A DNA stretch of 64,000 nucleotides, from assembly GCF_004102045.2 (NCBI RefSeq), contig NZ_CP029684.2:1240001-1304000 (forward strand), in the 5' to 3' direction. The position numbers were made by a program, and so were the translations under genes. Below are positions 1 through 64,000 of the stretch, piece by piece (the stretch's first letter is position 1; each line of letters begins with the position of its first letter). The notes below the pieces were generated by a model. That model was not told the origin of the DNA. It saw only the letters and a program-made list of their open reading frames with translations, and made no database searches. The DNA is from Oenococcus sicerae. Its GTDB lineage: Bacteria > Bacillota > Bacilli > Lactobacillales > Lactobacillaceae.

Positions 1-1
1 A

Positions 2-2167
2 TTATCGGATTGGCTGGCTCGTTATGTTTTTTCTTATCGCGTACAAGTGATTCAAGCAATGCTGCCAAATGCTTTTAAGCCACGTTATTTAAAGGGTTTG
101 AAAATTGTTGGTGATGTCTCAAAAGAACTGAGACAGACTATTTTTTTAGGTAATGATGAAATTGAATTTTTAGCTAAAAATTATGATCCTCAACAGACAG
201 CGATGATCAACGAACTAATTCGCCAAGGCAAAATCGTACAGACAACGACGATTGAAAAGAAAAATAAGGCCAAGACTGTTAAAGTGCTGTCAGCTAAGTT
301 ATCTGCTGGGGAATTGTCGGAGCTATTAAAAAGCAGGCGGCGCAGCGAAGCGCAGAAAAAACTCTTGATTTTTCTCGCTGACCACGAGAATGTTTTTTTT
401 CAAAGCAAAGAACTCGCGGATATTTTAGACATTTCTGTATCGACGATCGCAACAGCTGAAAAAAATAATTGGCTGGAAAAGAGTCAAATGCCATTAACGA
501 GAAACCCGGTCAAAAATATTTCTGTCAAAAAAACCAAAGCGGTTAAACTGACCGCTGATCAGCAGTCAGTTTTTGATCAGCTACTGGCTTCGATTACAAA
601 AGGAGAAAATAAAACTTTTTTGCTCGAGGGCATCACAGGCTCTGGCAAGACGGAAGTGTACTTGCAGCTGATTGAAAAAACGATCGCTGAAGGGAAAACG
701 GCTTTATTATTAGTTCCGGAAATTGCGTTGACCCCGCAAATGATTCGGCGTGTTAAAGCGCGTTTTTTGGATTCGGTTGCTTTGATTCATTCAGGCCTGT
801 CGGATGGTCAGCGTTTAGACCAGTGGGAGGAGATCCGTGATGGCAAAATTAAAATTGTCATCGGCACACGTTCGGCTGTTTTCTCACCCTTGTCTAATAT
901 TGGGCTGATCATTATCGATGAAGAACATGAAACGAATTACAAGCAAGAGGACAACCCGCGCTACCATGCTAGAGATGTCGCTTTATGGCGGGCGAAATAT
1001 CACAAAGCTGTCACTTTATTGGGCTCGGCAACACCTAGCTTGGAATCGCGAGCTAGAGCGCAAAAAGGACTTTTTCAGTTATTGACCATGAAACATCGTG
1101 CTGTATCGGGAGCTGTTTTACCAAAAGTTTCAATCGTCGATATGCGCGAAGTCTGGCAGCGGCAGCATGCAGATAGTGATTTTAGTCCAGAACTGCTTGA
1201 TGCGATCAAACAACGCCAGCTGAATCATGAACAAAGCATTTTGCTGTTAAACCGTCGCGGATTTTCATCTTTTGTCATGTGCCGAAATTGCGGTTATGTG
1301 CCGCATTGTCCGAATTGTAATGTCTCCTTAACACTGCACATGGATAGCCATTCTTTAAACTGCCATTATTGCGGTTATGAGGAAGCGATTCCTAATACAT
1401 GTCCTGTATGCGGCAGCCATCAGATTCGCTATGTTGGTACTGGCACGGAAAAAGTGGCAGCTAAATTGAATTCTCTGATCACCGGCATCAAGCTTGTGCG
1501 TTTGGACCAAGATACAACTCGTAAAAAAGGCAGCTTGGAAAAAATTTTGAGCGACTTTGCTGCTCGTAAATACGATGTCCTATTGGGTACACAGATGGTT
1601 GCTAAAGGACTTGATTTTCCAGATGTGACCTTGGTTGGTGCCATCAATGCTGATGTTGGTTTGAATCTGCCGGATTACCGATCTGGTGAAAAGACTTTCG
1701 AACTATTGACACAGGTTGCTGGTCGTGCTGGACGTGATCAGAAAACAGGCGAAGTTATTATTCAAAGCTTTAATCCTGATAATTACGCAATCAAATTGGC
1801 AGCTGATCAAAATTACGAGGCCTTTTATAAATCAGAAATGCTTTTGCGCCATTTAGCAGACTATCCGCCTTATTTTTATACGATTCAAATTGCAGTCAGT
1901 GGTCCTGACCAGTTTTTGACCAGTCAAGCAATTGATCAGGTTTCTGCATTTATTCGGCCTCAATTAGATCCGAAAACGATTGTGCTGGGTCCAACACCGA
2001 AGGCGATCGCTAAATTACGCAATCGTTATTATTTCCAAATCATCCTGAAGTATAAGGCTGACCAGAATTTAGAAAACACACTGACCAGCCTGCAGACTGA
2101 CTTTGCTGAAAAACTTTCTAAAAATATTTATTTAAGTATTGACCGTGATCCGGTATCATTTATTTGA
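2..2167 (+). CDS. priA: Primosomal protein N' (PriA helicase), 5' end cut off by window
   Basis: PriA is the superfamily 2 helicase that restarts stalled replication forks by loading the primosome. The reading frame is open from base 2, so the true start lies upstream; about 721 residues are visible, close to the family's usual 730-800. Seen in the sequence: Walker A GITGSGKT at about visible residue 210, the DEEH box at about 306, SAT motif (GSATPS), and the eight-cysteine zinc region (CRNC, CPNC, CHYC, CPVC) between bases 1280 and 1410. The stop codon overlaps the fmt start by one base (TGATG), so the two are translationally coupled. First gene of a run of rightward housekeeping genes. Identification is secure. 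Confidence 0.96.
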   Translation, partial: LSDWLARYVFSYRVQVIQAMLPNAFKPRYLKGLKIVGDVSKELRQTIFLGNDEIEFLAKNYDPQQTAMINELIRQGKIVQTTTIEKKNKAKTVKVLSAKLSAGELSELLKSRRRSEAQKKLLIFLADHENVFFQSKELADILDISVSTIATAEKNNWLEKSQMPLTRNPVKNISVKKTKAVKLTADQQSVFDQLLASITKGENKTFLLEGITGSGKTEVYLQLIEKTIAEGKTALLLVPEIALTPQMIRRVKARFLDSVALIHSGLSDGQRLDQWEEIRDGKIKIVIGTRSAVFSPLSNIGLIIIDEEHETNYKQEDNPRYHARDVALWRAKYHKAVTLLGSATPSLESRARAQKGLFQLLTMKHRAVSGAVLPKVSIVDMREVWQRQHADSDFSPELLDAIKQRQLNHEQSILLLNRRGFSSFVMCRNCGYVPHCPNCNVSLTLHMDSHSLNCHYCGYEEAIPNTCPVCGSHQIRYVGTGTEKVAAKLNSLITGIKLVRLDQDTTRKKGSLEKILSDFAARKYDVLLGTQMVAKGLDFPDVTLVGAINADVGLNLPDYRSGEKTFELLTQVAGRAGRDQKTGEVIIQSFNPDNYAIKLAADQNYEAFYKSEMLLRHLADYPPYFYTIQIAVSGPDQFLTSQAIDQVSAFIRPQLDPKTIVLGPTPKAIAKLRNRYYFQIILKYKADQNLENTLTSLQTDFAEKLSKNIYLSIDRDPVSFI

Positions 2168-3117
2168 TGACTAATTCGGTGATTTTTTTTGGAACTTCAG
2201 ATTTTAGTGCCAGTGTCTTGCAAGGCTTGATCGATGATCCTGCTTTTCAAGTGCTTGCGGTGGTGAGCCAGCCTGATCGGCCGGTTGGCCGGAAAAGGAC
2301 TTTGGCAGTTACTCAGACCAAAAAAATTGCAATAGCCAATAATTTGGCAGTTTTCCAGCCTGAAAAATTATCAGGTTCAAAGGAGATGGCTGACTTGATC
2401 GCAATGCAGGCTGACTTTTTGGTGACGGCTGCTTTTGGGCAATTCGTCCCAACTAAACTGCTGAAGTCAGCGACCGTTGCGGCGATCAATGTCCATGCCA
2501 GTTTGCTGCCCAAGTACCGTGGAGCTGCTCCGATCAATTGGGCACTTATAAATGGTGATAAAAAGACTGGCGTTTCGATCATGTACATGGTCAGGGAGAT
2601 GGACGCCGGCGATATCGTTTCTGTGAGAGAAATACCGATCGCAACATCTGATAATGCCGCCTCTTTGTTCGAAAAGCTGGCCATCGTTGGTCGTGATCTT
2701 TTGCTAGAAACAATGCCGAAAATGCTCACAGGTGATTTCCTTACAGCTAAACAAGATACAAGTCGGATCACGTTAGCGCCGAAAATTGATAATCAATTGT
2801 CTAAACTGGATTTTTATCATAAATCTGCTGCACAAATTGTTGACTTAGTTCGCGGTCTTTCGCCAAAGCCTGGTGCAAGCTTACGAATCAATCAAGAGCA
2901 GATCAAGGTTTTTACGGCAGAGACTGGTTCGCTGATTGGCCAAACAGGTCAAATATCAATACTGTCCAAGCACGATTTCGCGATTACCGCAGCCGATGGC
3001 ATAGCTGTCTTATTGCAGCAGGTTCAGCCTGCAGGAAAAAAACGCATGTCCGTTTCGGCTTTCTTGAACGGGTCTAACAAGAGCTTGCGTGTCGGTGACC
3101 GCGTTGATAGGGTATAG
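2167..3117 (+). CDS. fmt: Methionyl-tRNA formyltransferase
   Basis: Transfers a formyl group from 10-formyl-THF to initiator Met-tRNA. The N-terminal formyltransferase domain shows the catalytic signature VHASLLPKYRGAAPINWAL (Asn/His/Asp triad region) around residues 106-125, followed by DAGDIV near 146, and a C-terminal OB-like domain. Length 316 residues is normal. I chose ATG 2167, overlapping the priA stop; a TTG three bases upstream is in frame but less likely. In most Firmicutes fmt is followed by rsmB; here the next gene is the phosphatase stp, so rsmB is absent at this locus. Pairs functionally with the deformylase at 17119. Confidence 0.96.
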   Translation: MTNSVIFFGTSDFSASVLQGLIDDPAFQVLAVVSQPDRPVGRKRTLAVTQTKKIAIANNLAVFQPEKLSGSKEMADLIAMQADFLVTAAFGQFVPTKLLKSATVAAINVHASLLPKYRGAAPINWALINGDKKTGVSIMYMVREMDAGDIVSVREIPIATSDNAASLFEKLAIVGRDLLLETMPKMLTGDFLTAKQDTSRITLAPKIDNQLSKLDFYHKSAAQIVDLVRGLSPKPGASLRINQEQIKVFTAETGSLIGQTGQISILSKHDFAITAADGIAVLLQQVQPAGKKRMSVSAFLNGSNKSLRVGDRVDRV

Positions 3118-3143
3118 TATTACAATAGTATTACGGATGACTT

Positions 3144-3887
3144 ATGCAAATCGCCTACTTAAGTGATATTGGGACTCGAAAAAAAGAAAACCAAGACTTT
3201 GTCGGGATTTTCACGAATAAAAATCACTACAAACTCGCCGTTGTCGCAGATGGCGTCACGAGTGAAAAAGGCGGTGATGTTGCAGCTGAGATGGTTGTCA
3301 ACAACTTCGGTTTCGGTTGGCGCCAAACGGAAATCGCCTCAATTCAAGCTGCAAAAGACTGGATTTCAGAAAAAGCCAGAGAAGAGAACAGTCGTATTTT
3401 GGAAGCTGGCAAACGTTTCGATGATCTTTCGAAAATGGCAACGACGATGGTACTGGCTGTGGCGATCAAGGATGATGTACTGGTTGGCAACTTAGGTGAT
3501 TCGCGAGCTTATATTTTTAATGGCAAATTTTTAAAACAGCTTTCTCTTGATCATTCTTTTGGCAATGAACTGCTGAAGCGTGGTGAAGTTTCTCAAGAAA
3601 ATGTTAATAGTATTCCGCATCACCAAAGCATTACGCGTTATTTTGGCTTGAATGCGCAGACAGAAATGTTTTTTACGGTTTCAAAAGTCGCTAACAACGA
3701 CATTATTATGCTGGCAACAGATGGTTTGACAAAACAAGTTGAGGAACAGGATATTTTACGTGTTATAAAATCAAGACACAAGTCTCTAAGCGAGATGGTG
3801 GCACAATTAGTTAATACAGCTAATGAACAAAGCGGTTTTGATAATGTCACGATCTTACTAATGTCACAGTTTAAGGAGGATAATTGA
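3144..3887 (+). CDS. stp: PP2C-family Ser/Thr protein phosphatase (Stp/PrpC)
   Basis: Manganese-dependent PP2C phosphatase that reverses phosphorylation by the PASTA kinase encoded next door. Visible PP2C motifs in order: DIGTRKKENQD at the N terminus, VVADGVTSEKGGD (metal-binding Asp) near residue 36, GNLGDSRAY near 116, ATDGLTKQV near 190 and GFDNVTIL at the end. Length 247 residues is typical. The stop codon overlaps the kinase start by one base, so the pair is co-translated. Only a weak ribosome site precedes it, consistent with coupling to fmt 26 bases upstream. Confidence 0.95.
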   Translation: MQIAYLSDIGTRKKENQDFVGIFTNKNHYKLAVVADGVTSEKGGDVAAEMVVNNFGFGWRQTEIASIQAAKDWISEKAREENSRILEAGKRFDDLSKMATTMVLAVAIKDDVLVGNLGDSRAYIFNGKFLKQLSLDHSFGNELLKRGEVSQENVNSIPHHQSITRYFGLNAQTEMFFTVSKVANNDIIMLATDGLTKQVEEQDILRVIKSRHKSLSEMVAQLVNTANEQSGFDNVTILLMSQFKEDN

Positions 3888-5680
3888 TGAATCCTGGTTC
3901 AATATTTGCAAACAGATATCAAATTATCCGGCCGCTCGGCGAGGGTGGGATGGCCAATGTTTATTTAGCTACTGATATGCAGAGCAATCAGCAAGTGGCG
4001 ATCAAAGTCCTGCGTTTGGATCTGCAAAACAATCCGGATTTTGTGCGCCGTTTCCAAAGAGAAGCTCAAGCCGCAGCACAACTGGTTCACCCTAACATCG
4101 TTAAAGTACTGGATTCGGGTTCTTTTGATGGTATGCAGTATTTAGCTATGGAATATGTTGATGGCATGGATCTGAAAAAGTACATCGCTCAATATTATCC
4201 AATTCCTTATACACAAGTTGTGAATATCATGGAGCAAGTACTTTCGGCTGTTTCTATGGCTCACAATCACGGCATTGTTCATCGTGATCTAAAACCGCAG
4301 AACATTCTTGTTGGCAAAGATGGTTCGCTTAAAATCGTTGATTTTGGTATTGCGATCGCTAGAAGTGAATTTGGTATGACGCAGACGAATGCTGTTTTGG
4401 GATCAGTTCACTATTTAAGTCCTGAGCAGACTCGTGGCGGCATGGCAACGAATAAGTCTGATATTTATGCGCTGGGTGTTATTTTGTTTGAAATGTTGAC
4501 CGGGAAGGTGCCTTACGAGGGTGAGACAGCAGTTTCGATCGCGATGAAACATTCTTCTGAACGGATGCCTTCTGCTAAAGCAGCTGATCCAAATATTCCA
4601 CAGGCTTTGGAAAACGTTATTTTACGCGCTACTGCTAAGAATCCTGATAATCGTTATTTAACGGCTGAAGATATGGCTAATGATTTGCGGACAAGCCTGT
4701 CACCACAACGGTCAGGAGAAGCTAAATTACCTGATTTTGTTGATGATCAGGCTGAGACTAGAACGATCCCGATCGATGAACTGAAATCTCAAGTTGCTAG
4801 CGGCATCCAGCGGCCTAACGCATCTGCTAATGAAGTTGATCCCGCTGTGTTGCTCAAGGATGCCAAAAAGAATGCCCCCCTTGTCAAAAAACATAAAAAG
4901 CATCGTATCTGGCCTTGGATTCTAGCTGGTCTGCTTGCGGCTGGCATCATCGTTATTTTAGCTGCGATGTTTTGGCCTGGCAAAGTTCAGGTGCCGGATA
5001 CGCATAACATGGCCTTAAATAAGGCAGAAAAATTAATTCGCAATAATAATCTTGAAGTTGGCAATATTAGCAAGACAACTTCAAGAACGATCAAAAAAGG
5101 TCAAGTAATAAAGTCCGATCCAAAGATCGGCTTGCATGTATCGAAAAAAACCAAGATCGATCTGATCGTATCGAATGGTGCTAAAAAATTGACTTTCGGA
5201 GATTACGTCGGTTCTGATTACTCAATTGTGGCCAATGTTTTGAAAAATCAAGGCTACAAAGTTAAAAAGACTGAACGTTATTCTGATACCATTTCAAGTG
5301 GGCAGATCATTAAGCAGTCCATTGCAGCTGATGAAAAAGTCGACCCTTATGAAACGACGGTTAAATTTACAGTTTCTAAGGGACCGCAAAAGATTACAGT
5401 ACCAACTTTTGATAATGTTGCCAGTGCCCAGGCTTGGGCCAACCAGAATGGTATTAAGCTTGAAATTAATTATAGTGAGACTAATCTTTACAGTAGTGGT
5501 AGTGTTATTAGCCAGAATCCTAGCGGTGGTACGGAAATATCATCTTCAACCGTTATTAATTTGCAAGTTGCAAAGGCGGCGCCTTCTAGTTCAAGCAGTT
5601 CTTCTTCTAGTTCAAGCAGTTCTTCTTCTAGTTCAAGCAGTTCTTCTTCTAGCAGCTCGTCTAGCAGTGAGAGCAAATAA
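3887..5680 (+). CDS. pknB: PASTA-domain Ser/Thr protein kinase (PrkC/StkP/PknB type)
   Basis: Membrane kinase sensing muropeptide/lipid II and controlling cell wall growth. Start ATG 3887 has an ideal AAGGAGG eight bases upstream. Order of parts: Gly-rich loop GEGGMANVYLA (residues 18-28), VAIK lysine near 41, HRDLKPQN near 135, DFG near 154, SPEQ activation segment near 179, a basic juxtamembrane stretch, one transmembrane helix at about 345-367, then three extracellular PASTA repeats (about 370-575) and a tail of about 33 serines ending ESK. The serine tail is encoded by a 21-bp tandem repeat. The usual downstream rsgA is missing; rpe follows directly. Confidence 0.96.
   Translation: MNPGSIFANRYQIIRPLGEGGMANVYLATDMQSNQQVAIKVLRLDLQNNPDFVRRFQREAQAAAQLVHPNIVKVLDSGSFDGMQYLAMEYVDGMDLKKYIAQYYPIPYTQVVNIMEQVLSAVSMAHNHGIVHRDLKPQNILVGKDGSLKIVDFGIAIARSEFGMTQTNAVLGSVHYLSPEQTRGGMATNKSDIYALGVILFEMLTGKVPYEGETAVSIAMKHSSERMPSAKAADPNIPQALENVILRATAKNPDNRYLTAEDMANDLRTSLSPQRSGEAKLPDFVDDQAETRTIPIDELKSQVASGIQRPNASANEVDPAVLLKDAKKNAPLVKKHKKHRIWPWILAGLLAAGIIVILAAMFWPGKVQVPDTHNMALNKAEKLIRNNNLEVGNISKTTSRTIKKGQVIKSDPKIGLHVSKKTKIDLIVSNGAKKLTFGDYVGSDYSIVANVLKNQGYKVKKTERYSDTISSGQIIKQSIAADEKVDPYETTVKFTVSKGPQKITVPTFDNVASAQAWANQNGIKLEINYSETNLYSSGSVISQNPSGGTEISSSTVINLQVAKAAPSSSSSSSSSSSSSSSSSSSSSSSSSSSSESK
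5584..5649 (+). repeat. 21-bp tandem repeat coding the poly-Ser tail of PknB
   Basis: About three in-frame copies of a 21-bp unit beginning TCTAGTTCAAGCAGTTC run through the end of pknB. All copies read as serine, using TCT, AGT, TCA, AGC and TTC-containing phases without interruption. Copy-number change in 21-bp steps would lengthen or shorten the extracellular tail without a frameshift. Confidence 0.85.
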
Positions 5681-5736
5681 GCATGACAAAAATGGTGTAT
5701 GTTTAGCTGTTTTATAAATCAATTTAGGGAGAAAAT

Positions 5737-6408
5737 ATGAGTGTTATTGTTGCGCCGTCCATTTTGGCGGCAGATTATTTGAATTTAGCTGATCAAATCC
5801 AATTAGTTGAGAAGGCTGGTGCAAAATATTTGCATATCGATATCATGGATGGTGATTTTGTGCCCAGCATTTCTTACGGACCGGAATGGGTCAAACAAAT
5901 CAAAGCCAGCGGCAGCCAATTAGCGTTAGATGTGCATTTAATGGTTAATCATCCAGAAAAAATCGTGGATGTTTTTGCTAAAGCCGGTGCAGATATTATT
6001 GGTGTACATGTTGAAGCTACTGCACATATTCACCGTGTTTTACAGATGATTAAAAATGCTGGCAGTCGTGCCGAAGTTGTTATAAACCCAGGCACACCAG
6101 TTTCTTCGATACTGCCTATTTTATATATGGTGGATCAAGTTCTTGTTATGACGGTTAATCCAGGATTTGGCGGTCAAAAGTTTTTGCCGCAAGAAATCAC
6201 TAAAGTCGCTGAACTTAATCAATATAAAAAAGATCATGATTTGCATTTTGATATCGAAATTGATGGCGGCGTTAATGATAAAACCGTTATCGATGCTTAT
6301 AAGGCCGGTGTTACTGTTGCTGTCGCTGGTTCTTATGTGTATGACAAGTTAGATCCAGCTGCCAAAGTTCAAAAATTGATCGAGGTCACGGATTTTGCGG
6401 TCGATTAA
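5737..6408 (+). CDS. rpe: Ribulose-phosphate 3-epimerase
   Basis: Interconverts ribulose-5-phosphate and xylulose-5-phosphate, a step needed for the phosphoketolase pathway of heterofermentative lactic acid bacteria. TIM-barrel landmarks are visible: VAPSILAADY at the N terminus, HIDIMDGDFVPS, DVHLMV, HVEA, VMTVNPGFGGQKF, and IEIDGGVN. Length 223 residues is normal. Start ATG 5737 has an AGGGAG site. The 3' end overlaps the TTG start of thiN by 14 bases. Confidence 0.96.
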   Translation: MSVIVAPSILAADYLNLADQIQLVEKAGAKYLHIDIMDGDFVPSISYGPEWVKQIKASGSQLALDVHLMVNHPEKIVDVFAKAGADIIGVHVEATAHIHRVLQMIKNAGSRAEVVINPGTPVSSILPILYMVDQVLVMTVNPGFGGQKFLPQEITKVAELNQYKKDHDLHFDIEIDGGVNDKTVIDAYKAGVTVAVAGSYVYDKLDPAAKVQKLIEVTDFAVD

Positions 6409-7057
6409 TATTTTGGCAGGTGGTCCTAGGGAAAATCTGCCCAAGAATTTTTCGGATTTTTTACATTCAGATTCAGATTGGATCGGTGTTGATGCTGGTG
6501 CCTTTTATTTACTGACACATGGTGTCGAGCACATCACAGCTATTGGTGATTTTGATTCTTTAACTGCATCAGAGTTAGCATTCGTGAAAAGCAAAGTTGA
6601 TCCAAAGAATTTTTTTCAGGCAAAACCAGAAAAAGATTATACCGATACAGAATTGTCCCTGCTTTGGGTTGAAAAACATTTCGATTTATCTAAATACGAT
6701 GCCATTAATTTATTTGCCATGACTGGTCAGCGTCTTGACCACGAACTGAATAATCTTCTGAATTTATTTGAGGCGCAATACACAAATATTCTGCGCAGGA
6801 TTAAATTTTATGATCTGACTAATATTGTTGAATTCTTTGCTGCCGGAAATTACCTGCTATCCAATAAATTTCACAAGAAGTATTTGGGCTTGATCACTTT
6901 GAATGATATTAGTCATTTTTCAATTAAAGGGGCCAAATACGAGTTATCGAACTTTTCATCTAAAATTGCTCGTGCTTTCGCGTCAAATGAGTTTTTGAGC
7001 GATGCAGAAGTCGAAATTAGTTTTGAAACGGGAAACGTGATTGCAATATATAGTTAA
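6395..7057 (+). CDS. thiN: Thiamine pyrophosphokinase
   Basis: Makes thiamine diphosphate from thiamine and ATP. Seen: ILAGGP near the N terminus, GVDAGAFYLL, the IGDFDS motif near residue 50, the D-TD-E cluster (KDYTDTELS) and TGQRLDHELNN. At 220 residues it has family length. No ATG fits the N terminus; TTG 6395, inside the end of rpe, gives the conserved MRSINILAGG start and implies coupling. Last gene of this operon. Confidence 0.93.
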   Translation: MRSINILAGGPRENLPKNFSDFLHSDSDWIGVDAGAFYLLTHGVEHITAIGDFDSLTASELAFVKSKVDPKNFFQAKPEKDYTDTELSLLWVEKHFDLSKYDAINLFAMTGQRLDHELNNLLNLFEAQYTNILRRIKFYDLTNIVEFFAAGNYLLSNKFHKKYLGLITLNDISHFSIKGAKYELSNFSSKIARAFASNEFLSDAEVEISFETGNVIAIYS

Positions 7058-7072
7058 AAAGCCCGATAAACT

Positions 7073-7100
7073 TTGTTTTTTAAGCTTACTTTTGTATAAT
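7073..7100 (+). promoter_or_regulatory. Promoter of tuf
   Basis: TTGTTT (7073-7078), 16-base spacer, perfect TATAAT (7095-7100), about 105 bases before the tuf start. The position and the strong -10 fit a highly expressed gene. Confidence 0.8.
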
Positions 7101-7204
7101 AGTTAAGGCTTTTTACTTTTAGTGCAATTGCCCATAAAGTATAAGCTTAAAATTTTAAGCCTACATCGTTCAATCGATGAACTATTAAAATGGAGGAAAC
7201 CAAA

Positions 7205-8395
7205 TTGGCTGAAAAGGAACATTACGAAAGAACTAAGCCGCACGTTAATATTGGTACTATCGGTCATGTTGATCATGGTAAGACCACTTTAACGGCTGCT
7301 ATCACTAAGGTATTGTCTGAAAAAGGCCTTGCGCAAGCCCAAGATTATGCCTCAATTGATGCCGCTCCTGAAGAGCGTGAACGTGGAATCACGATCAATA
7401 CTGCCCACGTTGAATACGAAACAGAAAAACGTCACTACGCACATATTGATGCGCCAGGACATGCTGATTACGTTAAAAATATGATCACCGGTGCTGCACA
7501 AATGGATGGTGCCATCCTTGTTGTTGCTGCAACTGATGGTCCTATGCCGCAGACTCGTGAACATATTTTGCTCGCTCGTCAAGTTGGTGTTAACTATATC
7601 GTTGTATTTTTGAACAAGACCGATCTTGTTGATGATGACGAGTTAATTGATCTTGTTGAGATGGAAGTTCGTGAACTTTTGTCTGAATATGATTTCCCTG
7701 GTGACGATATTCCTGTTATTCGTGGATCTGCTTTGAAGGCTCTTCAAGGAGATCCAGAACAAGAAAAGGTCGTTTTGCACTTAATGGATGTTATTGATGA
7801 ATACATTCCAACTCCAGTTCGTGACATTGACAAGCCATTCCTGATGCCTGTTGAAGATGTCTTCACGATTACTGGTCGTGGAACTGTTGCCTCTGGTCGT
7901 ATTGATCGTGGTACTGTTAAAATCAATGACACGGTTGAGATCGTTGGTCTACGTGATGACATTAAAAGCACCGTTGTTACAGGTGTTGAAATGTTCCGTA
8001 AGACTTTGGATATTGGTGAAGCCGGTGATAACATTGGTGCTTTGCTTCGTGGTATTGATCGCGAAGGTATCGAACGTGGCCAAGTTTTGGCTAAGCCGGG
8101 TTCGATCAAGACTCACAAGAAGTTCAAGGGTGAAGTTTATATCTTGACCAAGGAAGAAGGTGGCCGTCATACGCCATTCTTCACTAATTATCGCCCTCAG
8201 TTCTATTTCCATACGACTGATGTTACAGGTGTCGTAGAATTACCTGAAGGTGTTGAAATGGTTATGCCTGGTGATCATGTGACATTTACTGTCGAATTAA
8301 TGAAGCCAGTTGCTATCGAAAAAGGTTTGAAGTTCACTATCCGTGAAGGTGGCCATACTGTTGGTGCCGGCACTGTTTCTGAAATTGATGACTAA
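7205..8395 (+). CDS. tuf: Elongation factor Tu
   Basis: GTPase that delivers aminoacyl-tRNA to the ribosome. G1 [10 protein letters not shown]2 region RERGITI, G3 DAPGHADY, G4 NKTD and G5 SALKAL are all visible, followed by domains 2 and 3; 396 residues. An upstream ATG at 7190 is in frame, but its own G lies inside the GGAGG at 7192-7196, so that ATG cannot be served by it. The TTG at 7205 sits eight bases after GGAGG and gives [17 protein letters not shown], the usual EF-Tu N terminus, so TTG is the start chosen. Monocistronic: own promoter and terminator. Confidence 0.97.
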
Positions 8396-8401
8396 TGTCT
8401 A

Positions 8402-8438
8402 TAAAAAATCACTATTCAAAAGATAGTGGTTTTTTTTA
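8402..8438 (+). terminator. Rho-independent terminator of tuf
   Basis: Stem TCACTAT/ATAGTGG extended by A and T runs, followed by eight T residues. Confidence 0.88.
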
Positions 8439-8456
8439 TTTTATTTTGTTGAACGC

Positions 8457-8485
8457 TTGACTTATTTTTTAAACCTTGTTACTCT
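8457..8485 (+). promoter_or_regulatory. Promoter of the Rgg-like regulator
   Basis: TTGACT (8457-8462), 17-base spacer, TACTCT (8480-8485), 22 bases before the start codon. Confidence 0.6.
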
Positions 8486-8506
8486 TAGTACAAGATTAAG
8501 AAGGCG

Positions 8507-9355
8507 GTGGATATTTTATTGATAATTAATGGCGATGTATTTAAGACTCGAAGAAATGATTTAAACATGACTCAAGCTGAACTAGCGGATGGCTTGACTT
8601 GTCAAGCGACAATTAGTAATTTGGAAATAAATGGCGTTTTGCCGAACTTCGATATTCTAGAGGGCTTGACGAGGCGGCTTTCATTGACTGTCGTTGATAT
8701 TCTTACTACTCGCTTAGTAACGAACCCTCTTATTTTGCTACAGCATCAATTGGACGATGAATGTTACGGTAAGGTTCAGACGGGATTAAAAAAAATAAGC
8801 CGTCCTAGTCAAGACAATTTTTTTGAGCGGCAGCAATATGATTATCTATGTGCCTCATCGTCGTTTCATGATGGTCTAATCGAAGATGCTAATTTCCACT
8901 GTGACCAGATGATCAATGTTCCTGAAAAACAGCGAGTTTGGTTTCACTATGCTTTGGCTAATACGATCAAAGCAGAAATTTGGCAGCAAAAGGATGATTT
9001 GTTCAAAGCAGGTGTTTGCTTTGACAGTGTTATTGATATTATCAAAAAACATCCTTATACTGAGCCGTCATTTTCTATGACCAGTTATATTCGGATTTAC
9101 CAGGCTTTAGCTGAACATTTTTTATTGGTTGGGAATGTAGACGAAGCAATATGCCACTTAAACAAAGCATTTGGCATTTTAAAACAAAAAAATTCTATTT
9201 GGCATTTTGGCGAATTAATGATGATCCAAGCTCAGGTATACTATGAAAACAAAATGTACGGCGCACAAGAAAAAATGATTTCTGCTGTTCAAGAACTATA
9301 CAAAATATTAAAAAGTCCGCAATTAGCTAGAATGTTGGATAAGCTTGAAGCCTGA
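8507..9355 (+). CDS. Rgg/MutR-like transcriptional regulator (XRE HTH plus TPR-like domain)
   Basis: Cytosolic regulator: an XRE-type helix-turn-helix at residues about 12-65 (TRRNDLNMTQAELADGLTCQATISNLE) followed by a long helical region of about 215 residues like the TPR peptide-binding domains of Rgg/PlcR proteins. Total 282 residues matches Rgg. Start GTG 8507 is preceded by AAGGCG; TTG 8519 is an alternative with better spacing to AAGGCGG. Members usually sense short exported peptides, but I see no small peptide gene beside it, so the inducer is unknown. A terminator overlaps its last codons. Its target may be elsewhere; the next gene has its own SOS promoter. Confidence 0.82.
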   Translation: MDILLIINGDVFKTRRNDLNMTQAELADGLTCQATISNLEINGVLPNFDILEGLTRRLSLTVVDILTTRLVTNPLILLQHQLDDECYGKVQTGLKKISRPSQDNFFERQQYDYLCASSSFHDGLIEDANFHCDQMINVPEKQRVWFHYALANTIKAEIWQQKDDLFKAGVCFDSVIDIIKKHPYTEPSFSMTSYIRIYQALAEHFLLVGNVDEAICHLNKAFGILKQKNSIWHFGELMMIQAQVYYENKMYGAQEKMISAVQELYKILKSPQLARMLDKLEA

Positions 9356-9377
9356 TGGCTCAAGCTTTTTTATTTTT
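9341..9377 (+). terminator. Terminator overlapping the end of the Rgg-like gene
   Basis: Stem AAGCTTGA-AGCC / GGCT-CAAGCTT with one bulged A, then a T run. The left arm is inside the coding sequence. Confidence 0.85.
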
Positions 9378-9397
9378 TAAAATTTGCTAATAGCGAC

Positions 9398-9425
9398 TTG
9401 ACATACGAACATATGTTCGTATTAT
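9398..9425 (+). promoter_or_regulatory. SOS promoter with a perfect LexA box
   Basis: TTGACA (9398-9403) and TATTAT (9420-9425) are separated by 16 bases that contain CGAACATATGTTCG (9406-9419), a perfect palindrome matching the Gram-positive LexA/DinR consensus CGAACRNRYGTTYG. LexA bound here would block the promoter. The ATG at 9432 lies six bases after the -10, so the transcript may be leaderless. Confidence 0.93.
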
Positions 9426-9431
9426 TGAGAT

Positions 9432-10733
9432 ATGAGGATGTCTGAATATTTTGACAATGAAAGACGCCGAGTAATTTTTGCAATTGATAGCAAGTCTTTT
9501 TACGCTAGTGTTGAGGCTGTTTCACGCGGCTTCGACCCGCTTAAAGTTCCTCTTATCGTGGTTTCGACTGGTCCCAACATCGGTGGCAACGGTTTAATTC
9601 TTGCAACGAGTCATATGGCCAAAGAGCGTTACGGCTTGAGATCGAACGTTAGCCGTGTACGTGACTTGCCAAAAAAAGATCATGACTTGATCATGGTGGC
9701 GCCACGTATGAATTTTTATATCTATGTTAATTCTCAAATTAATGATATTTATCGAAAATATGTTGCTGATGAAGACTTGCATATCTATTCTATCGATGAA
9801 AGCTTTTTAGATATGACTAAATCCTGGCAGCTGTTTGGCAGCAGCGAGATAGAAGTTGCTAAGAAGATTCAAAAAGAAGTTTATTTTAAAACGGGAATTT
9901 ATACAACGATCGGTATCGGCGATAACTTAACGCAAGCAAAAATTGCAATGGATGTTTATGCCAAACATAATCATGGCTTTATGGAACAAATCAGTTATGA
10001 GACGATTCCGGAAAAATTATGGCCGATTAAAGACTTGGATTCTGTCTGGAGTATTGGTAAACGAACTGCACGAAAACTAGAGGCTATTGGTATTCATTCT
10101 TTAGATGATCTGGCTCATCATGATCCTTATGATCTGAGCAGAAAATTTGGTATTATTGGCGGCCAGCTCTATCTCTTGTCTTGGGGTATTGATCGAGCAG
10201 TGATTAGCCAAAAAACTTTTCCAAAGGAAAAATCTTACGGCAACTCACAGGTTCTGCCAAAAAATTATACGCAGAAAAGCGAAATTGAAGTGGCCTTACA
10301 AGAAATTTCGGATCAAGTTTCAGCCCGTATTAGAAAACATCATTTGCAAACTCGTTTAGTTCATGTGTGGGTCGGCAATGAATACACTAGTGGCGGTTTT
10401 TCTAAGCAAAGCAGGATTACAGCAACAAATGAAAGCAGAGTTTTAGATCAAATTGTGTTGAATTTGTTTCATGCCAATTGGCGAGGGGACAAAATTCGTA
10501 ATATTTCTGTTTACTTTGCTGACTTAGTTGCTGATAGCAGTCAACAGTTTGATTTGTTTCGAACGGCTGACCGGCAAATCAAAGATCGAGAACTGGATAA
10601 GACTGTTGACAGCTTGCGTCTCAAATATGGTTTTACAAAATTGGTTAAAGCTTCTTCCACTTTACCTGGCGGCACGGCAATTCAACGAGCCGGTTTGGTC
10701 GGCGGTCATAATGGCGGTAATAGCTATGAATAA
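9432..10733 (+). CDS. Y-family (UmuC/ImpB-like) error-prone DNA polymerase
   Basis: Translesion polymerase of the UmuC/UvrX branch. Catalytic motifs: AIDSKSFYASVEA (metal Asp, residues about 18-30) and YSIDESFLDM (about 117), then a helix-hairpin-helix region (WSIGKRTARKLEAIGI) and a little-finger domain; 433 residues, full length. Expression is under the LexA box immediately upstream. ATG 9432 starts six bases after the -10; ATG 9438 is an alternative. There is no proper ribosome site before 9432. The stop overlaps the start of the YolD-like gene, a typical Firmicute partner. Confidence 0.93.
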   Translation: MRMSEYFDNERRRVIFAIDSKSFYASVEAVSRGFDPLKVPLIVVSTGPNIGGNGLILATSHMAKERYGLRSNVSRVRDLPKKDHDLIMVAPRMNFYIYVNSQINDIYRKYVADEDLHIYSIDESFLDMTKSWQLFGSSEIEVAKKIQKEVYFKTGIYTTIGIGDNLTQAKIAMDVYAKHNHGFMEQISYETIPEKLWPIKDLDSVWSIGKRTARKLEAIGIHSLDDLAHHDPYDLSRKFGIIGGQLYLLSWGIDRAVISQKTFPKEKSYGNSQVLPKNYTQKSEIEVALQEISDQVSARIRKHHLQTRLVHVWVGNEYTSGGFSKQSRITATNESRVLDQIVLNLFHANWRGDKIRNISVYFADLVADSSQQFDLFRTADRQIKDRELDKTVDSLRLKYGFTKLVKASSTLPGGTAIQRAGLVGGHNGGNSYE

Positions 10734-11109
10734 AGATTATCCAAATTATGATCCGAAAATTCGAGACCAATTCATTCATTCTTTTCAAGATCGCGGCATG
10801 ATGAAATGGGGCGGTTTTTATTTGTCAGACCATACGCGTGTCATCGAAAAATCATCGAAGCAGCGTGCTGAAAAAGAAAGACGCTTCTTAAGAGAGCGAA
10901 TGGATTTTAAAACAATTTCTCAAAGATTATTTGACGCATTTTCGAATCACAAGGAAGTTCAGATCCAATTAGCCGAAGAATCTGAAGAGCATGACATTTA
11001 TGCGACTATTTTAGGTTTTGTTGAAGGCTATGATGAAACAGGCATCTTAGTCGCTGACAAAGTCGTTGCCGTTAATGATATTTGGAATTGCCAGTTAATT
11101 GAGAATTAA
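10726..11109 (+). CDS. YolD-like protein
   Basis: Small protein (127 residues) of the YolD family, commonly encoded next to UmuC/UvrX polymerases; the exact role is not known. The motif MMKWGGFYLSDHT near residues 24-36 is characteristic. I chose ATG 10726, which overlaps the polymerase stop by eight bases; ATG 10711 would add five residues. Co-transcribed with the SOS polymerase, so very likely DNA-damage induced. Confidence 0.85.
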   Translation: MNKDYPNYDPKIRDQFIHSFQDRGMMKWGGFYLSDHTRVIEKSSKQRAEKERRFLRERMDFKTISQRLFDAFSNHKEVQIQLAEESEEHDIYATILGFVEGYDETGILVADKVVAVNDIWNCQLIEN

Positions 11110-11128
11110 TTGTACTATACAATTAATT
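11104..11128. terminator. AT-rich palindrome between convergent genes
   Basis: Perfect 11-bp arms AATTAATTGTA (11104-11114) and TACAATTAATT (11118-11128) with a three-base loop. It covers the stop codons of both yolD-like and comC-like genes. It may end transcription from both sides, but GC content is very low, so strength is uncertain. Confidence 0.5.
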
Positions 11129-11756
11129 TTATAAGAACGTAAGCGATCGTCAAGAAAGGGATAAATGCTAATTGTTTTTCCTGCTGGTGAAGAATAATTA
11201 AAATGGCTAATCCGCTAGCTAGCATAATAACCATTAAAAACTGTAAATGAGTTGTATTTAAGTAAATGAGTATGATGACAGGCAAGTCGCCGAAACCCAG
11301 TGTTTGCCGACAATAAACGAAAAATAGCAGCAGTGCCAGTAAAATTATGCCAGCGATGACTTTTTCTTTGGAACAGTGTCGACACAATTCAAATAATATG
11401 ATCGGATACAGAATGAAAACATGAGCTGAGTGATCATAAAGATCCTCACAACTCAAAAACAAGAATAGGCAGCAGATGATTAAAAATACATAGTTTGCTG
11501 ATGCACTTAAAAAAATAACCGCTAGTGATAATTCAGTTAAAGGGTAAACTAGTGAAATATGATGTTTGCAACTGCGGCATTTTCCCAAGAAGATCAACCA
11601 GCTGATAATTGGTATTAGATTGATAGGCAAGAGTCGTTTGCCGCAATGATCACAATACGAAAAGCCCTTCAAACTAGCTTGGCGATTCATTCGATTGGCC
11701 AGACACATAATAAAAGATGCCAAACAGGCACCAAGAACAAAATAAATATTCTCCAT
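11115..11756 (-). CDS. comC: Type IV prepilin peptidase (ComC/PilD-like)
   Basis: Membrane aspartyl protease that cleaves and methylates prepilin-like competence pseudopilins. Visible: N-terminal hydrophobic helix, the cysteine pairs CDHC and CRSC of the cytoplasmic loop, several membrane helices, and the catalytic GFGD motif near residue 155. Length 213 residues from ATG 11756 matches ComC of lactobacilli; a TTG at 11780 would add eight residues. No good ribosome site precedes either. No other competence genes are nearby. Confidence 0.87.
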   Translation of the reverse strand: MENIYFVLGACLASFIMCLANRMNRQASLKGFSYCDHCGKRLLPINLIPIISWLIFLGKCRSCKHHISLVYPLTELSLAVIFLSASANYVFLIICCLFLFLSCEDLYDHSAHVFILYPIILFELCRHCSKEKVIAGIILLALLLFFVYCRQTLGFGDLPVIILIYLNTTHLQFLMVIMLASGLAILIILHQQEKQLAFIPFLTIAYVLIKLIV

Positions 11757-11794
11757 ATTTATTAATACGCATTTTCGCAAAAAAATGATATTAC

Positions 11795-11822
11795 CCTTGT
11801 CAAGTAAATACCCTTGACAAGG
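11795..11822. repeat. Two 13-bp repeats TACCCTTGNCAAG upstream of rpsP
   Basis: TACCCTTGTCAAG (11792-11804) and TACCCTTGACAAG (11809-11821) are direct repeats with a 17-base period and one mismatch; because the core CTTGNCAAG is itself palindromic, the pair also forms 10-bp inverted arms (11795-11804 and 11813-11822). The second copy contains the rpsP -35 box. This looks like a tandem operator for an unknown protein. Confidence 0.75.
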
Positions 11823-11842
11823 TTTATTAAAAAGGATATATT
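11814..11842 (+). promoter_or_regulatory. Promoter of the rpsP operon
   Basis: Perfect TTGACA (11814-11819), 17-base spacer, TATATT (11837-11842). It drives the rpsP-ogt-rimM-trmD group. Its -35 lies in a palindromic repeat. Confidence 0.85.
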
Positions 11843-11871
11843 AAGTCAAGTAATATTTTTAGGAGATAACT

Positions 11872-12159
11872 ATGTCAGTTAAAATTCGTTTGCACTTGAT
11901 GGGTACCAAAAAGCGTCCTTTCTATCGTGTTGTTGTTGCTGATTCACGGGCTCGTCGTGATGGCCGTTTCATCGGAGAAGTCGGCTATTACAACCCAATT
12001 ACAAAGCCAGCAGAAATCAAATTGAATGAAGATGAAATTTTTGGATGGTTGATGAAGGGCGCTCAACCAACTGATACTGTTCGCAACTTTCTTTCTGATG
12101 CTGGATTGTTGAAAAGAGTTCATGAAGCCAAACTCGCTGCTAAAAAAGCAGCTAAGTAA
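11872..12159 (+). CDS. rpsP: 30S ribosomal protein S16
   Basis: Small-subunit assembly protein, 95 residues. The N terminus [26 protein letters not shown] and the segment [12 protein letters not shown] are classic S16. Ribosome site AGGAGA precedes ATG 11872. First gene of the S16 operon; a terminator follows, so downstream genes depend on readthrough or on their own promoter. Confidence 0.98.
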
Positions 12160-12164
12160 TCTTT

Positions 12165-12187
12165 CCGCCCTTGATGGCGGTTTTTTT
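12165..12187 (+). terminator. Terminator after rpsP
   Basis: CCGCC/GGCGG stem with a six-base loop and seven T residues. Probably leaky, since rimM and trmD lie downstream. Confidence 0.85.
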
Positions 12188-12200
12188 GTATGATTTTAAT

Positions 12201-12701
12201 ATGAAAACGATTTTAACTGAACAAATTAATTATGCTTCGATCAATTTTCGCGACTGGTCCTTTAGCTATTTTTATTCAGACCAAGGCCTTGTTTTTACGA
12301 CTTTTCAAAAAGAAGCGGTCAAAGAATTTGAAAAGTGGTCAGGACTTAAAAGCGTTTTTTTGCAGAAAAACACCGCGATCGATCAGGCTTTTTCAGATTA
12401 TTTTGCCGGCCAGAGCTCAGAAATTGATTTAAAAATTGATTGGCATTTTTGGCAATTTTCTGATTTTCAGCTGTGTGTGCTTAAAGCCTTACAAAAAGTT
12501 ACTCAACCAATCAGCTATACAGATCTTGCCGAACGACTTGCTGACAAAAAAGCTGTTCGAGCAGTTGCAACGGCGGTTGGCAAAAATCCCATTGAATTAC
12601 TGATTCCCTGCCATCGTATTATTAGCAAATCTGGTCAGATTGGCCAATATCGCGATGGTTCAGATGTAAAGCGTGCCTTATTAGAATTGGAGGGAAAATG
12701 A
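12201..12701 (+). CDS. ogt: Methylated-DNA--protein-cysteine methyltransferase
   Basis: Suicide repair enzyme removing O6-alkyl groups from guanine. The active-site motif IPCHRII and the arginine-finger/helix-turn-helix region (AVGKNPIELL) are visible near the C terminus. From ATG 12201 it has 166 residues. That ATG has no ribosome site but lies six bases after TATGAT (12189-12194), suggesting a leaderless mRNA started just after the rpsP terminator. The gene ends in an ATGA overlap with rimM. Most Firmicutes have khpA (KH-domain protein), not ogt, here. Confidence 0.92.
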   Translation: MKTILTEQINYASINFRDWSFSYFYSDQGLVFTTFQKEAVKEFEKWSGLKSVFLQKNTAIDQAFSDYFAGQSSEIDLKIDWHFWQFSDFQLCVLKALQKVTQPISYTDLAERLADKKAVRAVATAVGKNPIELLIPCHRIISKSGQIGQYRDGSDVKRALLELEGK

Positions 12702-13201
12702 GTCATTTACTACGTATTGGCCGAGTCCTGAATACTCACGGGATCGCCGGGGAATTAAAAATTGATGCGGTGACAGATTTTCCATCTCAGCGATTTGCCA
12801 AGAAGACTGAATTAATGATAGGTCGGGAAAAATTAATTGTTAAATCCAGCCGGCCTTTTAAAAATTTTTGGCTGCTGCAGCTGCTTGATCATGAAAATAT
12901 TAATTTGGTGGAAAAATATAAAGGCCAAGATATTTTTATTGAAGACGATCAGCAGCTAGAACTAGCTGAAGGTGAATATCTTGTTTCCCAAATTATTGGC
13001 TTGCAGGTCATTGATGAACAAGGAAATACGATTGGCCAAGTAACTGATTCTTTTCATACCGGCGCCAATGATGTTTGGACGATCAAAAAAGTAACTGGCA
13101 AGGAGATTTTAATTCCTTATATTGATGAAGTTGTTAAGAAAGTTGATTTGAAACAAGCTGTGATCACAGTATCGTTGTTGGAGGGCTTGGATGAAAATTG
13201 A
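12698..13201 (+). CDS. rimM: Ribosome maturation factor RimM
   Basis: Assists 30S head assembly by binding S19. N-terminal RimM domain begins [19 protein letters not shown], and the C-terminal PRC-barrel begins near [11 protein letters not shown]. 167 residues, normal. ATG overlaps the ogt stop (ATGA), and its own end overlaps trmD by 11 bases, so the three are coupled. Confidence 0.95.
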
Positions 13202-13919
13202 TGTTTTAAGTATTTTTCCGGAAATGTTTGATCCTTTGCGCCAGTCCATGATCGGTAAAGCGATCGAGAAGGGGATTATTGATTTTAAGGTCACGGATTT
13301 TCGCGATTTTACAACAAATAAGCAAAAACACGTTGATGACGTTGTTTATGGCGGCGGTGCTGGTATGCTGCTAATGCCGCAACCAATTTTTGATGCTATG
13401 ACGCATGTCCAAGCAGAAAATAACGGTGACAAAGGTCATGTGATTCTTGTTGATCCCGCCGGTCGCAAATTTGATCATAAAGTTGCTAAAGAATTGGCTG
13501 GATTTGATCATTTGACTTTTATTGCTGGCCATTATGAAGGTTACGATAATCGCATTCGTCATTTAGTCGATGACGAGATCAGTCTTGGCGACTATGTTTT
13601 GACTGGTGGCGAATTGGCCTCGATGGTCATCATTGATGCGACGGTCCGCTTTTTGGGAAATGTTTTGGGAAACGCAGAATCTGCTGAGGACGATAGTTTT
13701 CAAAACGGCTTGTTAGAGGAACCACAATATACGCGGCCGGCTGATTTTCGTGGTATGAAGGTTCCCGAAGTGCTGACTAATGGCGATCACGAGAAAATTC
13801 GCAAATGGCGTTTGCAAGCATCTTTGCGACGTACTTATGCACGTCGACCGGATCTGCTGGAAAAACGATCTTTTACGAAAGAAGAACTGGATTTGCTTGA
13901 TGACATTAAATATAAGTAA
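13191..13919 (+). CDS. trmD: tRNA (guanine-37-N1)-methyltransferase
   Basis: Adds m1G37 to tRNAs with CCN/CUN/CGG anticodons to prevent frameshifting. SPOUT-class knot is visible: [14 protein letters not shown] (residues about 55-68), HYEGYDNRI near 113 and [13 protein letters not shown] near 130. 242 residues. Overlaps rimM by 11 bases. Confidence 0.97.
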
Positions 13920-13927
13920 CTAACTAC

Positions 13928-13957
13928 TTGATTTAAGGCTGCGAAAACTGATACAAT
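13928..13957 (+). promoter_or_regulatory. Promoter and short structured leader of rplS
   Basis: TTGATT (13928-13933), 18-base spacer, TACAAT (13952-13957). The following 84-base leader contains two small hairpins (TGGC/GCCA near 13965-13979 and ATTGA/TCAAT near 14009-14021). Firmicute rplS leaders are often autoregulatory; whether this one matches the known L19 leader family needs a covariance search. Confidence 0.6.
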
Positions 13958-14041
13958 TTTAAATGGCTATTTTTGCCAATCACTGACATTGCGCTGTTGT
14001 ACCAAGGTATTGAATATCAATGTTTTCGTTGGGAGTATGTA

Positions 14042-14425
14042 ATGAGACAGAACCAAGTATTAGAGAATTTAACGCAGTCGCAACTGCGTTCGGATATTCC
14101 TGATTTTCGTCCTGGAGATGGTGTTAAGGTTTATGCCCGAATCGTCGAAGGCGAACGTGAGCGTGTCCAATTGTTTGAAGGCGTTGTTGTTAAGCGCAGG
14201 GGATTTGGTATCTCAGCCAGCTATACGGTTAGAAAAGTTTCTTCCGGTGTTGGTGTTGAGCGTACTTTTCCTCTGAATTCACCACGTGTTGACAAGATCG
14301 AAGTGGTCCGTCATGGCCATGTTCGTCGTGCCAAGCTGTATTATTTGCGGGCACTTCGTGGTAAAGCTGCTCGTATTAAGGAAAATCTTAATGTTAAGGG
14401 AGCTTCCAAGAAAGTTCAAAAGTAA
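14042..14425 (+). CDS. rplS: 50S ribosomal protein L19
   Basis: Large-subunit protein at the subunit interface, 127 residues. Motifs [33 protein letters not shown] and [19 protein letters not shown] are diagnostic (given here as region names: residues about 15-50 and 95-115). ATG 14042 has GGGAG at 14031-14035; upstream in-frame codons lie inside the leader. Confidence 0.97.
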
Positions 14426-14438
14426 TAAAATCATTTTG

Positions 14439-14468
14439 AAACGGGCGATTTGAGGGTCCGTTTTTTTC
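14439..14468 (+). terminator. Terminator after rplS
   Basis: AAACGG/CCGTTT stem followed by a run of seven T residues. Confidence 0.85.
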
Positions 14469-14480
14469 TTAGACAAAATC

Positions 14481-15377
14481 ATGACAATCAGAAAAATTCA
14501 AAATTCATTTCCACAGTTGTTGGGTCAAATAATCATTCTGATTTTTACAGCTCTTTTGGAAGTCCTTGCTATCAATATGTTTTTAAATCCCAACCATATT
14601 TTTACTGGTGGTTTTACGGGAATTTCTCAGCTGCTTTCGTTGGCCAGTGAGCGCTTATTTGGTTTTCAAATCAATACTGGTGTTTTTATTTTAATCAGTA
14701 GTGTGACAATTGGACTTTTCGGTTGGAAATTGGTTGGTTCGCGTTTTACGATTTTAAGTACAGCTAATTCTGTTTTAACATCACTTTTTATTGTCTATTT
14801 TCCCGTCATTAATATCGCTCAAAATGTTTTACTGGCTTCACTTTTTTCTGGTGTTTTAATGGGTATAGCGACTGGCTTATCGATGCGTTTTGGTTTATCG
14901 ACAGGCGGCATGGATATTATTGCAATGATCGTCCAAAAGAAAACGGGTCGTTCAGTCGGCGTAATCAGCAACACGATCAACGTATCGATCGTGCTGGTCG
15001 CTGGTGTTTTTATTGGTTGGCCGAATGCTTTATATACATTGATCGGCATTTTCGCTACTGGGCAAGTGATTGATACCATTTATACAGGGCAACAAAAATT
15101 GACCGCTTTCATCGTCACTGATAAAGCTACTGAGTTGACGAAAGCCCTGCAAAATGAATTAGTCCGTGGTATCACGATCTTACCATCGGTTGGTGCTTAT
15201 TCCCACCAACCTTCTTCAACGCTATTCATGGTTATTAGTCGTGTGGAACTTTATGATATGGAACAGATTGTTCGCGAGATTGACCCACATGCTTTTATTA
15301 ACATTGTTAGTACTGTTTCGATCAATGGTCTGTGGCTTGATTCTGACCATCAGGCTAGTCTAAAAAAAGGAAGGTAA
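14481..15377 (+). CDS. YitT-family membrane protein (DUF161/DUF2179)
   Basis: Integral membrane protein of 298 residues with about five hydrophobic helices in the first 200 residues (GGFTGISQLLS and STGGMDIIAMIVQKK are typical of YitT) and a soluble C-terminal DUF2179 domain (TAFIVTDKATELTKALQ onward). The biochemical function of the family is unknown. ATG 14481 has no ribosome site and lies 12 bases after the rplS terminator. The next gene starts right after the stop. Confidence 0.85.
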   Translation: MTIRKIQNSFPQLLGQIIILIFTALLEVLAINMFLNPNHIFTGGFTGISQLLSLASERLFGFQINTGVFILISSVTIGLFGWKLVGSRFTILSTANSVLTSLFIVYFPVINIAQNVLLASLFSGVLMGIATGLSMRFGLSTGGMDIIAMIVQKKTGRSVGVISNTINVSIVLVAGVFIGWPNALYTLIGIFATGQVIDTIYTGQQKLTAFIVTDKATELTKALQNELVRGITILPSVGAYSHQPSSTLFMVISRVELYDMEQIVREIDPHAFINIVSTVSINGLWLDSDHQASLKKGR

Positions 15378-15380
15378 ATG

Positions 15381-15566
15381 ATGCCATATATTCAAATTGA
15401 TATGTTGGAAGGACGCTCGCACAAGCAAATTAAAAAAATAGTGAAAGATATTACGGAAGTAATGGTGCAAGATGCCAATGCAAAAGCTGAAGCTGTTCAC
15501 ATTGTCGTTCGTGAATCCAAAACAGATCATATTGCTGCTGCTGGGATTTTAAAATCTGAAATGTAA
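15381..15566 (+). CDS. 4-oxalocrotonate tautomerase-like protein
   Basis: Small tautomerase-fold protein of 61 residues. There are two adjacent ATGs; only ATG 15381 leaves proline at position 2, which becomes the catalytic Pro1 after methionine removal (MPYIQIDMLEGRS). Ribosome site AAGGAAGG is four to seven bases upstream. Likely co-transcribed with the YitT gene. Natural substrate unknown, as for most Firmicute homologues. Confidence 0.88.
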   Translation: MPYIQIDMLEGRSHKQIKKIVKDITEVMVQDANAKAEAVHIVVRESKTDHIAAAGILKSEM

Positions 15567-15581
15567 CATCTTTGTAATATC

Positions 15582-15617
15582 AAAAAGTGTTGATTCATCA
15601 CGGATCGGCACTTTTTT
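15582..15617 (+). terminator. Terminator after the tautomerase gene
   Basis: Long stem AAAAAGTG/CACTTTTT extended inward by TTGAT/ATCGG wobble pairs, ending in six T residues. Confidence 0.87.
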
Positions 15618-15796
15618 AAAAGAAAGATCATATTTGTAATATGCAATTTATTTTTTTCCAACCATTTGTTCGTAAAAAAATACTTTTTAACTAAAAAAAC
15701 AAACAGATGTTTGATAAAAATTAGAAATATTTTGTAACCTCACTGCAACCCAAAAATTTGGTCCAGCGCTTAGAATTAGTAACAGGCGAGGTAGAA

Positions 15797-17065
15797 ATGA
15801 AAAAATCTTCTTTAAAATCAAAAGCATTTATTACAGCACTTTCTGCGTTGGGTGTTGCAAGTGTTGGGGCTGCAGCAGCACAAGCTGATACATACACGAT
15901 TAAGAACGGTGATACTTTGTGGCGCTTGGCTCGTGAACATGGAACTAGTGTTGATGCCTTGGCGATTGCAAACAAAGTTTCTGATCCTAATTTAATTATT
16001 GCGGGCAATACATTACTATTCTCCGATACAGACCAAACAGCAGTTGCTAGTCCTGCCCAACAAGTAGCTCAAAGCAGTAGTGCGGCATCTAGTTCAGCTG
16101 CTAGTAGTGCTAGTTCGTCAGCAAGCAGCGCTAGTTCGTCATCAGCTGTTAGTGCTTCGACAGATGCTCAGACAACGCCATATACGGTACAAGCAGGCGA
16201 TTCTCTTTGGTTAATTGCTCAGCAAACTGGTACAAATGTTGACGATTTAGTCAAAGCCAATGGCGGCAAGTCGCTAATTAATGTTGGCCAAACCATCCAA
16301 ATTGATCAAGCTAGTGCCAGTAGCACAGCGGTGACAAGCGCAGCACCTGTTCAAACGAGTTCTTCTACCGAAGAGACAGCTGCTAGTTCAGCATCTGACC
16401 AGCCAACATCTGCTAGCACTGCTTCTTCTACAGCTGATACGAGTTCTGCAGCTGCTTCCAGTGCTTATGCGTCTTCAGTTGCAGCCAGCCAGGCAGCGCA
16501 ATCAGCTGCTAATTCTGTTGCAACTAGTCAGGCCGCAGCTTCTGCAGCTGCTTCCAGTGCCTATGCATCTTCAGTTGCAGCAAGCCAAGCAGCACAATCA
16601 GCTGCTAATGCCGCTGCTGCTGCTAAAGCTAAGGCCGCAGCAGCCAGCAAATCAAAAGCTATTGTTAAGACCACAGCTTATACACCAGCTGCTTCCAGTT
16701 CGACTGTTCAAACAGTCATTAATTTAGCAGTTCAGTTGTCTAAACAGAATATTCCATATGTTTGGGGCGGCTCAACCACTGCAGGTTTTGATTGTTCTGG
16801 ATTAGTTAGTTATGTTTTCCAAAGGGCAGGTATTAGTCTGCCACATTACACGGTTTCTCAGGAGAGCTATGTTTCTAAACATTCGGTTGCGTCTGCAAAA
16901 CCAGGGGACTTACTCTTTTGGGGCAATGTTGGTGCTAGCTATCACGTTGCTATTTATATCGGAAACGGCCAGTATGTCGCTGCACCAGAACCTGGTAAAA
17001 ATGTTGAAATTGAAACGATTTCGTCTTACTTTATGCCTAGCTTCGCCGGCACAGTTATTCACTAA
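15797..17065 (+). CDS. Secreted LysM/NlpC-P60 peptidoglycan hydrolase
   Basis: Cell-wall endopeptidase. The protein (422 residues) has a signal peptide (lysines, hydrophobic core, AAAAQA-D cleavage site near residue 30), two LysM domains (YTIKNGDTLWRLA near 33 and YTVQAGDSLWLIA near 131), a long Ala/Ser linker with two copies of a SSAYASSVAASQAAQSAAN unit, and a C-terminal NlpC/P60 domain with catalytic Cys in DCSGLV (about 335) and His in YHVAIYIG. ATG 15797 follows GAGG; codons upstream in the same frame would spoil the signal peptide. A WalR-like box lies about 220 bases upstream. Confidence 0.94.
   Translation: MKKSSLKSKAFITALSALGVASVGAAAAQADTYTIKNGDTLWRLAREHGTSVDALAIANKVSDPNLIIAGNTLLFSDTDQTAVASPAQQVAQSSSAASSSAASSASSSASSASSSSAVSASTDAQTTPYTVQAGDSLWLIAQQTGTNVDDLVKANGGKSLINVGQTIQIDQASASSTAVTSAAPVQTSSSTEETAASSASDQPTSASTASSTADTSSAAASSAYASSVAASQAAQSAANSVATSQAAASAAASSAYASSVAASQAAQSAANAAAAAKAKAAAASKSKAIVKTTAYTPAASSSTVQTVINLAVQLSKQNIPYVWGGSTTAGFDCSGLVSYVFQRAGISLPHYTVSQESYVSKHSVASAKPGDLLFWGNVGASYHVAIYIGNGQYVAAPEPGKNVEIETISSYFMPSFAGTVIH
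16447..16620 (+). repeat. Duplicated Ala/Ser linker module in the P60 hydrolase gene
   Basis: A segment of about 60 bases starting GCAGCTGCTTCCAGTGC occurs at about 16450 and again at about 16543 with few changes, coding the repeated SSAYASSVAASQAAQSAAN linker. Confidence 0.75.
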
Positions 17066-17083
17066 TCTGAATTTTAGCGAAAT

Positions 17084-17112
17084 AAAAAGAGGTTCACGAT
17101 GAGCCTCTTTTT
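17084..17112. terminator. Bidirectional terminator
   Basis: AAAAAGAGGTTCA / TGAGCCTCTTTTT stem with a three-base loop, between the convergent hydrolase and def genes; T runs on both strands. Confidence 0.88.
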
Positions 17113-17118
17113 TTATCT

Positions 17119-17685
17119 TCATTTTATCAAGACAACATCATCAGCCACGGCCCATGGATCTAATTCATTAATGTGATCGTAGTACATGACACCACGTAAA
17201 TGATCAATTTCATGCTGGAAAACAATCGCTGGGTAGTCTTTTAGACGAATCGAACAGTGCTGACCCTTTTCATTATCATAATCAACGGTTATTTTGTCGG
17301 CTCGCAGGACGATCCCGGGGACATCCTCATCTTTGGACAGACATCCTTCACCAGCTTCTAGTGCGGCTCGTTTGACTGATTCTCGCGTGATTTTTGGATT
17401 AAAAACAATGCCCTTGAAAAAAGGCTCTGTACTTTCTTCTGGTTTGATCGCTGGGATTAGCAGTGCAGTCATTTGTAATGAATGATCAACCTGTGGGCCT
17501 GCCAAGCCAACGCCGGGACGCAAGTGATAGGTTTCATTTTTTTCTTTATCCTGAGAAACCTCGAGAAATTCTAACATGCGGCGACCAAGTTCTAGGGTAC
17601 TTGGATCGAGTGGGAAAACAACTGGTTTAGCTTGAGCGCGTAAGATCGGATCGCCATCGCGGATAATATCTTCCATTAATATCAT
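17119..17685 (-). CDS. def: Peptide deformylase
   Basis: Metalloenzyme removing the formyl group from nascent proteins, counterpart of fmt at 2167. All three motifs are present: GVGLAGPQ, EGCLS and HEIDH (metal ligands Cys, His, His). From ATG 17685 it has 188 residues (type 2 PDF length) and begins MILMEDIIRDGDPILR as in lactobacilli; GTG/ATG codons further upstream would add 12 residues. No ribosome site precedes 17685, but TACAAT lies exactly six bases before it on the minus strand. Confidence 0.95.
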   Translation of the reverse strand: MILMEDIIRDGDPILRAQAKPVVFPLDPSTLELGRRMLEFLEVSQDKEKNETYHLRPGVGLAGPQVDHSLQMTALLIPAIKPEESTEPFFKGIVFNPKITRESVKRAALEAGEGCLSKDEDVPGIVLRADKITVDYDNEKGQHCSIRLKDYPAIVFQHEIDHLRGVMYYDHINELDPWAVADDVVLIK

Positions 17686-17784
17686 GTTTTCATTGTATAC
17701 CAGACTAGCCAAAGTACTCATTTTCGTGTATTATTAATTACCAGTGGCTGCATAAGCGGCTTTTTGTTTGTAAAGGAATTTTGA

Positions 17785-19620
17785 ATGGTAAAAACGAGAG
17801 AAGATATTAGAAATATTGCAATTATTGCTCATGTTGATCATGGCAAGACAACCTTAGTCAATGAGATGCTGAAGCAATCAGACACTTTTGATTCGCATAC
17901 GCAAATCGCAGACCGCGCGATGGATACAAATCCAATTGAAAAAGAACGTGGTATCACTATCTTGTCAAAAACGACTGCTATTAAGGTCGGCGACAAACAG
18001 ATCAATATCGTCGATACGCCGGGACATGCTGATTTTGGTGGCGAAGTTGAACGTATCATGACGATGGTCGATGGTGTGCTTTTAGTTGTCGATGCCTTTG
18101 AAGGCACAATGCCGCAGACTCGTTTTGTTTTGAAAAAAGCTTTCGAACAGCATTTGACCCCTATTGTGATCATTAACAAAGTTGATCGTCCTGGCGCACG
18201 TCCTAAGGAAGTGGTCGACGAAGTTTTGGATCTGTTTATCGAATTGGGTGCTGACGATGAAATGTTGGATTTTCCAGTCATTTATGCTTCTGCGATGAAT
18301 GGTACCAGTAGTTATTCACCTGAGATCAGTCAACAAGAACATACGATGAAACCAATTTTTGACACTGTTTTTAAGACGATTCCAGCGCCTATCGATAATT
18401 CGGATGAACCAATGCAGTTTCAGGTTGCGATGCTCGACTATAACGAGTTCGTTGGTCGAATTGGCATTGGTCGTGTTGTTCGCGGCAAGATTGCAGTTGG
18501 CGATAATGTCACAGTTTTGAAACTTGACGGCACGCATAAAGATTTCCGTGTTACTAAGTTAATGGGCTTTTTGGGTCTAAAGCGAATTGATATTAATCAA
18601 GCTGAGGCTGGTGACCTGATCGCTGTGTCGGGCATGGAAGAAATCAATGTTGGTGAAACAGTTGCTGCTTCAAGTACTCCTGAAGCCTTGCCATTACTGA
18701 GAATTGATCCGCCTACCTTACAGATGACTTTCAGAACTAATGATTCGCCTTTTGCTGGACGCGAAGGTAAATTCGTTACTGCTCGTCAACTAGGAGACCG
18801 TTTAAAACAGGAATTGCACACAGATGTTTCTTTGCGTGTTCTTGACACAGATACGCCTGGCGTTTGGACTGTTTCTGGACGTGGCGAACTGCATCTTTCG
18901 ATTTTGATCGAGACTTTGCGTCGTGAAGGCTTCGAACTTCAAGCTGGTCGTCCAAAAGTTATTTATCGTGAAATTGATGGCAAACGTTCTGAGCCTTTCG
19001 AGGATGTCCAAATCGATACACCAGAAGAATATACCGGTTCTATCATTCAGGCTTTGTCCGAACGTAAAGGCGAACTTTTGAATATGGATCCTCAAGGCAA
19101 CGGTCAGACTCGTTTACATTTCGTTGCACCATCTCGCGGTTTGATTGGTTATTCTAGCGAATTTTTGAGTTCCACTCGTGGCTATGGTATTTATAACCAT
19201 ACTTTCTTGGATTATCGCCCTGTTATAGGTGGATGGAATCCTGGTCGCCGTAATGGTACTCTTGTTGCGATCGCACAAGGAACTGTGACGACCTATGCTA
19301 TTATGCAGATCGAGGATCGCGGTACCGTTTTTGTTGATCCAGGAACAGAAGTCTATGAAGGCATGATCGTTGGTTCTAATTCTCGCGAAAATGACATTTC
19401 AGTCAACATTACGAGAATGAAGGCTCAAAGTAACGTCCGCTCTTCAAATAAGGACACAACCTCAATTATTAAGACGCCAATGCATCTGACTCTTGAAGAA
19501 TCAATTGAGTTTTTAAATGATGATGAATTGGTTGAAGTGACACCAGAAAATACGCGTTTGAGAAAAATTATTCTGCAGACCAGTCAACGTGAAAAGGTTG
19601 GCCGCCATCGCTCAAACTAA
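17785..19620 (+). CDS. typA: Ribosome-associated GTPase TypA/BipA
   Basis: Translational GTPase of the EF-G family needed for growth at low temperature and stress. G1 AHVDHGKTT, switch region [28 protein letters not shown] and SA..NG motifs are present, followed by the EF-G-like domains and the BipA-specific C terminus. 611 residues, full length. Ribosome site AAAGGAA before ATG 17785. Followed by its own terminator. Confidence 0.97.
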
Positions 19621-19639
19621 TAAAAAATATTTTTGATTT

Positions 19640-19678
19640 AAAACCCTGAAATGTGATTGACCAGTTTCGGGGTTTTAT
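19640..19678 (+). terminator. Terminator after typA
   Basis: AAAACCCTGAAA/TTTCGGGGTTTT stem (one wobble) with a 13-base loop. Confidence 0.87.
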
Positions 19679-19786
19679 TTTGATGTTTTTTCAAAAATTT
19701 ATATTGGTCGATATTAGAATTAGCCTATGCTTAAATCATTGACCATTAAAAGTAATAAAATTATTTTTTAAAAGGAAGTCCGACCG

Positions 19787-20818
19787 ATGGTTAGCATTAA
19801 AGAAATCTCACAAATTGTTGGCCTCAGTCCGACAACAGTCTCCAACGTCGTTCATGGTAAAAAGAGCAAGGTCTCCGAAATTAATTATCGTAAAATTCAA
19901 GCAGCCTTGAAAGAACATAATTATGTTTCTAATATGGGTGGTCGAATTTTGGGTCGACATGGTTCAAAAATCATTGGTGTTATTTTGAGTTATTCACGCA
20001 GATCTGAAATCAATGTTTTTTCAGATCCTTTTTATGATCAAATCATTGGTTCTTTAGAAGAAGAAATTCGAAAACGCGGTTATTTCATGATGCTTTACAC
20101 TTCTGGCAGTGTCAACGAGAGTCTCCAATTCGTTTCGGCTTGGAATATTGAAGGCTTGATTATTTTAGGTGCTTTGCCGGATGATGCGGGTAAATTGATC
20201 CAGGAAAGAAAAACGCCGCTCGCTTTTATTGATACTTACATTGACAAAAAATTTGAAACAGCAGATTTTATCAATATCGGCTTGAAGGATTTTGAGGGCG
20301 GCTATCAAATTACGAAGTATTTGCTGAGCTTAGGACACCGCAAAATTGGTTTTTGTGCTGATGGTGTGCGGCTTTTTGGTGTGGATTATGAACGTTTTGC
20401 TGGGTTTAAACAGGCTCTGCAGGAGGCTGGCAGCCAGTTTGATTCTAATGATTTTTTTGGTTTAGATTATCAGCTTGAACCGCGTCATGCGTTTTTAAAA
20501 GAATTAGCAAAAGATCAACTGAAAAATTTCACAGCTCTAGTATTCACTTCTGATTATTTGGCCGTTGATGCGATGAATATTTTTCAAGATAATGGTATTC
20601 GTGTGCCGCAGGACTTGTCCGTGACGGGTTTTGACCATAACGTATTTTCCGAACAATGTCGACCTAAACTGACAACAATTGGCCAAAATGTTCGACAAAA
20701 AGCTGTTTTAGCGATTGATCATTTATTTAAGCGTATTAAACACGAGGGCAAGGCTGTGAAAGTCAATCAGCTTTTGGATGTTGAATTGGTAATTCAAGGT
20801 AGCACAAAAAAACGTTAA
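19787..20818 (+). CDS. LacI-family transcriptional regulator
   Basis: N-terminal LacI helix-turn-helix (SIKEISQIVGLSPTTVSNVVHG, residues 2-24 region) followed by a periplasmic-binding-like sensor domain (GVILSYSRR; DPFYDQIIGSLEEE; TGFDHNVFSEQCRPKLTTI near the C terminus). 343 residues. AAGGAAG before ATG 19787. It stands just before a sugar ABC/glucosidase operon that has a LacI-type palindrome in its promoter, so it is very likely the local repressor. The inducer is not known; an alpha-glucoside is plausible from the GH31 enzyme. Confidence 0.92.
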   Translation: MVSIKEISQIVGLSPTTVSNVVHGKKSKVSEINYRKIQAALKEHNYVSNMGGRILGRHGSKIIGVILSYSRRSEINVFSDPFYDQIIGSLEEEIRKRGYFMMLYTSGSVNESLQFVSAWNIEGLIILGALPDDAGKLIQERKTPLAFIDTYIDKKFETADFINIGLKDFEGGYQITKYLLSLGHRKIGFCADGVRLFGVDYERFAGFKQALQEAGSQFDSNDFFGLDYQLEPRHAFLKELAKDQLKNFTALVFTSDYLAVDAMNIFQDNGIRVPQDLSVTGFDHNVFSEQCRPKLTTIGQNVRQKAVLAIDHLFKRIKHEGKAVKVNQLLDVELVIQGSTKKR

Positions 20819-21238
20819 TCGCTTGTTGTTGACTATGATCAAGCTGCGATGATCAGGTCATTGAACTTAGCCTTGAAGATGATATCTGGATATTTATCGC
20901 TTGCCTAAAAGCCTCGCACGATGATTTTAAAACATTTGTGATTTGAGAAAACATTATTTTATTATTGTAAGCGCTTTACTTATATGTTAGTATGAATTTT
21001 GTTGATTAGGTGTTGCGTAACACCTAATTAAAAGAAAGCAGGTGATTTTAAAAGCATTTTACTTTCATTTAGAAATTAAAATGATTGATTCTGAATGTTT
21101 TTGCAAATTTCAGCTAGGTCCAAAATATTAATAAAATGCTTTTTTGATCAGCTGAAATTATTTTGGGAATTTGAATTTTTTGCAAGTTATGATTTTGAAG
21201 ATTGTCATTTTCTGTTAAAGGAAAATGTGGAGGGTTTT
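20819..21238 (+). promoter_or_regulatory. Control region and long leader of the sugar uptake operon
   Basis: No gene in these 420 bases. Promoter TTGTAA (20965-20970), 17-base spacer, TAGTAT (20988-20993). Overlapping the -35 is TGTAAGCGCTTTAC (20966-20979), a cre-like palindrome with two mismatches to the CcpA consensus. At 21005-21028, just after the predicted start, arms ATTAGGTGTT and AACACCTAAT flank GCGT with a central CG, the layout of a LacI-family operator. About 210 bases of AT-rich leader follow. An in-frame ORF extends the binding protein upstream to 21095 but is not coding by appearance. No terminator is evident after the regulator. Confidence 0.75.
21005..21028. promoter_or_regulatory. 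LacI-type operator
   Basis: Ten-base inverted arms ATTAGGTGTT (21005-21014) and AACACCTAAT (21019-21028) around GCGT. Central CG and position just downstream of the -10 argue for repression by the adjacent LacI protein. Confidence 0.75.
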
Positions 21239-22888
21239 ATGAAAAGAATAATTGCGGCAATTTCTGCAGTACTCGTCGTAGTTGGCATATTTTTTGGCTT
21301 TAGAGTGGCCGATAAACCGGCCGCTGGCAAGGATAAAACGACGGTCACGTCTCAGGAACTTAAGCCGTTTAGTAAATATAAAAAAACGGTCACTTATACA
21401 ATTGGTAAGTCGACACCGGGCATTCCTAAATTGCCCAAGGGACAGACTTATGAGAACAATGCCTATACCAAATATTTAAAAAAGACTTTAAATATCCAAA
21501 GCAAGGACAAATTTGAAGCTGAAACTGGTGATGCCTATGATCGAAAAGTTTCGATGGCGGTTGCTTCTGGGGACTTGCCGGATATTATGTCAGTTAATAT
21601 TGATACCTTGAGAACCCTAGTTGCCAGTGGCGAAATTCAGGATTTGAGTAAGGTTTACAAAAGTAGTACTTCGAAATTCGTTAAAGAAAAATATAATTCA
21701 TACAATGGCCGCGCTTTAAAGGAAGCCACTTTTAATGGCAAACTAATGGCGATACCTTCAACGCAAAATGCTACGGCACCGACAATGCTGTGGATTCGTC
21801 AAGATTGGTTGGACAAACTAGGATTGAAAGCGCCAAAAACAGTCGCTGAATTGCAAAAAGTTTTGACTGCTTTTGTTGAAAAAGATCCAGGAAATAACGG
21901 TAAAGGAAAGACGATCGGTCTGGCTCTTTCTAAATCTGTTGGCGGCATGTATGGGTCGCTTTTCGTAGCAGATAATATTTTCGCAACATACAATTCTTAT
22001 CCGCGTCAGTGGATCAGGCAAAATGGCAAGGTCGTTTATGGATCAACGACCAATCAAACAAAACAAGCCCTTGGTCTATTGGCAAGTTGGTATAAAAAGG
22101 GATTGATCGATCCACAAATGGCTGTTCGCGACAGCATTGAATCATTGATTATTAGTGGTAAAGCCGGTGCTTTCTTCGGGCCTTGGTGGTCAGGTGATTA
22201 TCCGTTGAACAGTGCCAAACAAAAAGATCCAAAAGCTGATTGGAAACCTTATATGATTTCTAAAAATGGCGACGGTAAAATCAGTGCTTATACTCAGGAT
22301 CCCGATTCAGAGTTTTACGTTGTTAAAAAAGGATATGCACATCCTGAATTGCTGCCTAAACTTGTCAGTGCTTTGAATGACAGACTGGTTCGTAAAGATA
22401 AGAATTACAAACCAGTTGTTGATTTTGTACAAAACGGTTATGACGGCGGCAAACCGCTTGATGTAATGGTCAATTTCAATAATGCAACGGTACAGATGTA
22501 CAAAGATCTGCAGGCGACGGTCGATGGTAAGAAGAATCCTAGCAGCCTTTCGCTAGATGATTCAACTTCGTATAAAAATATCAAAGATTATCTCAAAGAT
22601 CCAAAAAATGCCAATGCGAACGCATGGAGCGGCTACACTTCCAGAATGCTGGGCGCTAAATTAATGGCCACAACCAAAGTTAAATCAGTTAATCCGGTTT
22701 ACTTCGGACAGACCAAGAGTATGAAGTTGAAGTGGACTAATTTGGGAACCTTGGAAGATGAGACATTCTTGAAGATCGTGACTGGGGAAGAAAGCATTAA
22801 TAAATTCAGTAAATTTGTTCACCAATGGAATCAGCAAGGTGGTGCGCAAATCACAAAAGAAGTTTCAACAGCAGTTGGTAAAAAATAA
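21239..22888 (+). CDS. Extracellular sugar-binding protein of an LplA/YtcQ-type ABC importer
   Basis: 549-residue family-1 solute-binding protein. N terminus has a hydrophobic segment (residues about 3-23) but no cysteine lipobox, so it is either an uncleaved membrane anchor or a secreted protein; Gram-positive homologues are normally lipoproteins. Mature-region landmarks: GDLPDIMSVN, TMLWIRQDWLDKLGLKAPKTVAEL, GAFFGPWWSGDYPL. ATG 21239 is preceded by GGAGGG. First gene of the operon, followed by a 10-bp hairpin and two permeases. No ATPase is encoded here, so a shared MsmX-like ATPase must serve it. Confidence 0.88.
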   Translation: MKRIIAAISAVLVVVGIFFGFRVADKPAAGKDKTTVTSQELKPFSKYKKTVTYTIGKSTPGIPKLPKGQTYENNAYTKYLKKTLNIQSKDKFEAETGDAYDRKVSMAVASGDLPDIMSVNIDTLRTLVASGEIQDLSKVYKSSTSKFVKEKYNSYNGRALKEATFNGKLMAIPSTQNATAPTMLWIRQDWLDKLGLKAPKTVAELQKVLTAFVEKDPGNNGKGKTIGLALSKSVGGMYGSLFVADNIFATYNSYPRQWIRQNGKVVYGSTTNQTKQALGLLASWYKKGLIDPQMAVRDSIESLIISGKAGAFFGPWWSGDYPLNSAKQKDPKADWKPYMISKNGDGKISAYTQDPDSEFYVVKKGYAHPELLPKLVSALNDRLVRKDKNYKPVVDFVQNGYDGGKPLDVMVNFNNATVQMYKDLQATVDGKKNPSSLSLDDSTSYKNIKDYLKDPKNANANAWSGYTSRMLGAKLMATTKVKSVNPVYFGQTKSMKLKWTNLGTLEDETFLKIVTGEESINKFSKFVHQWNQQGGAQITKEVSTAVGKK

Positions 22889-22900
22889 ATAGTGAAGACA

Positions 22901-22926
22901 ATGGATACGATCAAAGTCGTATCCAT
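22901..22926 (+). repeat. Intercistronic hairpin after the binding-protein gene
   Basis: Perfect 10-bp arms ATGGATACGA and TCGTATCCAT with a six-base loop and no T run. Position between binding protein and permease fits an mRNA-stabilising or partial-attenuation hairpin that keeps the binding protein more abundant. Confidence 0.7.
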
Positions 22927-22961
22927 CTCTTTAACTGGACCGCTTAAAAAGGAGAACTTAA

Positions 22962-23861
22962 ATGGGGAGAAGGAAGCGTCGAACCGGCCAACTTGGCTAT
23001 CATCTCATGATGCTGCCAGGAATGGCTTTTCTGGTTGTTTTCAGCTTTATTCCGATGTTAGGCATTGTCATGGCTTTCGAAAACTATATTCCGACTAAGG
23101 GAATATTTGGATCGCCATGGGTCGGGCTGGATAATTTTCAATACATGATACAAATCCCTGATAGTTGGGATATCCTGCGTAATACTTTGATAATCGCAAT
23201 AGGAAAAATATTTTTCGGTACGCTGGTTCCGATCATATTTGCACTGTTGCTAAATGAGATCAGATTAAAATGGGCTAAAAAAACGATCCAAACAATTGTT
23301 TATCTACCAAATTTCTTGTCATGGGCAGTTGTTGCGGCAATTGTGATCAATGTTTTTGATTATAGTGGTCCGATCAACAATATTCTGCAAGGACTAGGTC
23401 TGCATCCGATTATGTTTTTAGCCAGTAACCAGTGGTTTAGAAAAGTCATGATCGGCACAGATGTTTGGAAAAACTTCGGATATGGGGCCATCGTTTATCT
23501 AGCTGCCTTAACAGGCATTGATCCGGGTCTTTATGAAGCAGCTTCAATGGATGGTGCAAATCGTTTTAAACAATTACTTCATGTGACATTGCCAGGGATC
23601 TTGCCGACTGTCATGCTGATTTCAGCGTTGAACTTGGGCAGCATTCTTAATGCTGGTTTTGATCAGATTTATGCCTTATATAACCCAATTGTTTATGAAA
23701 CGGGCGATGTCATCGATACTTATGTTTATCGTGTTGGATTATTAGGTCAACAATATAGTTTTGCAACCGCGATCGGCTTGCTGAAATCGGTAGTGTCTTT
23801 CGCGCTATTGATCTCAGCAAACAAGCTATCGATCAAATTCGCAAATATGAGGATCTTTTAA
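22962..23861 (+). CDS. Sugar ABC transporter permease (LplB-like)
   Basis: Inner-membrane subunit with about six helices and the EAA loop motif YEAASMDGANRFKQLLHVTLPGI (residues about 186-208) that contacts the ATPase. 299 residues, as for LplB/YtcP-type permeases. Ribosome site AAAGGAG before ATG 22962. Pairs with the next gene. Confidence 0.92.
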   Translation: MGRRKRRTGQLGYHLMMLPGMAFLVVFSFIPMLGIVMAFENYIPTKGIFGSPWVGLDNFQYMIQIPDSWDILRNTLIIAIGKIFFGTLVPIIFALLLNEIRLKWAKKTIQTIVYLPNFLSWAVVAAIVINVFDYSGPINNILQGLGLHPIMFLASNQWFRKVMIGTDVWKNFGYGAIVYLAALTGIDPGLYEAASMDGANRFKQLLHVTLPGILPTVMLISALNLGSILNAGFDQIYALYNPIVYETGDVIDTYVYRVGLLGQQYSFATAIGLLKSVVSFALLISANKLSIKFANMRIF

Positions 23862-23873
23862 GGGAGATAGAAC

Positions 23874-24755
23874 ATGATAAGATCAAAATCTTTTGCAAGT
23901 CGTTTATCAGATGCTATTATTTGGATCATTTTGTTGATTATGACAGCACTTTGTTTTTTTCCATTGCTAAATATGGTATCGATATCCTTTAGTGGTAGCA
24001 CAGCGGCTCAAGCTAATCAGGTCGGTCTTTGGCCGGTTGACTTTAATCTTGAGTCCTATAGCATGCTGTTTAAAGATAGCCAGTTTTGGCATGCTTTTCT
24101 TGTGTCAATAGAAAGAGTCATTTTGGGAACAGGATTAAATATGATTCTCTCAGTCTTGTTGGCATATCCCTTGTCTAAAAGCAAAAGTCAGTTTTCAGCT
24201 CGCAATATTTATATGAATATCATGATTTTTGCGATGCTGTTTTCAGGCGGCATGATCCCGCTTTTTCTGGTTGTTAAAGGGTTGGGTTTAATGAATACGA
24301 TTTGGGCACTGGTCTTGCCAGGCGCTGTTCCAATTTTTAACGTTATTTTGTTAATGAACTTCTTTAAGAGTATTCCTGATTCGCTCGAAGAGGCTGCCAT
24401 GATGGACGGTGCTTCAAAACCAACGATTTTATTTAAGATTTATTTGCCGATCTCACTACCGGCACTGGCTACGATCAGTTTATTTGCCATTGTTGGTCAT
24501 TGGAATGATTACTTTAGCGGTCTGCTTTATATGAATAGTGCGGCCAATTATCCTTTAGCCACGTATATTCAGCAATTAAATGTTGATATGTCTAAGATTA
24601 CAGATCCATCACAGCTTAAAGCGCTAGCTTCGGTTTCAGATAAAACATTAAATGCAGCTAAAATCGTTGTTTCAATCGTGCCGGTATTAATGATTTATCC
24701 GTTTTTACAAAAATACTTTACTTCGGGACTGGTGATCGGTTCTGTCAAAGGCTAA
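23874..24755 (+). CDS. Sugar ABC transporter permease (LplC/YtcP-like)
   Basis: Second membrane subunit, 293 residues, with six helices and EAA motif LEEAAMMDGASKPTILFKIYLPI near residue 173. Twelve bases after the previous gene with an AGGGAG ribosome site. C terminus ends GLVIGSVKG, usual for this family. Confidence 0.92.
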   Translation: MIRSKSFASRLSDAIIWIILLIMTALCFFPLLNMVSISFSGSTAAQANQVGLWPVDFNLESYSMLFKDSQFWHAFLVSIERVILGTGLNMILSVLLAYPLSKSKSQFSARNIYMNIMIFAMLFSGGMIPLFLVVKGLGLMNTIWALVLPGAVPIFNVILLMNFFKSIPDSLEEAAMMDGASKPTILFKIYLPISLPALATISLFAIVGHWNDYFSGLLYMNSAANYPLATYIQQLNVDMSKITDPSQLKALASVSDKTLNAAKIVVSIVPVLMIYPFLQKYFTSGLVIGSVKG

Positions 24756-24792
24756 TGGCACGAAATGAGTGCAGGGGAAGAGGACAGCAAAA

Positions 24793-25518
24793 ATGAATTG
24801 GGTCAAATTTAGTGAACGGGTAGTCAAATGGTTGACACCGATATTATTATTAACGGCTATTTGGTGGCTGTTTAATTTGCCTGATGTGTTCTTGGCTCTG
24901 ATGATTTTTACAGCGCATCGTGTTGATTCGATTCGTATTGCAGTTCTCACGATGATTGTTTTAATGCCTTTTGTGACCATACCGGCCACGACAGACGTTC
25001 TAGCAGTGGCTAGAAAATATGAAAGCAGTAGTGATGCTTTTTCTTTTTTTAAATTCTTTTTAAAATATTATCGCAGGGATTATCTTAAAAGCATGACACT
25101 GGGCCTCATTAACACACTAGTGCTGGCCATTTTCTATATTTCTCTGCAATATTATGCCTCTCTGTCAACGATCATAGCTATACTCTTCTATCTGCTTTTA
25201 TTTTTAATACCATTCTATTTCCTAGTACTGTACAGCTTTTTGGTAGATCAGGAATTGAAAGTGAAAACTTATTTTTCAAACAGCTTATTTCTATTCATTA
25301 TTCATCCAGTCAACATGCTAACGATGATTGTCAATATTACTGTGATCGCGCTACTTTTTTGGGTCATTTTCAAACCTTTGCTGGTCATTCTTTTTCCAGG
25401 ATTGTGTGCATTGATCGTAATGCGCTATTTTAAAAAAAGTATTGACAAAGAAATTGAAAATAAGAATAAGCAAGCTGCAGCTGACAATAATAGCGATAAG
25501 CAGCAAATCAAGAACTAA
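24793..25518 (+). CDS. DUF624 (YesL-like) membrane protein
   Basis: 241 residues with about five membrane helices and the N-terminal pattern of YesL proteins (MNWVKFSERVVKWLTPILLL). The family is found in operons with LplABC-type importers, as here, but its role is unknown. ATG 24793 has AGAGGA upstream; a GTG at 24769 is also open but less likely. Confidence 0.8.
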   Translation: MNWVKFSERVVKWLTPILLLTAIWWLFNLPDVFLALMIFTAHRVDSIRIAVLTMIVLMPFVTIPATTDVLAVARKYESSSDAFSFFKFFLKYYRRDYLKSMTLGLINTLVLAIFYISLQYYASLSTIIAILFYLLLFLIPFYFLVLYSFLVDQELKVKTYFSNSLFLFIIHPVNMLTMIVNITVIALLFWVIFKPLLVILFPGLCALIVMRYFKKSIDKEIENKNKQAAADNNSDKQQIKN

Positions 25519-25558
25519 AATTTAATCAATACAGAAATAAATCTCTAAAGGAATAGGA

Positions 25559-27946
25559 ATGCTCGGAAAAATAAAATCTTACACAAAAAAAGATAATCTC
25601 CTTTCGATCGAATTTGAGAATGGAACGGCCTCGGTTACGGTAGTAACAGCTACGATCATCAACTTTTTCTCCCCACATTTGGCACAGCGCCGTGTCTCCA
25701 AAGCGATAGAAAATTTGCAAACATCATCAACACCATTTTCAATTGATGCCGATGCTGATCAGTTGACAATTCGGACGAAAAAATTGAAAATCCTTATCTC
25801 TACAGATTTTAAAACGGATATTTATGATACGCTGGGAAATCCGCTTTGCGAGGATTATCGTGGCGATGGTCAGCCTTTTGTGAGAAGGGGATCCAGCGCA
25901 CAGCTTGAAATCGCCAGTCAAGAAGGGCATAAAATTGATGAACAGGCCAGTGGTGAAAAAATAAAAATCTTTAAAAAAATGGCTGAAAATACTTATTTTT
26001 ATGGCTTAGGCGACAAGACGGGTCACTTAAATAAGAAAGACTATCACTATCGAATGTGGAATACGGACAATCCTAATCCACACGTTGAAAGTTTTGAAGC
26101 TATGTATAAAACGATCCCGTTTTTCATTGCGCTAAGGTCTCAACAAGCCTTCGGCATTTTCTTTGATAACAGTTTTGAATCTACCTTCGATTTCGGCAAG
26201 GAAAACAGCGACTATTACGCCTTTTCGGCTAAAGATGGCGATTTGGATTATTACTTTATTTATGGTCCTTCAATGAAAACTGTCATTGGCGGCTATACTT
26301 ATTTAACCGGCAGAACACCCTTACCGCAGTTATGGACATTGGGTTATCAGCAATCACGCTGGGCTTACACGCCAGAAAACAGGCTGCATGAGATCGCTGA
26401 TACTTTCAGACAAAAGGATATTCCTTGCGATGTTATTCATTTAGACATTGATTATATGGATGGTTATCGTGTTTTCACCTGGGATAAGAAAAAGTTTGCC
26501 GATCCGACGAGGACTTTGACTGACTTGCGCAAGCAAGGTTTTAAAGTTGTCACGATTATTGATCCCGCCGTTAAAAAAGACAAAGGCTATACCATCTATG
26601 ATGAAGGTTTGAAAAACAACTATTTCGCGACTGACAAAGACGGCATTCCTTATGTGAACCAAGTTTGGCCTGGGGATGCCTTATATCCGGATTTTGCGAA
26701 CAAGACTGTCCGTCACTGGTGGTCTAAAAATCAGAAGATCATGACTGATACCGGTGTTTCTGGTATTTGGAACGACATGAACGAACCAGCCAGCTTCAAT
26801 GGGCCGCTGCCTGATGATGTTCATTTCAATAACGATGGTATCAGTGCTGATCATCGTGAGATTCATAATGTTTACGGTCACTACATGTCTAAAGCAACTT
26901 ACGAAGGCTTAAAAGAAGCGACGGGCAAACGGCCTTTTGTTATCACGCGTGCGGCATATGCAGGTACGCAAAAATATGCGACCGTTTGGACGGGAGACAA
27001 TCAAAGCTTGTGGGAACATTTGCGCATGTCTTTACCGATGCTGATGAATCTTGGTTTAAGCGGCATTACTTTTTGCGGAACTGATGTCGGCGGCTTTGGT
27101 TTCGACTGCACTGCTGAACTTTTGTCGCGTTGGGTCCAGGTTGGTGCTTTTACACCATTGTTTAGAAACCATTCCAGCATCTTTACAAGGGATCAAGAGC
27201 CCTGGGCTTTTGATGAACAAACTGAAGCGATCAACCGCAAATATATCAAATTACGTTATCAATTATTGCCTTATCTCTATGATATTTTGCACGAAGAAGA
27301 GTCGAATGGCCTGCCTATGATGCGGCCTTTATTATTGGGTTATCAAAGTGATGAAGCAACTTATGAGATTAATGATGAATTCTTGTGCGGTGATCAAATT
27401 CTTGTTGCACCGATCATTGAACAAGGCTTGACGAGCCGGATGCTTTACCTGCCTAAAGGCGATTACTGGATTGATTATTGGACCAAAGAAGTTTTTGCAG
27501 GCGGCCAATACATTATTAAAAAGGCACCGATCGATGTTTGCCCGATCTTTGTGAGAGAAGGCAGTGTGATCCCGCTTTATCCGGTTCAGAATTATGTTGG
27601 CGAAAAAGATGTCAAACAGTTAACTTTATCCATTTATCCTTTTGTAAGGTCTGGCCAAACAAATTATGAACATTATCAGGATGACGGTGAGAGTTTTAAC
27701 TATCGATCTGGTGTCTATAATTTGTATGATTTTTCCTTGAAGCAGGTAAATGAACATGAATTGAAAATGACATTAAAGCGTCCACATGCCGAATATGATC
27801 ATGCTTATCATTCTTTCAAATTTATACTTAATCGAATTAATGATCCAAAGATCATCGTTGATGGTCAAATCACACCATTTGATGCGGCCGGTGAACAATT
27901 GACTTTTCAGGCTGATGATCCCAAAGAAATTCACATTAGCTATTAA
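25559..27946 (+). CDS. Glycoside hydrolase family 31 alpha-glucosidase
   Basis: Cytosolic retaining alpha-glycosidase of 795 residues with no signal peptide. The nucleophile Asp406 lies in GIWNDMNEP and the acid/base Asp480 in WTGDN; N-terminal beta-sandwich and C-terminal domains are present. Expected to hydrolyse the oligosaccharide imported by the upstream permease; alpha-glucoside is likely, but alpha-xylosides or other GH31 substrates are possible. 40 bases after the DUF624 gene; a strong terminator follows. Confidence 0.93.
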   Translation: MLGKIKSYTKKDNLLSIEFENGTASVTVVTATIINFFSPHLAQRRVSKAIENLQTSSTPFSIDADADQLTIRTKKLKILISTDFKTDIYDTLGNPLCEDYRGDGQPFVRRGSSAQLEIASQEGHKIDEQASGEKIKIFKKMAENTYFYGLGDKTGHLNKKDYHYRMWNTDNPNPHVESFEAMYKTIPFFIALRSQQAFGIFFDNSFESTFDFGKENSDYYAFSAKDGDLDYYFIYGPSMKTVIGGYTYLTGRTPLPQLWTLGYQQSRWAYTPENRLHEIADTFRQKDIPCDVIHLDIDYMDGYRVFTWDKKKFADPTRTLTDLRKQGFKVVTIIDPAVKKDKGYTIYDEGLKNNYFATDKDGIPYVNQVWPGDALYPDFANKTVRHWWSKNQKIMTDTGVSGIWNDMNEPASFNGPLPDDVHFNNDGISADHREIHNVYGHYMSKATYEGLKEATGKRPFVITRAAYAGTQKYATVWTGDNQSLWEHLRMSLPMLMNLGLSGITFCGTDVGGFGFDCTAELLSRWVQVGAFTPLFRNHSSIFTRDQEPWAFDEQTEAINRKYIKLRYQLLPYLYDILHEEESNGLPMMRPLLLGYQSDEATYEINDEFLCGDQILVAPIIEQGLTSRMLYLPKGDYWIDYWTKEVFAGGQYIIKKAPIDVCPIFVREGSVIPLYPVQNYVGEKDVKQLTLSIYPFVRSGQTNYEHYQDDGESFNYRSGVYNLYDFSLKQVNEHELKMTLKRPHAEYDHAYHSFKFILNRINDPKIIVDGQITPFDAAGEQLTFQADDPKEIHISY

Positions 27947-27962
27947 ACAACTTACAAGCAAT

Positions 27963-27996
27963 AAAAAAGCTTCCTCTTTTTTGAGGAAGCTTTTTT
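27963..27996. terminator. Bidirectional terminator
   Basis: AAAAAAGCTTCCTC/GAGGAAGCTTTTTT with a six-base loop, between convergent GH31 and HAD genes. Confidence 0.93.
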
Positions 27997-28819
27997 ATTC
28001 GTAAATGATTTTTTCAATTGTTTTTAAAACGCCGCTGTTATTGTTATCAGCAGCAGCCAGCTGGTCTTTAGCAAACTGTTTTTTAATGAATTCGGGTGCA
28101 TTGGGCATGATAAAAGGATAGGCGACGTAGTAAAGCATTTCCAAGTCGTTTTCGCCATCACCAAAAGCAGCCATCTGATCATGATGCAGACCGAGATAGG
28201 CACCGAGCTTTTGCAGACCGACAGCTTTGGAAATACCACGATTGATAATATCAATGGCACCGTAACCGGATGAAGTTGCTCGAACACCTTGAATGTGCGT
28301 GGTGGAAATAATTTCTTCGGCCATGAGCTTTTGGTCTGTGTTTTCCCAAAACAGGGCGATTTTTTCGATTGGCTCGTTAATTTCGGAGAAATGATGCACG
28401 ACTTTTAAATCTAAATCAAATAGGTTCATTTTTGTGAATTTAGATTTCGGCTGATAATCAGGCGCATAGGTATGGTCATCCCCTGAAAAAATCACGCGAT
28501 CGGGTTTGCGACTGAGCTCTGGCAGGGCATCAAAAACCTTTTCTAAGATATCTGGATCAATTGCTGATCGAAAAATATTTTGCCCATCAACAAAAACGGA
28601 AGCACCATTCTGCGAAACAAGACTGATGTTATACTTAGACATGTAATTTTTAAAAACCTGAGAAATACCTTTATAAGACCTGCCCGAGGCGGCAACAAAG
28701 AATTGATTGTTAAAATTCATCTTGTCTAGAATATTTTTGAATAATTTTTGATCAAATATTTTCTTGTCATTCACGAAGGTGCCATCGATATCGGTTGCAA
28801 ATAATTTCATTGGGCTCAT
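27995..28819 (-). CDS. Cof-type HAD hydrolase
   Basis: Haloacid dehalogenase phosphatase of the Cof/YbjI class; likely acts on sugar phosphates or nucleotides. DxD motif FATDIDGTF at the N terminus, lysine region, and C-terminal GDGENDLEML are visible; 274 residues from ATG 28819 (MSPMKLF) or 271 from ATG 28810 (MKLF). There is no ribosome site, but TATAAT stands exactly six bases before ATG 28819, suggesting a leaderless message. Confidence 0.9.
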   Translation of the reverse strand: MSPMKLFATDIDGTFVNDKKIFDQKLFKNILDKMNFNNQFFVAASGRSYKGISQVFKNYMSKYNISLVSQNGASVFVDGQNIFRSAIDPDILEKVFDALPELSRKPDRVIFSGDDHTYAPDYQPKSKFTKMNLFDLDLKVVHHFSEINEPIEKIALFWENTDQKLMAEEIISTTHIQGVRATSSGYGAIDIINRGISKAVGLQKLGAYLGLHHDQMAAFGDGENDLEMLYYVAYPFIMPNAPEFIKKQFAKDQLAAADNNNSGVLKTIEKIIYE

Positions 28820-28853
28820 AGTTAAATTATAAAGTTTTTTTCGTTGATTAGTT

Positions 28854-28862
28854 TGCTATGAT
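28854..28862 (+). promoter_or_regulatory. Extended -10 promoter of tRNA-Cys
   Basis: TGCTATGAT gives an extended -10 (TGn plus TATGAT) 17 bases before the tRNA; no clear -35. Confidence 0.55.
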
Positions 28863-28879
28863 TTTAAGGGTGACTTTTT

Positions 28880-28950
28880 GGTGGTATAGCCAAGCGGTAA
28901 GGCAATGGTCTGCAAAACCGTCATCACGGGTTCGATTCCCGTTACCACCT
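28880..28950 (+). tRNA. tRNA-Cys (anticodon GCA)
   Basis: 71 nt cloverleaf: acceptor GGTGGTA pairs with TACCACC, D-arm AGCCAAGCGGTAAGGCA, anticodon loop CTGCAAA with GCA, T-arm GGGTTCGATTCCC. No encoded CCA. The short length is normal for tRNA-Cys. Confidence 0.97.
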
Positions 28951-28954
28951 TAAT

Positions 28955-28996
28955 AAAAAAAGCGTTATACCAGCATCCGTTGATATAACGCTTTTT
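28955..28996. terminator. Bidirectional terminator after tRNA-Cys
   Basis: AGCGTTATA/TATAACGCT stem flanked by A and T runs; serves the tRNA and the convergent oxidoreductase. Confidence 0.9.
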
Positions 28997-29007
28997 ATGT
29001 ATGAAAA

Positions 29008-29961
29008 TCAATTAATTGTAATGACAGTTCTACCTGGCGCAGCCCAGGCCTTTTCCACCTCGCTCAAAGGTGACGCTTGCCAGTTCATATAAATGTTGCC
29101 GGCCGCTGCGTACTTAAATATTTCCGGTAAACTGTTTTTCATATAGTTTTCAACAACACTTGCTGGAAAACTGCCGTAACCTGAGCCTATCAGCTGCAGA
29201 TCGTGGCTTCTAAAAATCTGTGATGAAAGTGAAACAGCTGAGCCGGCCATCTCACCAACTGTGACATATTTTAGTTGCTTATTAAATTTAACTTTTTCTA
29301 AGGCAGCGAAGATAATTTCGGCTGAATGGCCCCAAAGATAATCAATGATCATGTTGAATGGTGCTGTACGATAAGCTGCTGCGATTTCCGCGATGATGGC
29401 ATCATCTGTTTGATCAAGCGAAATCGTTTGATCAGCACCGATTTTTTTTAAAACTGCCAGTGTTTTGGCATTTCTGCCGGTCGCTATCACTTTGGCTGCC
29501 CCATGGAACTTAGCCATTTGAACAGCCATCATGCCTGTCGCACCGGTAGCACCGCTCACAAAAACCACATCACCAGCTTTAATTTCGCCTTTAGTCCGTA
29601 AAGCGACATCCGATCCTAATAAAACATTCGGTAGTGCTGCGGCCATCACATTGCTTAAACCGTCTGGCAGCTTTAAAATGCTCTTTTTATCGATCACAGC
29701 TTTTTCTGCCATCATACCTGTAACAGCCGATGCAAAGACACGTGTACCGTCAGCTAATTCTGCAACACCATCCATGCCCATGACAGCTGGCATTGCCTTA
29801 AATTTCGTGTAATGTTTGCCGGCTGCCCTGCTAATATCCAATTGCTTGATCGATGATGCCTTTGGCGAAACCAAAATCTGGCTCTCGTTTGCGACTTCGG
29901 GTTCTGCAAAATCTGTATAGATTGGTAGGGTTCCATATTGCTTTAAAACTGCTGCTTTCAT
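29008..29961 (-). CDS. Medium-chain dehydrogenase/quinone oxidoreductase family protein
   Basis: MDR-superfamily NAD(P)H-dependent oxidoreductase, 317 residues, zinc-free type (no cysteine cluster). Motifs: GMDGVAEL in the GroES-like half and the nucleotide-binding VSGATGATGMMAVQMAK near residue 145. ATG 29961 has GAGG eight bases upstream and a TATAAT before that; 21 bases of extra frame upstream were discarded. Substrate not deducible. Confidence 0.85.
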   Translation of the reverse strand: MKAAVLKQYGTLPIYTDFAEPEVANESQILVSPKASSIKQLDISRAAGKHYTKFKAMPAVMGMDGVAELADGTRVFASAVTGMMAEKAVIDKKSILKLPDGLSNVMAAALPNVLLGSDVALRTKGEIKAGDVVFVSGATGATGMMAVQMAKFHGAAKVIATGRNAKTLAVLKKIGADQTISLDQTDDAIIAEIAAAYRTAPFNMIIDYLWGHSAEIIFAALEKVKFNKQLKYVTVGEMAGSAVSLSSQIFRSHDLQLIGSGYGSFPASVVENYMKNSLPEIFKYAAAGNIYMNWQASPLSEVEKAWAAPGRTVITIN

Positions 29962-30007
29962 TATTCGACCTCTGATCTGCATTATAATCTTTCTTCAAAA
30001 AGTTACT

Positions 30008-30748
30008 TCAGATCACCATGTTAATACCCATCAAAATCATTAAAATAGCCATAACAGGTCTAAGAAGGGCAGTTATTTTCTTTGGATCAAAATGCGCAAT
30101 GATTCTTGGTGTAATGGCTGCGCCTACTAAAGCACCGATCATGATCCAAGAACCGGCAGACCAATCAATGTTGCCTTGTGCTACGTGAAGGATCAGACCC
30201 ACGATTGAAGTCATGATCAAGATATAAGAGGAGGTCGCGGCAGCTTGCGGCATATTCAGACCCATTAATAAAAGTCCAGCAACCATCGGCGCACCGCCGC
30301 TCATGCCGGCGATACCGACCATCAGCCCGCTGAGGGCACCAAATAAATAGGCGGCATTTTCCGGTAAATGATGTTGTGCTTTATTTTTTCGGAATGTTTT
30401 GCTGAGGATCTGCAAACCTAAAAAGACAAATATAACTAGAATGGTCCATTTGTAGACGATTTCTGGAATATATTTAGCGATCAAACTGCCAAAGACAAGC
30501 GTCGGAAGTGCTGAAAAAATCATTTTATTTCCGTATCTGATTTTCACATATCCCGTATGCCAATAGCTTAGACAGCCGATGATCAGCGAAGGTAAGGAGA
30601 CGTATAACGAAGTAGCAGCCGCATTGACCGCCGACAAGCCAACGATCGAAGTCAAAATGCCTAGATAAAACGCACCACCGCCACCACCGATCGAAATGAC
30701 CAAGCTGCCAACCAAAAAACCGAGAATCACGAGAATATATAACTGCAT
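30008..30748 (-). CDS. TauE/SafE-family sulfite/anion exporter-like membrane protein
   Basis: 246 residues with about seven to eight hydrophobic helices and the two glycine-rich half repeats of DUF81 (FLVGSLVISIGGGGGAFYLGIL near the start and LMVGIAGMSGGAPMVAGLLL mid-protein). Family members export sulfite or organosulfonates; the substrate here is unknown. Confidence 0.85.
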   Translation of the reverse strand: MQLYILVILGFLVGSLVISIGGGGGAFYLGILTSIVGLSAVNAAATSLYVSLPSLIIGCLSYWHTGYVKIRYGNKMIFSALPTLVFGSLIAKYIPEIVYKWTILVIFVFLGLQILSKTFRKNKAQHHLPENAAYLFGALSGLMVGIAGMSGGAPMVAGLLLMGLNMPQAAATSSYILIMTSIVGLILHVAQGNIDWSAGSWIMIGALVGAAITPRIIAHFDPKKITALLRPVMAILMILMGINMVI

Positions 30749-30801
30749 AGGTTGAATCCTTCCTTCTAGAAACTAGTTAGCGTTTTTAAATACAAGTTTA
30801 A

Positions 30802-31950
30802 TCATAGGCTAACTGCCTTTTCATCAGCTTTTTTAATACTGGCGCGCAGCAAAAAAGGTGCGATCAGTGTACAAGCGAAAATAGCAGCGATGACTGCAGA
30901 ATAGCGGTTAGCAGATAATAAATGATCTTGAAAACTAATTTGAGCCAGGATCAAAGCCATTTCACCGCGCGATACCATACCGAACCCAATTGTTAAAGCA
31001 GACTGGTTTGAAAATCCGAATGATTTGGCAGCCAAACCGGCGCCGATTGTTTTGGATAAAATACCAGCAGCTGTCAAGACTAAAAATAAGGCAAAATCAT
31101 CAATGATTCCTTTGAAAGTCAAATCTAAACCGATGCTGACAAAAAAGACAGGAATAAACAGACCGTAACCGATCGGCTTGATGCCATCGATGATGCGTTT
31201 TTTGTAAGATGTTTGTCCGATTGCAATACCCGCAAAAAAAGCACCGATCACATCACTTAAGCCCATCAATGCAGCTAAATAGCTTAAGCCAAAGCAGAGA
31301 ATCAAGGCCATTAGAATTTCCGAAACTTGAATCTGAAAAATCTCGCTCCATTTCATTAATTTCGCTACGAGCCATTTTATCGCAATGAACAACAACAGGA
31401 AAAAGGCCAGTTGCAGCAGTAATGTTAAGACTAGATTGCTTGAAGTGCTGCTATTGCTGATAAAACTCAACAAGATGACCGATAAAATATCGTCTGCAAC
31501 TGCTGCTCCTAAAATTGTTGTACCTTCTCGACTGTTAAGCTTTTTCATCTCTTTTAAAACTTCGACCGTGATCGAGACGGAAGTAGCTGCAAAGATAATA
31601 GCCAAAAAAAGACTTTCTTGTATTGTGAAATTAAAACTGATACCGATCACATAAAAACTCGCTAAGGGCAGCAGCATACCAGCTATCGCAACTAAAAGGC
31701 TAGGCTTGAAAAAGCGCCACAATAAATGCAGATCACTTTCCAAGCCAGCCATAAACATTAAGATGACGACACCAATTTCGGCAAAGTTTTTAATCAAATC
31801 GTTCGGCTGGATCCAATTTAATAGTGCTGGTCCTAAGACAATACCGGCAATCAGCTGACCCACGACAACTGGCAGATTAAATTTAACGCTCAACTGCCCG
31901 GCTAACGTAGTGATTAATAAAATCAAACATAAAATAGCTAAGAATTTCAC
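30802..31950 (-). CDS. Monovalent cation:proton antiporter (CPA2, NapA/KefB-like)
   Basis: 382 residues with about 12 hydrophobic helices. The N-terminal LPVVVGQLIAGIVLGP, LMFMAGLESDL and the central SVSITVEVLKEM/VADDILSVILL (paired helix with Asp-Asp) are typical CPA2. It has no C-terminal RCK/TrkA domain, so it is a NapA-like Na+/H+ exchanger rather than a complete KefB. Probably helps acid and ion homeostasis. Confidence 0.88.
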   Translation of the reverse strand: MKFLAILCLILLITTLAGQLSVKFNLPVVVGQLIAGIVLGPALLNWIQPNDLIKNFAEIGVVILMFMAGLESDLHLLWRFFKPSLLVAIAGMLLPLASFYVIGISFNFTIQESLFLAIIFAATSVSITVEVLKEMKKLNSREGTTILGAAVADDILSVILLSFISNSSTSSNLVLTLLLQLAFFLLLFIAIKWLVAKLMKWSEIFQIQVSEILMALILCFGLSYLAALMGLSDVIGAFFAGIAIGQTSYKKRIIDGIKPIGYGLFIPVFFVSIGLDLTFKGIIDDFALFLVLTAAGILSKTIGAGLAAKSFGFSNQSALTIGFGMVSRGEMALILAQISFQDHLLSANRYSAVIAAIFACTLIAPFLLRASIKKADEKAVSL

Positions 31951-32326
31951 TGTTTTCCCCGATCATTTTGATCAAAAAAACTGCCCGCCATCAAGAATCC
32001 CTGATAACCCAAACAGGAATCGATTCTTGAAAGCAGCAGCTTCAACCAAAAAATATTTAATAATCTATAAGGTTATTCTAGCATCTTGCTATTTTAATCT
32101 TCCTTTTATGTGACCTTTATTTTCCTTTAATCTGGTAATTGAATAATGATAACTGTTCCAAAGGTTAAGAGCAGACTTGATCCTTTGGAACACTCTCCCA
32201 AAAATAAAATATTCTTTCCAATCCCAAATTAAAAACGCTTCATAAAATAATTCAATCCCAAAAAAATTCAATCCCAAAACGTCTTATCCCTAAAAATGAG
32301 ACGTTTTTTTGTGTTTTAATTTTCTT
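31951..32326. repeat. Gene-poor 376-bp region with short repeats and hairpins
   Basis: No convincing gene. It contains an inverted repeat TGTTCCAAAGG (32154-32164) and CCTTTGGAACA (32182-32192), four copies of a TCCC-A-rich motif (AATCCCAAA near 32220, 32256 and 32270; TATCCCTAAA near 32285), and a strong rightward terminator at 32276-32310. A 62-codon leftward frame (32089-32277) crosses all of these and is likely noise or a remnant. This may be a small non-coding RNA or a decayed element. Confidence 0.5.
32276..32310 (+). terminator. Strong terminator with no obvious upstream gene
   Basis: AAAACGTCTTAT/ATGAGACGTTTT (one wobble) with eight-base loop, then T run. The upstream neighbour gene is on the opposite strand, so it may end an unannotated rightward RNA. 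Confidence 0.8.
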
Positions 32327-32617
32327 ATGGCTATTCTGAATACTCAACAAATTGTTGTTAACAAGATCAGAGATGTCGTTCTTTTAACTCATGATGTCAA
32401 CATCAATGATTTTTATCGTCTGCGTTTTGATGATTTGCTGAAGATATCTGGGTTGGATGAAAAAGAATTGATCAGGGTTTTAATGATTTTTCAAGAACAG
32501 GGACTTTTGGATTTTCACAGCCAAGTTGATAGTGCAGGCCGAATGATTCATGATGAATACGTTTTGAATACATTTAGATTGATGAATGCAAAAAGATTTT
32601 TAAGTGTTCGCGACTAG
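32327..32617 (+). CDS. Hypothetical protein, 96 residues
   Basis: Not recognised. Soluble, mostly helical protein; the segment DDLLKISGLDEKELIRVLMIFQEQGLLDF resembles a short winged-helix half, which is only a guess. ATG 32327 starts 17 bases after a terminator, has no ribosome site, and follows TTTAAT by six bases. It lies upstream of the HAD gene with about 110 bases between. Confidence 0.6.
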   Translation: MAILNTQQIVVNKIRDVVLLTHDVNINDFYRLRFDDLLKISGLDEKELIRVLMIFQEQGLLDFHSQVDSAGRMIHDEYVLNTFRLMNAKRFLSVRD

Positions 32618-32727
32618 TCATTTGTGCTTGTTGTCATCCACATGGTTTGGGTCAGCCCGTTTTTGTCTGCTACTTATCTAGAAAAACTTATATGTTAGAA
32701 TTGTTCGAGATGTTTCTGGAGGCCAGC

Positions 32728-33549
32728 ATGGATCTAAAAGTAATTGCAAGCGATATGGATGGCACTTTTTTAAGTGATGATAAATTGTATAACATTGATC
32801 GATTTTACGAGCAGCTTATTGAAATGCGCCGTCGCCATATCAGATTCGTAGCAGCTTCTGGCAATAAAATTTCCCATCTGCGAACTATTTTTCAACCCAT
32901 TTTAGATAAAGGGCTTGAAATAAGCTACGTTGCCTCGAATGGTGCAGCATCTTATGATGGTGATCAGTTGGTTCATGCATCTTTTTTGTCTGATGAACAA
33001 TTGCAAAAAGTGATTGATTGGAATGCTGAAAATCCTGATTCTGATGATAATTTTGTTATTTTAACGGGTTTGAACAAGTCTTTTGTCTCTAATCACGCGA
33101 CAACGGAAGTGATCGATATTATTTCTGAGTGGTATCACAATATTGAACAAGTTGATAAATTAATGGCAGCCGATGAAAAGATTCTTGAAGTAACTTTTTT
33201 GTGGAAACATGCAGATGTTGCCAAACAAGTCAAGCGTTTGCGCCAAGTTTTTGGTGATGAGGTTCACTCAACAGGATCAGGATTTGGTAATGTAGATGTT
33301 TTAGCTGCCAACACCAATAAAGCTACGGGTTTAAAGTTTTTACAGAACCGCTGGCAAGTCGCAGATGATCAGGTTGTTGCCTTTGGTGATAACGAAAACG
33401 ACTTGGAAATGTTAAAAAAATATCCGGCTGGCTATGTCATGAGCAATGCCGCTGCTTCGATACAGAAAAAAATTAATTTGAAAACAGCTTTGGACAACAA
33501 TCACGATGGTGTCTTGGATATGATTGATAAATTTTTAAGTAAAGCCTGA
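32728..33549 (+). CDS. Cof-type HAD hydrolase (second copy type)
   Basis: 273-residue HAD phosphatase, paralogous in family to the one at 27995. DxD motif VIASDMDGTFLSDD at the N terminus and FGDNENDLEML near residue 220. ATG 32728 has GGAGG five bases upstream; the 27 additional in-frame codons upstream are rejected. The stop abuts the stop of the convergent next gene. Confidence 0.92.
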   Translation: MDLKVIASDMDGTFLSDDKLYNIDRFYEQLIEMRRRHIRFVAASGNKISHLRTIFQPILDKGLEISYVASNGAASYDGDQLVHASFLSDEQLQKVIDWNAENPDSDDNFVILTGLNKSFVSNHATTEVIDIISEWYHNIEQVDKLMAADEKILEVTFLWKHADVAKQVKRLRQVFGDEVHSTGSGFGNVDVLAANTNKATGLKFLQNRWQVADDQVVAFGDNENDLEMLKKYPAGYVMSNAAASIQKKINLKTALDNNHDGVLDMIDKFLSKA

Positions 33550-34302
33550 TTAAGCTTGAATTTGGTAGAAAAACAGCAGCCCTGAAATGAGCATCATCAT
33601 TGAATAAATAGGCAGACGATATTTTTGGCGCAGAGTCAGTTTGGCCAAAAATATCCAAGTTAGCAGGATTAAAAGTGCATTGATCCAAAAAAAATGAGTC
33701 ATTCCTTTCATCGATAGATTGATAATCAAGGCGAGTCCGAAAATCAAGCCAGTGCTTGTTTCCAAGGGACCTGATGCGATGAAGATCGGTGCTAAGAAAA
33801 AAGCAAAAATAAGCGTGATCGTAATTAATAGTGTGGACGAATTTTGCGTTAGACCGCCGTTTTTAAAATAAAAAAGAATTGATGGCATAACAGCTCCAGA
33901 CATAAAAGCGCTAGCGATGAGGCCGAAAAAAGATTTTAGCCCCAGGACGGCAAAATTCGTAATGAAAATTAAAACTGGAAAAAGCAGCATCAGCAGGGCT
34001 ATTTTCCAGTCGGCTCTGCTTAAGCTGATGCTCGTCAAGACCGAGACCATGATCGCTAACAAACTCCAATAATGAGTAATTAGTTTATTAAAAGTGAGAA
34101 AAAATCCAGCGGCTAAGCTTAGCGTATATAGTAAAAGTAATAAATTAGTTGAATCATCGAGCAGCATTTTTTTGTCTGTATCGTTGCTGCTTGTGATCAG
34201 CCACCAGATACAGTTGAAAGCTGCAGCTGTGATTGTAATTGAAAACAGAAAAAAAGCTGGACTGTTTGTCTTTTGAACTTTACGAGTTTCCATAGTCTGC
34301 AA
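33550..34302 (-). CDS. Unknown multi-pass membrane protein
   Basis: Around 250 residues with about eight hydrophobic helices, basic N terminus (METRKVQKT). No family recognised. The likely start is ATG 34293 rather than TTG 34302; neither has a ribosome site, and TATAAT lies eight bases before the ATG. Divergent from the metK riboswitch. Confidence 0.65.
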   Translation of the reverse strand: MQTMETRKVQKTNSPAFFLFSITITAAAFNCIWWLITSSNDTDKKMLLDDSTNLLLLLYTLSLAAGFFLTFNKLITHYWSLLAIMVSVLTSISLSRADWKIALLMLLFPVLIFITNFAVLGLKSFFGLIASAFMSGAVMPSILFYFKNGGLTQNSSTLLITITLIFAFFLAPIFIASGPLETSTGLIFGLALIINLSMKGMTHFFWINALLILLTWIFLAKLTLRQKYRLPIYSMMMLISGLLFFYQIQA

Positions 34303-34349
34303 TTATAAATGATTTTAGTTACAATTTATATTAACAATTGCAGTTTAAA

Positions 34350-34464
34350 ACCTATTCAGAGTGTAGTGAGGGATACCACCCGATGATCTACCGGCTACCT
34401 GCTTTTTGCAAGGTGCCCCAGTGGTAAGCGATGGGTCTAAACAGATCTTCCTTGGCCTGTTTTT
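34350..34464 (+). promoter_or_regulatory. SAM-I (S-box) riboswitch with terminator, metK leader
   Basis: Matches S-box order: P1 ACCTATT (34350) with GATGGGT (34430); CAGAG junction; P2 GTAG/CTAC; kink-turn region GAGGGA and CCCGATGA; CCGGC-ACC; short P3 ACCTGC/GCAAGGT; and AAGGTGC. The pseudoknot, CUGG/CCAG in Bacillus yitJ, is here ACCAC (34375 area) with GTGGT (34421 area), a compensatory change. A hairpin AAACAG/CTGTTT with five T residues (34439-34464) would terminate metK when SAM binds. An SMK box was considered and does not fit. Confidence 0.88.
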
Positions 34465-34485
34465 GTTAGAAAGCGAAATTTGTTT

Positions 34486-35652
34486 ATGAAAAAAATTTTT
34501 ACGAGTGAATCAGTAGCGATCGGTCATCCCGATAAAGTTGCTGACCAGATCGCTGATGCGATATTAGATGAAGTCTTAAAACAAGACCCATTAGCTAGAA
34601 GTGCGATCGAAGTCACAGTTTCGACTGGCGATGTTTCTATCTTTGGTGAATTGTCAACAAAAGCTTATGTAAACGTCCGTAAAATCGCGACCAATACGAT
34701 CAAAAATATTGGCTATGTTGAGCCCCAGCTTGGTTTTACTTATGATTCTGTCAACATAGAAAATAAAATCGTTGAACAGTCGCCGGAGATTTCGACAGCT
34801 GTTAATCAAGCTGATGATGATCCAGACCAAATCGGCGCTGGTGATCAAGGCATTATTTATGGTTATGCTGATAATGAGACGGATGATTATATTCCCTTAG
34901 CCTTGCAATTAGCTCATAAATTAATGAAACAATTGAAAACCGTTCGTGAATCTGCCGATTCGGCTAGCTATTTGCGTCCTGATGGTAAAGGCGAGGTCTC
35001 GATCGAGTATGGTGATGATGACAAACCCGAGAGAATTGCTGCAGTTGTTTTATCGGCTCAGCATATTGAAGGATTGGAATTGGAAGATTTGCGTGAACGA
35101 ATCTCAAGAGACGTGATCGCCCCAGTATTGCCAACTGACTTAGTTGATGAAAATACAAAATTCTTCATCAACCCGTCTGGGCTATGGTCTTTAGGCGGTC
35201 CGCAAGCCGATTCCGGTTTAACCGGCAGAAAGATTATCGTTGATACCTATGGTGGCGCTGCTCATCATGGCGGCGGGGCTTTTTCTGGTAAAGATGCGAC
35301 AAAAGTTGATCGCTCAGGTGCCTATTATGCCCGCTATGTGGCTAAAAATCTAGTTGCTGCCGGCGTGGCTGACAAATTGGAGATTCAAGTTGGTTATGCG
35401 ATCGGTGTTGCACGGCCCGTTTCGATCAATGTTGATACTTTTGGCACAGAAACAGTATCACTGGACAAAATTGACGCAATCGTTGAACAATTATTTGACT
35501 TTCGTCCATTGGCGATCATTAATCAGCTGGATCTGCGTCGACCAATTTATTTGCAGACAGCTGCTTTTGGCCATTTTGGTCGATCTGATCTGGATCTTCC
35601 TTGGGAAAAATTGGATCAAGTTTCAAAAATCCAAGCGCTAATTGCCAATTAA
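34486..35652 (+). CDS. metK: S-adenosylmethionine synthetase
   Basis: Makes SAM from methionine and ATP. N terminus [40 protein letters not shown], and [23 protein letters not shown] region (named by residues 245-270) are diagnostic; 388 residues. Start ATG 34486; a TTG at 34480 is in frame. Only AGAAAG, 12 bases away, resembles a ribosome site. Its expression is set by the riboswitch just upstream. Confidence 0.97.
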
Positions 35653-35660
35653 GCTATAAT

Positions 35661-35840
35661 AAAAACAATTAGTAGTAGTAGATCTTGAGATTTTCTCAGA
35701 AAGCCAACGTTTGCTGCAAGTTGGTAAATCGAATGATTGAACTCGGCTAAGGTTTTTAATTCATAGATCGAGTGCGCGCAAGCGAATTCAGGTGGTACCG
35801 CGGAAATCCGTCCTGTTCTTTTTTACAGGCGGATTTTTTT
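35661..35840 (+). promoter_or_regulatory. T-box leader (Leu) of leuS
   Basis: TATAAT at 35655-35660 starts a 180-base leader. It shows AGTA-rich stem I, a specifier-loop codon CTC (Leu) at 35742-35744, the T-box AGGTGGTACCGCGG (35790-35803) which pairs with uncharged tRNA-Leu, and a terminator stem AAATCCGTCCTGT/ACAGGCGGATTT with T run (35804-35840). Uncharged tRNA-Leu would favour antitermination and leuS expression. Confidence 0.93.
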
Positions 35841-35865
35841 ATTAATCTTTATTAAGGAGTCGTCA

Positions 35866-38298
35866 ATGAGTTACGATCACAAGGGAATTGAAAGAAAATG
35901 GCAGCATTATTGGGATGAACATCAGACCTTTAAAACTGCTCCTGAGAGCTCCGGGCAGCCGAAGTATTATGTCATGAATATGTTTCCTTATCCGTCGGGA
36001 CAAGGACTGCATGTTGGCCACCCGGAATCATACACAGCTACCGATATTATGGCGCGTTTTAAACGGATGAAAGGGTTTAATGTGTTACAACCGATGGGCT
36101 GGGATGCTTTCGGTCTGCCAGCTGAACAATATGCGATTAAAACTGGCCACAACCCGGCTGATTTTACAAATGAAAATATTAAACACTTCAAGGCGCAAAT
36201 CAAATCGCTGGGCTTTTCGTATGACTGGAATCGTGAAATTAATACGACTGATCCAGAATATTACAAATGGACACAATGGATTTTTGAACAGCTTTATAAA
36301 AAAGGTCTTGCTTATGAAGACGAAATTATGGTTAATTGGGCACCGGATTTCCCTGGCGGCGGCATCGTCGTTTCCAACGAAGAGGTGATCGACGGCAAAA
36401 CGGAACGTGGTGATTATCCTGTTTATCGTGTGCCGATGAAACAATGGGTCTTACGGATCACGAAATATGCTGATAGACTGCTCGAAGACTTAGATGACTT
36501 GGACTGGCCTGAAGCGATCAAAGAACAGCAGCGAAATTGGATCGGCCGATCAACAGGTGCCTCAGTATTTTTTAACGTTGATCAAAAATCCAACACACGA
36601 ATCGAAGTCTATACGACTCGACCAGACACACTTTTCGGTGCGACTTATATGGTTTTGGCACCGGAACACGAATTAGTCGACCAGATTACAACAGACGAGC
36701 AGCAAAGCGAAGTGGCAGCCTATAAAGCCAAAATTGCTTCTAAATCTGATTTAGAACGGACTGATCTGAACAAAAACAAAACTGGTGCTTTTACGGGTGC
36801 TTATGGTATTAACCCGATCAATGGTGAAAAAATACCGATCTGGATTGCCGATTATGTTTTAGCCAGCTATGGTACCGGCGCAATCATGGCTGTGCCAGCA
36901 CATGATGGTCGTGATTTTGAATTCGCTAAGAAATTTGATTTACCGATAAAGGCAGTTATTGCCGGCGGCGATATTTCACAAGAAGCCTATACAGGCGATG
37001 GCACACATATCAATTCGGGTTTTCTGGATGGTTTGAACAAACAAGATGCGATCGATGAAGCTGTTGCTTGGCTTGAAGAACATAAGGCAGGCCATAAACA
37101 GGTTAATTACAAATTGCGTGACTGGATTTTTTCCCGTCAGCGTTATTGGGGCGAACCGATTCCTGTGATTCATTGGGAAGATGGGACACAGACCTTGGTA
37201 CCTGAAGATCAGCTGCCTTTGCGTCTGCCGCATTTGAACCAAGAACAGATGAAACCATCCGGGACTGGCGAGTCACCGTTAGCTAACGCTGGTGACTGGT
37301 TGAATGTGACAGGCAAAGATGGACTGAAAGGCCGTCGCGAGACGAACACGATGCCGCAATGGGCAGGGTCGTCTTGGTATTTTCTGCGCTATATCGATCC
37401 GCATAATAGTAAAGTGTTAGCTGATCCGGAAAAATTGAAATATTGGATGAATGTTGATCTTTACGTTGGCGGTGCTGAACATGCTGTTTTGCATTTATTG
37501 TATGCACGCTTCTGGCACAAATTTCTCTATGATTTAGGCGTTGTGCCAACGAAAGAACCCTTCCAAAAGTTGGTTAACCAGGGGATGATCTTGGGCGAAA
37601 ATCATGAAAAAATGTCCAAGTCCAAAGGCAACGTTGTTAATCCTGATGATATCGTGAGCGCTTTTGGGGCTGACAGCTTGCGTGTCTATGAGATGTTCAT
37701 GGGACCTTTGACACAATCCAAGCCTTGGAACACAGATAGCTTAGCTGGCATTCGGCGCTATCTTGATCGTGTTTGGCGAATTTTCACGGATGATGGAGAC
37801 GGTCTTAATCCGGCAATCGTCAATGAAAATGACGGTAGTTTGGACAAAGTCTATAACCAAACCGTGAAAAAGGTGACCGACGATTACGCTGCAATGCATT
37901 TTAATACAGCAATTTCTCAAATGATGGTGTTTATCAACGAAACTTTCAAAGCCAAAAAACTGCCCAGAAAATATATGAATGCCTTTTTGCAGCTGCTCAA
38001 TCCGGTTGCACCGCATATCACAGAGGAGCTTTGGCAGAAAATGGGCCACGATAGTTCAATTACCTACACTGTTTGGCCAACTTACGATTCAAGTCAACTT
38101 GTGGAAGACCAAATTGAAATGGCTGTGCAGATCAATGGTAAAGTTCGAAGCAAATTAACAGCGTCAGTGCATATCTCGCGTGACGAATTAGCAAAACTGG
38201 CTGAGAATGATTTTGAAGTTCAAAAGTATATTGCTGGTAAAACAATTGTCAAATTAATTGCGATTCCCGGTAAAATCATCAATATCGTTGTGAAATGA
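35866..38298 (+). CDS. leuS: Leucyl-tRNA synthetase
   Basis: Class I synthetase, 810 residues. HIGH variant HVGH at about residue 49, CP1 editing domain ([12 protein letters not shown]), KMSKS at about 582 and a C-terminal anticodon-binding domain. AAGGAG before ATG 35866. Regulated by the Leu T-box upstream. Confidence 0.97.
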
Positions 38299-38305
38299 GA
38301 CGATG

Positions 38306-38338
38306 AAAAAGTTAAGTTATTTGGACTTAGCTTTTTTT
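38306..38338 (+). terminator. Terminator after leuS
   Basis: AAAAAGTTAAGT/ACTTAGCTTTTT (one wobble) plus T run. Confidence 0.88.
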
Positions 38339-38365
38339 ATTTGGTGGATTTTTCATCAAAACGAA

Positions 38366-38380
38366 CATTTTCAGAAATTT
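38366..38380. promoter_or_regulatory. CodY-box-like site upstream of oppA1
   Basis: CATTTTCAGAAATTT matches 13 of 15 positions of the CodY consensus AATTTTCWGAAAATT, about 120 bases before the promoter. CodY regulates opp in Lactococcus; whether this organism has CodY cannot be told from the window. Confidence 0.4.
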
Positions 38381-38484
38381 TGTAACAAATCTTTGATAAA
38401 CGTTCGCATTAGCTTGATACTTGCGTTTAATTTTTTTGTAATTGTTTTCAGCTTTGCTTTCTGTCATAAAAGCTCACATCTTAC

Positions 38485-38514
38485 TTGATTTTAAAAAGGA
38501 ATAGCGCCTATAAT
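38485..38514 (+). promoter_or_regulatory. Promoter of oppA1
   Basis: TTGATT (38485-38490), 18-base spacer ending AATAGCGCC, TATAAT (38509-38514). Nearly the same promoter stands before oppA2. Confidence 0.85.
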
Positions 38515-38584
38515 AACGCAATTTTATTTTCGTTTAATTTTTGTATTTTTTGGATGAAATGAGAAGGGGAGGAGATAATAATTA

Positions 38585-40249
38585 ATGGCAAAAAAGAAAA
38601 AATGGTCAACCGGTAAAAAAGCCGGTATTACAGCTTTAGCTGCAGTGATCGTTGTCGGTGGCATTGTAGGTGGTGTTTCACTGACTAGCAGCAAGAAAAC
38701 ATCTAACGTATTAAACGAATATCTGGGTGCAGATATGACGACGCAGGATCTATCACAAATGACTGATAGTTACGCGTTTGAAGTAGCGGGGAACGATCAG
38801 GAAGGGCTGCTTTCTCGTAAACCTAATGGTTCGCCCAAAGCTGGTTTAGCCAAGACTTGGTCACATTCAAAAGATGGTCTGACATGGACTTTTCATTTGC
38901 GTAGTGGCTTGAAATGGTCTAACGGCGACGCCTTAACAGCAGCTGACTTTGTTTATGGCTGGCAGCGGACAGTTAATCCAAAGACGGCTAGCCAGTATGC
39001 TTATATCTATTCGGGCATCAAAAATGCCGATGCGATCAATGCTGGCAAGAACAAAGATCTCAGTTCTTTGGGTATCAAAGCAGTCAACAAAACCACTTTG
39101 GTTGTGACGTTGGAACATCCAATGCCGCAGTTTGAAAACTTGATGGCTTTCCCAGTCTTCTTTGCTCAAGACAAAAAGTTTGAAACACCACTTGGCAAAA
39201 AAGTTGGTACGAGTGCAGCTAAACAAGTTTATAGCGGACCTTACAAGTTCGTTGGCTGGAATGGTTCCAACAAAAAGTTTAAGTTAGTCCCTAACAAAAA
39301 CTATTGGAATGCTAAAAACGTTAAAAATGATGGTGTGAACTATCGTGTTATTACTGACCCGACGGCGAGTCTGGCTCTTTACAACAAAGGACAGCTGGAT
39401 TCGGTCACATTATCCACACCTGAACAAATCAAAAAATATAAAAACTCTAAAAAACTCACAGTTGTGCCGCAGTCTGGAACCAACTACATCGAGTACAACC
39501 AGACTGGTAAAGTTGCTGGTCTTAAAAATATCAAGATCCGTGAAGCTTTGAATCTAGCAACTGATCGTAAAACGATTGCAAGTTCAATTTCTGAAGGACT
39601 CGATACAGCAGCGACTGGATTTACACCAGCCGGATTGGCCCTCACCTCAACGGGTGGCGACTTCGCTAAAGCAGCTGCCAAGGCTACGGCCTATAGTTAC
39701 AGTATTGCCAAAGCTAAGAAACTGTTTGCGGAAGGTCTTAAAGAAGAAGGCTTGACTAAACTGACTTTGACCATTGAAGCGACTTCGGATTCTGCTGTTG
39801 CTAAGCCAACTCTCGATACGATCCAACAGTCATGGCAGCAGCTGCCAGGTTTGACAGTTAAAGAGAAACTTGTACCCTTCAAACAGCGTTTGCAAGATCA
39901 AGAAAATAGTAATTTCCAGGTTATGCTTGCTGCTTGGTACGCTGATTATGCCGAACCACAAACTTTCCTGAATCTATTTGTTACTGGAGGTCCTAACAAC
40001 GATGGCAAGTGGACTAATAAGGCCTTTGATCAAACAATTACTGATGCGACGACAACGAATGCTTTGAATGCTAAAGCACGAACTGCTAATGAAGTTAAAT
40101 CAGAGAAAATTTTGTATGATCAGTCGGCTATGAATCCGGTTTATTGGGTCAACTCAGCTGTTTTGTCCAATTCAAAAGTGAAGAACGTACATTTCTTCTC
40201 TTCAGGATCTAGTTATTATTACATGGACGCTTACCGGACATCTAAGTAA
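38585..40249 (+). CDS. oppA: Oligopeptide-binding protein, copy 1
   Basis: Family-5 extracellular solute-binding protein of 554 residues that delivers peptides to OppBCDF. N terminus is strongly basic (MAKKKKWSTGKKAG) with a hydrophobic segment at about 13-32 but no cysteine lipobox, so it is not a standard lipoprotein. SBP5 landmarks: TWTFHLRSGLKWSNGDALTA, DFVYGWQRTVNP, SGPYKFVGWNG. A central block is identical at DNA level to oppA2. Ribosome site AGGAGA at 38570. Confidence 0.93.
   Translation: MAKKKKWSTGKKAGITALAAVIVVGGIVGGVSLTSSKKTSNVLNEYLGADMTTQDLSQMTDSYAFEVAGNDQEGLLSRKPNGSPKAGLAKTWSHSKDGLTWTFHLRSGLKWSNGDALTAADFVYGWQRTVNPKTASQYAYIYSGIKNADAINAGKNKDLSSLGIKAVNKTTLVVTLEHPMPQFENLMAFPVFFAQDKKFETPLGKKVGTSAAKQVYSGPYKFVGWNGSNKKFKLVPNKNYWNAKNVKNDGVNYRVITDPTASLALYNKGQLDSVTLSTPEQIKKYKNSKKLTVVPQSGTNYIEYNQTGKVAGLKNIKIREALNLATDRKTIASSISEGLDTAATGFTPAGLALTSTGGDFAKAAAKATAYSYSIAKAKKLFAEGLKEEGLTKLTLTIEATSDSAVAKPTLDTIQQSWQQLPGLTVKEKLVPFKQRLQDQENSNFQVMLAAWYADYAEPQTFLNLFVTGGPNNDGKWTNKAFDQTITDATTTNALNAKARTANEVKSEKILYDQSAMNPVYWVNSAVLSNSKVKNVHFFSSGSSYYYMDAYRTSK
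38839..39341 (+). repeat. 503-bp block identical to 40664-41166
   Basis: The two oppA genes are base-for-base identical over this block by direct comparison, while the flanks differ clearly. Signals recent gene conversion or unequal exchange. Confidence 0.93.
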
Positions 40250-40311
40250 GTACGGCGCTTGGTCTTTCATCCATTCAGTAGTTAATGAAATTTGTTTTCG
40301 TTATTTGCTAC

Positions 40312-40341
40312 TTGATTTTTGTTTCAAATAGCGCATATAAT
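40312..40341 (+). promoter_or_regulatory. Promoter of oppA2
   Basis: TTGATT (40312-40317), 18-base spacer ending AATAGCGCA, TATAAT (40336-40341). Duplicate of the oppA1 promoter. No clear terminator lies between the two genes. Confidence 0.85.
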
Positions 40342-40406
40342 GGTGCAATTTTGTTTTCACTTTTTGGGTGAGAAATGAGATGCAATTCAAGGGAGAAAAT
40401 TGATTT

Positions 40407-42071
40407 ATGGCAAAAAAGAAAAAATGGTCAACCGGTAAAAAAGCCGGTATTACAGCTTTAGCTGCAGTGATCGTTGTCGGTGGCATTGTAGGTGCTACTC
40501 AGTTGTCTAGCAAACCTGCTACAAGCACAAATATTTTAAATGAGTATTTGCCAACTGATATGACGACTCAAGATTTGTCGCAGATGACAGATCAATATGC
40601 CTTTCAAGTCGCAGGCAATGTCCAGCAGGGACTGTTGTCAAGAAAGTCCAATGGTTCAGCATCAGCTGGTTTAGCCAAGACTTGGTCACATTCAAAAGAT
40701 GGTCTGACATGGACTTTTCATTTGCGTAGTGGCTTGAAATGGTCTAACGGCGACGCCTTAACAGCAGCTGACTTTGTTTATGGCTGGCAGCGGACAGTTA
40801 ATCCAAAGACGGCTAGCCAGTATGCTTATATCTATTCGGGCATCAAAAATGCCGATGCGATCAATGCTGGCAAGAACAAAGATCTCAGTTCTTTGGGTAT
40901 CAAAGCAGTCAACAAAACCACTTTGGTTGTGACGTTGGAACATCCAATGCCGCAGTTTGAAAACTTGATGGCTTTCCCAGTCTTCTTTGCTCAAGACAAA
41001 AAGTTTGAAACACCACTTGGCAAAAAAGTTGGTACGAGTGCAGCTAAACAAGTTTATAGCGGACCTTACAAGTTCGTTGGCTGGAATGGTTCCAACAAAA
41101 AGTTTAAGTTAGTCCCTAACAAAAACTATTGGAATGCTAAAAACGTTAAAAATGATGGTGTGAACTTCCAAGTCATCACCGATGCAACAGCACCAGTTGC
41201 CTTGTTTAATAAAGGCCAGCTCGACCAAACAACTTTGGGTACACCAGAGCAGATCAAAAAGTATAAGAACTCTAAGGACCTAAAAATCAATAGTGGTTCT
41301 CGTACAGATTATATTGAATATAATCAGACTGGCCAAGTTAAGGCTTTGACCAATGCTAAGATCCGTGAAGCTTTGAATCTAGCAACTGACCGTAAGTCCA
41401 TTTCTCAAGCTATTTCTGAAGGACTCGATACAGCAGCGACTGGTATGACGCCGTCTGGCTTGGCCCTCACCTCAACGGGTGGCGACTTCGCCAAAGCAGC
41501 TGCCAAGGCTACGGCCTATAGTTACAGTATTGCCAAAGCTAAGAAGCTGTTTGCGGAAGGTCTTAAAGAAGAAGGCTTGACTAAACTGACTTTGACAGTC
41601 GAAGCTTCTTCTGATTCATCGACAACTAAGCCAACTCTCGATACGATCCAACAGTCATGGCAGCAGCTGCCAGGTTTGACAGTTAAAGAAAAGTTCGTGC
41701 CTTTCAAACAGCGTTTGCAAGATGCGATCAATCATAACTTTGATGTTCTTTTAACTGCTTGGGGAGCTGATTATGCCGAACCACAAACTTTCCTGAATAT
41801 GTTTGTGACAGATGGTCCTAACAACGATGGCAAGTGGACTAATAAGGCCTTTGATCAAACAATTACTGATGCGACGACAACGAATGCTTTGAATGCTAAA
41901 GCACGAACTGCTAATGAAGTTAAATCAGAGAAAATTTTGTATGATCAGTCGGCTGTTAACCCAATTGATTGGATGAATGCAGCTGTTCTTTCTAATCCTA
42001 AAGTGAAGGGTGTTCAGTATTTCTCTTCTGGCGCTCCTTACTATTATTGGAATGCTTATCGTACTAAGTAA
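40407..42071 (+). CDS. oppA: Oligopeptide-binding protein, copy 2
   Basis: 554-residue paralogue of the gene upstream. The first 29 residues are identical (including DNA), residues about 90-253 are encoded by the identical 503-bp block, and the C-terminal region GPNNDGKWTNKAFDQTITD to KSEKILYDQSA is also shared. Differences concentrate at residues about 30-85, 254-310 and 400-460, parts that shape ligand binding, so the two may accept different peptides. No lipobox. Followed by a hairpin, then oppB. Confidence 0.93.
   Translation: MAKKKKWSTGKKAGITALAAVIVVGGIVGATQLSSKPATSTNILNEYLPTDMTTQDLSQMTDQYAFQVAGNVQQGLLSRKSNGSASAGLAKTWSHSKDGLTWTFHLRSGLKWSNGDALTAADFVYGWQRTVNPKTASQYAYIYSGIKNADAINAGKNKDLSSLGIKAVNKTTLVVTLEHPMPQFENLMAFPVFFAQDKKFETPLGKKVGTSAAKQVYSGPYKFVGWNGSNKKFKLVPNKNYWNAKNVKNDGVNFQVITDATAPVALFNKGQLDQTTLGTPEQIKKYKNSKDLKINSGSRTDYIEYNQTGQVKALTNAKIREALNLATDRKSISQAISEGLDTAATGMTPSGLALTSTGGDFAKAAAKATAYSYSIAKAKKLFAEGLKEEGLTKLTLTVEASSDSSTTKPTLDTIQQSWQQLPGLTVKEKFVPFKQRLQDAINHNFDVLLTAWGADYAEPQTFLNMFVTDGPNNDGKWTNKAFDQTITDATTTNALNAKARTANEVKSEKILYDQSAVNPIDWMNAAVLSNPKVKGVQYFSSGAPYYYWNAYRTK
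40664..41166 (+). repeat. Second copy of the 503-bp identical block
   Basis: Partner of 38839-39341, offset 1825 bases. Confidence 0.93.
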
Positions 42072-42081
42072 GTTGATTTTC

Positions 42082-42109
42082 GGGGAAACTGCTATATCGG
42101 GTTTTCTCC
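42082..42109 (+). repeat. Intercistronic hairpin oppA2-oppB
   Basis: GGGGAAAC pairs with GTTTTCTCC (one wobble, one bulge) around a 12-base loop. No T run; may reduce readthrough to the membrane genes or stabilise oppA mRNA. Confidence 0.5.
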
Positions 42110-42134
42110 TACATAATTCAAAAAGGGAAAAGGC

Positions 42135-43064
42135 ATGGCTAAATATATTTTAAAAAGAATAGCAATGATGATTTTGACGATCTTCATTGTAACTGCGTTG
42201 ACTTTCATCTTGATGCAGTGGATGCCGGGTTCACCATTTAACAACCCTAAGCTATCCGCTTCACAGATCGCGCTTTTAAATAAGCAGTATGGTTTGGATA
42301 AACCTGTGTGGCAGCAGTTCTTAAATTATTTAGTGAATGCGCTACATTTTAATTTTGGTACCTCTTATATCAACACTGGTCAAAGCGTTAGCTTAATGAT
42401 CGGGCAGCGCTTGCCTGTTTCTATGCAGCTTGGCCTGCAGGCTCTGATTATTGGTGTTCCTTTGGGCATGTGGATCGGCACTTACCAAGCAATGCGCAAG
42501 AACACAGCTCGTGATTATTCTTTGAGTGTTCTAACATTGTTTTTTACAGCTTTACCAGATTTCCTACTAGCCATGCTGTTAATGCTTTTCTTTGCGATCG
42601 ATATACCAATTTTCCCAATTACAGGTTGGGATTCTTGGATGTCTAGTGTACTGCCGACCTTAGCTTTGGGCATGGGCGTTATCGCTTTCGTTGCTCGTTT
42701 TAGTCGTTCGCAGACGATTGAGACCTTAAATTCTGATCAGATTCAGTTAGCCTACGCTAAAGGTTTAGATGAAGGTCAGGTAATTATGAAACACGCTGTC
42801 AGGAATTCCTTGATTCCAGTCCTGACTTTGCTTGGTCCCTTAACCGCTAATTTGCTGACTGGCTCAGCTTTAGTAGAATCGATTTTTTCAATACCAGGAA
42901 TTGGAAACCAGTTTGTTTCTTCTATCTCTTCAAAAGACTTTCCAGTTATCATGGGTACGACGGTCGTATATACGGTTTTGCTGCAAGTGATGATCTTGTT
43001 AGGTGACATTGCAACGGCGATAGTGGATCCGAGAATTCGTTTGGGGGCAGACAACAATGACTGA
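42135..43064 (+). CDS. oppB: Oligopeptide ABC transporter permease OppB
   Basis: Membrane subunit, 309 residues, six helices. N terminus MAKYILKRIAMMILTIFIVTALTFILM region and the EAA loop (AYAKGLDEGQVIMKHAVRNSLIPVL, residues about 212-236) match OppB/DppB. AAAGGGAAAAGG before ATG. Overlaps oppC by eight bases. Confidence 0.95.
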   Translation: MAKYILKRIAMMILTIFIVTALTFILMQWMPGSPFNNPKLSASQIALLNKQYGLDKPVWQQFLNYLVNALHFNFGTSYINTGQSVSLMIGQRLPVSMQLGLQALIIGVPLGMWIGTYQAMRKNTARDYSLSVLTLFFTALPDFLLAMLLMLFFAIDIPIFPITGWDSWMSSVLPTLALGMGVIAFVARFSRSQTIETLNSDQIQLAYAKGLDEGQVIMKHAVRNSLIPVLTLLGPLTANLLTGSALVESIFSIPGIGNQFVSSISSKDFPVIMGTTVVYTVLLQVMILLGDIATAIVDPRIRLGADNND

Positions 43065-44070
43065 AAATAAATTCGAAGTTGTTGGAATTGAGAACAGTTC
43101 TGATAACGAAAAAATTCAAAAACCGTCGTTAACTTTTTGGCAGGATGCTTGGCGCCGTTTGAAGCTCAACAAAGTGGCCGTTGTTTCCATGTGGTTTTTG
43201 ATCGTAATCTCAGTTTTCACGATCATCATGGTACCTTTTTTAAGTCAAGATCAAGCCAACAAATTCAATCCAAATGAGATTTCAGTTTACAAGGATCTCC
43301 CACCAAAATCAGGTCTGCCGATTCCGGGCTGGGAAGGCAAGCATGCTGGTAGTGATGTATATGAAGAACAAGGCGTTCCTGCTAGCAAGAATTTTATTTT
43401 AGGTACTGATGATACCGGTCGCTCAGTCGCAAAAAGAGTGATTGTTGGTATTCGTATTTCATTGACGATCGCGCTAGTTGCCTCGCTAGGAGACTTGGTT
43501 ATCGGTGTTGCCTATGGTGTTTATTCAGCTTGGAAGGGCGGCTGGATCGATATTATTCTGCAGCGTTTTATTGAAATTTTAAGTTCAATTCCATTTATTG
43601 TTATCGTAACGTTATTTACACTTTTGCTTGGCGCTGGTATCTGGTCGGTTATTATTTCGCTCATTTTAAGCGGCTGGACAAATATGGCTCGCCAAATTCG
43701 TGCTCAGACCCTGTCGGTTAAGGAACAGGACTATGTATTAGCGGCAACTGTTTTGGGTGAAAGTCCGATCAAGATCGCACTTAAGCATATTATTCCAAAT
43801 ATCAGTTCAACGATCATTGTTCAATTGATGATGACGATCCCTCAGTCAATTACTTCTGAAGCGATTTTATCAGCCCTTGGTTTAGGCGTTCAGCCGCCAA
43901 CCTCATCCCTTGGTTCGATGATCAATGATGCCCGCAATGAATTGCAGTATTATCCTTATTTGATCTTCATTCCCGGAACGGTACTTGTTTTGATTTCGTT
44001 AGCATTTTATCTTTTTGGTGATGGTTTACGGGATGCATTTGATCCAAAGAGCAGTGGTCAAGGAGATTAA
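43057..44070 (+). CDS. oppC: Oligopeptide ABC transporter permease OppC
   Basis: 337 residues with the longer N-terminal cytosolic part typical of OppC, one helix, an extracellular insert, the LGTDDTGRSV motif (residues about 112-121) and EAA loop DYVLAATVLGESPIKIALKHIIPN. Ends one base before oppD. Confidence 0.95.
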   Translation: MTENKFEVVGIENSSDNEKIQKPSLTFWQDAWRRLKLNKVAVVSMWFLIVISVFTIIMVPFLSQDQANKFNPNEISVYKDLPPKSGLPIPGWEGKHAGSDVYEEQGVPASKNFILGTDDTGRSVAKRVIVGIRISLTIALVASLGDLVIGVAYGVYSAWKGGWIDIILQRFIEILSSIPFIVIVTLFTLLLGAGIWSVIISLILSGWTNMARQIRAQTLSVKEQDYVLAATVLGESPIKIALKHIIPNISSTIIVQLMMTIPQSITSEAILSALGLGVQPPTSSLGSMINDARNELQYYPYLIFIPGTVLVLISLAFYLFGDGLRDAFDPKSSGQGD

Positions 44071-44071
44071 G

Positions 44072-45226
44072 ATGTCTGAAAAACCAATATTACAAGTTCA
44101 AAATTTATCAGTGGAATTTCATACTTATGCTGGCACGATCAAAGCGATTCGCGACGTCTCTTTTGATTTAAATCAAGGTGAAACGTTGGCAATCGTTGGT
44201 GAGTCAGGCTCTGGCAAATCAGTGACGACGCATACTTTGATGGGTTTGAATGCCAGCAATGCTTCAATTTCAACTGGCCATATATTTTATAAAGGCAAGG
44301 ATTTATTGAAGTTCAGCGAGGAGGAATTTGAGGAACTCCGCGGTGGCGAAGTGGCCATGATTTTTCAAGATCCGATGACTAGTCTTGATCCCACAATGAA
44401 GATCGGCAAACAAATCATGGAAGTGATTTTACTGCATGATGATGACGCTGATGATAAGTCAGCGGCTAGCCGAGCTCTGGAATTGATGAAACAAGTTGGC
44501 ATTCCACAAGCCGAAGAACATTTTGATGATTATCCGCATGAATGGTCTGGCGGCATGCGTCAACGTGCGGTTATTGCAATTGCCTTGGCTGGCAATCCGG
44601 ATATTTTAATCGCTGATGAACCAACTACGGCTTTAGATGTTACGATCCAAGCCCAGATTCTGCATCTGATGAAAAAGATTCAGACTGAAATTGATTCTTC
44701 GATTATTTTCATTACACATGACCTTGGTGTAGTGGCTGGCATGGCTGACAAAGTCGCTGTCATGTATGCGGGCCAAATTGTGGAATATGGGTCAACTGAA
44801 GAAATTTTCTATAATCCGCAACATCCTTATACTTGGGGCCTGTTGAATTCTATGCCGACAACTGATTTAGCGACAACTGAATTGGCTTCGATCCCTGGTA
44901 CACCGCCGGATTTATTGAATTTACCGAAGGGTGATCCGTTTGCGCCGAGAAATCAGTATGCTTTGGATATTGATTATGAGGAACAACCACCATTTTTTCA
45001 GCTTAGTGCGACTCATTTTGCCGCTACTTGGCTTTTGGATAAACGTGCACCTAAAGTGACACCGCCTGCATCAATATTGAAACGTTGGCATCGTTGGAAA
45101 CAGCTGGCTAGTCAAGGCGGTTTGCCAAAGATTTCCAAATATGGTGTAGCTGGACAGAACAAAACGGCTAAGGATACGGCATCCTTACGCACTGACGCTA
45201 AGTCGGCTGAAAAGGGGGATCTATGA
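44072..45226 (+). CDS. oppD: Oligopeptide ABC transporter ATP-binding protein OppD
   Basis: 384 residues. Walker A GESGSGKS near 41, signature WSGGMRQR near 160, Walker B ILIADEPTTALD near 179, and the C-terminal oligopeptide-type extension (PLLxxP region) although the terminal cysteine cluster common in OppD is not visible. AAGGAG precedes ATG 44072; upstream in-frame codons lie in oppC. ATGA overlap with oppF. Confidence 0.95.
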   Translation: MSEKPILQVQNLSVEFHTYAGTIKAIRDVSFDLNQGETLAIVGESGSGKSVTTHTLMGLNASNASISTGHIFYKGKDLLKFSEEEFEELRGGEVAMIFQDPMTSLDPTMKIGKQIMEVILLHDDDADDKSAASRALELMKQVGIPQAEEHFDDYPHEWSGGMRQRAVIAIALAGNPDILIADEPTTALDVTIQAQILHLMKKIQTEIDSSIIFITHDLGVVAGMADKVAVMYAGQIVEYGSTEEIFYNPQHPYTWGLLNSMPTTDLATTELASIPGTPPDLLNLPKGDPFAPRNQYALDIDYEEQPPFFQLSATHFAATWLLDKRAPKVTPPASILKRWHRWKQLASQGGLPKISKYGVAGQNKTAKDTASLRTDAKSAEKGDL

Positions 45227-46143
45227 CTGCAAAGAAAATACTTGAAGTTAAGAACCTAAATCTCGCTTTTAATGCTGGCAAAGCCAATGAAGTCAAAGCC
45301 ATCAGCAATGTGAGTTTTGATATATATGAAGGAGAGGTTTTCGGCCTAGTAGGTGAATCTGGTTCAGGCAAAACAACGATCGGCCGTACGATTTTAAAAC
45401 TATATACACCTCAATCAGGCGAGATCACGTTTGAAGACCATAACGTTTTAAAGATGAGTGCCTCTGAATTAAAAACTTTTCGTAAAGATGCTCAGATGAT
45501 TTTTCAAGATCCTCAGGCGAGTTTAAATGGTCGTATGAAGATCAAGGATATTATCGCTGAAGGAATCGATATTCATCATTTAGCCGCAGATAAGAACGAT
45601 CGTGATGTGCAGGTTGAACGTTTATTGGAATTAGTTGGTTTGAATAAAGATCATTCTAGCCGTTATCCATATGAGTTTTCTGGTGGCCAAAGACAACGCA
45701 TTGGTATTGCCCGAGCACTAGCTGTCCGACCAAAGTTTATCGTTGCTGATGAACCTATCTCGGCTTTGGATGTTTCGATTCAAGCTCAAGTTGTTAATTT
45801 GATGAAAAAACTACAAAAGCAGGAAAAGCTGACTTACTTGTTTATTGCACATGATCTATCTATGGTCAAATATATCTCTGACCGTATCGGCGTGATGCAT
45901 TGGGGCAAAATTTTGGAGATCGGCACTTCTGATGAGGTTTATGGACATCCGATTCATCCATATACCAAAAGTCTTTTAAGCGCTATTCCGATTCCAGACC
46001 CAGAAGCAGAATTGGCACGTCAGCCGATCGACTATGATCCTTCGATCGAGACAGATGGCCAAAAACGCACAATGCACGAGATCCAGCCTGGTCATTTAGT
46101 TCTTTCTACCGATGAAGAAGCAGCGGAATTCATGAAGGGTTAA
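45223..46143 (+). CDS. oppF: Oligopeptide ABC transporter ATP-binding protein OppF
   Basis: 306 residues. Walker A GESGSGKTT near 46, signature FSGGQRQRIGIARAL near 150 and Walker B FIVADEPISALD near 173. Completes the Opp system. OppF-type lacks the long C-terminal tail of OppD. Confidence 0.95.
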   Translation: MTAKKILEVKNLNLAFNAGKANEVKAISNVSFDIYEGEVFGLVGESGSGKTTIGRTILKLYTPQSGEITFEDHNVLKMSASELKTFRKDAQMIFQDPQASLNGRMKIKDIIAEGIDIHHLAADKNDRDVQVERLLELVGLNKDHSSRYPYEFSGGQRQRIGIARALAVRPKFIVADEPISALDVSIQAQVVNLMKKLQKQEKLTYLFIAHDLSMVKYISDRIGVMHWGKILEIGTSDEVYGHPIHPYTKSLLSAIPIPDPEAELARQPIDYDPSIETDGQKRTMHEIQPGHLVLSTDEEAAEFMKG

Positions 46144-46191
46144 CTGCTTTTTTTATTGCGCTTTTTTAGTAGAATGTAAACAGCGATTCTT

Positions 46192-47853
46192 TTGATAAAT
46201 ATTAATCAACAATCAGCGGCTAGGGATACGGGTTCAGAGAGTATTGAAAAACAATTAGTCAAAGGGTCTGCTTGGCTAACTTTTGGCAATTTATTCTCGC
46301 GCGTGCTCGGCGCTTTATATATCATCCCTTGGACGATTATCGTGGGTAAATATTCCACTGAGGCCAACGGCCTTTTTAATATGGGCTATACGATTTATGC
46401 CATGTTTTTAATGGTAGCAACTGCTGGGATTCCGACAGCAATTAGTAGCTTGATCGCCCATTATAATGCCATTCATGAAGCCCAAATTTCGATGAAACTA
46501 TTATGGCAGGGGCTTAAAGTTGGCTTGCTGACCGGATTAGCATCGGCCGTGATCTTAGCTGTTTTCGCGCCTTTACTGGCTGCTGGTCATGCGTCCTTAA
46601 CGCCGGTGCTTTGGTCTTTGGTACCGTCTGTCTTTATTTTTCCTATTTTATCGATGTTTCGCGGCTTCTTTCAAGGCAATCAGATGATGAAAGAGTCAGC
46701 GATCAGTCAGATTATCGAGCAGGTCGCAAGAATCGTTTATATGCTGGCCGGCACTTATATTGTTTTAAAAGCTAATTCGGTCAATTGGCATGGTGCAGTT
46801 ATTCAATCGACCTTTGCCGCTTTTATTGGCGCTATCCTAGGGTTGGCTTATCTGCTTTACGCTTTTTCTGTTAATCGCAGTCGTTTTATGACGAATGCTA
46901 AAAAATCTCAACACAAAGTTCATGCCAATGCTAAAGAACTGGTCTATGGGATTTTAAAAAAAGCTGTGCCTTTTGTTATCGTTGCCTCGGCAGTGACTTT
47001 TTATCAATTAATTGACCAATATAGTTTTTTCTTGGCGATGGATCGCTTCTTTGCCTTCTCTGATCAGCAGCTGATCGTTCAGTTTGCCCGCTTTAATGCT
47101 AATGCAAATAAATTAGTTATGATCATTGTGCCGATCGCGATCGCGATCGCTGAGACAAGTTTGCCGATGCTGTCTAATGCTTATGCGAATCATGATTGGC
47201 CAAGTATTAGAAAACAGATCAAGAATATTTATCGTCTTTTTTTTGTTGCGATGTTTGTCAGCGCTTTTGGTTTATACGCTGTTGCTTTACCAATGTATAC
47301 GGTTTTTTATGGTACTAGCGATCCTAATCTAACTGCTGGTGTTCAATTGCTTCAAATAAGTGCTATTGTCGCAATTTTCTATGGTTTCTTTACAGTATTA
47401 TCTTTTATCGTTCAAGGACTCGGAAATGCTAGAATTGCCCTAAGATCGCTGGGTTACGGCATGCTGCTGAAAATCGTTTTCCAAGTGCCGATGATTTTTT
47501 TGCTGCAGGCTGAGGGTGCTATGCTGAGCACTTTGGTTGGCTTTTTGTTTAGTTGCTGGTATTTAGCTCATGACATTAGTCAAGACTACCAGGTTGCTGT
47601 TTCTGATACAAAAAATGATCTTTTGAAAACAAATTTAACTGCGATCGCAGTGCTGCTATCTGCTTGGGCTACGACACAGATATTAGAAAATTTTGTGCCT
47701 TTAACACGTCTTGCTCAGATCTTTGTTTTATTGGTAGCAGTTATCGTAGGTGCCTTCGTCGGTATTATTCTTTTGATGAAGTTCAATGTTGCCAATGATT
47801 TGTTAAGACGTTTTATACCGGCACGATTTTTAAAAGGAGCGAAAAATGATTGA
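46192..47853 (+). CDS. MATE/MurJ-like polysaccharide flippase
   Basis: 553 residues with about 14 hydrophobic helices, member of the MOP superfamily (SpoVB/RfbX/MurJ-like). N terminus KQLVKGSAWLTFGNLFSRVLGALYIIPW is typical of Firmicute lipid II flippase candidates (YtgP/Amj neighbours). The only usable start is TTG 46192 with no clear ribosome site; -10-like TAGAAT lies 16 bases upstream. Together with uppP downstream, it suggests a cell-envelope lipid-carrier theme. Confidence 0.85.
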   Translation: MININQQSAARDTGSESIEKQLVKGSAWLTFGNLFSRVLGALYIIPWTIIVGKYSTEANGLFNMGYTIYAMFLMVATAGIPTAISSLIAHYNAIHEAQISMKLLWQGLKVGLLTGLASAVILAVFAPLLAAGHASLTPVLWSLVPSVFIFPILSMFRGFFQGNQMMKESAISQIIEQVARIVYMLAGTYIVLKANSVNWHGAVIQSTFAAFIGAILGLAYLLYAFSVNRSRFMTNAKKSQHKVHANAKELVYGILKKAVPFVIVASAVTFYQLIDQYSFFLAMDRFFAFSDQQLIVQFARFNANANKLVMIIVPIAIAIAETSLPMLSNAYANHDWPSIRKQIKNIYRLFFVAMFVSAFGLYAVALPMYTVFYGTSDPNLTAGVQLLQISAIVAIFYGFFTVLSFIVQGLGNARIALRSLGYGMLLKIVFQVPMIFLLQAEGAMLSTLVGFLFSCWYLAHDISQDYQVAVSDTKNDLLKTNLTAIAVLLSAWATTQILENFVPLTRLAQIFVLLVAVIVGAFVGIILLMKFNVANDLLRRFIPARFLKGAKND

Positions 47854-49264
47854 TTGGCAAAAAGAGGCAAAAAAAAATGAACCTGGCATAGTAGCCGATT
47901 TGAAAGCACTAATTTCAGTCAACTCAGTGCGCGATGACAGCCAGGCTAGCTCAGAGACACCATTAGGTCCTGGTCCACGTGATGGTTTGTTAAAATTTGC
48001 TGATTTGGCAAAGCGTGATCAATTTAAGTTTGTTAATTTAAAAAATATCGTTGGTTACTTGGAATATGCACCAGCGTCGGCGGATGACCAATATGTGGGT
48101 ATTTTGGCTCATGTTGATGTGATGCCAGCTGGTGACGGATGGCAAACAGACCCTTTTACGGCTGTCATCAAGGATGGTAAAATCTTTGGTCGCGGCAGTT
48201 CCGATGATAAGGGTCCTGCTTTGGCTGGCTATTACGGCTTGAAGATCGTACGTGATCTAGCGTTGCCATTAAAACACAAAGTGCGCTTTATTTTGGGGAG
48301 TGACGAAGAGAATGATTGGACTGGTATGAATTACTACTTCAAAAATCAGCCAACGCCTTTGCTTGGTTTTTCTCCAGATGCTGATTTTCCAATTATCAAC
48401 GGCGAAAAGGGTCTTTCTCAATATCAAATTCATTTCACTGGTAAAAATAATAGCAAGCTCAAATTAATAAATTTTCAATCAGGCTATCGGACGAACATGG
48501 TGCCAGGTAAGGCAGTTGCTGTGATTCAGGGCAGCGATGTCACGGAAGTTCATCACAAACTGTCCGATTATTTAGCTGCTAATGCTGCTATTTCTGCCAC
48601 GATCACGCTTGATCAAGAACGATTAACGATTACTTTTAACGGTAAGCAGGCACATGGCGCATGGCCGGAACAAGGCGAGAATGCCGGTACTTATCTAGCA
48701 AATTTTTTAAGTGTCTTTCCCTTCTCGGGGAATGCTGCCAGTTTTCTGACCTACTTAGGCGGCATTGCCCATCAAGATCCAAAAGGGGTAAAACTGGGTT
48801 TGAGTTCTCACGATGATGTCATGGGGGACCTTTCGATGAATGTTGGTATCATGAATTTCACTGAGAATCAAGATAGCTTCATTGATATCAACACACGTTT
48901 TCCAAAAAGTACTAGTGATGACCAAATTTTAAAGCAATTAAATCTGAGTAAGCCATCAGGTATCGACTCAAAATTTGTCAATAAGGGATTCTCTCAAGCA
49001 CCGCACTATGTCTCACCAAGTGATCCATTAGTTGAAACATTATTGACTATTTATCATGAGCAGACAGGCGCACCGGCACATGGTAAAGTGATTGGTGGTG
49101 GAACTTTTGGCCGCTTAATGACTCGAGGTGTCGGTTATGGCGCCTTATTTCCTGATGCAGAGGCGACAATGCATCAAGCCAACGAAAATTTTCGACTAGC
49201 GGATCTGACCAAAGCAACTTCGATTTATGCTCAGGCCATTTACGAAATAGCTAATTTAGATTAA
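47846..49264 (+). CDS. pepV: Dipeptidase PepV (M20 family)
   Basis: Zinc-dependent cytosolic dipeptidase, 472 residues, finishing hydrolysis of peptides brought in by Opp. Metal-binding HVDVMPAGDGW and GRGSSDDKGPAL motifs, the DEENDWTGM loop and C-terminal GGGTFGR are visible. Overlaps the flippase gene by eight bases with AGGAGC before the ATG. Confidence 0.94.
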   Translation: MIDWQKEAKKNEPGIVADLKALISVNSVRDDSQASSETPLGPGPRDGLLKFADLAKRDQFKFVNLKNIVGYLEYAPASADDQYVGILAHVDVMPAGDGWQTDPFTAVIKDGKIFGRGSSDDKGPALAGYYGLKIVRDLALPLKHKVRFILGSDEENDWTGMNYYFKNQPTPLLGFSPDADFPIINGEKGLSQYQIHFTGKNNSKLKLINFQSGYRTNMVPGKAVAVIQGSDVTEVHHKLSDYLAANAAISATITLDQERLTITFNGKQAHGAWPEQGENAGTYLANFLSVFPFSGNAASFLTYLGGIAHQDPKGVKLGLSSHDDVMGDLSMNVGIMNFTENQDSFIDINTRFPKSTSDDQILKQLNLSKPSGIDSKFVNKGFSQAPHYVSPSDPLVETLLTIYHEQTGAPAHGKVIGGGTFGRLMTRGVGYGALFPDAEATMHQANENFRLADLTKATSIYAQAIYEIANLD

Positions 49265-49274
49265 GGAGCAGCAC

Positions 49275-50111
49275 ATGATTTTTGGAATTTTAAAAGCAGT
49301 TATCTTAGGCATTGTCGAGGGAATTACGGAATTTTTGCCGATCTCATCGACTGGGCATTTGATTATTATCGACCAATTCGTCAAAATTTCGCCCAGTCAT
49401 GCTTTTACAACTACCTTTGAATATGTTATTCAGCTTGGCGCGATTATTGCGGTCGTCTTGCTATATTGGCGGCGTTTGTGGCCCTTTGGTAACGACAAAA
49501 CGGAGAAACAGCGTTTTAACATTTGGTCAACTTGGGTAAAAGTTGTTGTTGGTGTGATTCCGTCAGTTGTTATTGGTTTCCTGCTGAATAATTGGATGGA
49601 TCAGCATTTGACTAACTATTTAGTTGTGTCAATTGCTTTGATCGTTTATGGTATTGCATTTATTTTCATCGAAAATTATCAGAAAAACAGAAAACCGCGT
49701 GTTCGTTCGGTTAGTCATTTAACTTTAGCTGATGTTTTGAAAATTGGTTTCTTTCAGGTGCTTAGTATTGTTCCTGGCACGTCTCGCTCTGGTGCGACGA
49801 TTCTTGGCGGCCTCACGATTGGTGTTAGCCGTGAAGCTGCTGCGGAATTTTCATTTTTCTTGTCGATTCCAACAATGCTAGGTGTTTCGGTTTTGAAAAT
49901 TGGCGCTTATTTGCACAATTACGGTATGTTTAGCTTTGAACAAATTGTGATCTTGCTGGTTGGTATGTTAGTTTCGTTTTTGGTTGCTTATGTGGTTATT
50001 AAGTGGCTGCTGAAATTTATTGAAACACATGATTTTAAGGCTTTTGGCTGGTATCGTATTATTCTCGGAGCATTAGTTATTTTGATGGGTGCTCTAGGAG
50101 TCATTAAATAA
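49275..50111 (+). CDS. uppP: Undecaprenyl-diphosphatase UppP (BacA)
   Basis: Recycles undecaprenyl diphosphate, the lipid carrier of wall synthesis, and gives bacitracin resistance. Motifs GIVEGITEFLPISSTGHL (residues about 13-30) and PGTSRSGATI (about 167) carry the catalytic residues; eight helices, 278 residues. AAGGAGC before ATG. Confidence 0.96.
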   Translation: MIFGILKAVILGIVEGITEFLPISSTGHLIIIDQFVKISPSHAFTTTFEYVIQLGAIIAVVLLYWRRLWPFGNDKTEKQRFNIWSTWVKVVVGVIPSVVIGFLLNNWMDQHLTNYLVVSIALIVYGIAFIFIENYQKNRKPRVRSVSHLTLADVLKIGFFQVLSIVPGTSRSGATILGGLTIGVSREAAAEFSFFLSIPTMLGVSVLKIGAYLHNYGMFSFEQIVILLVGMLVSFLVAYVVIKWLLKFIETHDFKAFGWYRIILGALVILMGALGVIK

Positions 50112-50128
50112 TTTTAAGTCCAATTTTT

Positions 50129-50156
50129 ACAAATTATCTTCATTGAAAGAATTTGT
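50129..50156 (+). terminator. Possible terminator after uppP
   Basis: ACAAATT/AATTTGT stem extended by CTT/AAG; a T-rich stretch follows only after ten bases, so it is weak. Confidence 0.4.
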
Positions 50157-50214
50157 AGTGTTTGGGTTTTTTATTTTGGTAAGGTAGTTGTATTATACAA
50201 ACAAATGCAGCGGT

Positions 50215-50241
50215 TAAAAAAATACCTTTTCGGGTATTTTA
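50215..50241 (-). terminator. Terminator of the deoxynucleoside kinase gene
   Basis: AAAATACC/GGTATTTT stem with a U-tract on the minus strand. Confidence 0.8.
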
Positions 50242-50242
50242 A

Positions 50243-50908
50243 TTAGGCAATACGCATATTCGATGAGCTACCATGGCCGCGCAATTCTGCAAGTTTGTCA
50301 TCAACCATTGATAAAACGACTTTTTGATTTTCAGCATCTTCCAAATTCCAACGCTGCAAATCGATTCTCATTTTGGGAGATTCATCATAATTTTCAAACC
50401 ATTGTTTATAAGCAGCCCACATTTTATGGTAATAGTCTCGTAGAGAGGGATTGTTGTCAAATTGTTCGTAGGGACGGGCACGTTTTTTAATACGATAAAG
50501 AATCGTTTCAAAGTCTGTATCGGCGTAAACCATTAAATCTGGTGCTTTTTTATTTAAGCCCTGCAATTCCGACATCATATTGTTTAAAAGCTCATTATAA
50601 ACGGTCATTTCCTGATCCGAAATGTTGCCATCTAAATGATTTTGTTCAGTAAAAAGAGCATCTTCATAGATTGAGCGGTCCAAAACGTTATTATTGTCAG
50701 CTAATGCTGATTTAATCATGCTAAAGCGACGATTTAAGAAAAATATTTGCAATAGGAAACCATATTGCTTTGGATCAGAATAATACAGGGGGAGAACTGG
50801 ATTATCTGTTACTGGTTCATAAAAAGGTTCTGTTCCTAAGTGCTCAGAAATCAGCTTAGTTAAAGTTGTTTTGCCGACGCCAATCATTCCCGCTGTTATT
50901 ATCACCAT
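50243..50908 (-). CDS. Deoxyadenosine/deoxyguanosine kinase
   Basis: Salvage kinase, 221 residues. P-loop GMIGVGKTTLTKL at the N terminus, DRSIYEDALF near 77 (the DRS motif) and a lid with RARPYE near 150. Lactobacilli often have two related kinases in tandem (dAK/dGK); only one is here, so specificity cannot be called. GGGGAG before the ATG. Confidence 0.92.
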   Translation of the reverse strand: MVIITAGMIGVGKTTLTKLISEHLGTEPFYEPVTDNPVLPLYYSDPKQYGFLLQIFFLNRRFSMIKSALADNNNVLDRSIYEDALFTEQNHLDGNISDQEMTVYNELLNNMMSELQGLNKKAPDLMVYADTDFETILYRIKKRARPYEQFDNNPSLRDYYHKMWAAYKQWFENYDESPKMRIDLQRWNLEDAENQKVVLSMVDDKLAELRGHGSSSNMRIA

Positions 50909-51013
50909 ATCTCCCCGCTTTCAATCTTTATCTTTAAATAACTTATCATCAAGGGGAACAGAAAAGGGTGGATAAGTCTGTGGATTTTTAAAAAAATAAG
51001 AATTGTTATATAC

Positions 51014-51035
51014 AAAAAGCGCATTCTCAGCGCTT
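51014..51035 (-). terminator. Terminator after mscL
   Basis: AAGCGC/GCGCTT stem; U-tract on the minus strand. Confidence 0.8.
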
Positions 51036-51063
51036 AAAAAATATTACAAAATTTTAATGATCG

Positions 51064-51453
51064 TTAAGCTTTGTTCGTAGACTGATTTGTTTTTTTAAGT
51101 TCATTACGAATTTCAGTCAGCAATTGAATTTCCTGACCAGATTCGACCTCTTCTTTTTTTTCATTCTTTTTAAAGAACTTATTAATCGCTTTAATGATCA
51201 AGAATATAACAAAACCGACCATGACAAAGTTAATAATTTCATTCAAAACAATACCGTATTTGAAAACAGCAGGACCGATCGAAAACTTAAGCGATGATAA
51301 ATCGACGGCGCCAGCAAGCAAACTGATGATCGGCCCGATCAAATAGGTGACGATCGCTTTCACGATGCCAGTGAAAGCAGCTCCCATCACGACACCAACT
51401 GCCAAATCAATTGCGTTTCCCCGCATAATAAACTGTTTGAACTCATTTAACAT
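51064..51453 (-). CDS. mscL: Large-conductance mechanosensitive channel
   Basis: 129-residue pressure valve opened by hypo-osmotic shock. N terminus FKQFIMRGNAIDLAVGVVMGAAF, two transmembrane helices and a charged C-terminal helix match MscL. Own terminator. Confidence 0.96.
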   Translation of the reverse strand: MLNEFKQFIMRGNAIDLAVGVVMGAAFTGIVKAIVTYLIGPIISLLAGAVDLSSLKFSIGPAVFKYGIVLNEIINFVMVGFVIFLIIKAINKFFKKNEKKEEVESGQEIQLLTEIRNELKKTNQSTNKA

Positions 51454-51562
51454 TCTTTTTACCCCTAATTTAAAACTTTCTTGAAAATCATATCAAAAAA
51501 ATGTCATATTTAGTCTTTTTTTTGCGATAATATAGAGGTTGCCAAAAACAGCATCATCTTTT

Positions 51563-51646
51563 GCCCCGATGGCGGAATTGGCAGACGCGCAGCGTTCAGG
51601 TCGCTGTGAGAGCAATCTCGTGCAGGTTCGACTCCTGTTCGGGGCA
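51563..51646 (+). tRNA. tRNA-Leu (anticodon CAG), phage attachment site
   Basis: 84-nt tRNA: acceptor GCCCCGA/TCGGGGC, D-arm, anticodon loop TTCAGGT with CAG at 51597-51599, long variable arm, T-arm AGGTTCGACTCCT. Its 3' side directly precedes a phage integrase on the opposite strand, so the 3' end of this gene is the presumed attL. Oenophages are known to use this tRNA. Confidence 0.95.
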
Positions 51647-51662
51647 TAATAGTATGATTTAC

Positions 51663-51697
51663 CCGGTATATCAGAAACGTTGATATACCGGTTTTTT
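51663..51697 (+). terminator. Terminator after tRNA-Leu
   Basis: CCGGTATATCA/TGATATACCGG perfect 11-bp stem with a seven-base loop and six T residues. Confidence 0.92.
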
Positions 51698-51785
51698 CTT
51701 ACTCTCACAAGGCTTTAAGTGTTCTACAAAAATTTATTTATTCCGCCTTATTACACATGTTTCTATTTTTTGGGCTACAAAGCGG

Positions 51786-52829
51786 CTACAAATTGTTTAG
51801 TTTTTTCATAGCCTTGCTTTCTTCAGACAATCGTTTATTTGCTAACAAATGTGCATAAACAGATTCAGTAATTGCCACATTAGCATGGCCTAAGCGTTCA
51901 CTTACATATTGAATCGAGATATCATCGGCCAATAATAGACTTGCATGGCTATGACGCAAGGCATGGAAAGTGACCTGTTTGATTTTTAATCGCTGCAGTA
52001 ATAGTCTTAACGCTTTGTTTGCTGCATTGTTACTAATTTCAAATAAACGCTCGCCATCGTGCTGATAACTTCGATATTGCTCCCACCAGCTGTCTGGCAT
52101 TGAGATAGTTCGTATTGAACTTTTGTTTTTTGTTTCTTTATCTTGGCCGGTAATTTCATCTACTGATTTGTTAATTGAAATTGTTCGCTTTACAGGGTCG
52201 ATGTCGCTATCAATCAAAGCTCTCAGCTCGCTAAAACGTCCTCCACTCAATAGGGCGGTTGTAATAAGAAAATTCGTTAGGGACAACCTTTTTGACGTTT
52301 CTGACAGTATTTTGATGATGCTGGCCTTTTCTAAAAACTTTAAGTCAGGATCTTTGGATGGCCTAGTGTAAAAAATATTCAGTCGTTGCGTTGGATCTTC
52401 TTTGATTAAATGATCGGCATAGGCATCACGCAATGCACCTGCAATTTGTACTTTTCGTTTCGCCACCGTTTCCTTTGATCGATTTTGACCGAACTTATTT
52501 AAAAATGTTTGAAAATCTTTTCTAGTGAAATCGACAAGTGTTGCTGCTGGCATAAATTTCTTAATGTCATTTAACGTATTTTGATACTGCAAAATGGTTT
52601 TATTGGCTTTATCAGCCTTATATGTTTTAAACCAGCTTTCAAAGTAATCCGACAATAAACGATCGCTTGACGCAGTCGCTGATAGGCTAGTATTTTCAAT
52701 TTCAGATGCCCATTTTTTGGCATCTTTTTTTAGTGCAAAGCCTGATTTTGTTTTACGCTTACGCAGACCATCTTGATAAAACGAAACATTAGCAGTCCAG
52801 GTTTTACCACGCTGATAAAAACTCGTCAT
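51786..52829 (-). CDS. int: Phage tyrosine integrase
   Basis: 347-residue site-specific recombinase. N-terminal AP2-like arm-binding domain (TSFYQRGKTWTANVSFYQDG), core-binding domain, then catalytic residues: Arg in GGRFSELRAL near 220, HALRHSHASLL near 292, His/Trp-like position in RLGHANVAITESVY with the nucleophile Tyr near 327. AAGGAGC ribosome site. Position 140 bases from tRNA-Leu and pointing to it fits attachment at the tRNA. Confidence 0.95.
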   Translation of the reverse strand: MTSFYQRGKTWTANVSFYQDGLRKRKTKSGFALKKDAKKWASEIENTSLSATASSDRLLSDYFESWFKTYKADKANKTILQYQNTLNDIKKFMPAATLVDFTRKDFQTFLNKFGQNRSKETVAKRKVQIAGALRDAYADHLIKEDPTQRLNIFYTRPSKDPDLKFLEKASIIKILSETSKRLSLTNFLITTALLSGGRFSELRALIDSDIDPVKRTISINKSVDEITGQDKETKNKSSIRTISMPDSWWEQYRSYQHDGERLFEISNNAANKALRLLLQRLKIKQVTFHALRHSHASLLLADDISIQYVSERLGHANVAITESVYAHLLANKRLSEESKAMKKLNNL

Positions 52830-52844
52830 ATTTGCTCCTTATGA

Positions 52845-53084
52845 TTAATCCAGCTGTATTAAAAATAACCATGACCCGATAAACCAAGCAACATCTTTTC
52901 CAAATACTTGGGCTAGTTTTTTCAGACTTGACAGTCTTGGAAGTATTTTGCCTTTTCGCCAGGCATAAAATGTTGCGGGAACAATGCCGATTTTTTTAAT
53001 AATGTCAGCCATCTTAAGATCTGATTCCTGCAAGGCCTTGTTTAATTGAGAGGTGAAATGTTTTACTCTTTGGTTGTCGTTCAT
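52845..53084 (-). CDS. Small helix-turn-helix phage protein
   Basis: 79 residues with an XRE-like helix-turn-helix (MADIIKKIGIVPATFYAWRKGKILPRLSSLKKLAQVFG) and a short hydrophobic tail. Candidate excisionase or accessory repressor; 15 bases upstream of int and likely co-transcribed. AAGGAGCC precedes the ATG. A GCCAC/GTGGC hairpin (53102-53117) lies just upstream. Confidence 0.7.
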   Translation of the reverse strand: MNDNQRVKHFTSQLNKALQESDLKMADIIKKIGIVPATFYAWRKGKILPRLSSLKKLAQVFGKDVAWFIGSWLFLIQLD

Positions 53085-53125
53085 ATTGGCTCCTTATGTA
53101 CGCCACGGTAGGGTGGCTAATATAG

Positions 53126-53380
53126 CTATTTCAGAATTTTATTGTCTGGATCGACTAAATGATCTGAATCTGATTTGCTGATTTTATTCGTCTTCTTTTT
53201 CTTGTTGTAAAAGTAATACCAAACACCTAAAGCAATAATTGCAAAAAGCCACCAGAATTTGATTAAGAACAAAATTGCAAATAATAAAATTAATCCAACT
53301 AGAATAAATGGAAGAGCTTTGTTAAACCACTTAAAGGCTGACCATATTAAAAATATTGAAATGATAATGAATGCTGCCAT
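53126..53380 (-). CDS. Small two-helix membrane protein of prophage
   Basis: 84 residues: two hydrophobic helices (about 1-30 region and 24-58, aromatic-rich WWLFAIIALGVWYYFY) then a lysine-rich cytosolic tail (NKKKKTNKISKSD). No family recognised. Starts one base after the stop of the channel-like gene, so the two are almost surely co-translated. Confidence 0.65.
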   Translation of the reverse strand: MAAFIIISIFLIWSAFKWFNKALPFILVGLILLFAILFLIKFWWLFAIIALGVWYYFYNKKKKTNKISKSDSDHLVDPDNKILK

Positions 53381-53381
53381 A

Positions 53382-54026
53382 TTATTCTTCTTTCTTTGAC
53401 GTTTTTATTTGATTGATTTCATCTAGTACCTTGTTTAGCTTTTTGTCAATATCGGCATTCGAAATATCATCTTTAGTGAGCCAGCTGGCCAATGCCCCAG
53501 TGAAGTAGCCAACTAAGCCAATCCCGGTAAACATTAGAATAATATTGACAATTTTAGTCACCATTTTCGTGGCTGTAAAAGGTGATCCGCTGGTCGTTGC
53601 AACGCCTAAAGCCCATAACAAACCGTCTAGGAAGTTATCTCTTTGATAAAAAGCGAAGAGCAAACCTGAAATAATTAGAATAATGCCAGTGATAATAAAG
53701 GCAATATAGACTTTTGTTTCGATGAGAAAATCTTTGGTTTTATGTAGAAAACGTCCTGAAAAGGCGAACACCCGGACTATTCGTAAAATTCTGAATGCTG
53801 GGAATGCATTAAACGGAATGATTGAGATCAGTTCGATGATATGGTGCTTGACATAGCTTTTTTTATTTTTGGCTAGTTTGAATTCAAAGAAATAGTCAAA
53901 AACAAAAATGATCCAAATACCCCAGTCGACGAACATAAGTGGTGCTTTGGATGTGTCCATGAAGGCAAGCGGAATAGAGACAGCAGCAAGCAAATATAAA
54001 AAGATATTTAAGAGTTTCGTTTTCAT
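53382..54026 (-). CDS. Voltage-gated K+ channel-like protein with altered selectivity filter
   Basis: 214 residues from ATG 54026 with six hydrophobic segments. S4-like helix has Arg every third position (FRILRIVRVF, residues about 85-94). Pore region WALGVATTSGSPFTAT aligns with canonical TTVGYGD but reads TTSGSPF, then an S6-like helix (GIGLVGYFTGALASWL) and a short coiled tail. Homology to VIC channels is clear; potassium selectivity is doubtful. In-frame GTG 54056, part of a 20-bp repeat, would add MQRHVNPPKK. Lies in the lysogeny block, so it may act in lysogens. Confidence 0.8.
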   Translation of the reverse strand: MKTKLLNIFLYLLAAVSIPLAFMDTSKAPLMFVDWGIWIIFVFDYFFEFKLAKNKKSYVKHHIIELISIIPFNAFPAFRILRIVRVFAFSGRFLHKTKDFLIETKVYIAFIITGIILIISGLLFAFYQRDNFLDGLLWALGVATTSGSPFTATKMVTKIVNIILMFTGIGLVGYFTGALASWLTKDDISNADIDKKLNKVLDEINQIKTSKKEE

Positions 54027-54036
54027 TTTCTTTGGC

Positions 54037-54056
54037 GGATTAACGTGGCGCTGCAC
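54037..54056 (-). repeat. 20-bp 5' element, copy 1
   Basis: GTGCAGCGCCACGTTAATCC on the minus strand, 10 bases before the channel gene ATG. Same element with one change stands before the SHOCT gene. Confidence 0.85.
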
Positions 54057-54092
54057 GTGCTGTGTATACTTACTACATAAAACAACCGATGA

Positions 54093-54911
54093 CTATAACC
54101 CAAGCAACTGTTTCTTTTTTGTATCAAAATCGGCTTGAGTAATAATGCCGTCGTCCAAAAGCATTTTTAATTCTCTTAGATTATCTACTTGATTATTAGG
54201 CTGCACAGTTTTCTCAACCGTTGAATCAGACACAATACTATTAATTTTGTTTACCAAGAAATTAAGTTGTTTTTCTGATTCTCTATATGTAAATGAATCT
54301 GTTTTTGTTTCAGTTGAAATATATGAGATATGCTGAGTTGAATTATCTCTGAAAAAAATATCCAATGATAGTTCATTGATCACGCTGAATTTCTTTCCAC
54401 CTGTTACTGCGCCGACAATAGCACCCGCTCCACCAAGCAAAGCTCCGCCAACTAACGCTCTTGTGATACCATGATGCTTTTTCTGTTCTGACCCATGAAC
54501 AATCGGTTTGCAACCTGTTAAATCAGTGTATTGATAAATCTTATAGACTCGATTAAATAAACTTTTTTTGAGTAATATTTCTTTTTGCGAATCGCTAAAA
54601 ATCAAGTTTCCAGCCACAACAGAACTATTGTTGTTAAACTCTTTTAAGATTGATTCGTAGCGAATCAGATCAGCTTCCTTATCTTTCTTTTTCTCATCTT
54701 TGATATTTTGAAAAAAACTTAATCCAACGGTGTTAATTTGTTCTTTCACATCTGCTGATGACATTTTCGAGGCTTGCTCGACGGCAGATATCGAGAATGT
54801 ACTCAAGCCAAGTTTTTTACCACAATGTGAACACATTAAACCATCTGTAAGCTTAAAACGAGAATCGATTAATCCTATTGCATTACCACAAATAGCACAG
54901 TTCTTTGCCAT
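54093..54911 (-). CDS. Zinc-ribbon (DUF4428-like) and SHOCT-domain phage protein
   Basis: 272 residues from ATG 54911 (GGGGAG upstream). N-terminal zinc ribbon with CAIC and CSHC pairs (residues 4-30), a middle segment, a glycine-zipper stretch (GALLGGAGAIVGAVTGG, about 150-167), a beta-rich region and a C-terminal SHOCT domain (LKMLLDDGIITQADFDTKKKQLL). Such proteins occur in prophages and may bind membranes or other proteins; function unknown. Upstream in-frame GTG 54944 belongs to the repeated 20-bp element. Leftward with the channel genes. Confidence 0.75.
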   Translation of the reverse strand: MAKNCAICGNAIGLIDSRFKLTDGLMCSHCGKKLGLSTFSISAVEQASKMSSADVKEQINTVGLSFFQNIKDEKKKDKEADLIRYESILKEFNNNSSVVAGNLIFSDSQKEILLKKSLFNRVYKIYQYTDLTGCKPIVHGSEQKKHHGITRALVGGALLGGAGAIVGAVTGGKKFSVINELSLDIFFRDNSTQHISYISTETKTDSFTYRESEKQLNFLVNKINSIVSDSTVEKTVQPNNQVDNLRELKMLLDDGIITQADFDTKKKQLLGL

Positions 54912-54924
54912 TATTTTTCTCCCC

Positions 54925-54944
54925 GGATTAACGTGGCGTTGCAC
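54925..54944 (-). repeat. 20-bp 5' element, copy 2
   Basis: GTGCAACGCCACGTTAATCC on the minus strand, 13 bases before the SHOCT gene ATG; 19 of 20 bases match copy 1. Confidence 0.85.
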
Positions 54945-54952
54945 ATTATTAA

Positions 54953-55597
54953 TTAAAGTCCATCAATACTGTATAAGTATTTACCAACAATGATTACGGT
55001 AGGATCATCATCTTCAATTTGATCCATTGAATACTCGAACGGCTGAAAATCACGTAAATAACTATCCGGCTCAAACCGAATATGGTCGTCATATTTAAAA
55101 ACGTGTTTTAGGGTTCCCTTGTAGCCATTAATAATAACTGCCAGAATATCGCCGTTAACATACTCATCGGTTTTATTGATAATAGCGATAGCGCCATTAT
55201 GAACAACTTTATTCATAGATTCTCCGTCAATCCTTAAGGCCATGAGATTATCAATTCCATAGCGACTTATAATCTGAGGATCAATGGCAACTTTTCCATC
55301 AATATCCTGTTCAACACCATCTGGGGCTCCGGCAAAAATTCTTCCAAGGACCGGTAAATTTTGAGATGCATTTTCAATTTGAACGGAATTTTCAATTTCA
55401 TCATCGCCATTTAATTCAGATAATTTGATATTGAATATATTAGATATTCTGATTGCAGCATCCATACGAGGTTTAGATCTGCCTTGTTCCCAAGACGCCA
55501 CTGTGGGGCCGGCTTGATTGATTAATTTCCCAAATTGGGCTTGAGTTAGATGCTTACTATCACGTAGCTTTCTTATGTTTAACGCCATTTTGTTCAT
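54953..55597 (-). CDS. CI-like phage repressor with S24 peptidase domain
   Basis: 214-residue LexA/CI-type repressor. XRE helix-turn-helix at residues about 5-60 (KLRDSKHLTQAQFGKLINQAGPTVASWEQG), linker, then S24 domain: Ala-Gly cleavage site in RIFAGAPDG, nucleophile Ser in DGESMNK, Lys in GTLKHVF. It maintains lysogeny and should be cleaved after RecA activation, linking induction to SOS. ATG 55597 has no ribosome site but follows TATGAT by six bases; the earlier TTG 55603 is unlikely. Confidence 0.93.
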   Translation of the reverse strand: MNKMALNIRKLRDSKHLTQAQFGKLINQAGPTVASWEQGRSKPRMDAAIRISNIFNIKLSELNGDDEIENSVQIENASQNLPVLGRIFAGAPDGVEQDIDGKVAIDPQIISRYGIDNLMALRIDGESMNKVVHNGAIAIINKTDEYVNGDILAVIINGYKGTLKHVFKYDDHIRFEPDSYLRDFQPFEYSMDQIEDDDPTVIIVGKYLYSIDGL

Positions 55598-55601
55598 AGA
55601 C

Positions 55602-55623
55602 AAATCATAGGCTCTTATGATTT
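55602..55623. promoter_or_regulatory. Operator O1 at the cI promoter
   Basis: Arms AAATCATA (55602-55609) and TATGATTT (55616-55623) around six bases. The left arm contains the leftward -10 TATGAT (55609-55604) of cI; a -35 TTTACT lies 17 bases further. CI or Cro bound here would control cI. Confidence 0.75.
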
Positions 55624-55669
55624 AAAAGTAAAGATTTTCTTACGTTTATATTTTTTAGAATTAGTAAAA

Positions 55670-55709
55670 TTGCATTTACATCATATTTAAACTATGATTT
55701 AATCATAGT
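55670..55709 (+). promoter_or_regulatory. Early rightward promoter with operator O2
   Basis: TTGCAT (55670-55675), 17-base spacer, TATGAT (55693-55698). The -10 is inside CTATGATTTAATCATAG (55692-55708), so repressor binding would shut the early promoter. Confidence 0.85.
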
Positions 55710-55725
55710 AAGGAAGGAGATGATT

Positions 55726-55950
55726 ATGATTTCAAACACAGCTTTATTCACCATAAAAGGTGCTAGATCAAGGGCCGGGAAGACTAAATCTGAAATATCT
55801 AAAGAGCTGGGGATTAGCCGTCCGACCTACGATAGCTATGAAAGCTACGCTGTTCCGATGAGATTTGATGTTGGAGAGCGTTTTGCAAAAGCGACCGGAA
55901 TTTCTATTAATTCTATTTTATTTTGGACAAATACTATGAATAAATCATAG
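55726..55950 (+). CDS. Cro-like repressor
   Basis: 74-residue helix-turn-helix protein (KTKSEISKELGISRPTYDSYE), divergent from cI. Two in-frame ATGs exist; 55726 is preferred because GGAAGGAG (55712-55719) sits six bases before it and touches the first. The last codons overlap a third operator-like site. Confidence 0.85.
   Translation: MISNTALFTIKGARSRAGKTKSEISKELGISRPTYDSYESYAVPMRFDVGERFAKATGISINSILFWTNTMNKS
55934..55950. promoter_or_regulatory. Operator-like site O3 at the end of cro
   Basis: CTATGAATAAATCATAG matches O2 at 15 of 17 positions and covers the cro stop codon. Confidence 0.6.
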
Positions 55951-55961
55951 AAAGGACTCAC

Positions 55962-56162
55962 ATGGTAGCACGATTAAAACTTCCGCCTAATGAAAAGTAC
56001 CTTGTTGGTGTCATTGAAGCAGCAGGACTGTTAAATAGAAATCCTGATTACTTTAACAAGAACATCAGATATTCAAGAGTATTTCTCAATATGGGCATTG
56101 AAAAACAAGGTGGTCAATTCTCAACAGAATTGCTAAAAAAATATTCAATCGAAATGAAGTGA
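55962..56162 (+). CDS. Small phage early protein (possible DNA-binding)
   Basis: 66 residues, AAAGGAC ribosome site, 11 bases after cro. No family recognised; the sequence suggests a compact helical fold (GVIEAAGLLNRNPDYFNKNIR) as in phage excisionase-like or antirepressor-helper proteins, but this is not shown. Confidence 0.6.
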   Translation: MVARLKLPPNEKYLVGVIEAAGLLNRNPDYFNKNIRYSRVFLNMGIEKQGGQFSTELLKKYSIEMK

Positions 56163-56177
56163 AGGGAACAAAGAAGA

Positions 56178-56318
56178 ATGACACTTTTATTAGAATTCAT
56201 GGTCGGTTTCAGCTTCACATGCGCAGCTGGTGGACTAATTATATTTGCTGAACTCATGCGCCGAAATGGCAAAGGATCAATTTGGAAAGGACTTAAAAGT
56301 TTTTGGAACGGGTACTGA
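56178..56318 (+). CDS. Small single-helix membrane protein
   Basis: 46 residues, one hydrophobic helix (residues about 3-25: LLEFMVGFSFTCAAGGLIIF) and a basic tail (RRNGKGSIWKGLKSFW). Ribosome site AAGAAG. Fits the tight early operon; function unknown. Confidence 0.55.
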   Translation: MTLLLEFMVGFSFTCAAGGLIIFAELMRRNGKGSIWKGLKSFWNGY

Positions 56319-56321
56319 TAT

Positions 56322-56582
56322 ATGACATTCATCATCAGACAAGCACATTTTCATCTTTATCTCAATGTCAAACACGAGTGGTCCGATTGGTCAGAACATG
56401 CTGAGTTCGATTTAGCAACAGCTGAAAAGCTATCAGCTGATCTGATTAAAAATCACGGCTACTGTGTGGCAATTACACCGACTGAAATGATCGAAAAAAT
56501 CGAAGCAAAAGAACAAAACAGCAGAAACTTTCAATATGCCGTTATCTATGGCAGAAAAGTCCATGTGGAAAGGACAGCATGA
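56322..56582 (+). CDS. Phage hypothetical protein, 86 residues
   Basis: Not recognised. Soluble, mixed alpha/beta. It starts three bases after the previous stop and overlaps the next start by four bases (ATGA), which supports translation. Confidence 0.6.
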   Translation: MTFIIRQAHFHLYLNVKHEWSDWSEHAEFDLATAEKLSADLIKNHGYCVAITPTEMIEKIEAKEQNSRNFQYAVIYGRKVHVERTA

Positions 56583-56965
56583 CAGAAACAATCAGCCCTT
56601 ATGAACGATTAGAGCTACCAGATATCCAAAGTGCAGAAAAACTCTTGTATTTTCTCAAGAATAATCCGGAAATCTGGTTTACTGCTAATGAACTGGATAA
56701 CATTTTAAATCTTGGCAAAGATTATCGGCGTAAGTTACGAAAATATGCGATTTATCTGATTCGAAAAGACCCGCATAACTTCATTACAAGTGGACAGCGT
56801 GGATATATCTATTCACTGAATCCTGACAATTTCACATCTGCTGCACGGCAGTTAAGTGCTAAAGCACACAACACAAAAGAGCACGCCGATATTGCCGGTA
56901 TTCAGGAAAGACTATTAAAAAAGCTCTCAGTGTCCGCTGAGAGCAAGGAAATCCAAATCAACTAG
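56579..56965 (+). CDS. Phage hypothetical protein with winged-helix look
   Basis: 128 residues. The segment WFTANELDNILNLGKDYRRKLRKYAIYLIRK and the following GQRGYIYSLNP have the pattern of a winged helix (recognition helix then wing), as in many phage early proteins. Not assigned to a named family. Confidence 0.6.
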   Translation: MTETISPYERLELPDIQSAEKLLYFLKNNPEIWFTANELDNILNLGKDYRRKLRKYAIYLIRKDPHNFITSGQRGYIYSLNPDNFTSAARQLSAKAHNTKEHADIAGIQERLLKKLSVSAESKEIQIN

Positions 56966-56983
56966 AAAGGACAAATTAAGTAT

Positions 56984-57922
56984 ATGACAGAAATGCAAAT
57001 ATCCGCAAGTATCGAGCCGGTTTTGGATTATAAGCCGGCTGTAATCGAACTCAAAAATAGCGAACTGTTGACATCTTATGTCGATAAGCAGATTACCAAA
57101 TATCAGGACTTATTGATTACTGATGAATCATTGACAGAAGCCAAAAAGAGCCGAGCCGATCTAAATAAATTAAATAAGGCTTTAGCAGCACAGCGGACTT
57201 CAATCAAAAAGGAAATTTTAAAACCGTTTGCGGAAGTAGAAAGCCTCCTAAAAGATTTAGAAAACAAGACGAAACAGGCTTCAAGTTCAATTGACCAGGG
57301 AGTAAAGGGCTTAGAAGACCGGCAACGTACTGAAAGGGAAACAGTCTTAGAAAATTATCTGCAAGATGTTATCCAAGGCTACCCGCACTTAGTTCTGACC
57401 GATTTCTCAATTCCGGAAGATTGGACGAACAAAACGAATTTCACCAAATCGTCCGGATTAGCCGTGAGCCTCACAAGAACCGTTGCCGAAACTTTCCGCA
57501 GTTTAGAAAGGCAGAAAGCTACCGAGGAATCAAATCTTGAGACTGTTCGAGCCTATGCAGATGCTAAGCAAGTCAATCCAGATCCGTATTTGAGAATGCT
57601 GACAGCAATGGATTATCAGCCAGCTGATATTATTCGAGCTATTAATTTGGACATCGACAACGCCAAGAAACAAGCCGAACAAGCCAAACTAGATGCCGAA
57701 TTAAAGGCTGAAGAAGAAGCGTCTCACCAGCAAGTTATCAACGATGTCGTAGTTGATACAGACACAGGCGAACGTATCAAAAAAGTTGAAAAACCTGTGT
57801 TCTGGTACTACGGTCTGATCTTGACTAAAGACCAGAAAGAAAAGTTGGATAACTTCTTAATGATTAACCAAATAAAGCTGTTCGGTATCAAAGAAAAAGA
57901 ATCATGGAAGAACAAATCATGA
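56984..57922 (+). CDS. DUF1351 phage protein
   Basis: 312 residues, coiled-coil rich in the middle (about 60-110 and 230-260). DUF1351 proteins sit beside single-strand annealing proteins in phage recombination modules, as here. AAAGGAC ribosome site. Overlaps the next gene by four bases. Confidence 0.85.
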   Translation: MTEMQISASIEPVLDYKPAVIELKNSELLTSYVDKQITKYQDLLITDESLTEAKKSRADLNKLNKALAAQRTSIKKEILKPFAEVESLLKDLENKTKQASSSIDQGVKGLEDRQRTERETVLENYLQDVIQGYPHLVLTDFSIPEDWTNKTNFTKSSGLAVSLTRTVAETFRSLERQKATEESNLETVRAYADAKQVNPDPYLRMLTAMDYQPADIIRAINLDIDNAKKQAEQAKLDAELKAEEEASHQQVINDVVVDTDTGERIKKVEKPVFWYYGLILTKDQKEKLDNFLMINQIKLFGIKEKESWKNKS

Positions 57923-58596
57923 CTGATAAAAGCATTTTTAAGCAATTGAGCGAGATAGATGTCAACGGACGTGTCGAGAAAAAGGACACAGGTAAAGTCA
58001 CTTTATCCTACTTGTCTTGGACATGGGCTTGGTCAGAACTTCAAAAATATTTTCCAAGCGCTACTTATACGATTGAAAAATTCGAGAACAAACTGCCTTA
58101 TGTTTATGACAACAAAACTGGATATATGGTTTTTACGTCAATCACGATTAATGATTTGACTCATGAAATGTGGCTACCAGTCATGGACGGAAATAATCGA
58201 GCCATGCTTGACCACGAATATCAAATCAAGTTTAAGTCTGGGAAATCAATTACTGTTGCATCAGCCACGATGTTCGATATCAATAAAGCAATTATGCGCT
58301 GCTTGGTCAAAAATATTGCGATGTTCGGACTTGGCATTTATATCTATGCCGGCGAAGACTTGCCAACTATCGAACCAGAGCTAGCAACTGAAAATCAGCT
58401 TGATACCATCGGTCGTTTGTTAAAAGAAGTTTCTGAATTGTCAGCCACTAACGAAGAAGTCATTAAACAATTTGTCTTTAAGCGGTTAGCAATTAAAGAC
58501 TTGTCTCAAATTGATAGCAATAATTTTGGTTCGGCTTTGGAAATGATTAATGAGTTGAAAAAGAAAGCTCAAGAAAAGAAAGGAGACAAGAAATGA
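57919..58596 (+). CDS. DUF1071 single-strand annealing protein (Sak3-like)
   Basis: 225 residues. N-terminal block [30 protein letters not shown] and the [34 protein letters not shown] region define DUF1071, a phage recombinase class; the C terminus is an alpha-helical tail. Works with SSB encoded next. ATG 57919 forms ATGA with the upstream stop; 57904 is an alternative. Confidence 0.87.
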
Positions 58597-59051
58597 TTAA
58601 TCGAGTTGTACTAGTTGGCAGAGTAACTAAAGATATCGAACTGCGCTACACGGGTTCAGGTGATGCCGTTGGCTCATTCACATTAGCAGTTGAACGAAAT
58701 TTCAAGAACAAAGCAGGTGATCGTGAAACAGATTTTGTTTCTTGCGTTATCTGGAGAAAACCAGCCGAAAACCTAGCCAATTTCACTGGCAAAGGCGCCA
58801 TGCTGGGCATTGAAGGTAGACTGCAAACGCGCACTTATGACAACGACCAACAACTGAAAGTTTATGTGACCGAAATCGTGGTTGATAACTTTCAGTTGTT
58901 GGAAACGCGGGCTGAAAGTGAAGCAAGAAGAACTAGCAATGGCAGCAGCCAACAACCAGTTGACAACCACGGAACTGGCACGAATGTCAATAACAGTGTG
59001 AGGAATCAAAAACCAAATGTTGAGATTGATGATTCAGATTTGCCATTTTAG
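58593..59051 (+). CDS. ssb: Phage single-stranded DNA-binding protein
   Basis: 152 residues: OB fold starting [35 protein letters not shown] region, a disordered linker with Ser/Gln/Asn, and the acidic tip DSDLPF that recruits partner proteins. AAAGGAGA before ATG; ATGA overlap with upstream gene. Confidence 0.95.
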
Positions 59052-59063
59052 AAAGGAGACTGA

Positions 59064-59804
59064 ATGGCAGAAAGAAGAATGTTTAGCAAGAAAATTACTG
59101 ATACGGATGTTTTCTTGTCTATGCCGCTTTCAACTCAAGCTCTTTACTTCCATATGAACATGCATGCTGATGATGACGGATTCGTTGATAGCGTACTTTC
59201 AATTCAAAGAATGATTGGCGCAAATGATGATGACTTAAAAATATTAATCGCTAAACAATTTGTGTTCAGATTCCAAAGCGGAGTCGTTCTCATAAGGGAT
59301 TGGAAAATTCACAACTACATTGCCAAAGATCGTTATCACAAAACACTTCATCAAGGGGAATTTAATAAATTATCGACTGACGATTCTGGTATGTATACAG
59401 AATGTATACAACCTGTCGACGTAGGTAAGGTTAGGTTAGGTAAGGATAGTCAAGAAGATGTTAGTGGAGTTAGTACGAAGAATGAGATTGATATTGAGAA
59501 TGTTCTTACTTATTTAAATGAGAAGACTGGTAAGAAATTTAAGAGTTCAAGCAGTAAGAATATTTCATTAATTAAGTCTTTGTTTAAAGAAGGATATCAA
59601 TTAAAGGACTTTAAGAAAGTGATTGATTTAAAAGTTAGTGATTGGTTGGAAGATACAAAAATGAATGAGTATTTAAGACCTAGCACTTTATTTAATAAAA
59701 CACATTTTGAAGAATATATTAATAAGATTCCTCAAGGACATGTTTTGAACTTAAACCATATACCAACTGCTGAAGAACTTAAGGGTAAAGGACAGTGGGC
59801 ATGA
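59064..59804 (+). CDS. Phage replisome organiser (DnaD-like, phg_2220_C C terminus)
   Basis: 246 residues. N-terminal winged-helix initiator-like domain (RRMFSKKITDTDVFLSMPLSTQALYFHM) and C-terminal conserved phage domain (VLTYLNEKTGKKFKSSSSKN to RPSTLFNKTHFEEYIN). Such proteins bind an origin within or near their own gene; a cluster of TAAGG/TTAGG words lies at 59421-59446. AAAGGAGA before ATG. Confidence 0.85.
   Translation: MAERRMFSKKITDTDVFLSMPLSTQALYFHMNMHADDDGFVDSVLSIQRMIGANDDDLKILIAKQFVFRFQSGVVLIRDWKIHNYIAKDRYHKTLHQGEFNKLSTDDSGMYTECIQPVDVGKVRLGKDSQEDVSGVSTKNEIDIENVLTYLNEKTGKKFKSSSSKNISLIKSLFKEGYQLKDFKKVIDLKVSDWLEDTKMNEYLRPSTLFNKTHFEEYINKIPQGHVLNLNHIPTAEELKGKGQWA
59421..59446 (+). repeat. 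Iteron-like pentamer run inside the replisome organiser gene
   Basis: Consecutive TAGGTAAGG, TTAGG, TTAGG, TAAGG words within 26 bases, with an AT-rich stretch following. Candidate phage origin, by analogy to phages whose origin lies in the initiator gene. Confidence 0.4.
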
Positions 59805-60346
59805 GAGAAGAGAATTCCGCTAGAGAAGAGAGCGGCTTAATCGAAGGATTAACACCAAAAAATTTTAATCAGCTGTATTGTTCGTGGACAGCGTATCAAG
59901 ATCGCATTTATGACTTAACAACAGCCTTAGCTGCCATTTATGATCCAGAACGACTATTCACAAGAAATGTGATTGCCAAGATAAAACTACTAAAGAAGTT
60001 TCAAGAAGCGAATGAGTTAAGTTCTGATCGGCGTTTAAAGATTATGATGAGCCGCTCAAAGATTAATCGCTCTGACGAACAAGCCAAACAGATTATCAGT
60101 TCAATTGTTGACTTGATGACGCATATATTGGTTCACCCTAAAGACCAATTAGGTGATTATCGAAAACTTGTCCCAAACTTTGATGAACTTGTGCAAGTAC
60201 CGTTTGGAAGAGAACCAGTGAATAAAGATTTATTAGCCCAGCGTGCGTATAGGGCGTATCTGGATGATCAAATTTCAGAAAGCGACTTTATCGCATTTAT
60301 GAACAGAAAAGATATGAAAGGAGCGAAATATGACAGAAAATCCTGA
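59801..60346 (+). CDS. Unknown phage protein between initiator and helicase (possible helicase loader)
   Basis: 181 residues, no P-loop, mostly helical. Not recognised. Its position between the DnaD-like initiator and DnaB helicase suggests a loader or helicase partner, but this rests on synteny only. ATGA overlap at its start; 17-base overlap with dnaB at its end. Confidence 0.6.
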   Translation: MREENSAREESGLIEGLTPKNFNQLYCSWTAYQDRIYDLTTALAAIYDPERLFTRNVIAKIKLLKKFQEANELSSDRRLKIMMSRSKINRSDEQAKQIISSIVDLMTHILVHPKDQLGDYRKLVPNFDELVQVPFGREPVNKDLLAQRAYRAYLDDQISESDFIAFMNRKDMKGAKYDRKS

Positions 60347-61616
60347 ACAGTTATTAGCGGCATCCGTACTAATGAGTTCTGACCCAGAAGATATATATCT
60401 ACAGATCCAGTCAGGACTCAAACATGGCGATTTAGTCGATGATCAAGCTATTAAGGCTTTCAAGATCATCAAGCATAATTTTGATTTAAGCCTTGGCATT
60501 GACGGCGTTTCTATTTTGCAGACAACCAAAGATGTTGACTTGATTAATCATTTGACTGATTTGCCAGTTAACCCAAAACGTGTCTCTGATTATTTAAAAT
60601 CAGTTAAAAAACAGGCGTTTGCAAGACGCTTAGAACAGGGCATTAATGTTGCTAAAAGCGCTTTAGAAAATGGCGCTGATTCAAAATCAGTCATGCAGAA
60701 CTTGAATCAGATTATGGCAACTTATAACGAATCTGAATCCAGCATTAAATCTTTGCACACGGCTTTGGACAGTACACTAAGTCAAATACAAGATCGTTTC
60801 AATAATCCAGGCAAACAAATTGGCTTGTCTACAGGATTTAAGACAATCGACAAAATGATTTTGGGTTTACAGCCTGGCGAACTGACGATTATTGCAGCCA
60901 GACCATCAGTTGGAAAAACAGCGTTGGCTTTAAACATGCTGCGAGGTGCTTCTAAGTCCACTGACTTACCAATTTTATTGTTCAGTCTTGAAATGAGTGA
61001 TGATTCCTTAAACTTGCGTTTACTGGCATCTGTCTCAAATGTTGACCTTTGGAAAATCAAAACAGGTCATATGACCAAAGATGAACTGAAAAATGTGCTA
61101 GTTGCAAGAGATATTTTAGCTAAGCGAAATATTTATCTTGATGATGAATCGCTACAGTCAATTGATGATATCCAAGCCAAAGTCTTCAGTTTTCAAAGAA
61201 AGCACGGGCAAATTGGTTTAGTGATGGTTGATTACCTCGGACTCATAGACACAAAAGAGAACAAGAATTCCAATCGTGTCAACGAAGTTTCAAAAATTAG
61301 TCGTGGCTTAAAAGTCATGGCAGGAGACCTAAAAGCGCCTGTGGTTGCCTTAAGTCAATTAAGCAGGTCAGTTGAATCCAGAAGTGATAAACGTCCGATG
61401 CTGTCTGATTTACGTGATTCAGGGTCAATCGAGCAAGATGCTGATATGGTGGCGTTTTTATACCGAGATGATTACTACAAAAATCAGCCCAACGAGCAAG
61501 ATCCCAAAGAAGTCACAACCGAATTCATTATCGCCAAAAACAGAAATGGCGAGCGTGGAACAGTTTATCTCATCTTTAGCAAAGAAAAGCAGCGCTTTTT
61601 GGAGCGAACTGCATGA
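60330..61616 (+). CDS. Phage replicative DNA helicase (DnaB family)
   Basis: 428 residues. N-terminal DnaB domain, then RecA-like domain with Walker A ARPSVGKTALALNML near 192, SLEMSDDSLNLRLLAS near 222, Walker B VMVDYLGLI near 302 and the arginine-finger region GSIEQDADMVAFLYRD. AAAGGAGC ribosome site. Confidence 0.94.
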   Translation: MTENPEQLLAASVLMSSDPEDIYLQIQSGLKHGDLVDDQAIKAFKIIKHNFDLSLGIDGVSILQTTKDVDLINHLTDLPVNPKRVSDYLKSVKKQAFARRLEQGINVAKSALENGADSKSVMQNLNQIMATYNESESSIKSLHTALDSTLSQIQDRFNNPGKQIGLSTGFKTIDKMILGLQPGELTIIAARPSVGKTALALNMLRGASKSTDLPILLFSLEMSDDSLNLRLLASVSNVDLWKIKTGHMTKDELKNVLVARDILAKRNIYLDDESLQSIDDIQAKVFSFQRKHGQIGLVMVDYLGLIDTKENKNSNRVNEVSKISRGLKVMAGDLKAPVVALSQLSRSVESRSDKRPMLSDLRDSGSIEQDADMVAFLYRDDYYKNQPNEQDPKEVTTEFIIAKNRNGERGTVYLIFSKEKQRFLERTA

Positions 61617-61774
61617 GGTTGGAAAAACAAATAGCTGAACTTCAAACACTAGTAAATGGCTACAAGTTTGATCTGCAGTTTGAGATGAGCTATCAGCGGC
61701 ACAAGTATATCGAAAGTCTGATTAGTAGTACGGAAGCTAAGGTTGAACAGCTAAAAGGAAGGCAGAGAAAATGA
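61613..61774 (+). CDS. Small coiled-coil phage protein
   Basis: 53 residues, predicted coiled coil (RLEKQIAELQTLVNGYKFDLQFEMS). ATGA overlaps on both sides (61613 and 61771) support translation. Function unknown. Confidence 0.6.
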   Translation: MRLEKQIAELQTLVNGYKFDLQFEMSYQRHKYIESLISSTEAKVEQLKGRQRK

Positions 61775-62256
61775 CACCAATAGTTGATATATGTTGTGGA
61801 TCACGAATGTTCTGGTTTGATAAACAAAATTCTATCGCCACTTTCGTTGATAAGCGTATTGACTTTGAAAAGTTGCCAACAGGTCATGTGATTAATGTTG
61901 ATCCAGACGTACAAGCAGATTTTACTAAGGGCTTGCCATTCCATGAAAATACATTTTATCTAGCAGTTTTCGACCCACCGCATTTAATTCATGCAGGCAA
62001 AAATAGTTGGCTTGCTAAAAAGTACGGAACACTCGATGCAGATAATTGGCCAGAAATTATTAGAGAGGGATTTGATGAGGCGATGAGAGTGCTAAAGCCA
62101 TATGGCACGTTGATATTCAAATGGAACGATAGTCAGATTCCTTTACCAGATTTATTAAAGCAAATTCCATACCAACCATTGTTTGGCCAAAAACGTAGTC
62201 AGACACATTGGCTAGTATTTATGAAAGGAGCGGATATTGTTTCAAAAGACTTATGA
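61771..62256 (+). CDS. Phage SAM-dependent methyltransferase-like protein
   Basis: 161 residues with a small Rossmann-type methyltransferase pattern: VDICCGSRMFW at the N terminus (variant of the SAM-binding motif I) and VFDPPHLIHAG (DPP motif typical of amino-MTases) near residue 69. Substrate, perhaps DNA adenine/cytosine, unknown. Overlaps rusA by 20 bases. Confidence 0.7.
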   Translation: MTPIVDICCGSRMFWFDKQNSIATFVDKRIDFEKLPTGHVINVDPDVQADFTKGLPFHENTFYLAVFDPPHLIHAGKNSWLAKKYGTLDADNWPEIIREGFDEAMRVLKPYGTLIFKWNDSQIPLPDLLKQIPYQPLFGQKRSQTHWLVFMKGADIVSKDL

Positions 62257-62596
62257 CATTAAAGCTGTTCCTGCTGCCAGACCTAGAGTTGGCAAGCGTG
62301 TCATGTATCCTAAGACATACGCAAAATTTCGTCAAGATTGGGCCATATATACGCATTCAGATTGGCAAGCTATTTATGCTGAGACCAAGGATGCCAGGGA
62401 GTATGAGTTCAGTTATGAAGCCTGGTTCAAATTGCACCCTAAAGCAGATATCGACAATGTCTTTAAAGCTTTAACAGATACGCTGGTCAAAGCAAAAGTC
62501 GTTCCTGATGATAATTTAATTACCAAGTCGACGATTACAAAGCATTTCAATTCAGGCAAAGAACAAGTCAGAATCGTTATCAACAAAATCAAATGA
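62237..62596 (+). CDS. rusA: RusA-family Holliday junction resolvase
   Basis: 119 residues; the catalytic Asp cluster is in PKADIDNVFKALTDTL and VPDDNLIT. TTG start at 62237 lies six bases after GGAG and gives MFQKTYDIKAVPAARPRVGK; no ATG fits. Works on recombination intermediates with the annealing protein. Confidence 0.92.
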   Translation: MFQKTYDIKAVPAARPRVGKRVMYPKTYAKFRQDWAIYTHSDWQAIYAETKDAREYEFSYEAWFKLHPKADIDNVFKALTDTLVKAKVVPDDNLITKSTITKHFNSGKEQVRIVINKIK

Positions 62597-62607
62597 AAGG
62601 AGTACCG

Positions 62608-63099
62608 ATGGAACAGACAAGTTTGCTCGCCGAACTAGATGAGAAAGCCACGATTGAAAATGTTCGTTCTTTCTTTAAAGCCGTGCATAATCGTCCCAGC
62701 AAGTTCGAGCGTCTGGTCACTCAGGCAGGCTCTTCAACCGATGATCTCAAGTCTTCCGTTTGGTCGGACATGCCTAAGTCGCCATCAGCTGGTAATTCAC
62801 AAGAAAACAAGCTGGCCAGGCGTTTGGAAGCACAAAGCAAACTTGATGCCTGTGTGAATGCGATTAGAGCCATGCCATTGAAATATCGGCGTCTGTTTAT
62901 CAGCTACTACATTGATAATATTTATCATGAGCGCTTGTGGAGTGATATTGCTGAGATGCACCACTTAAGCCGGACGGAAGCTAATGAGCATATGAATAAG
63001 GCACTATATTACTTTGCAGATGGCTATCTTGGGGACGATGATTTCCATGTCTATTCTAAAAAAGCTTACAAACATAGTACAAACGCAGAACTTATGTAG
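62608..63099 (+). CDS. ArpU-family late-gene transcription regulator
   Basis: 163 residues, sigma-like C-terminal half (MPLKYRRLFISYYIDNIYHERLWSDIAEMHHLSRTEANEHMNKALYYFA) as in ArpU/RinA proteins that switch on late phage genes. ATG 62608 follows AAAGGAG; the earlier ATG 62593 would place the ribosome site inside the gene. Confidence 0.82.
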   Translation: MEQTSLLAELDEKATIENVRSFFKAVHNRPSKFERLVTQAGSSTDDLKSSVWSDMPKSPSAGNSQENKLARRLEAQSKLDACVNAIRAMPLKYRRLFISYYIDNIYHERLWSDIAEMHHLSRTEANEHMNKALYYFADGYLGDDDFHVYSKKAYKHSTNAELM

Positions 63100-63141
63100 G
63101 TCAAATATTTTGTATATTGATAGAGTCGAAGGATTAAAGAT

Positions 63142-63170
63142 AAGGCCAGCCGTGTGCTGGTTTTTATTTT
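63142..63170 (+). terminator. Terminator at the end of the early operon
   Basis: CCAGC/GCTGG stem with a five-base loop and a T-rich tail. The surrounding 63100-63275 has no other gene. Confidence 0.8.
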
Positions 63171-63275
63171 GATTGAGACGGCGGTAATATTAAAAGTGAT
63201 TTATGTATCTTTTTTGACTAAAAAATATATGATTGAAGCATAGAAATAATTTTATAGTTGAAAGCTGTTGTTGTT

Positions 63276-64000
63276 ATGAGAACAAATGACATTTTAAGAG
63301 TCCAAAATTTTTCCGAGATAGATTTGAATGATCATTTTTTTGATAGTTTGAAAGATAATTATGACGATTTTAGAGATTGGTTTGGCAGAAAGCAGGAGAG
63401 TGGAGCTTCTGCCTATATAGCACGTGACAACAATGGCCGAGTAACGGCTTTTTTATATTTAAAATTAGAAGATGACTTAGATACTAGCTTTGACCCTTTC
63501 TTAGCGGGACGAAGAATAAAAATTGGCACGTTTAAGGTCGATCCCTCTCACAGAGGGACCGGTTTAGGGAAAAGGCTTTTAGCAATTGCGTTGAGACGCT
63601 TTGTGGAAGATAGTGAGAATCTTGGATTTATTTACGTTACACTTTATGAGCGAGTTGCTCGAGATATCGACGATCTTGAAAAAACGCTTCTAAGATTTGG
63701 TTTTTTCAAAGCAGGCAATAAGGGAAACGAAGTAGTGCTGGAAAAATTTAAGCCAGACAATGGGAAGTACGATATTGTGAGTGGATTCCCATTTGTTAAA
63801 ACTGATTTAGCATCTAAGTATTTACTACCAATTGCTCCCGAATATCATAAAAGAATGTTTAGTGAATCCAGGCTGGCGACGGAAAGGTCTTTGACTCCTG
63901 CGGACAATACCCCTTTCAACAATGTCGAAAAGATTTATTTGTCTGGAAATTCTAATGCAATAAATCTTCACAGAAACGATTTAGTGGTTGTCTATAGAAT
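63276..64000 (+). CDS. GNAT acetyltransferase-like protein with C-terminal extension (cut by window end)
   Basis: At least 241 residues, open to the window edge. N-terminal GNAT fold: motif A is FKVDPSHRGTGLGKRLLAIAL near residue 87 and the acceptor region follows. After about residue 185, a segment KIYLSGNSNAINLHRNDLVVVYR resembles a PUA/ASCH-type beta-barrel start. No ribosome site is clear before ATG 63276. It stands after a terminator, outside the early operon, and could be a moron gene. Confidence 0.65.
   Translation, partial: MRTNDILRVQNFSEIDLNDHFFDSLKDNYDDFRDWFGRKQESGASAYIARDNNGRVTAFLYLKLEDDLDTSFDPFLAGRRIKIGTFKVDPSHRGTGLGKRLLAIALRRFVEDSENLGFIYVTLYERVARDIDDLEKTLLRFGFFKAGNKGNEVVLEKFKPDNGKYDIVSGFPFVKTDLASKYLLPIAPEYHKRMFSESRLATERSLTPADNTPFNNVEKIYLSGNSNAINLHRNDLVVVYR

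What the first reader, a model, noticed from the sequence alone, without database searches (positions are those of the whole stretch)
52845..54944. Prophage lysogeny block carries a membrane/channel module of unknown purpose
Between int and cI, leftward, are a DUF4428/SHOCT protein, a six-helix channel-like protein and a two-helix membrane protein with near-zero gaps. In Gram-positive temperate phages this slot usually holds superinfection-exclusion or host-fitness genes expressed in lysogens. A set of channel, small membrane protein and zinc-ribbon/SHOCT sensor could be a depolarising defence unit. The genes are seen; the role is inference.
Basis: partly seen in the sequence, partly recalled or inferred. 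Interest (0 to 1): 0.68.

Follow-up and report, generated by a model that had tools for sequence, protein, structure and literature searches.

The report
Prophage cargo slot with divergent channel
A prophage of a cider bacterium carries, between its repressor and integrase genes, swappable cargo genes including an ion-channel-like membrane protein that has lost the potassium-channel signature; similar channel genes recur in this slot in other prophages, but what they do for the cell is untested.

Summary
The genes are real. The window is an Oenococcus sicerae prophage already described in print (PMC9867325), where the channel is ORF4, a 'putative K+ channel'. Four genes, not three, lie between int and cI: PH-like/DUF4428/SHOCT, a six-helix channel homologue, a two-helix protein (TM2) and a missed HTH gene. 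Only channel and TM2 abut (1 nt).

Against a 'depolarising sensor-channel unit': Oenococcus channels read TTSGSP[FY] where nearly all relatives read TTVGYGD, and S4 is shortened. The parts also occur apart: SHOCT without channel in O. oeni prophages, channel without SHOCT in an O. kitaharae remnant and the O. oeni chromosome. One other phage contig (L102) carries all three.

In favour of a meaningful slot: at least 17 of 32 phage channel clusters have it between cI/ImmA and int, and the channel is under purifying selection.

New here: a ~31-nt leader, seen only in Oenococcus, precedes at least six unrelated cargo families in this slot and occurs twice in this prophage, before SHOCT and before the channel. 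I read the region as an interchangeable lysogeny cargo slot; superinfection exclusion or lysogen fitness is inference.

The parts
51631..51646 (+). attL core ACTCCTGTTCGGGGCA in the 3' end of tRNA-Leu(CAG); second copy at genome C1:1336993-1337008
   Evidence: same sequence given as att site in PMC9867325
51786..52829 (-). tyrosine integrase
   Evidence: PF00589 E 4e-15, phrog_1 E 6e-63
52845..53084 (-).
   Evidence: PF13443 E 5e-6; about 79% DNA identity to fOgPSU1/L165 across gene and flanks
53126..53380 (-). TM2, 84-aa two-helix membrane protein (ORF3 by position)
   Evidence: leave-one-out profile E 6.5e-9, best composition shuffle 0.5
53382..54026 (-). six-helix channel homologue, 214 aa, filter TTSGSPF, shortened S4 (ORF4 of PMC9867325)
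   Evidence: PF07885, alignment A6, model pLDDT 82, pore matches NaK/KcsA/KvLm at Z about 12
54036..54056 (-). leader copy 2, upstream of the channel
54093..54911 (-). DUF4428 + PH-like core + SHOCT protein (phrog_888)
   Evidence: PH-like fold of residues 86-240, Z 8.6, rmsd 2.5 over 89 residues
54924..54944 (-). leader copy 1, upstream of the SHOCT gene
54953..55603 (-). cI-like repressor, HTH + peptidase S24
   Evidence: PF00717 E 6e-16
53107..54088 (-). approximate 980-bp stretch with channel + TM2 that is extra relative to O. oeni prophages in which SHOCT is followed directly by the HTH gene
   Evidence: blastn against L165 and L043: SHOCT homology ends at 54089, HTH homology resumes at 53106

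Best explanation
The int-cI interval is an interchangeable lysogeny cargo slot, read leftward behind cI and so probably expressed in the lysogen. In Oenococcus prophages a short common leader (inverted repeat, invariant TTAATCCG, ribosome-binding site) marks the 5' edge of cargo genes and gives unrelated genes a common junction at which they can be exchanged. Here two leader-headed units lie in tandem: leader-SHOCT (a PH-like protein with a zinc-ribbon-type end and a glycine-rich segment) and leader-channel-TM2. Channel and TM2 probably make one membrane complex that adds a permeability pathway, or a membrane-embedded regulator, to the lysogen. Its most likely use is a change of the inner membrane that blocks or aborts entry of a second phage; lysogen fitness is the close rival. 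Shown: gene content, order, recurrence of the slot, recurrence of the leader, filter and S4 divergence, purifying selection. Inferred: expression, complex formation, conduction, exclusion, exchange at the leader.
For: At least 17 of 32 channel clusters from viral contigs have cI/ImmA upstream and int downstream on the same strand; 9 more have one of the two. The channel is followed within a few nt by a two-helix protein in the window, L102, L114/L116/L118 and, with weaker homology, the L073 cluster; leave-one-out E: window 6.5e-9, O. oeni 1.8e-7, L102 8e-6, L114 2e-3, L073 0.03. Leader: 15 invariant columns in 17 copies, before SHOCT/PH-like, membrane-SHOCT, phrog_33222, channel, TM2-like, zinc-ribbon and phrog_17572 genes; found in 1 of 40 genera among 301 family genomes. 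O. oeni relatives lack the channel+TM2 stretch. Channel dN 0.053 vs dS 1.73 (NG86) between O. sicerae and O. kitaharae. No minus-strand terminator-like site between the cI and int genes.
Against: No expression or plaque data. PADLOC finds no known defence protein apart from weak HTH and spurious matches. A 70%-identical channel with the same kind of filter is a chromosomal gene in O. oeni between mannose-PTS and pepC genes, which fits a cellular role. Nothing shows directly that recombination happens at the leader; a shared regulatory site would also be conserved. dS is near saturation, so the dN/dS ratio is rough.
Confidence: 0.5

Rival explanations
1. Lysogen-fitness moron: the channel is a host-type membrane protein carried by the phage that helps the lysogen with cation balance or acid/ethanol stress, with no role against phages.
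For: O. oeni keeps a chromosomal homologue with the same unusual filter; O. sicerae has no other copy in its genome and its thrS-pepC locus has none; strong purifying selection.
Against: The slot position and the shared leader tie it to phage cargo rather than to a metabolic gene; the chromosomal O. oeni copy lacks the leader.
Confidence: 0.3
2. One reading: SHOCT/zinc-ribbon sensor, channel and TM2 are one depolarising defence unit.
For: All three occur adjacent in a second phage, L102; some phage channels carry a SHOCT tail themselves (L065, L069, PLE2).
Against: The parts occur separately in most phages; the phrog_888-like gene of L102 lacks both DUF4428 and SHOCT; filter and S4 of the Oenococcus channel are degenerate.
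Confidence: 0.12
3. Anti-CRISPR locus: HTH (ORF2) and TM2 (ORF3) are Acr proteins that protect the self-targeted prophage, as predicted with AcrDB in PMC9867325.
For: Type I-E spacers in this strain match the prophage, one of them in int (the spacer sequence is readable at window 52082-52113).
Against: HTH79 and TM2 homologues are found in O. oeni prophages, a species without CRISPR-Cas; TM2 is a two-helix membrane protein that follows channel or SHOCT genes; assignment of an HTH protein to AcrIIA1, which itself has an HTH domain (from memory), is weak evidence.
Confidence: 0.06

Closest known systems
Kv-type / KvLm-like bacterial potassium channels (Lmo2059, PDB 4h33; KvAP 1orq)
   Same: Six-helix layout, pore helix and S6; pore domain aligns to NaK, KcsA and KvLm at Z about 12; best sequence match in the PDB is Lmo2059, E 3.5e-5
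   Different: TTSGSPF instead of TTVGYGD; S4 region shorter by about 9-19 residues with three regularly spaced arginines
Prophage 'ion transporter' genes of PLE2 (L. casei), JNU_P5 (L. fermentum), Efs 1-1-1 (E. faecalis)
   Same: Same family (phrog_7872), 25-30% identity; in PLE2 and Efs 1-1-1 the same slot between cI/ImmA and a recombinase gene
   Different: They keep TTVGYGD; PLE2's has a SHOCT tail; no TM2 homologue was detected in their lineages
phrog_888 / phiadh DUF4428-SHOCT proteins; SHOCT proteins of oenophage OE33PA
   Same: Same family and slot
   Different: Here headed by the Oenococcus leader and followed by a second leader-headed unit
PdpSau (S. aureus prophage abortive-infection membrane protein, PMC10127798)
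   Same: Prophage-encoded membrane-anchored protein; membrane potential and permeability change on infection
   Different: No homology tested or claimed; it sits in the lysis module, not the int-cI slot
Short conserved boundary sequences at phage module joints (discussed in PMC3029335)
   Same: Short conserved DNA at the edge of exchangeable genes
   Different: Carries an inverted repeat and a ribosome-binding site and marks single cargo genes in one slot; exchange itself not shown

Membership tests
Voltage-gated K+ channel (Kv) | Two-helix pore domain of the Ion_trans_2 fold behind a four-helix domain | tested here: met
   PF07885 at cut-off, AlphaFold model, Foldseek and VIA-align hits to Kv, KcsA, NaK
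Voltage-gated K+ channel (Kv) | K+ selectivity signature T-V-G-Y-G | tested here: not met
   TTSGSPF in window and O. kitaharae, TTSGSPY in O. oeni; the other relatives with a readable filter have TT[VI]GYGD except L135/L136 (LFGYEG)
Voltage-gated K+ channel (Kv) | Full-length S4 with regularly spaced basic residues | tested here: inconclusive
   Three regularly spaced arginines; alignment gap of about 9-19 residues relative to phage relatives; model pLDDT only 62-74 there
Voltage-gated K+ channel (Kv) | Conducts K+ as a tetramer | not testable with these tools
   needs electrophysiology or a flux assay
phrog_888 DUF4428-SHOCT phage protein | DUF4428 + conserved core with KKHGITRA..GG motif + SHOCT tail | tested here: met
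   phrog_888 E 1.9e-57 over the full length; PF14471 and PF09851 above cut-off
Superinfection-exclusion system | Gene in the lysogeny region, on the cI strand | tested here: met
Superinfection-exclusion system | Sequence relation to a known exclusion or defence protein | tested here: inconclusive
   PADLOC none for channel and TM2; TM2 to phrog_8545 'Sie-like' only E 0.06
Superinfection-exclusion system | Lowers plating or DNA entry of another phage | not testable with these tools
   needs plaque and DNA-entry assays
Fixed three-gene defence unit | Genes co-occur as a set across prophages | tested here: not met
   All three in the window and L102 only; otherwise separate
Module boundary sequence | Short sequence shared between otherwise unrelated neighbours at a module edge | tested here: met
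   17 copies before at least six unrelated families
Module boundary sequence | Recombination happens there | tested here: inconclusive
   Two copies in tandem here and in L162, and the missing channel+TM2 in O. oeni, fit it; no junction caught in the act
Anti-CRISPR (ORF2/ORF3 in PMC9867325) | Inhibits the strain's type I-E system | not testable with these tools
   only an indirect argument: homologues are found in prophages of CRISPR-less O. oeni

The most novel reading that the evidence does not exclude
Oenococcus prophages use a dedicated ~31-nt leader as a plug-in site for lysogeny cargo, and one cargo is a new class of phage-borne membrane protein: a channel fold with a non-K+ filter and a two-helix partner, used to alter the lysogen's membrane against other phages. 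More widely, Kv-like channels are a common, unrecognised class of lysogeny-slot genes in prophages of lactic acid bacteria, enterococci and their relatives.
Probability: 0.25. Interest if true: 0.75.

Novelty: new variant of a known kind. Interest (0 to 1): 0.5.

Why it matters
If Kv-like channels are repeatedly placed next to the repressor of temperate phages, control of membrane potential or ion flow may be a general lysogen trait that has gone unnoticed because the genes are annotated only as 'ion transporter'. The published 'K+ channel' label for this gene is probably wrong as to selectivity. The leader gives a simple sequence handle to list the cargo genes of oenophage lysogeny modules, in bacteria that matter to wine and cider making.

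Tried and rejected
Leader as translated peptide (MQRHVNP): rejected, the leader precedes unrelated genes and the GTG is out of frame in L165. Leader as a stable RNA hairpin: the same 5-bp stem is the predicted fold in five copies but is no more stable than shuffles, and the right arm plus TTAATCCG is conserved beyond the stem, so a DNA or primary-sequence role is as likely. Rfam: no relevant match. Promoter scan: number of hits equals chance. Genome-contig scan with the Oenococcus channel alignment found only O. oeni DSM 20252, so close relatives are confined to Oenococcus in that collection as far as this scan reaches. The tree puts the three Oenococcus channels on one very long branch (2.68) with full support, so origin from phage or from host cannot be resolved. 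Megablast of the slot against phage records: no match. Literature searches for prophage potassium channels with superinfection exclusion and for SHOCT with superinfection: no papers held. TM2 in the L073 cluster: not significant in the leave-one-out test (E 0.03), so not counted as shown.

Full report
What is there. The window lies in a 1.66-Mb Oenococcus genome. The prophage sits in the 3' end of tRNA-Leu(CAG); the 16-bp att sequence ACTCCTGTTCGGGGCA occurs exactly twice in the genome, 45,362 bp apart. This is the 45.3-kb, mitomycin-responsive prophage of O. [quoted passage not shown] The finding is therefore partly already known.

Gene content. Leftward behind cI (54953-55603): SHOCT gene 54093-54911, channel 53382-54026, TM2 53126-53380, HTH gene 52845-53084, int 51786-52829. 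Only channel and TM2 abut. No minus-strand terminator-like site lies between the cI and int genes, and promoter-like hits are at chance level.

The channel. Pfam places it barely above the Ion_trans_2 cut-off, while all 26 aligned relatives match that family. The model (pLDDT 82) is Kv-like; its pore domain matches NaK, KcsA and KvLm (Z about 12; Foldseek lists Kv channels). The selectivity filter reads TTSGSPF. The O. kitaharae copy (89% identical) has the same, the O. oeni chromosomal copy (70%) TTSGSPY, whereas the other Lactobacillaceae and phage relatives with a readable filter carry TT[VI]GYGD, except L135/L136. S4 is shortened against the phage relatives. Between O. sicerae and O. kitaharae the gene is 80% identical in DNA with dN 0.053 and dS 1.73, so the unusual form is maintained; dS is near saturation and the ratio is only rough. 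The three Oenococcus sequences form one long, fully supported branch. I conclude, by inference, that canonical K+ selectivity is unlikely; whether it conducts at all is unknown.

The slot in other phages. A scan of viral contigs with a family alignment gave 76 loci in 32 clusters. In 17 clusters the channel lies between cI/ImmA and int on one strand; 9 more show one of the two marks (the marker search used few seeds, so these are lower bounds). PLE2 and Efs 1-1-1 show the same arrangement in phage records. Two-helix proteins follow the channel within a few nucleotides in L102, L114/L116/L118 and the L073 cluster; homology to the window TM2 is clear for L102 and for O. oeni proteins, marginal for L114 and not significant for L073. 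One phage contig, L102, has channel, TM2 and a phrog_888-like gene in a row. Some phage channels carry a SHOCT tail themselves, and SHOCT joined to an ion-channel domain was noted in PMC3581485.

The parts are exchangeable. In O. oeni prophages L165/L188 and in fOgPSU1, SHOCT is followed directly by the HTH gene and int; the homology breaks at window 54089 and resumes at 53106, so about 980 bp with channel and TM2 are extra here. In L047, L049, L215 and L219 the order is leader, SHOCT, TM2, int. In O. kitaharae the channel lies behind a broken cI and a DUF4041/T5orf172 gene and before an HTH gene, in what looks like a prophage remnant, contrary to the remark in PMC9867325 that those regions are not assumed mobile. 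In O. oeni DSM 20252 the channel is chromosomal. That G001 is O. kitaharae rests on the 89% identity and the Cas9 gene reported there in the literature and seen in L057, not on a named record.

The leader. A 21-nt repeat stands before both the SHOCT and the channel gene, not expected by chance (0 in 100 shuffles). Related copies, 15 invariant columns in 17, precede SHOCT/PH-like, membrane-SHOCT, phrog_33222, zinc-ribbon, phrog_17572 and TM2-like genes. In most of the prophages read here the first copy follows cI or ImmA (in L167 one small gene lies between); a second copy further down is seen in the window and in L162. Among 301 family genomes it was found in Oenococcus only. It contains ACGTG-N6-CACGT, then TTAATCCG, then usually a ribosome-binding site. 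Whether it serves regulation, recombination or both is open.

The SHOCT protein. The core (86-240) is predicted PH-like with a glycine-rich low-confidence insert (146-171); DUF4428 lies at the N end and SHOCT at the C end. The function of SHOCT is unknown, and one published test did not support oligomerisation.

Judgement. The best-supported claim is architectural: a cargo slot with leader-headed, exchangeable genes. The function is inference.

Noticed in passing
window 54924-54944 and 54036-54056; L047, L049, L056, L057, L060, L162, L164, L165, L167, L206, L213, L215-L217, L219: A leader seen only in Oenococcus (ACGTGCNNCGYCACGTTAATCCGTTTGGRAG) precedes unrelated cargo genes in prophage lysogeny modules.
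   Followed up: partly
L135, L136: Two phage channel homologues have LFGYEG in place of TTVGYGD: a second case of an altered filter.
   Followed up: no
L003 (PLE2), L065, L069: Phage channels with a SHOCT tail fused to their C end.
   Followed up: partly
L057:7485-10807 (G001, probably O. kitaharae): Prophage remnant: broken cI, DUF4041/T5orf172 gene, channel, HTH gene, then a leader copy and a phrog_17572 gene; a Cas9-like gene starts about 5 kb further on.
   Followed up: partly
L060:6455-6640 (G001): A leader followed by a remnant that matches only the SHOCT tail of the window protein, upstream of an integrase gene.
   Followed up: no
window 52082-52113: Match, inside int, to the O. sicerae type I-E self-targeting spacer STSOSI36 printed in PMC9867325.
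   Followed up: no
window 55692-55710 and 55932-55950: Inverted-repeat pair CTATGATTTAATCATAG-like around the cI/cro region, candidate repressor operators.
   Followed up: no
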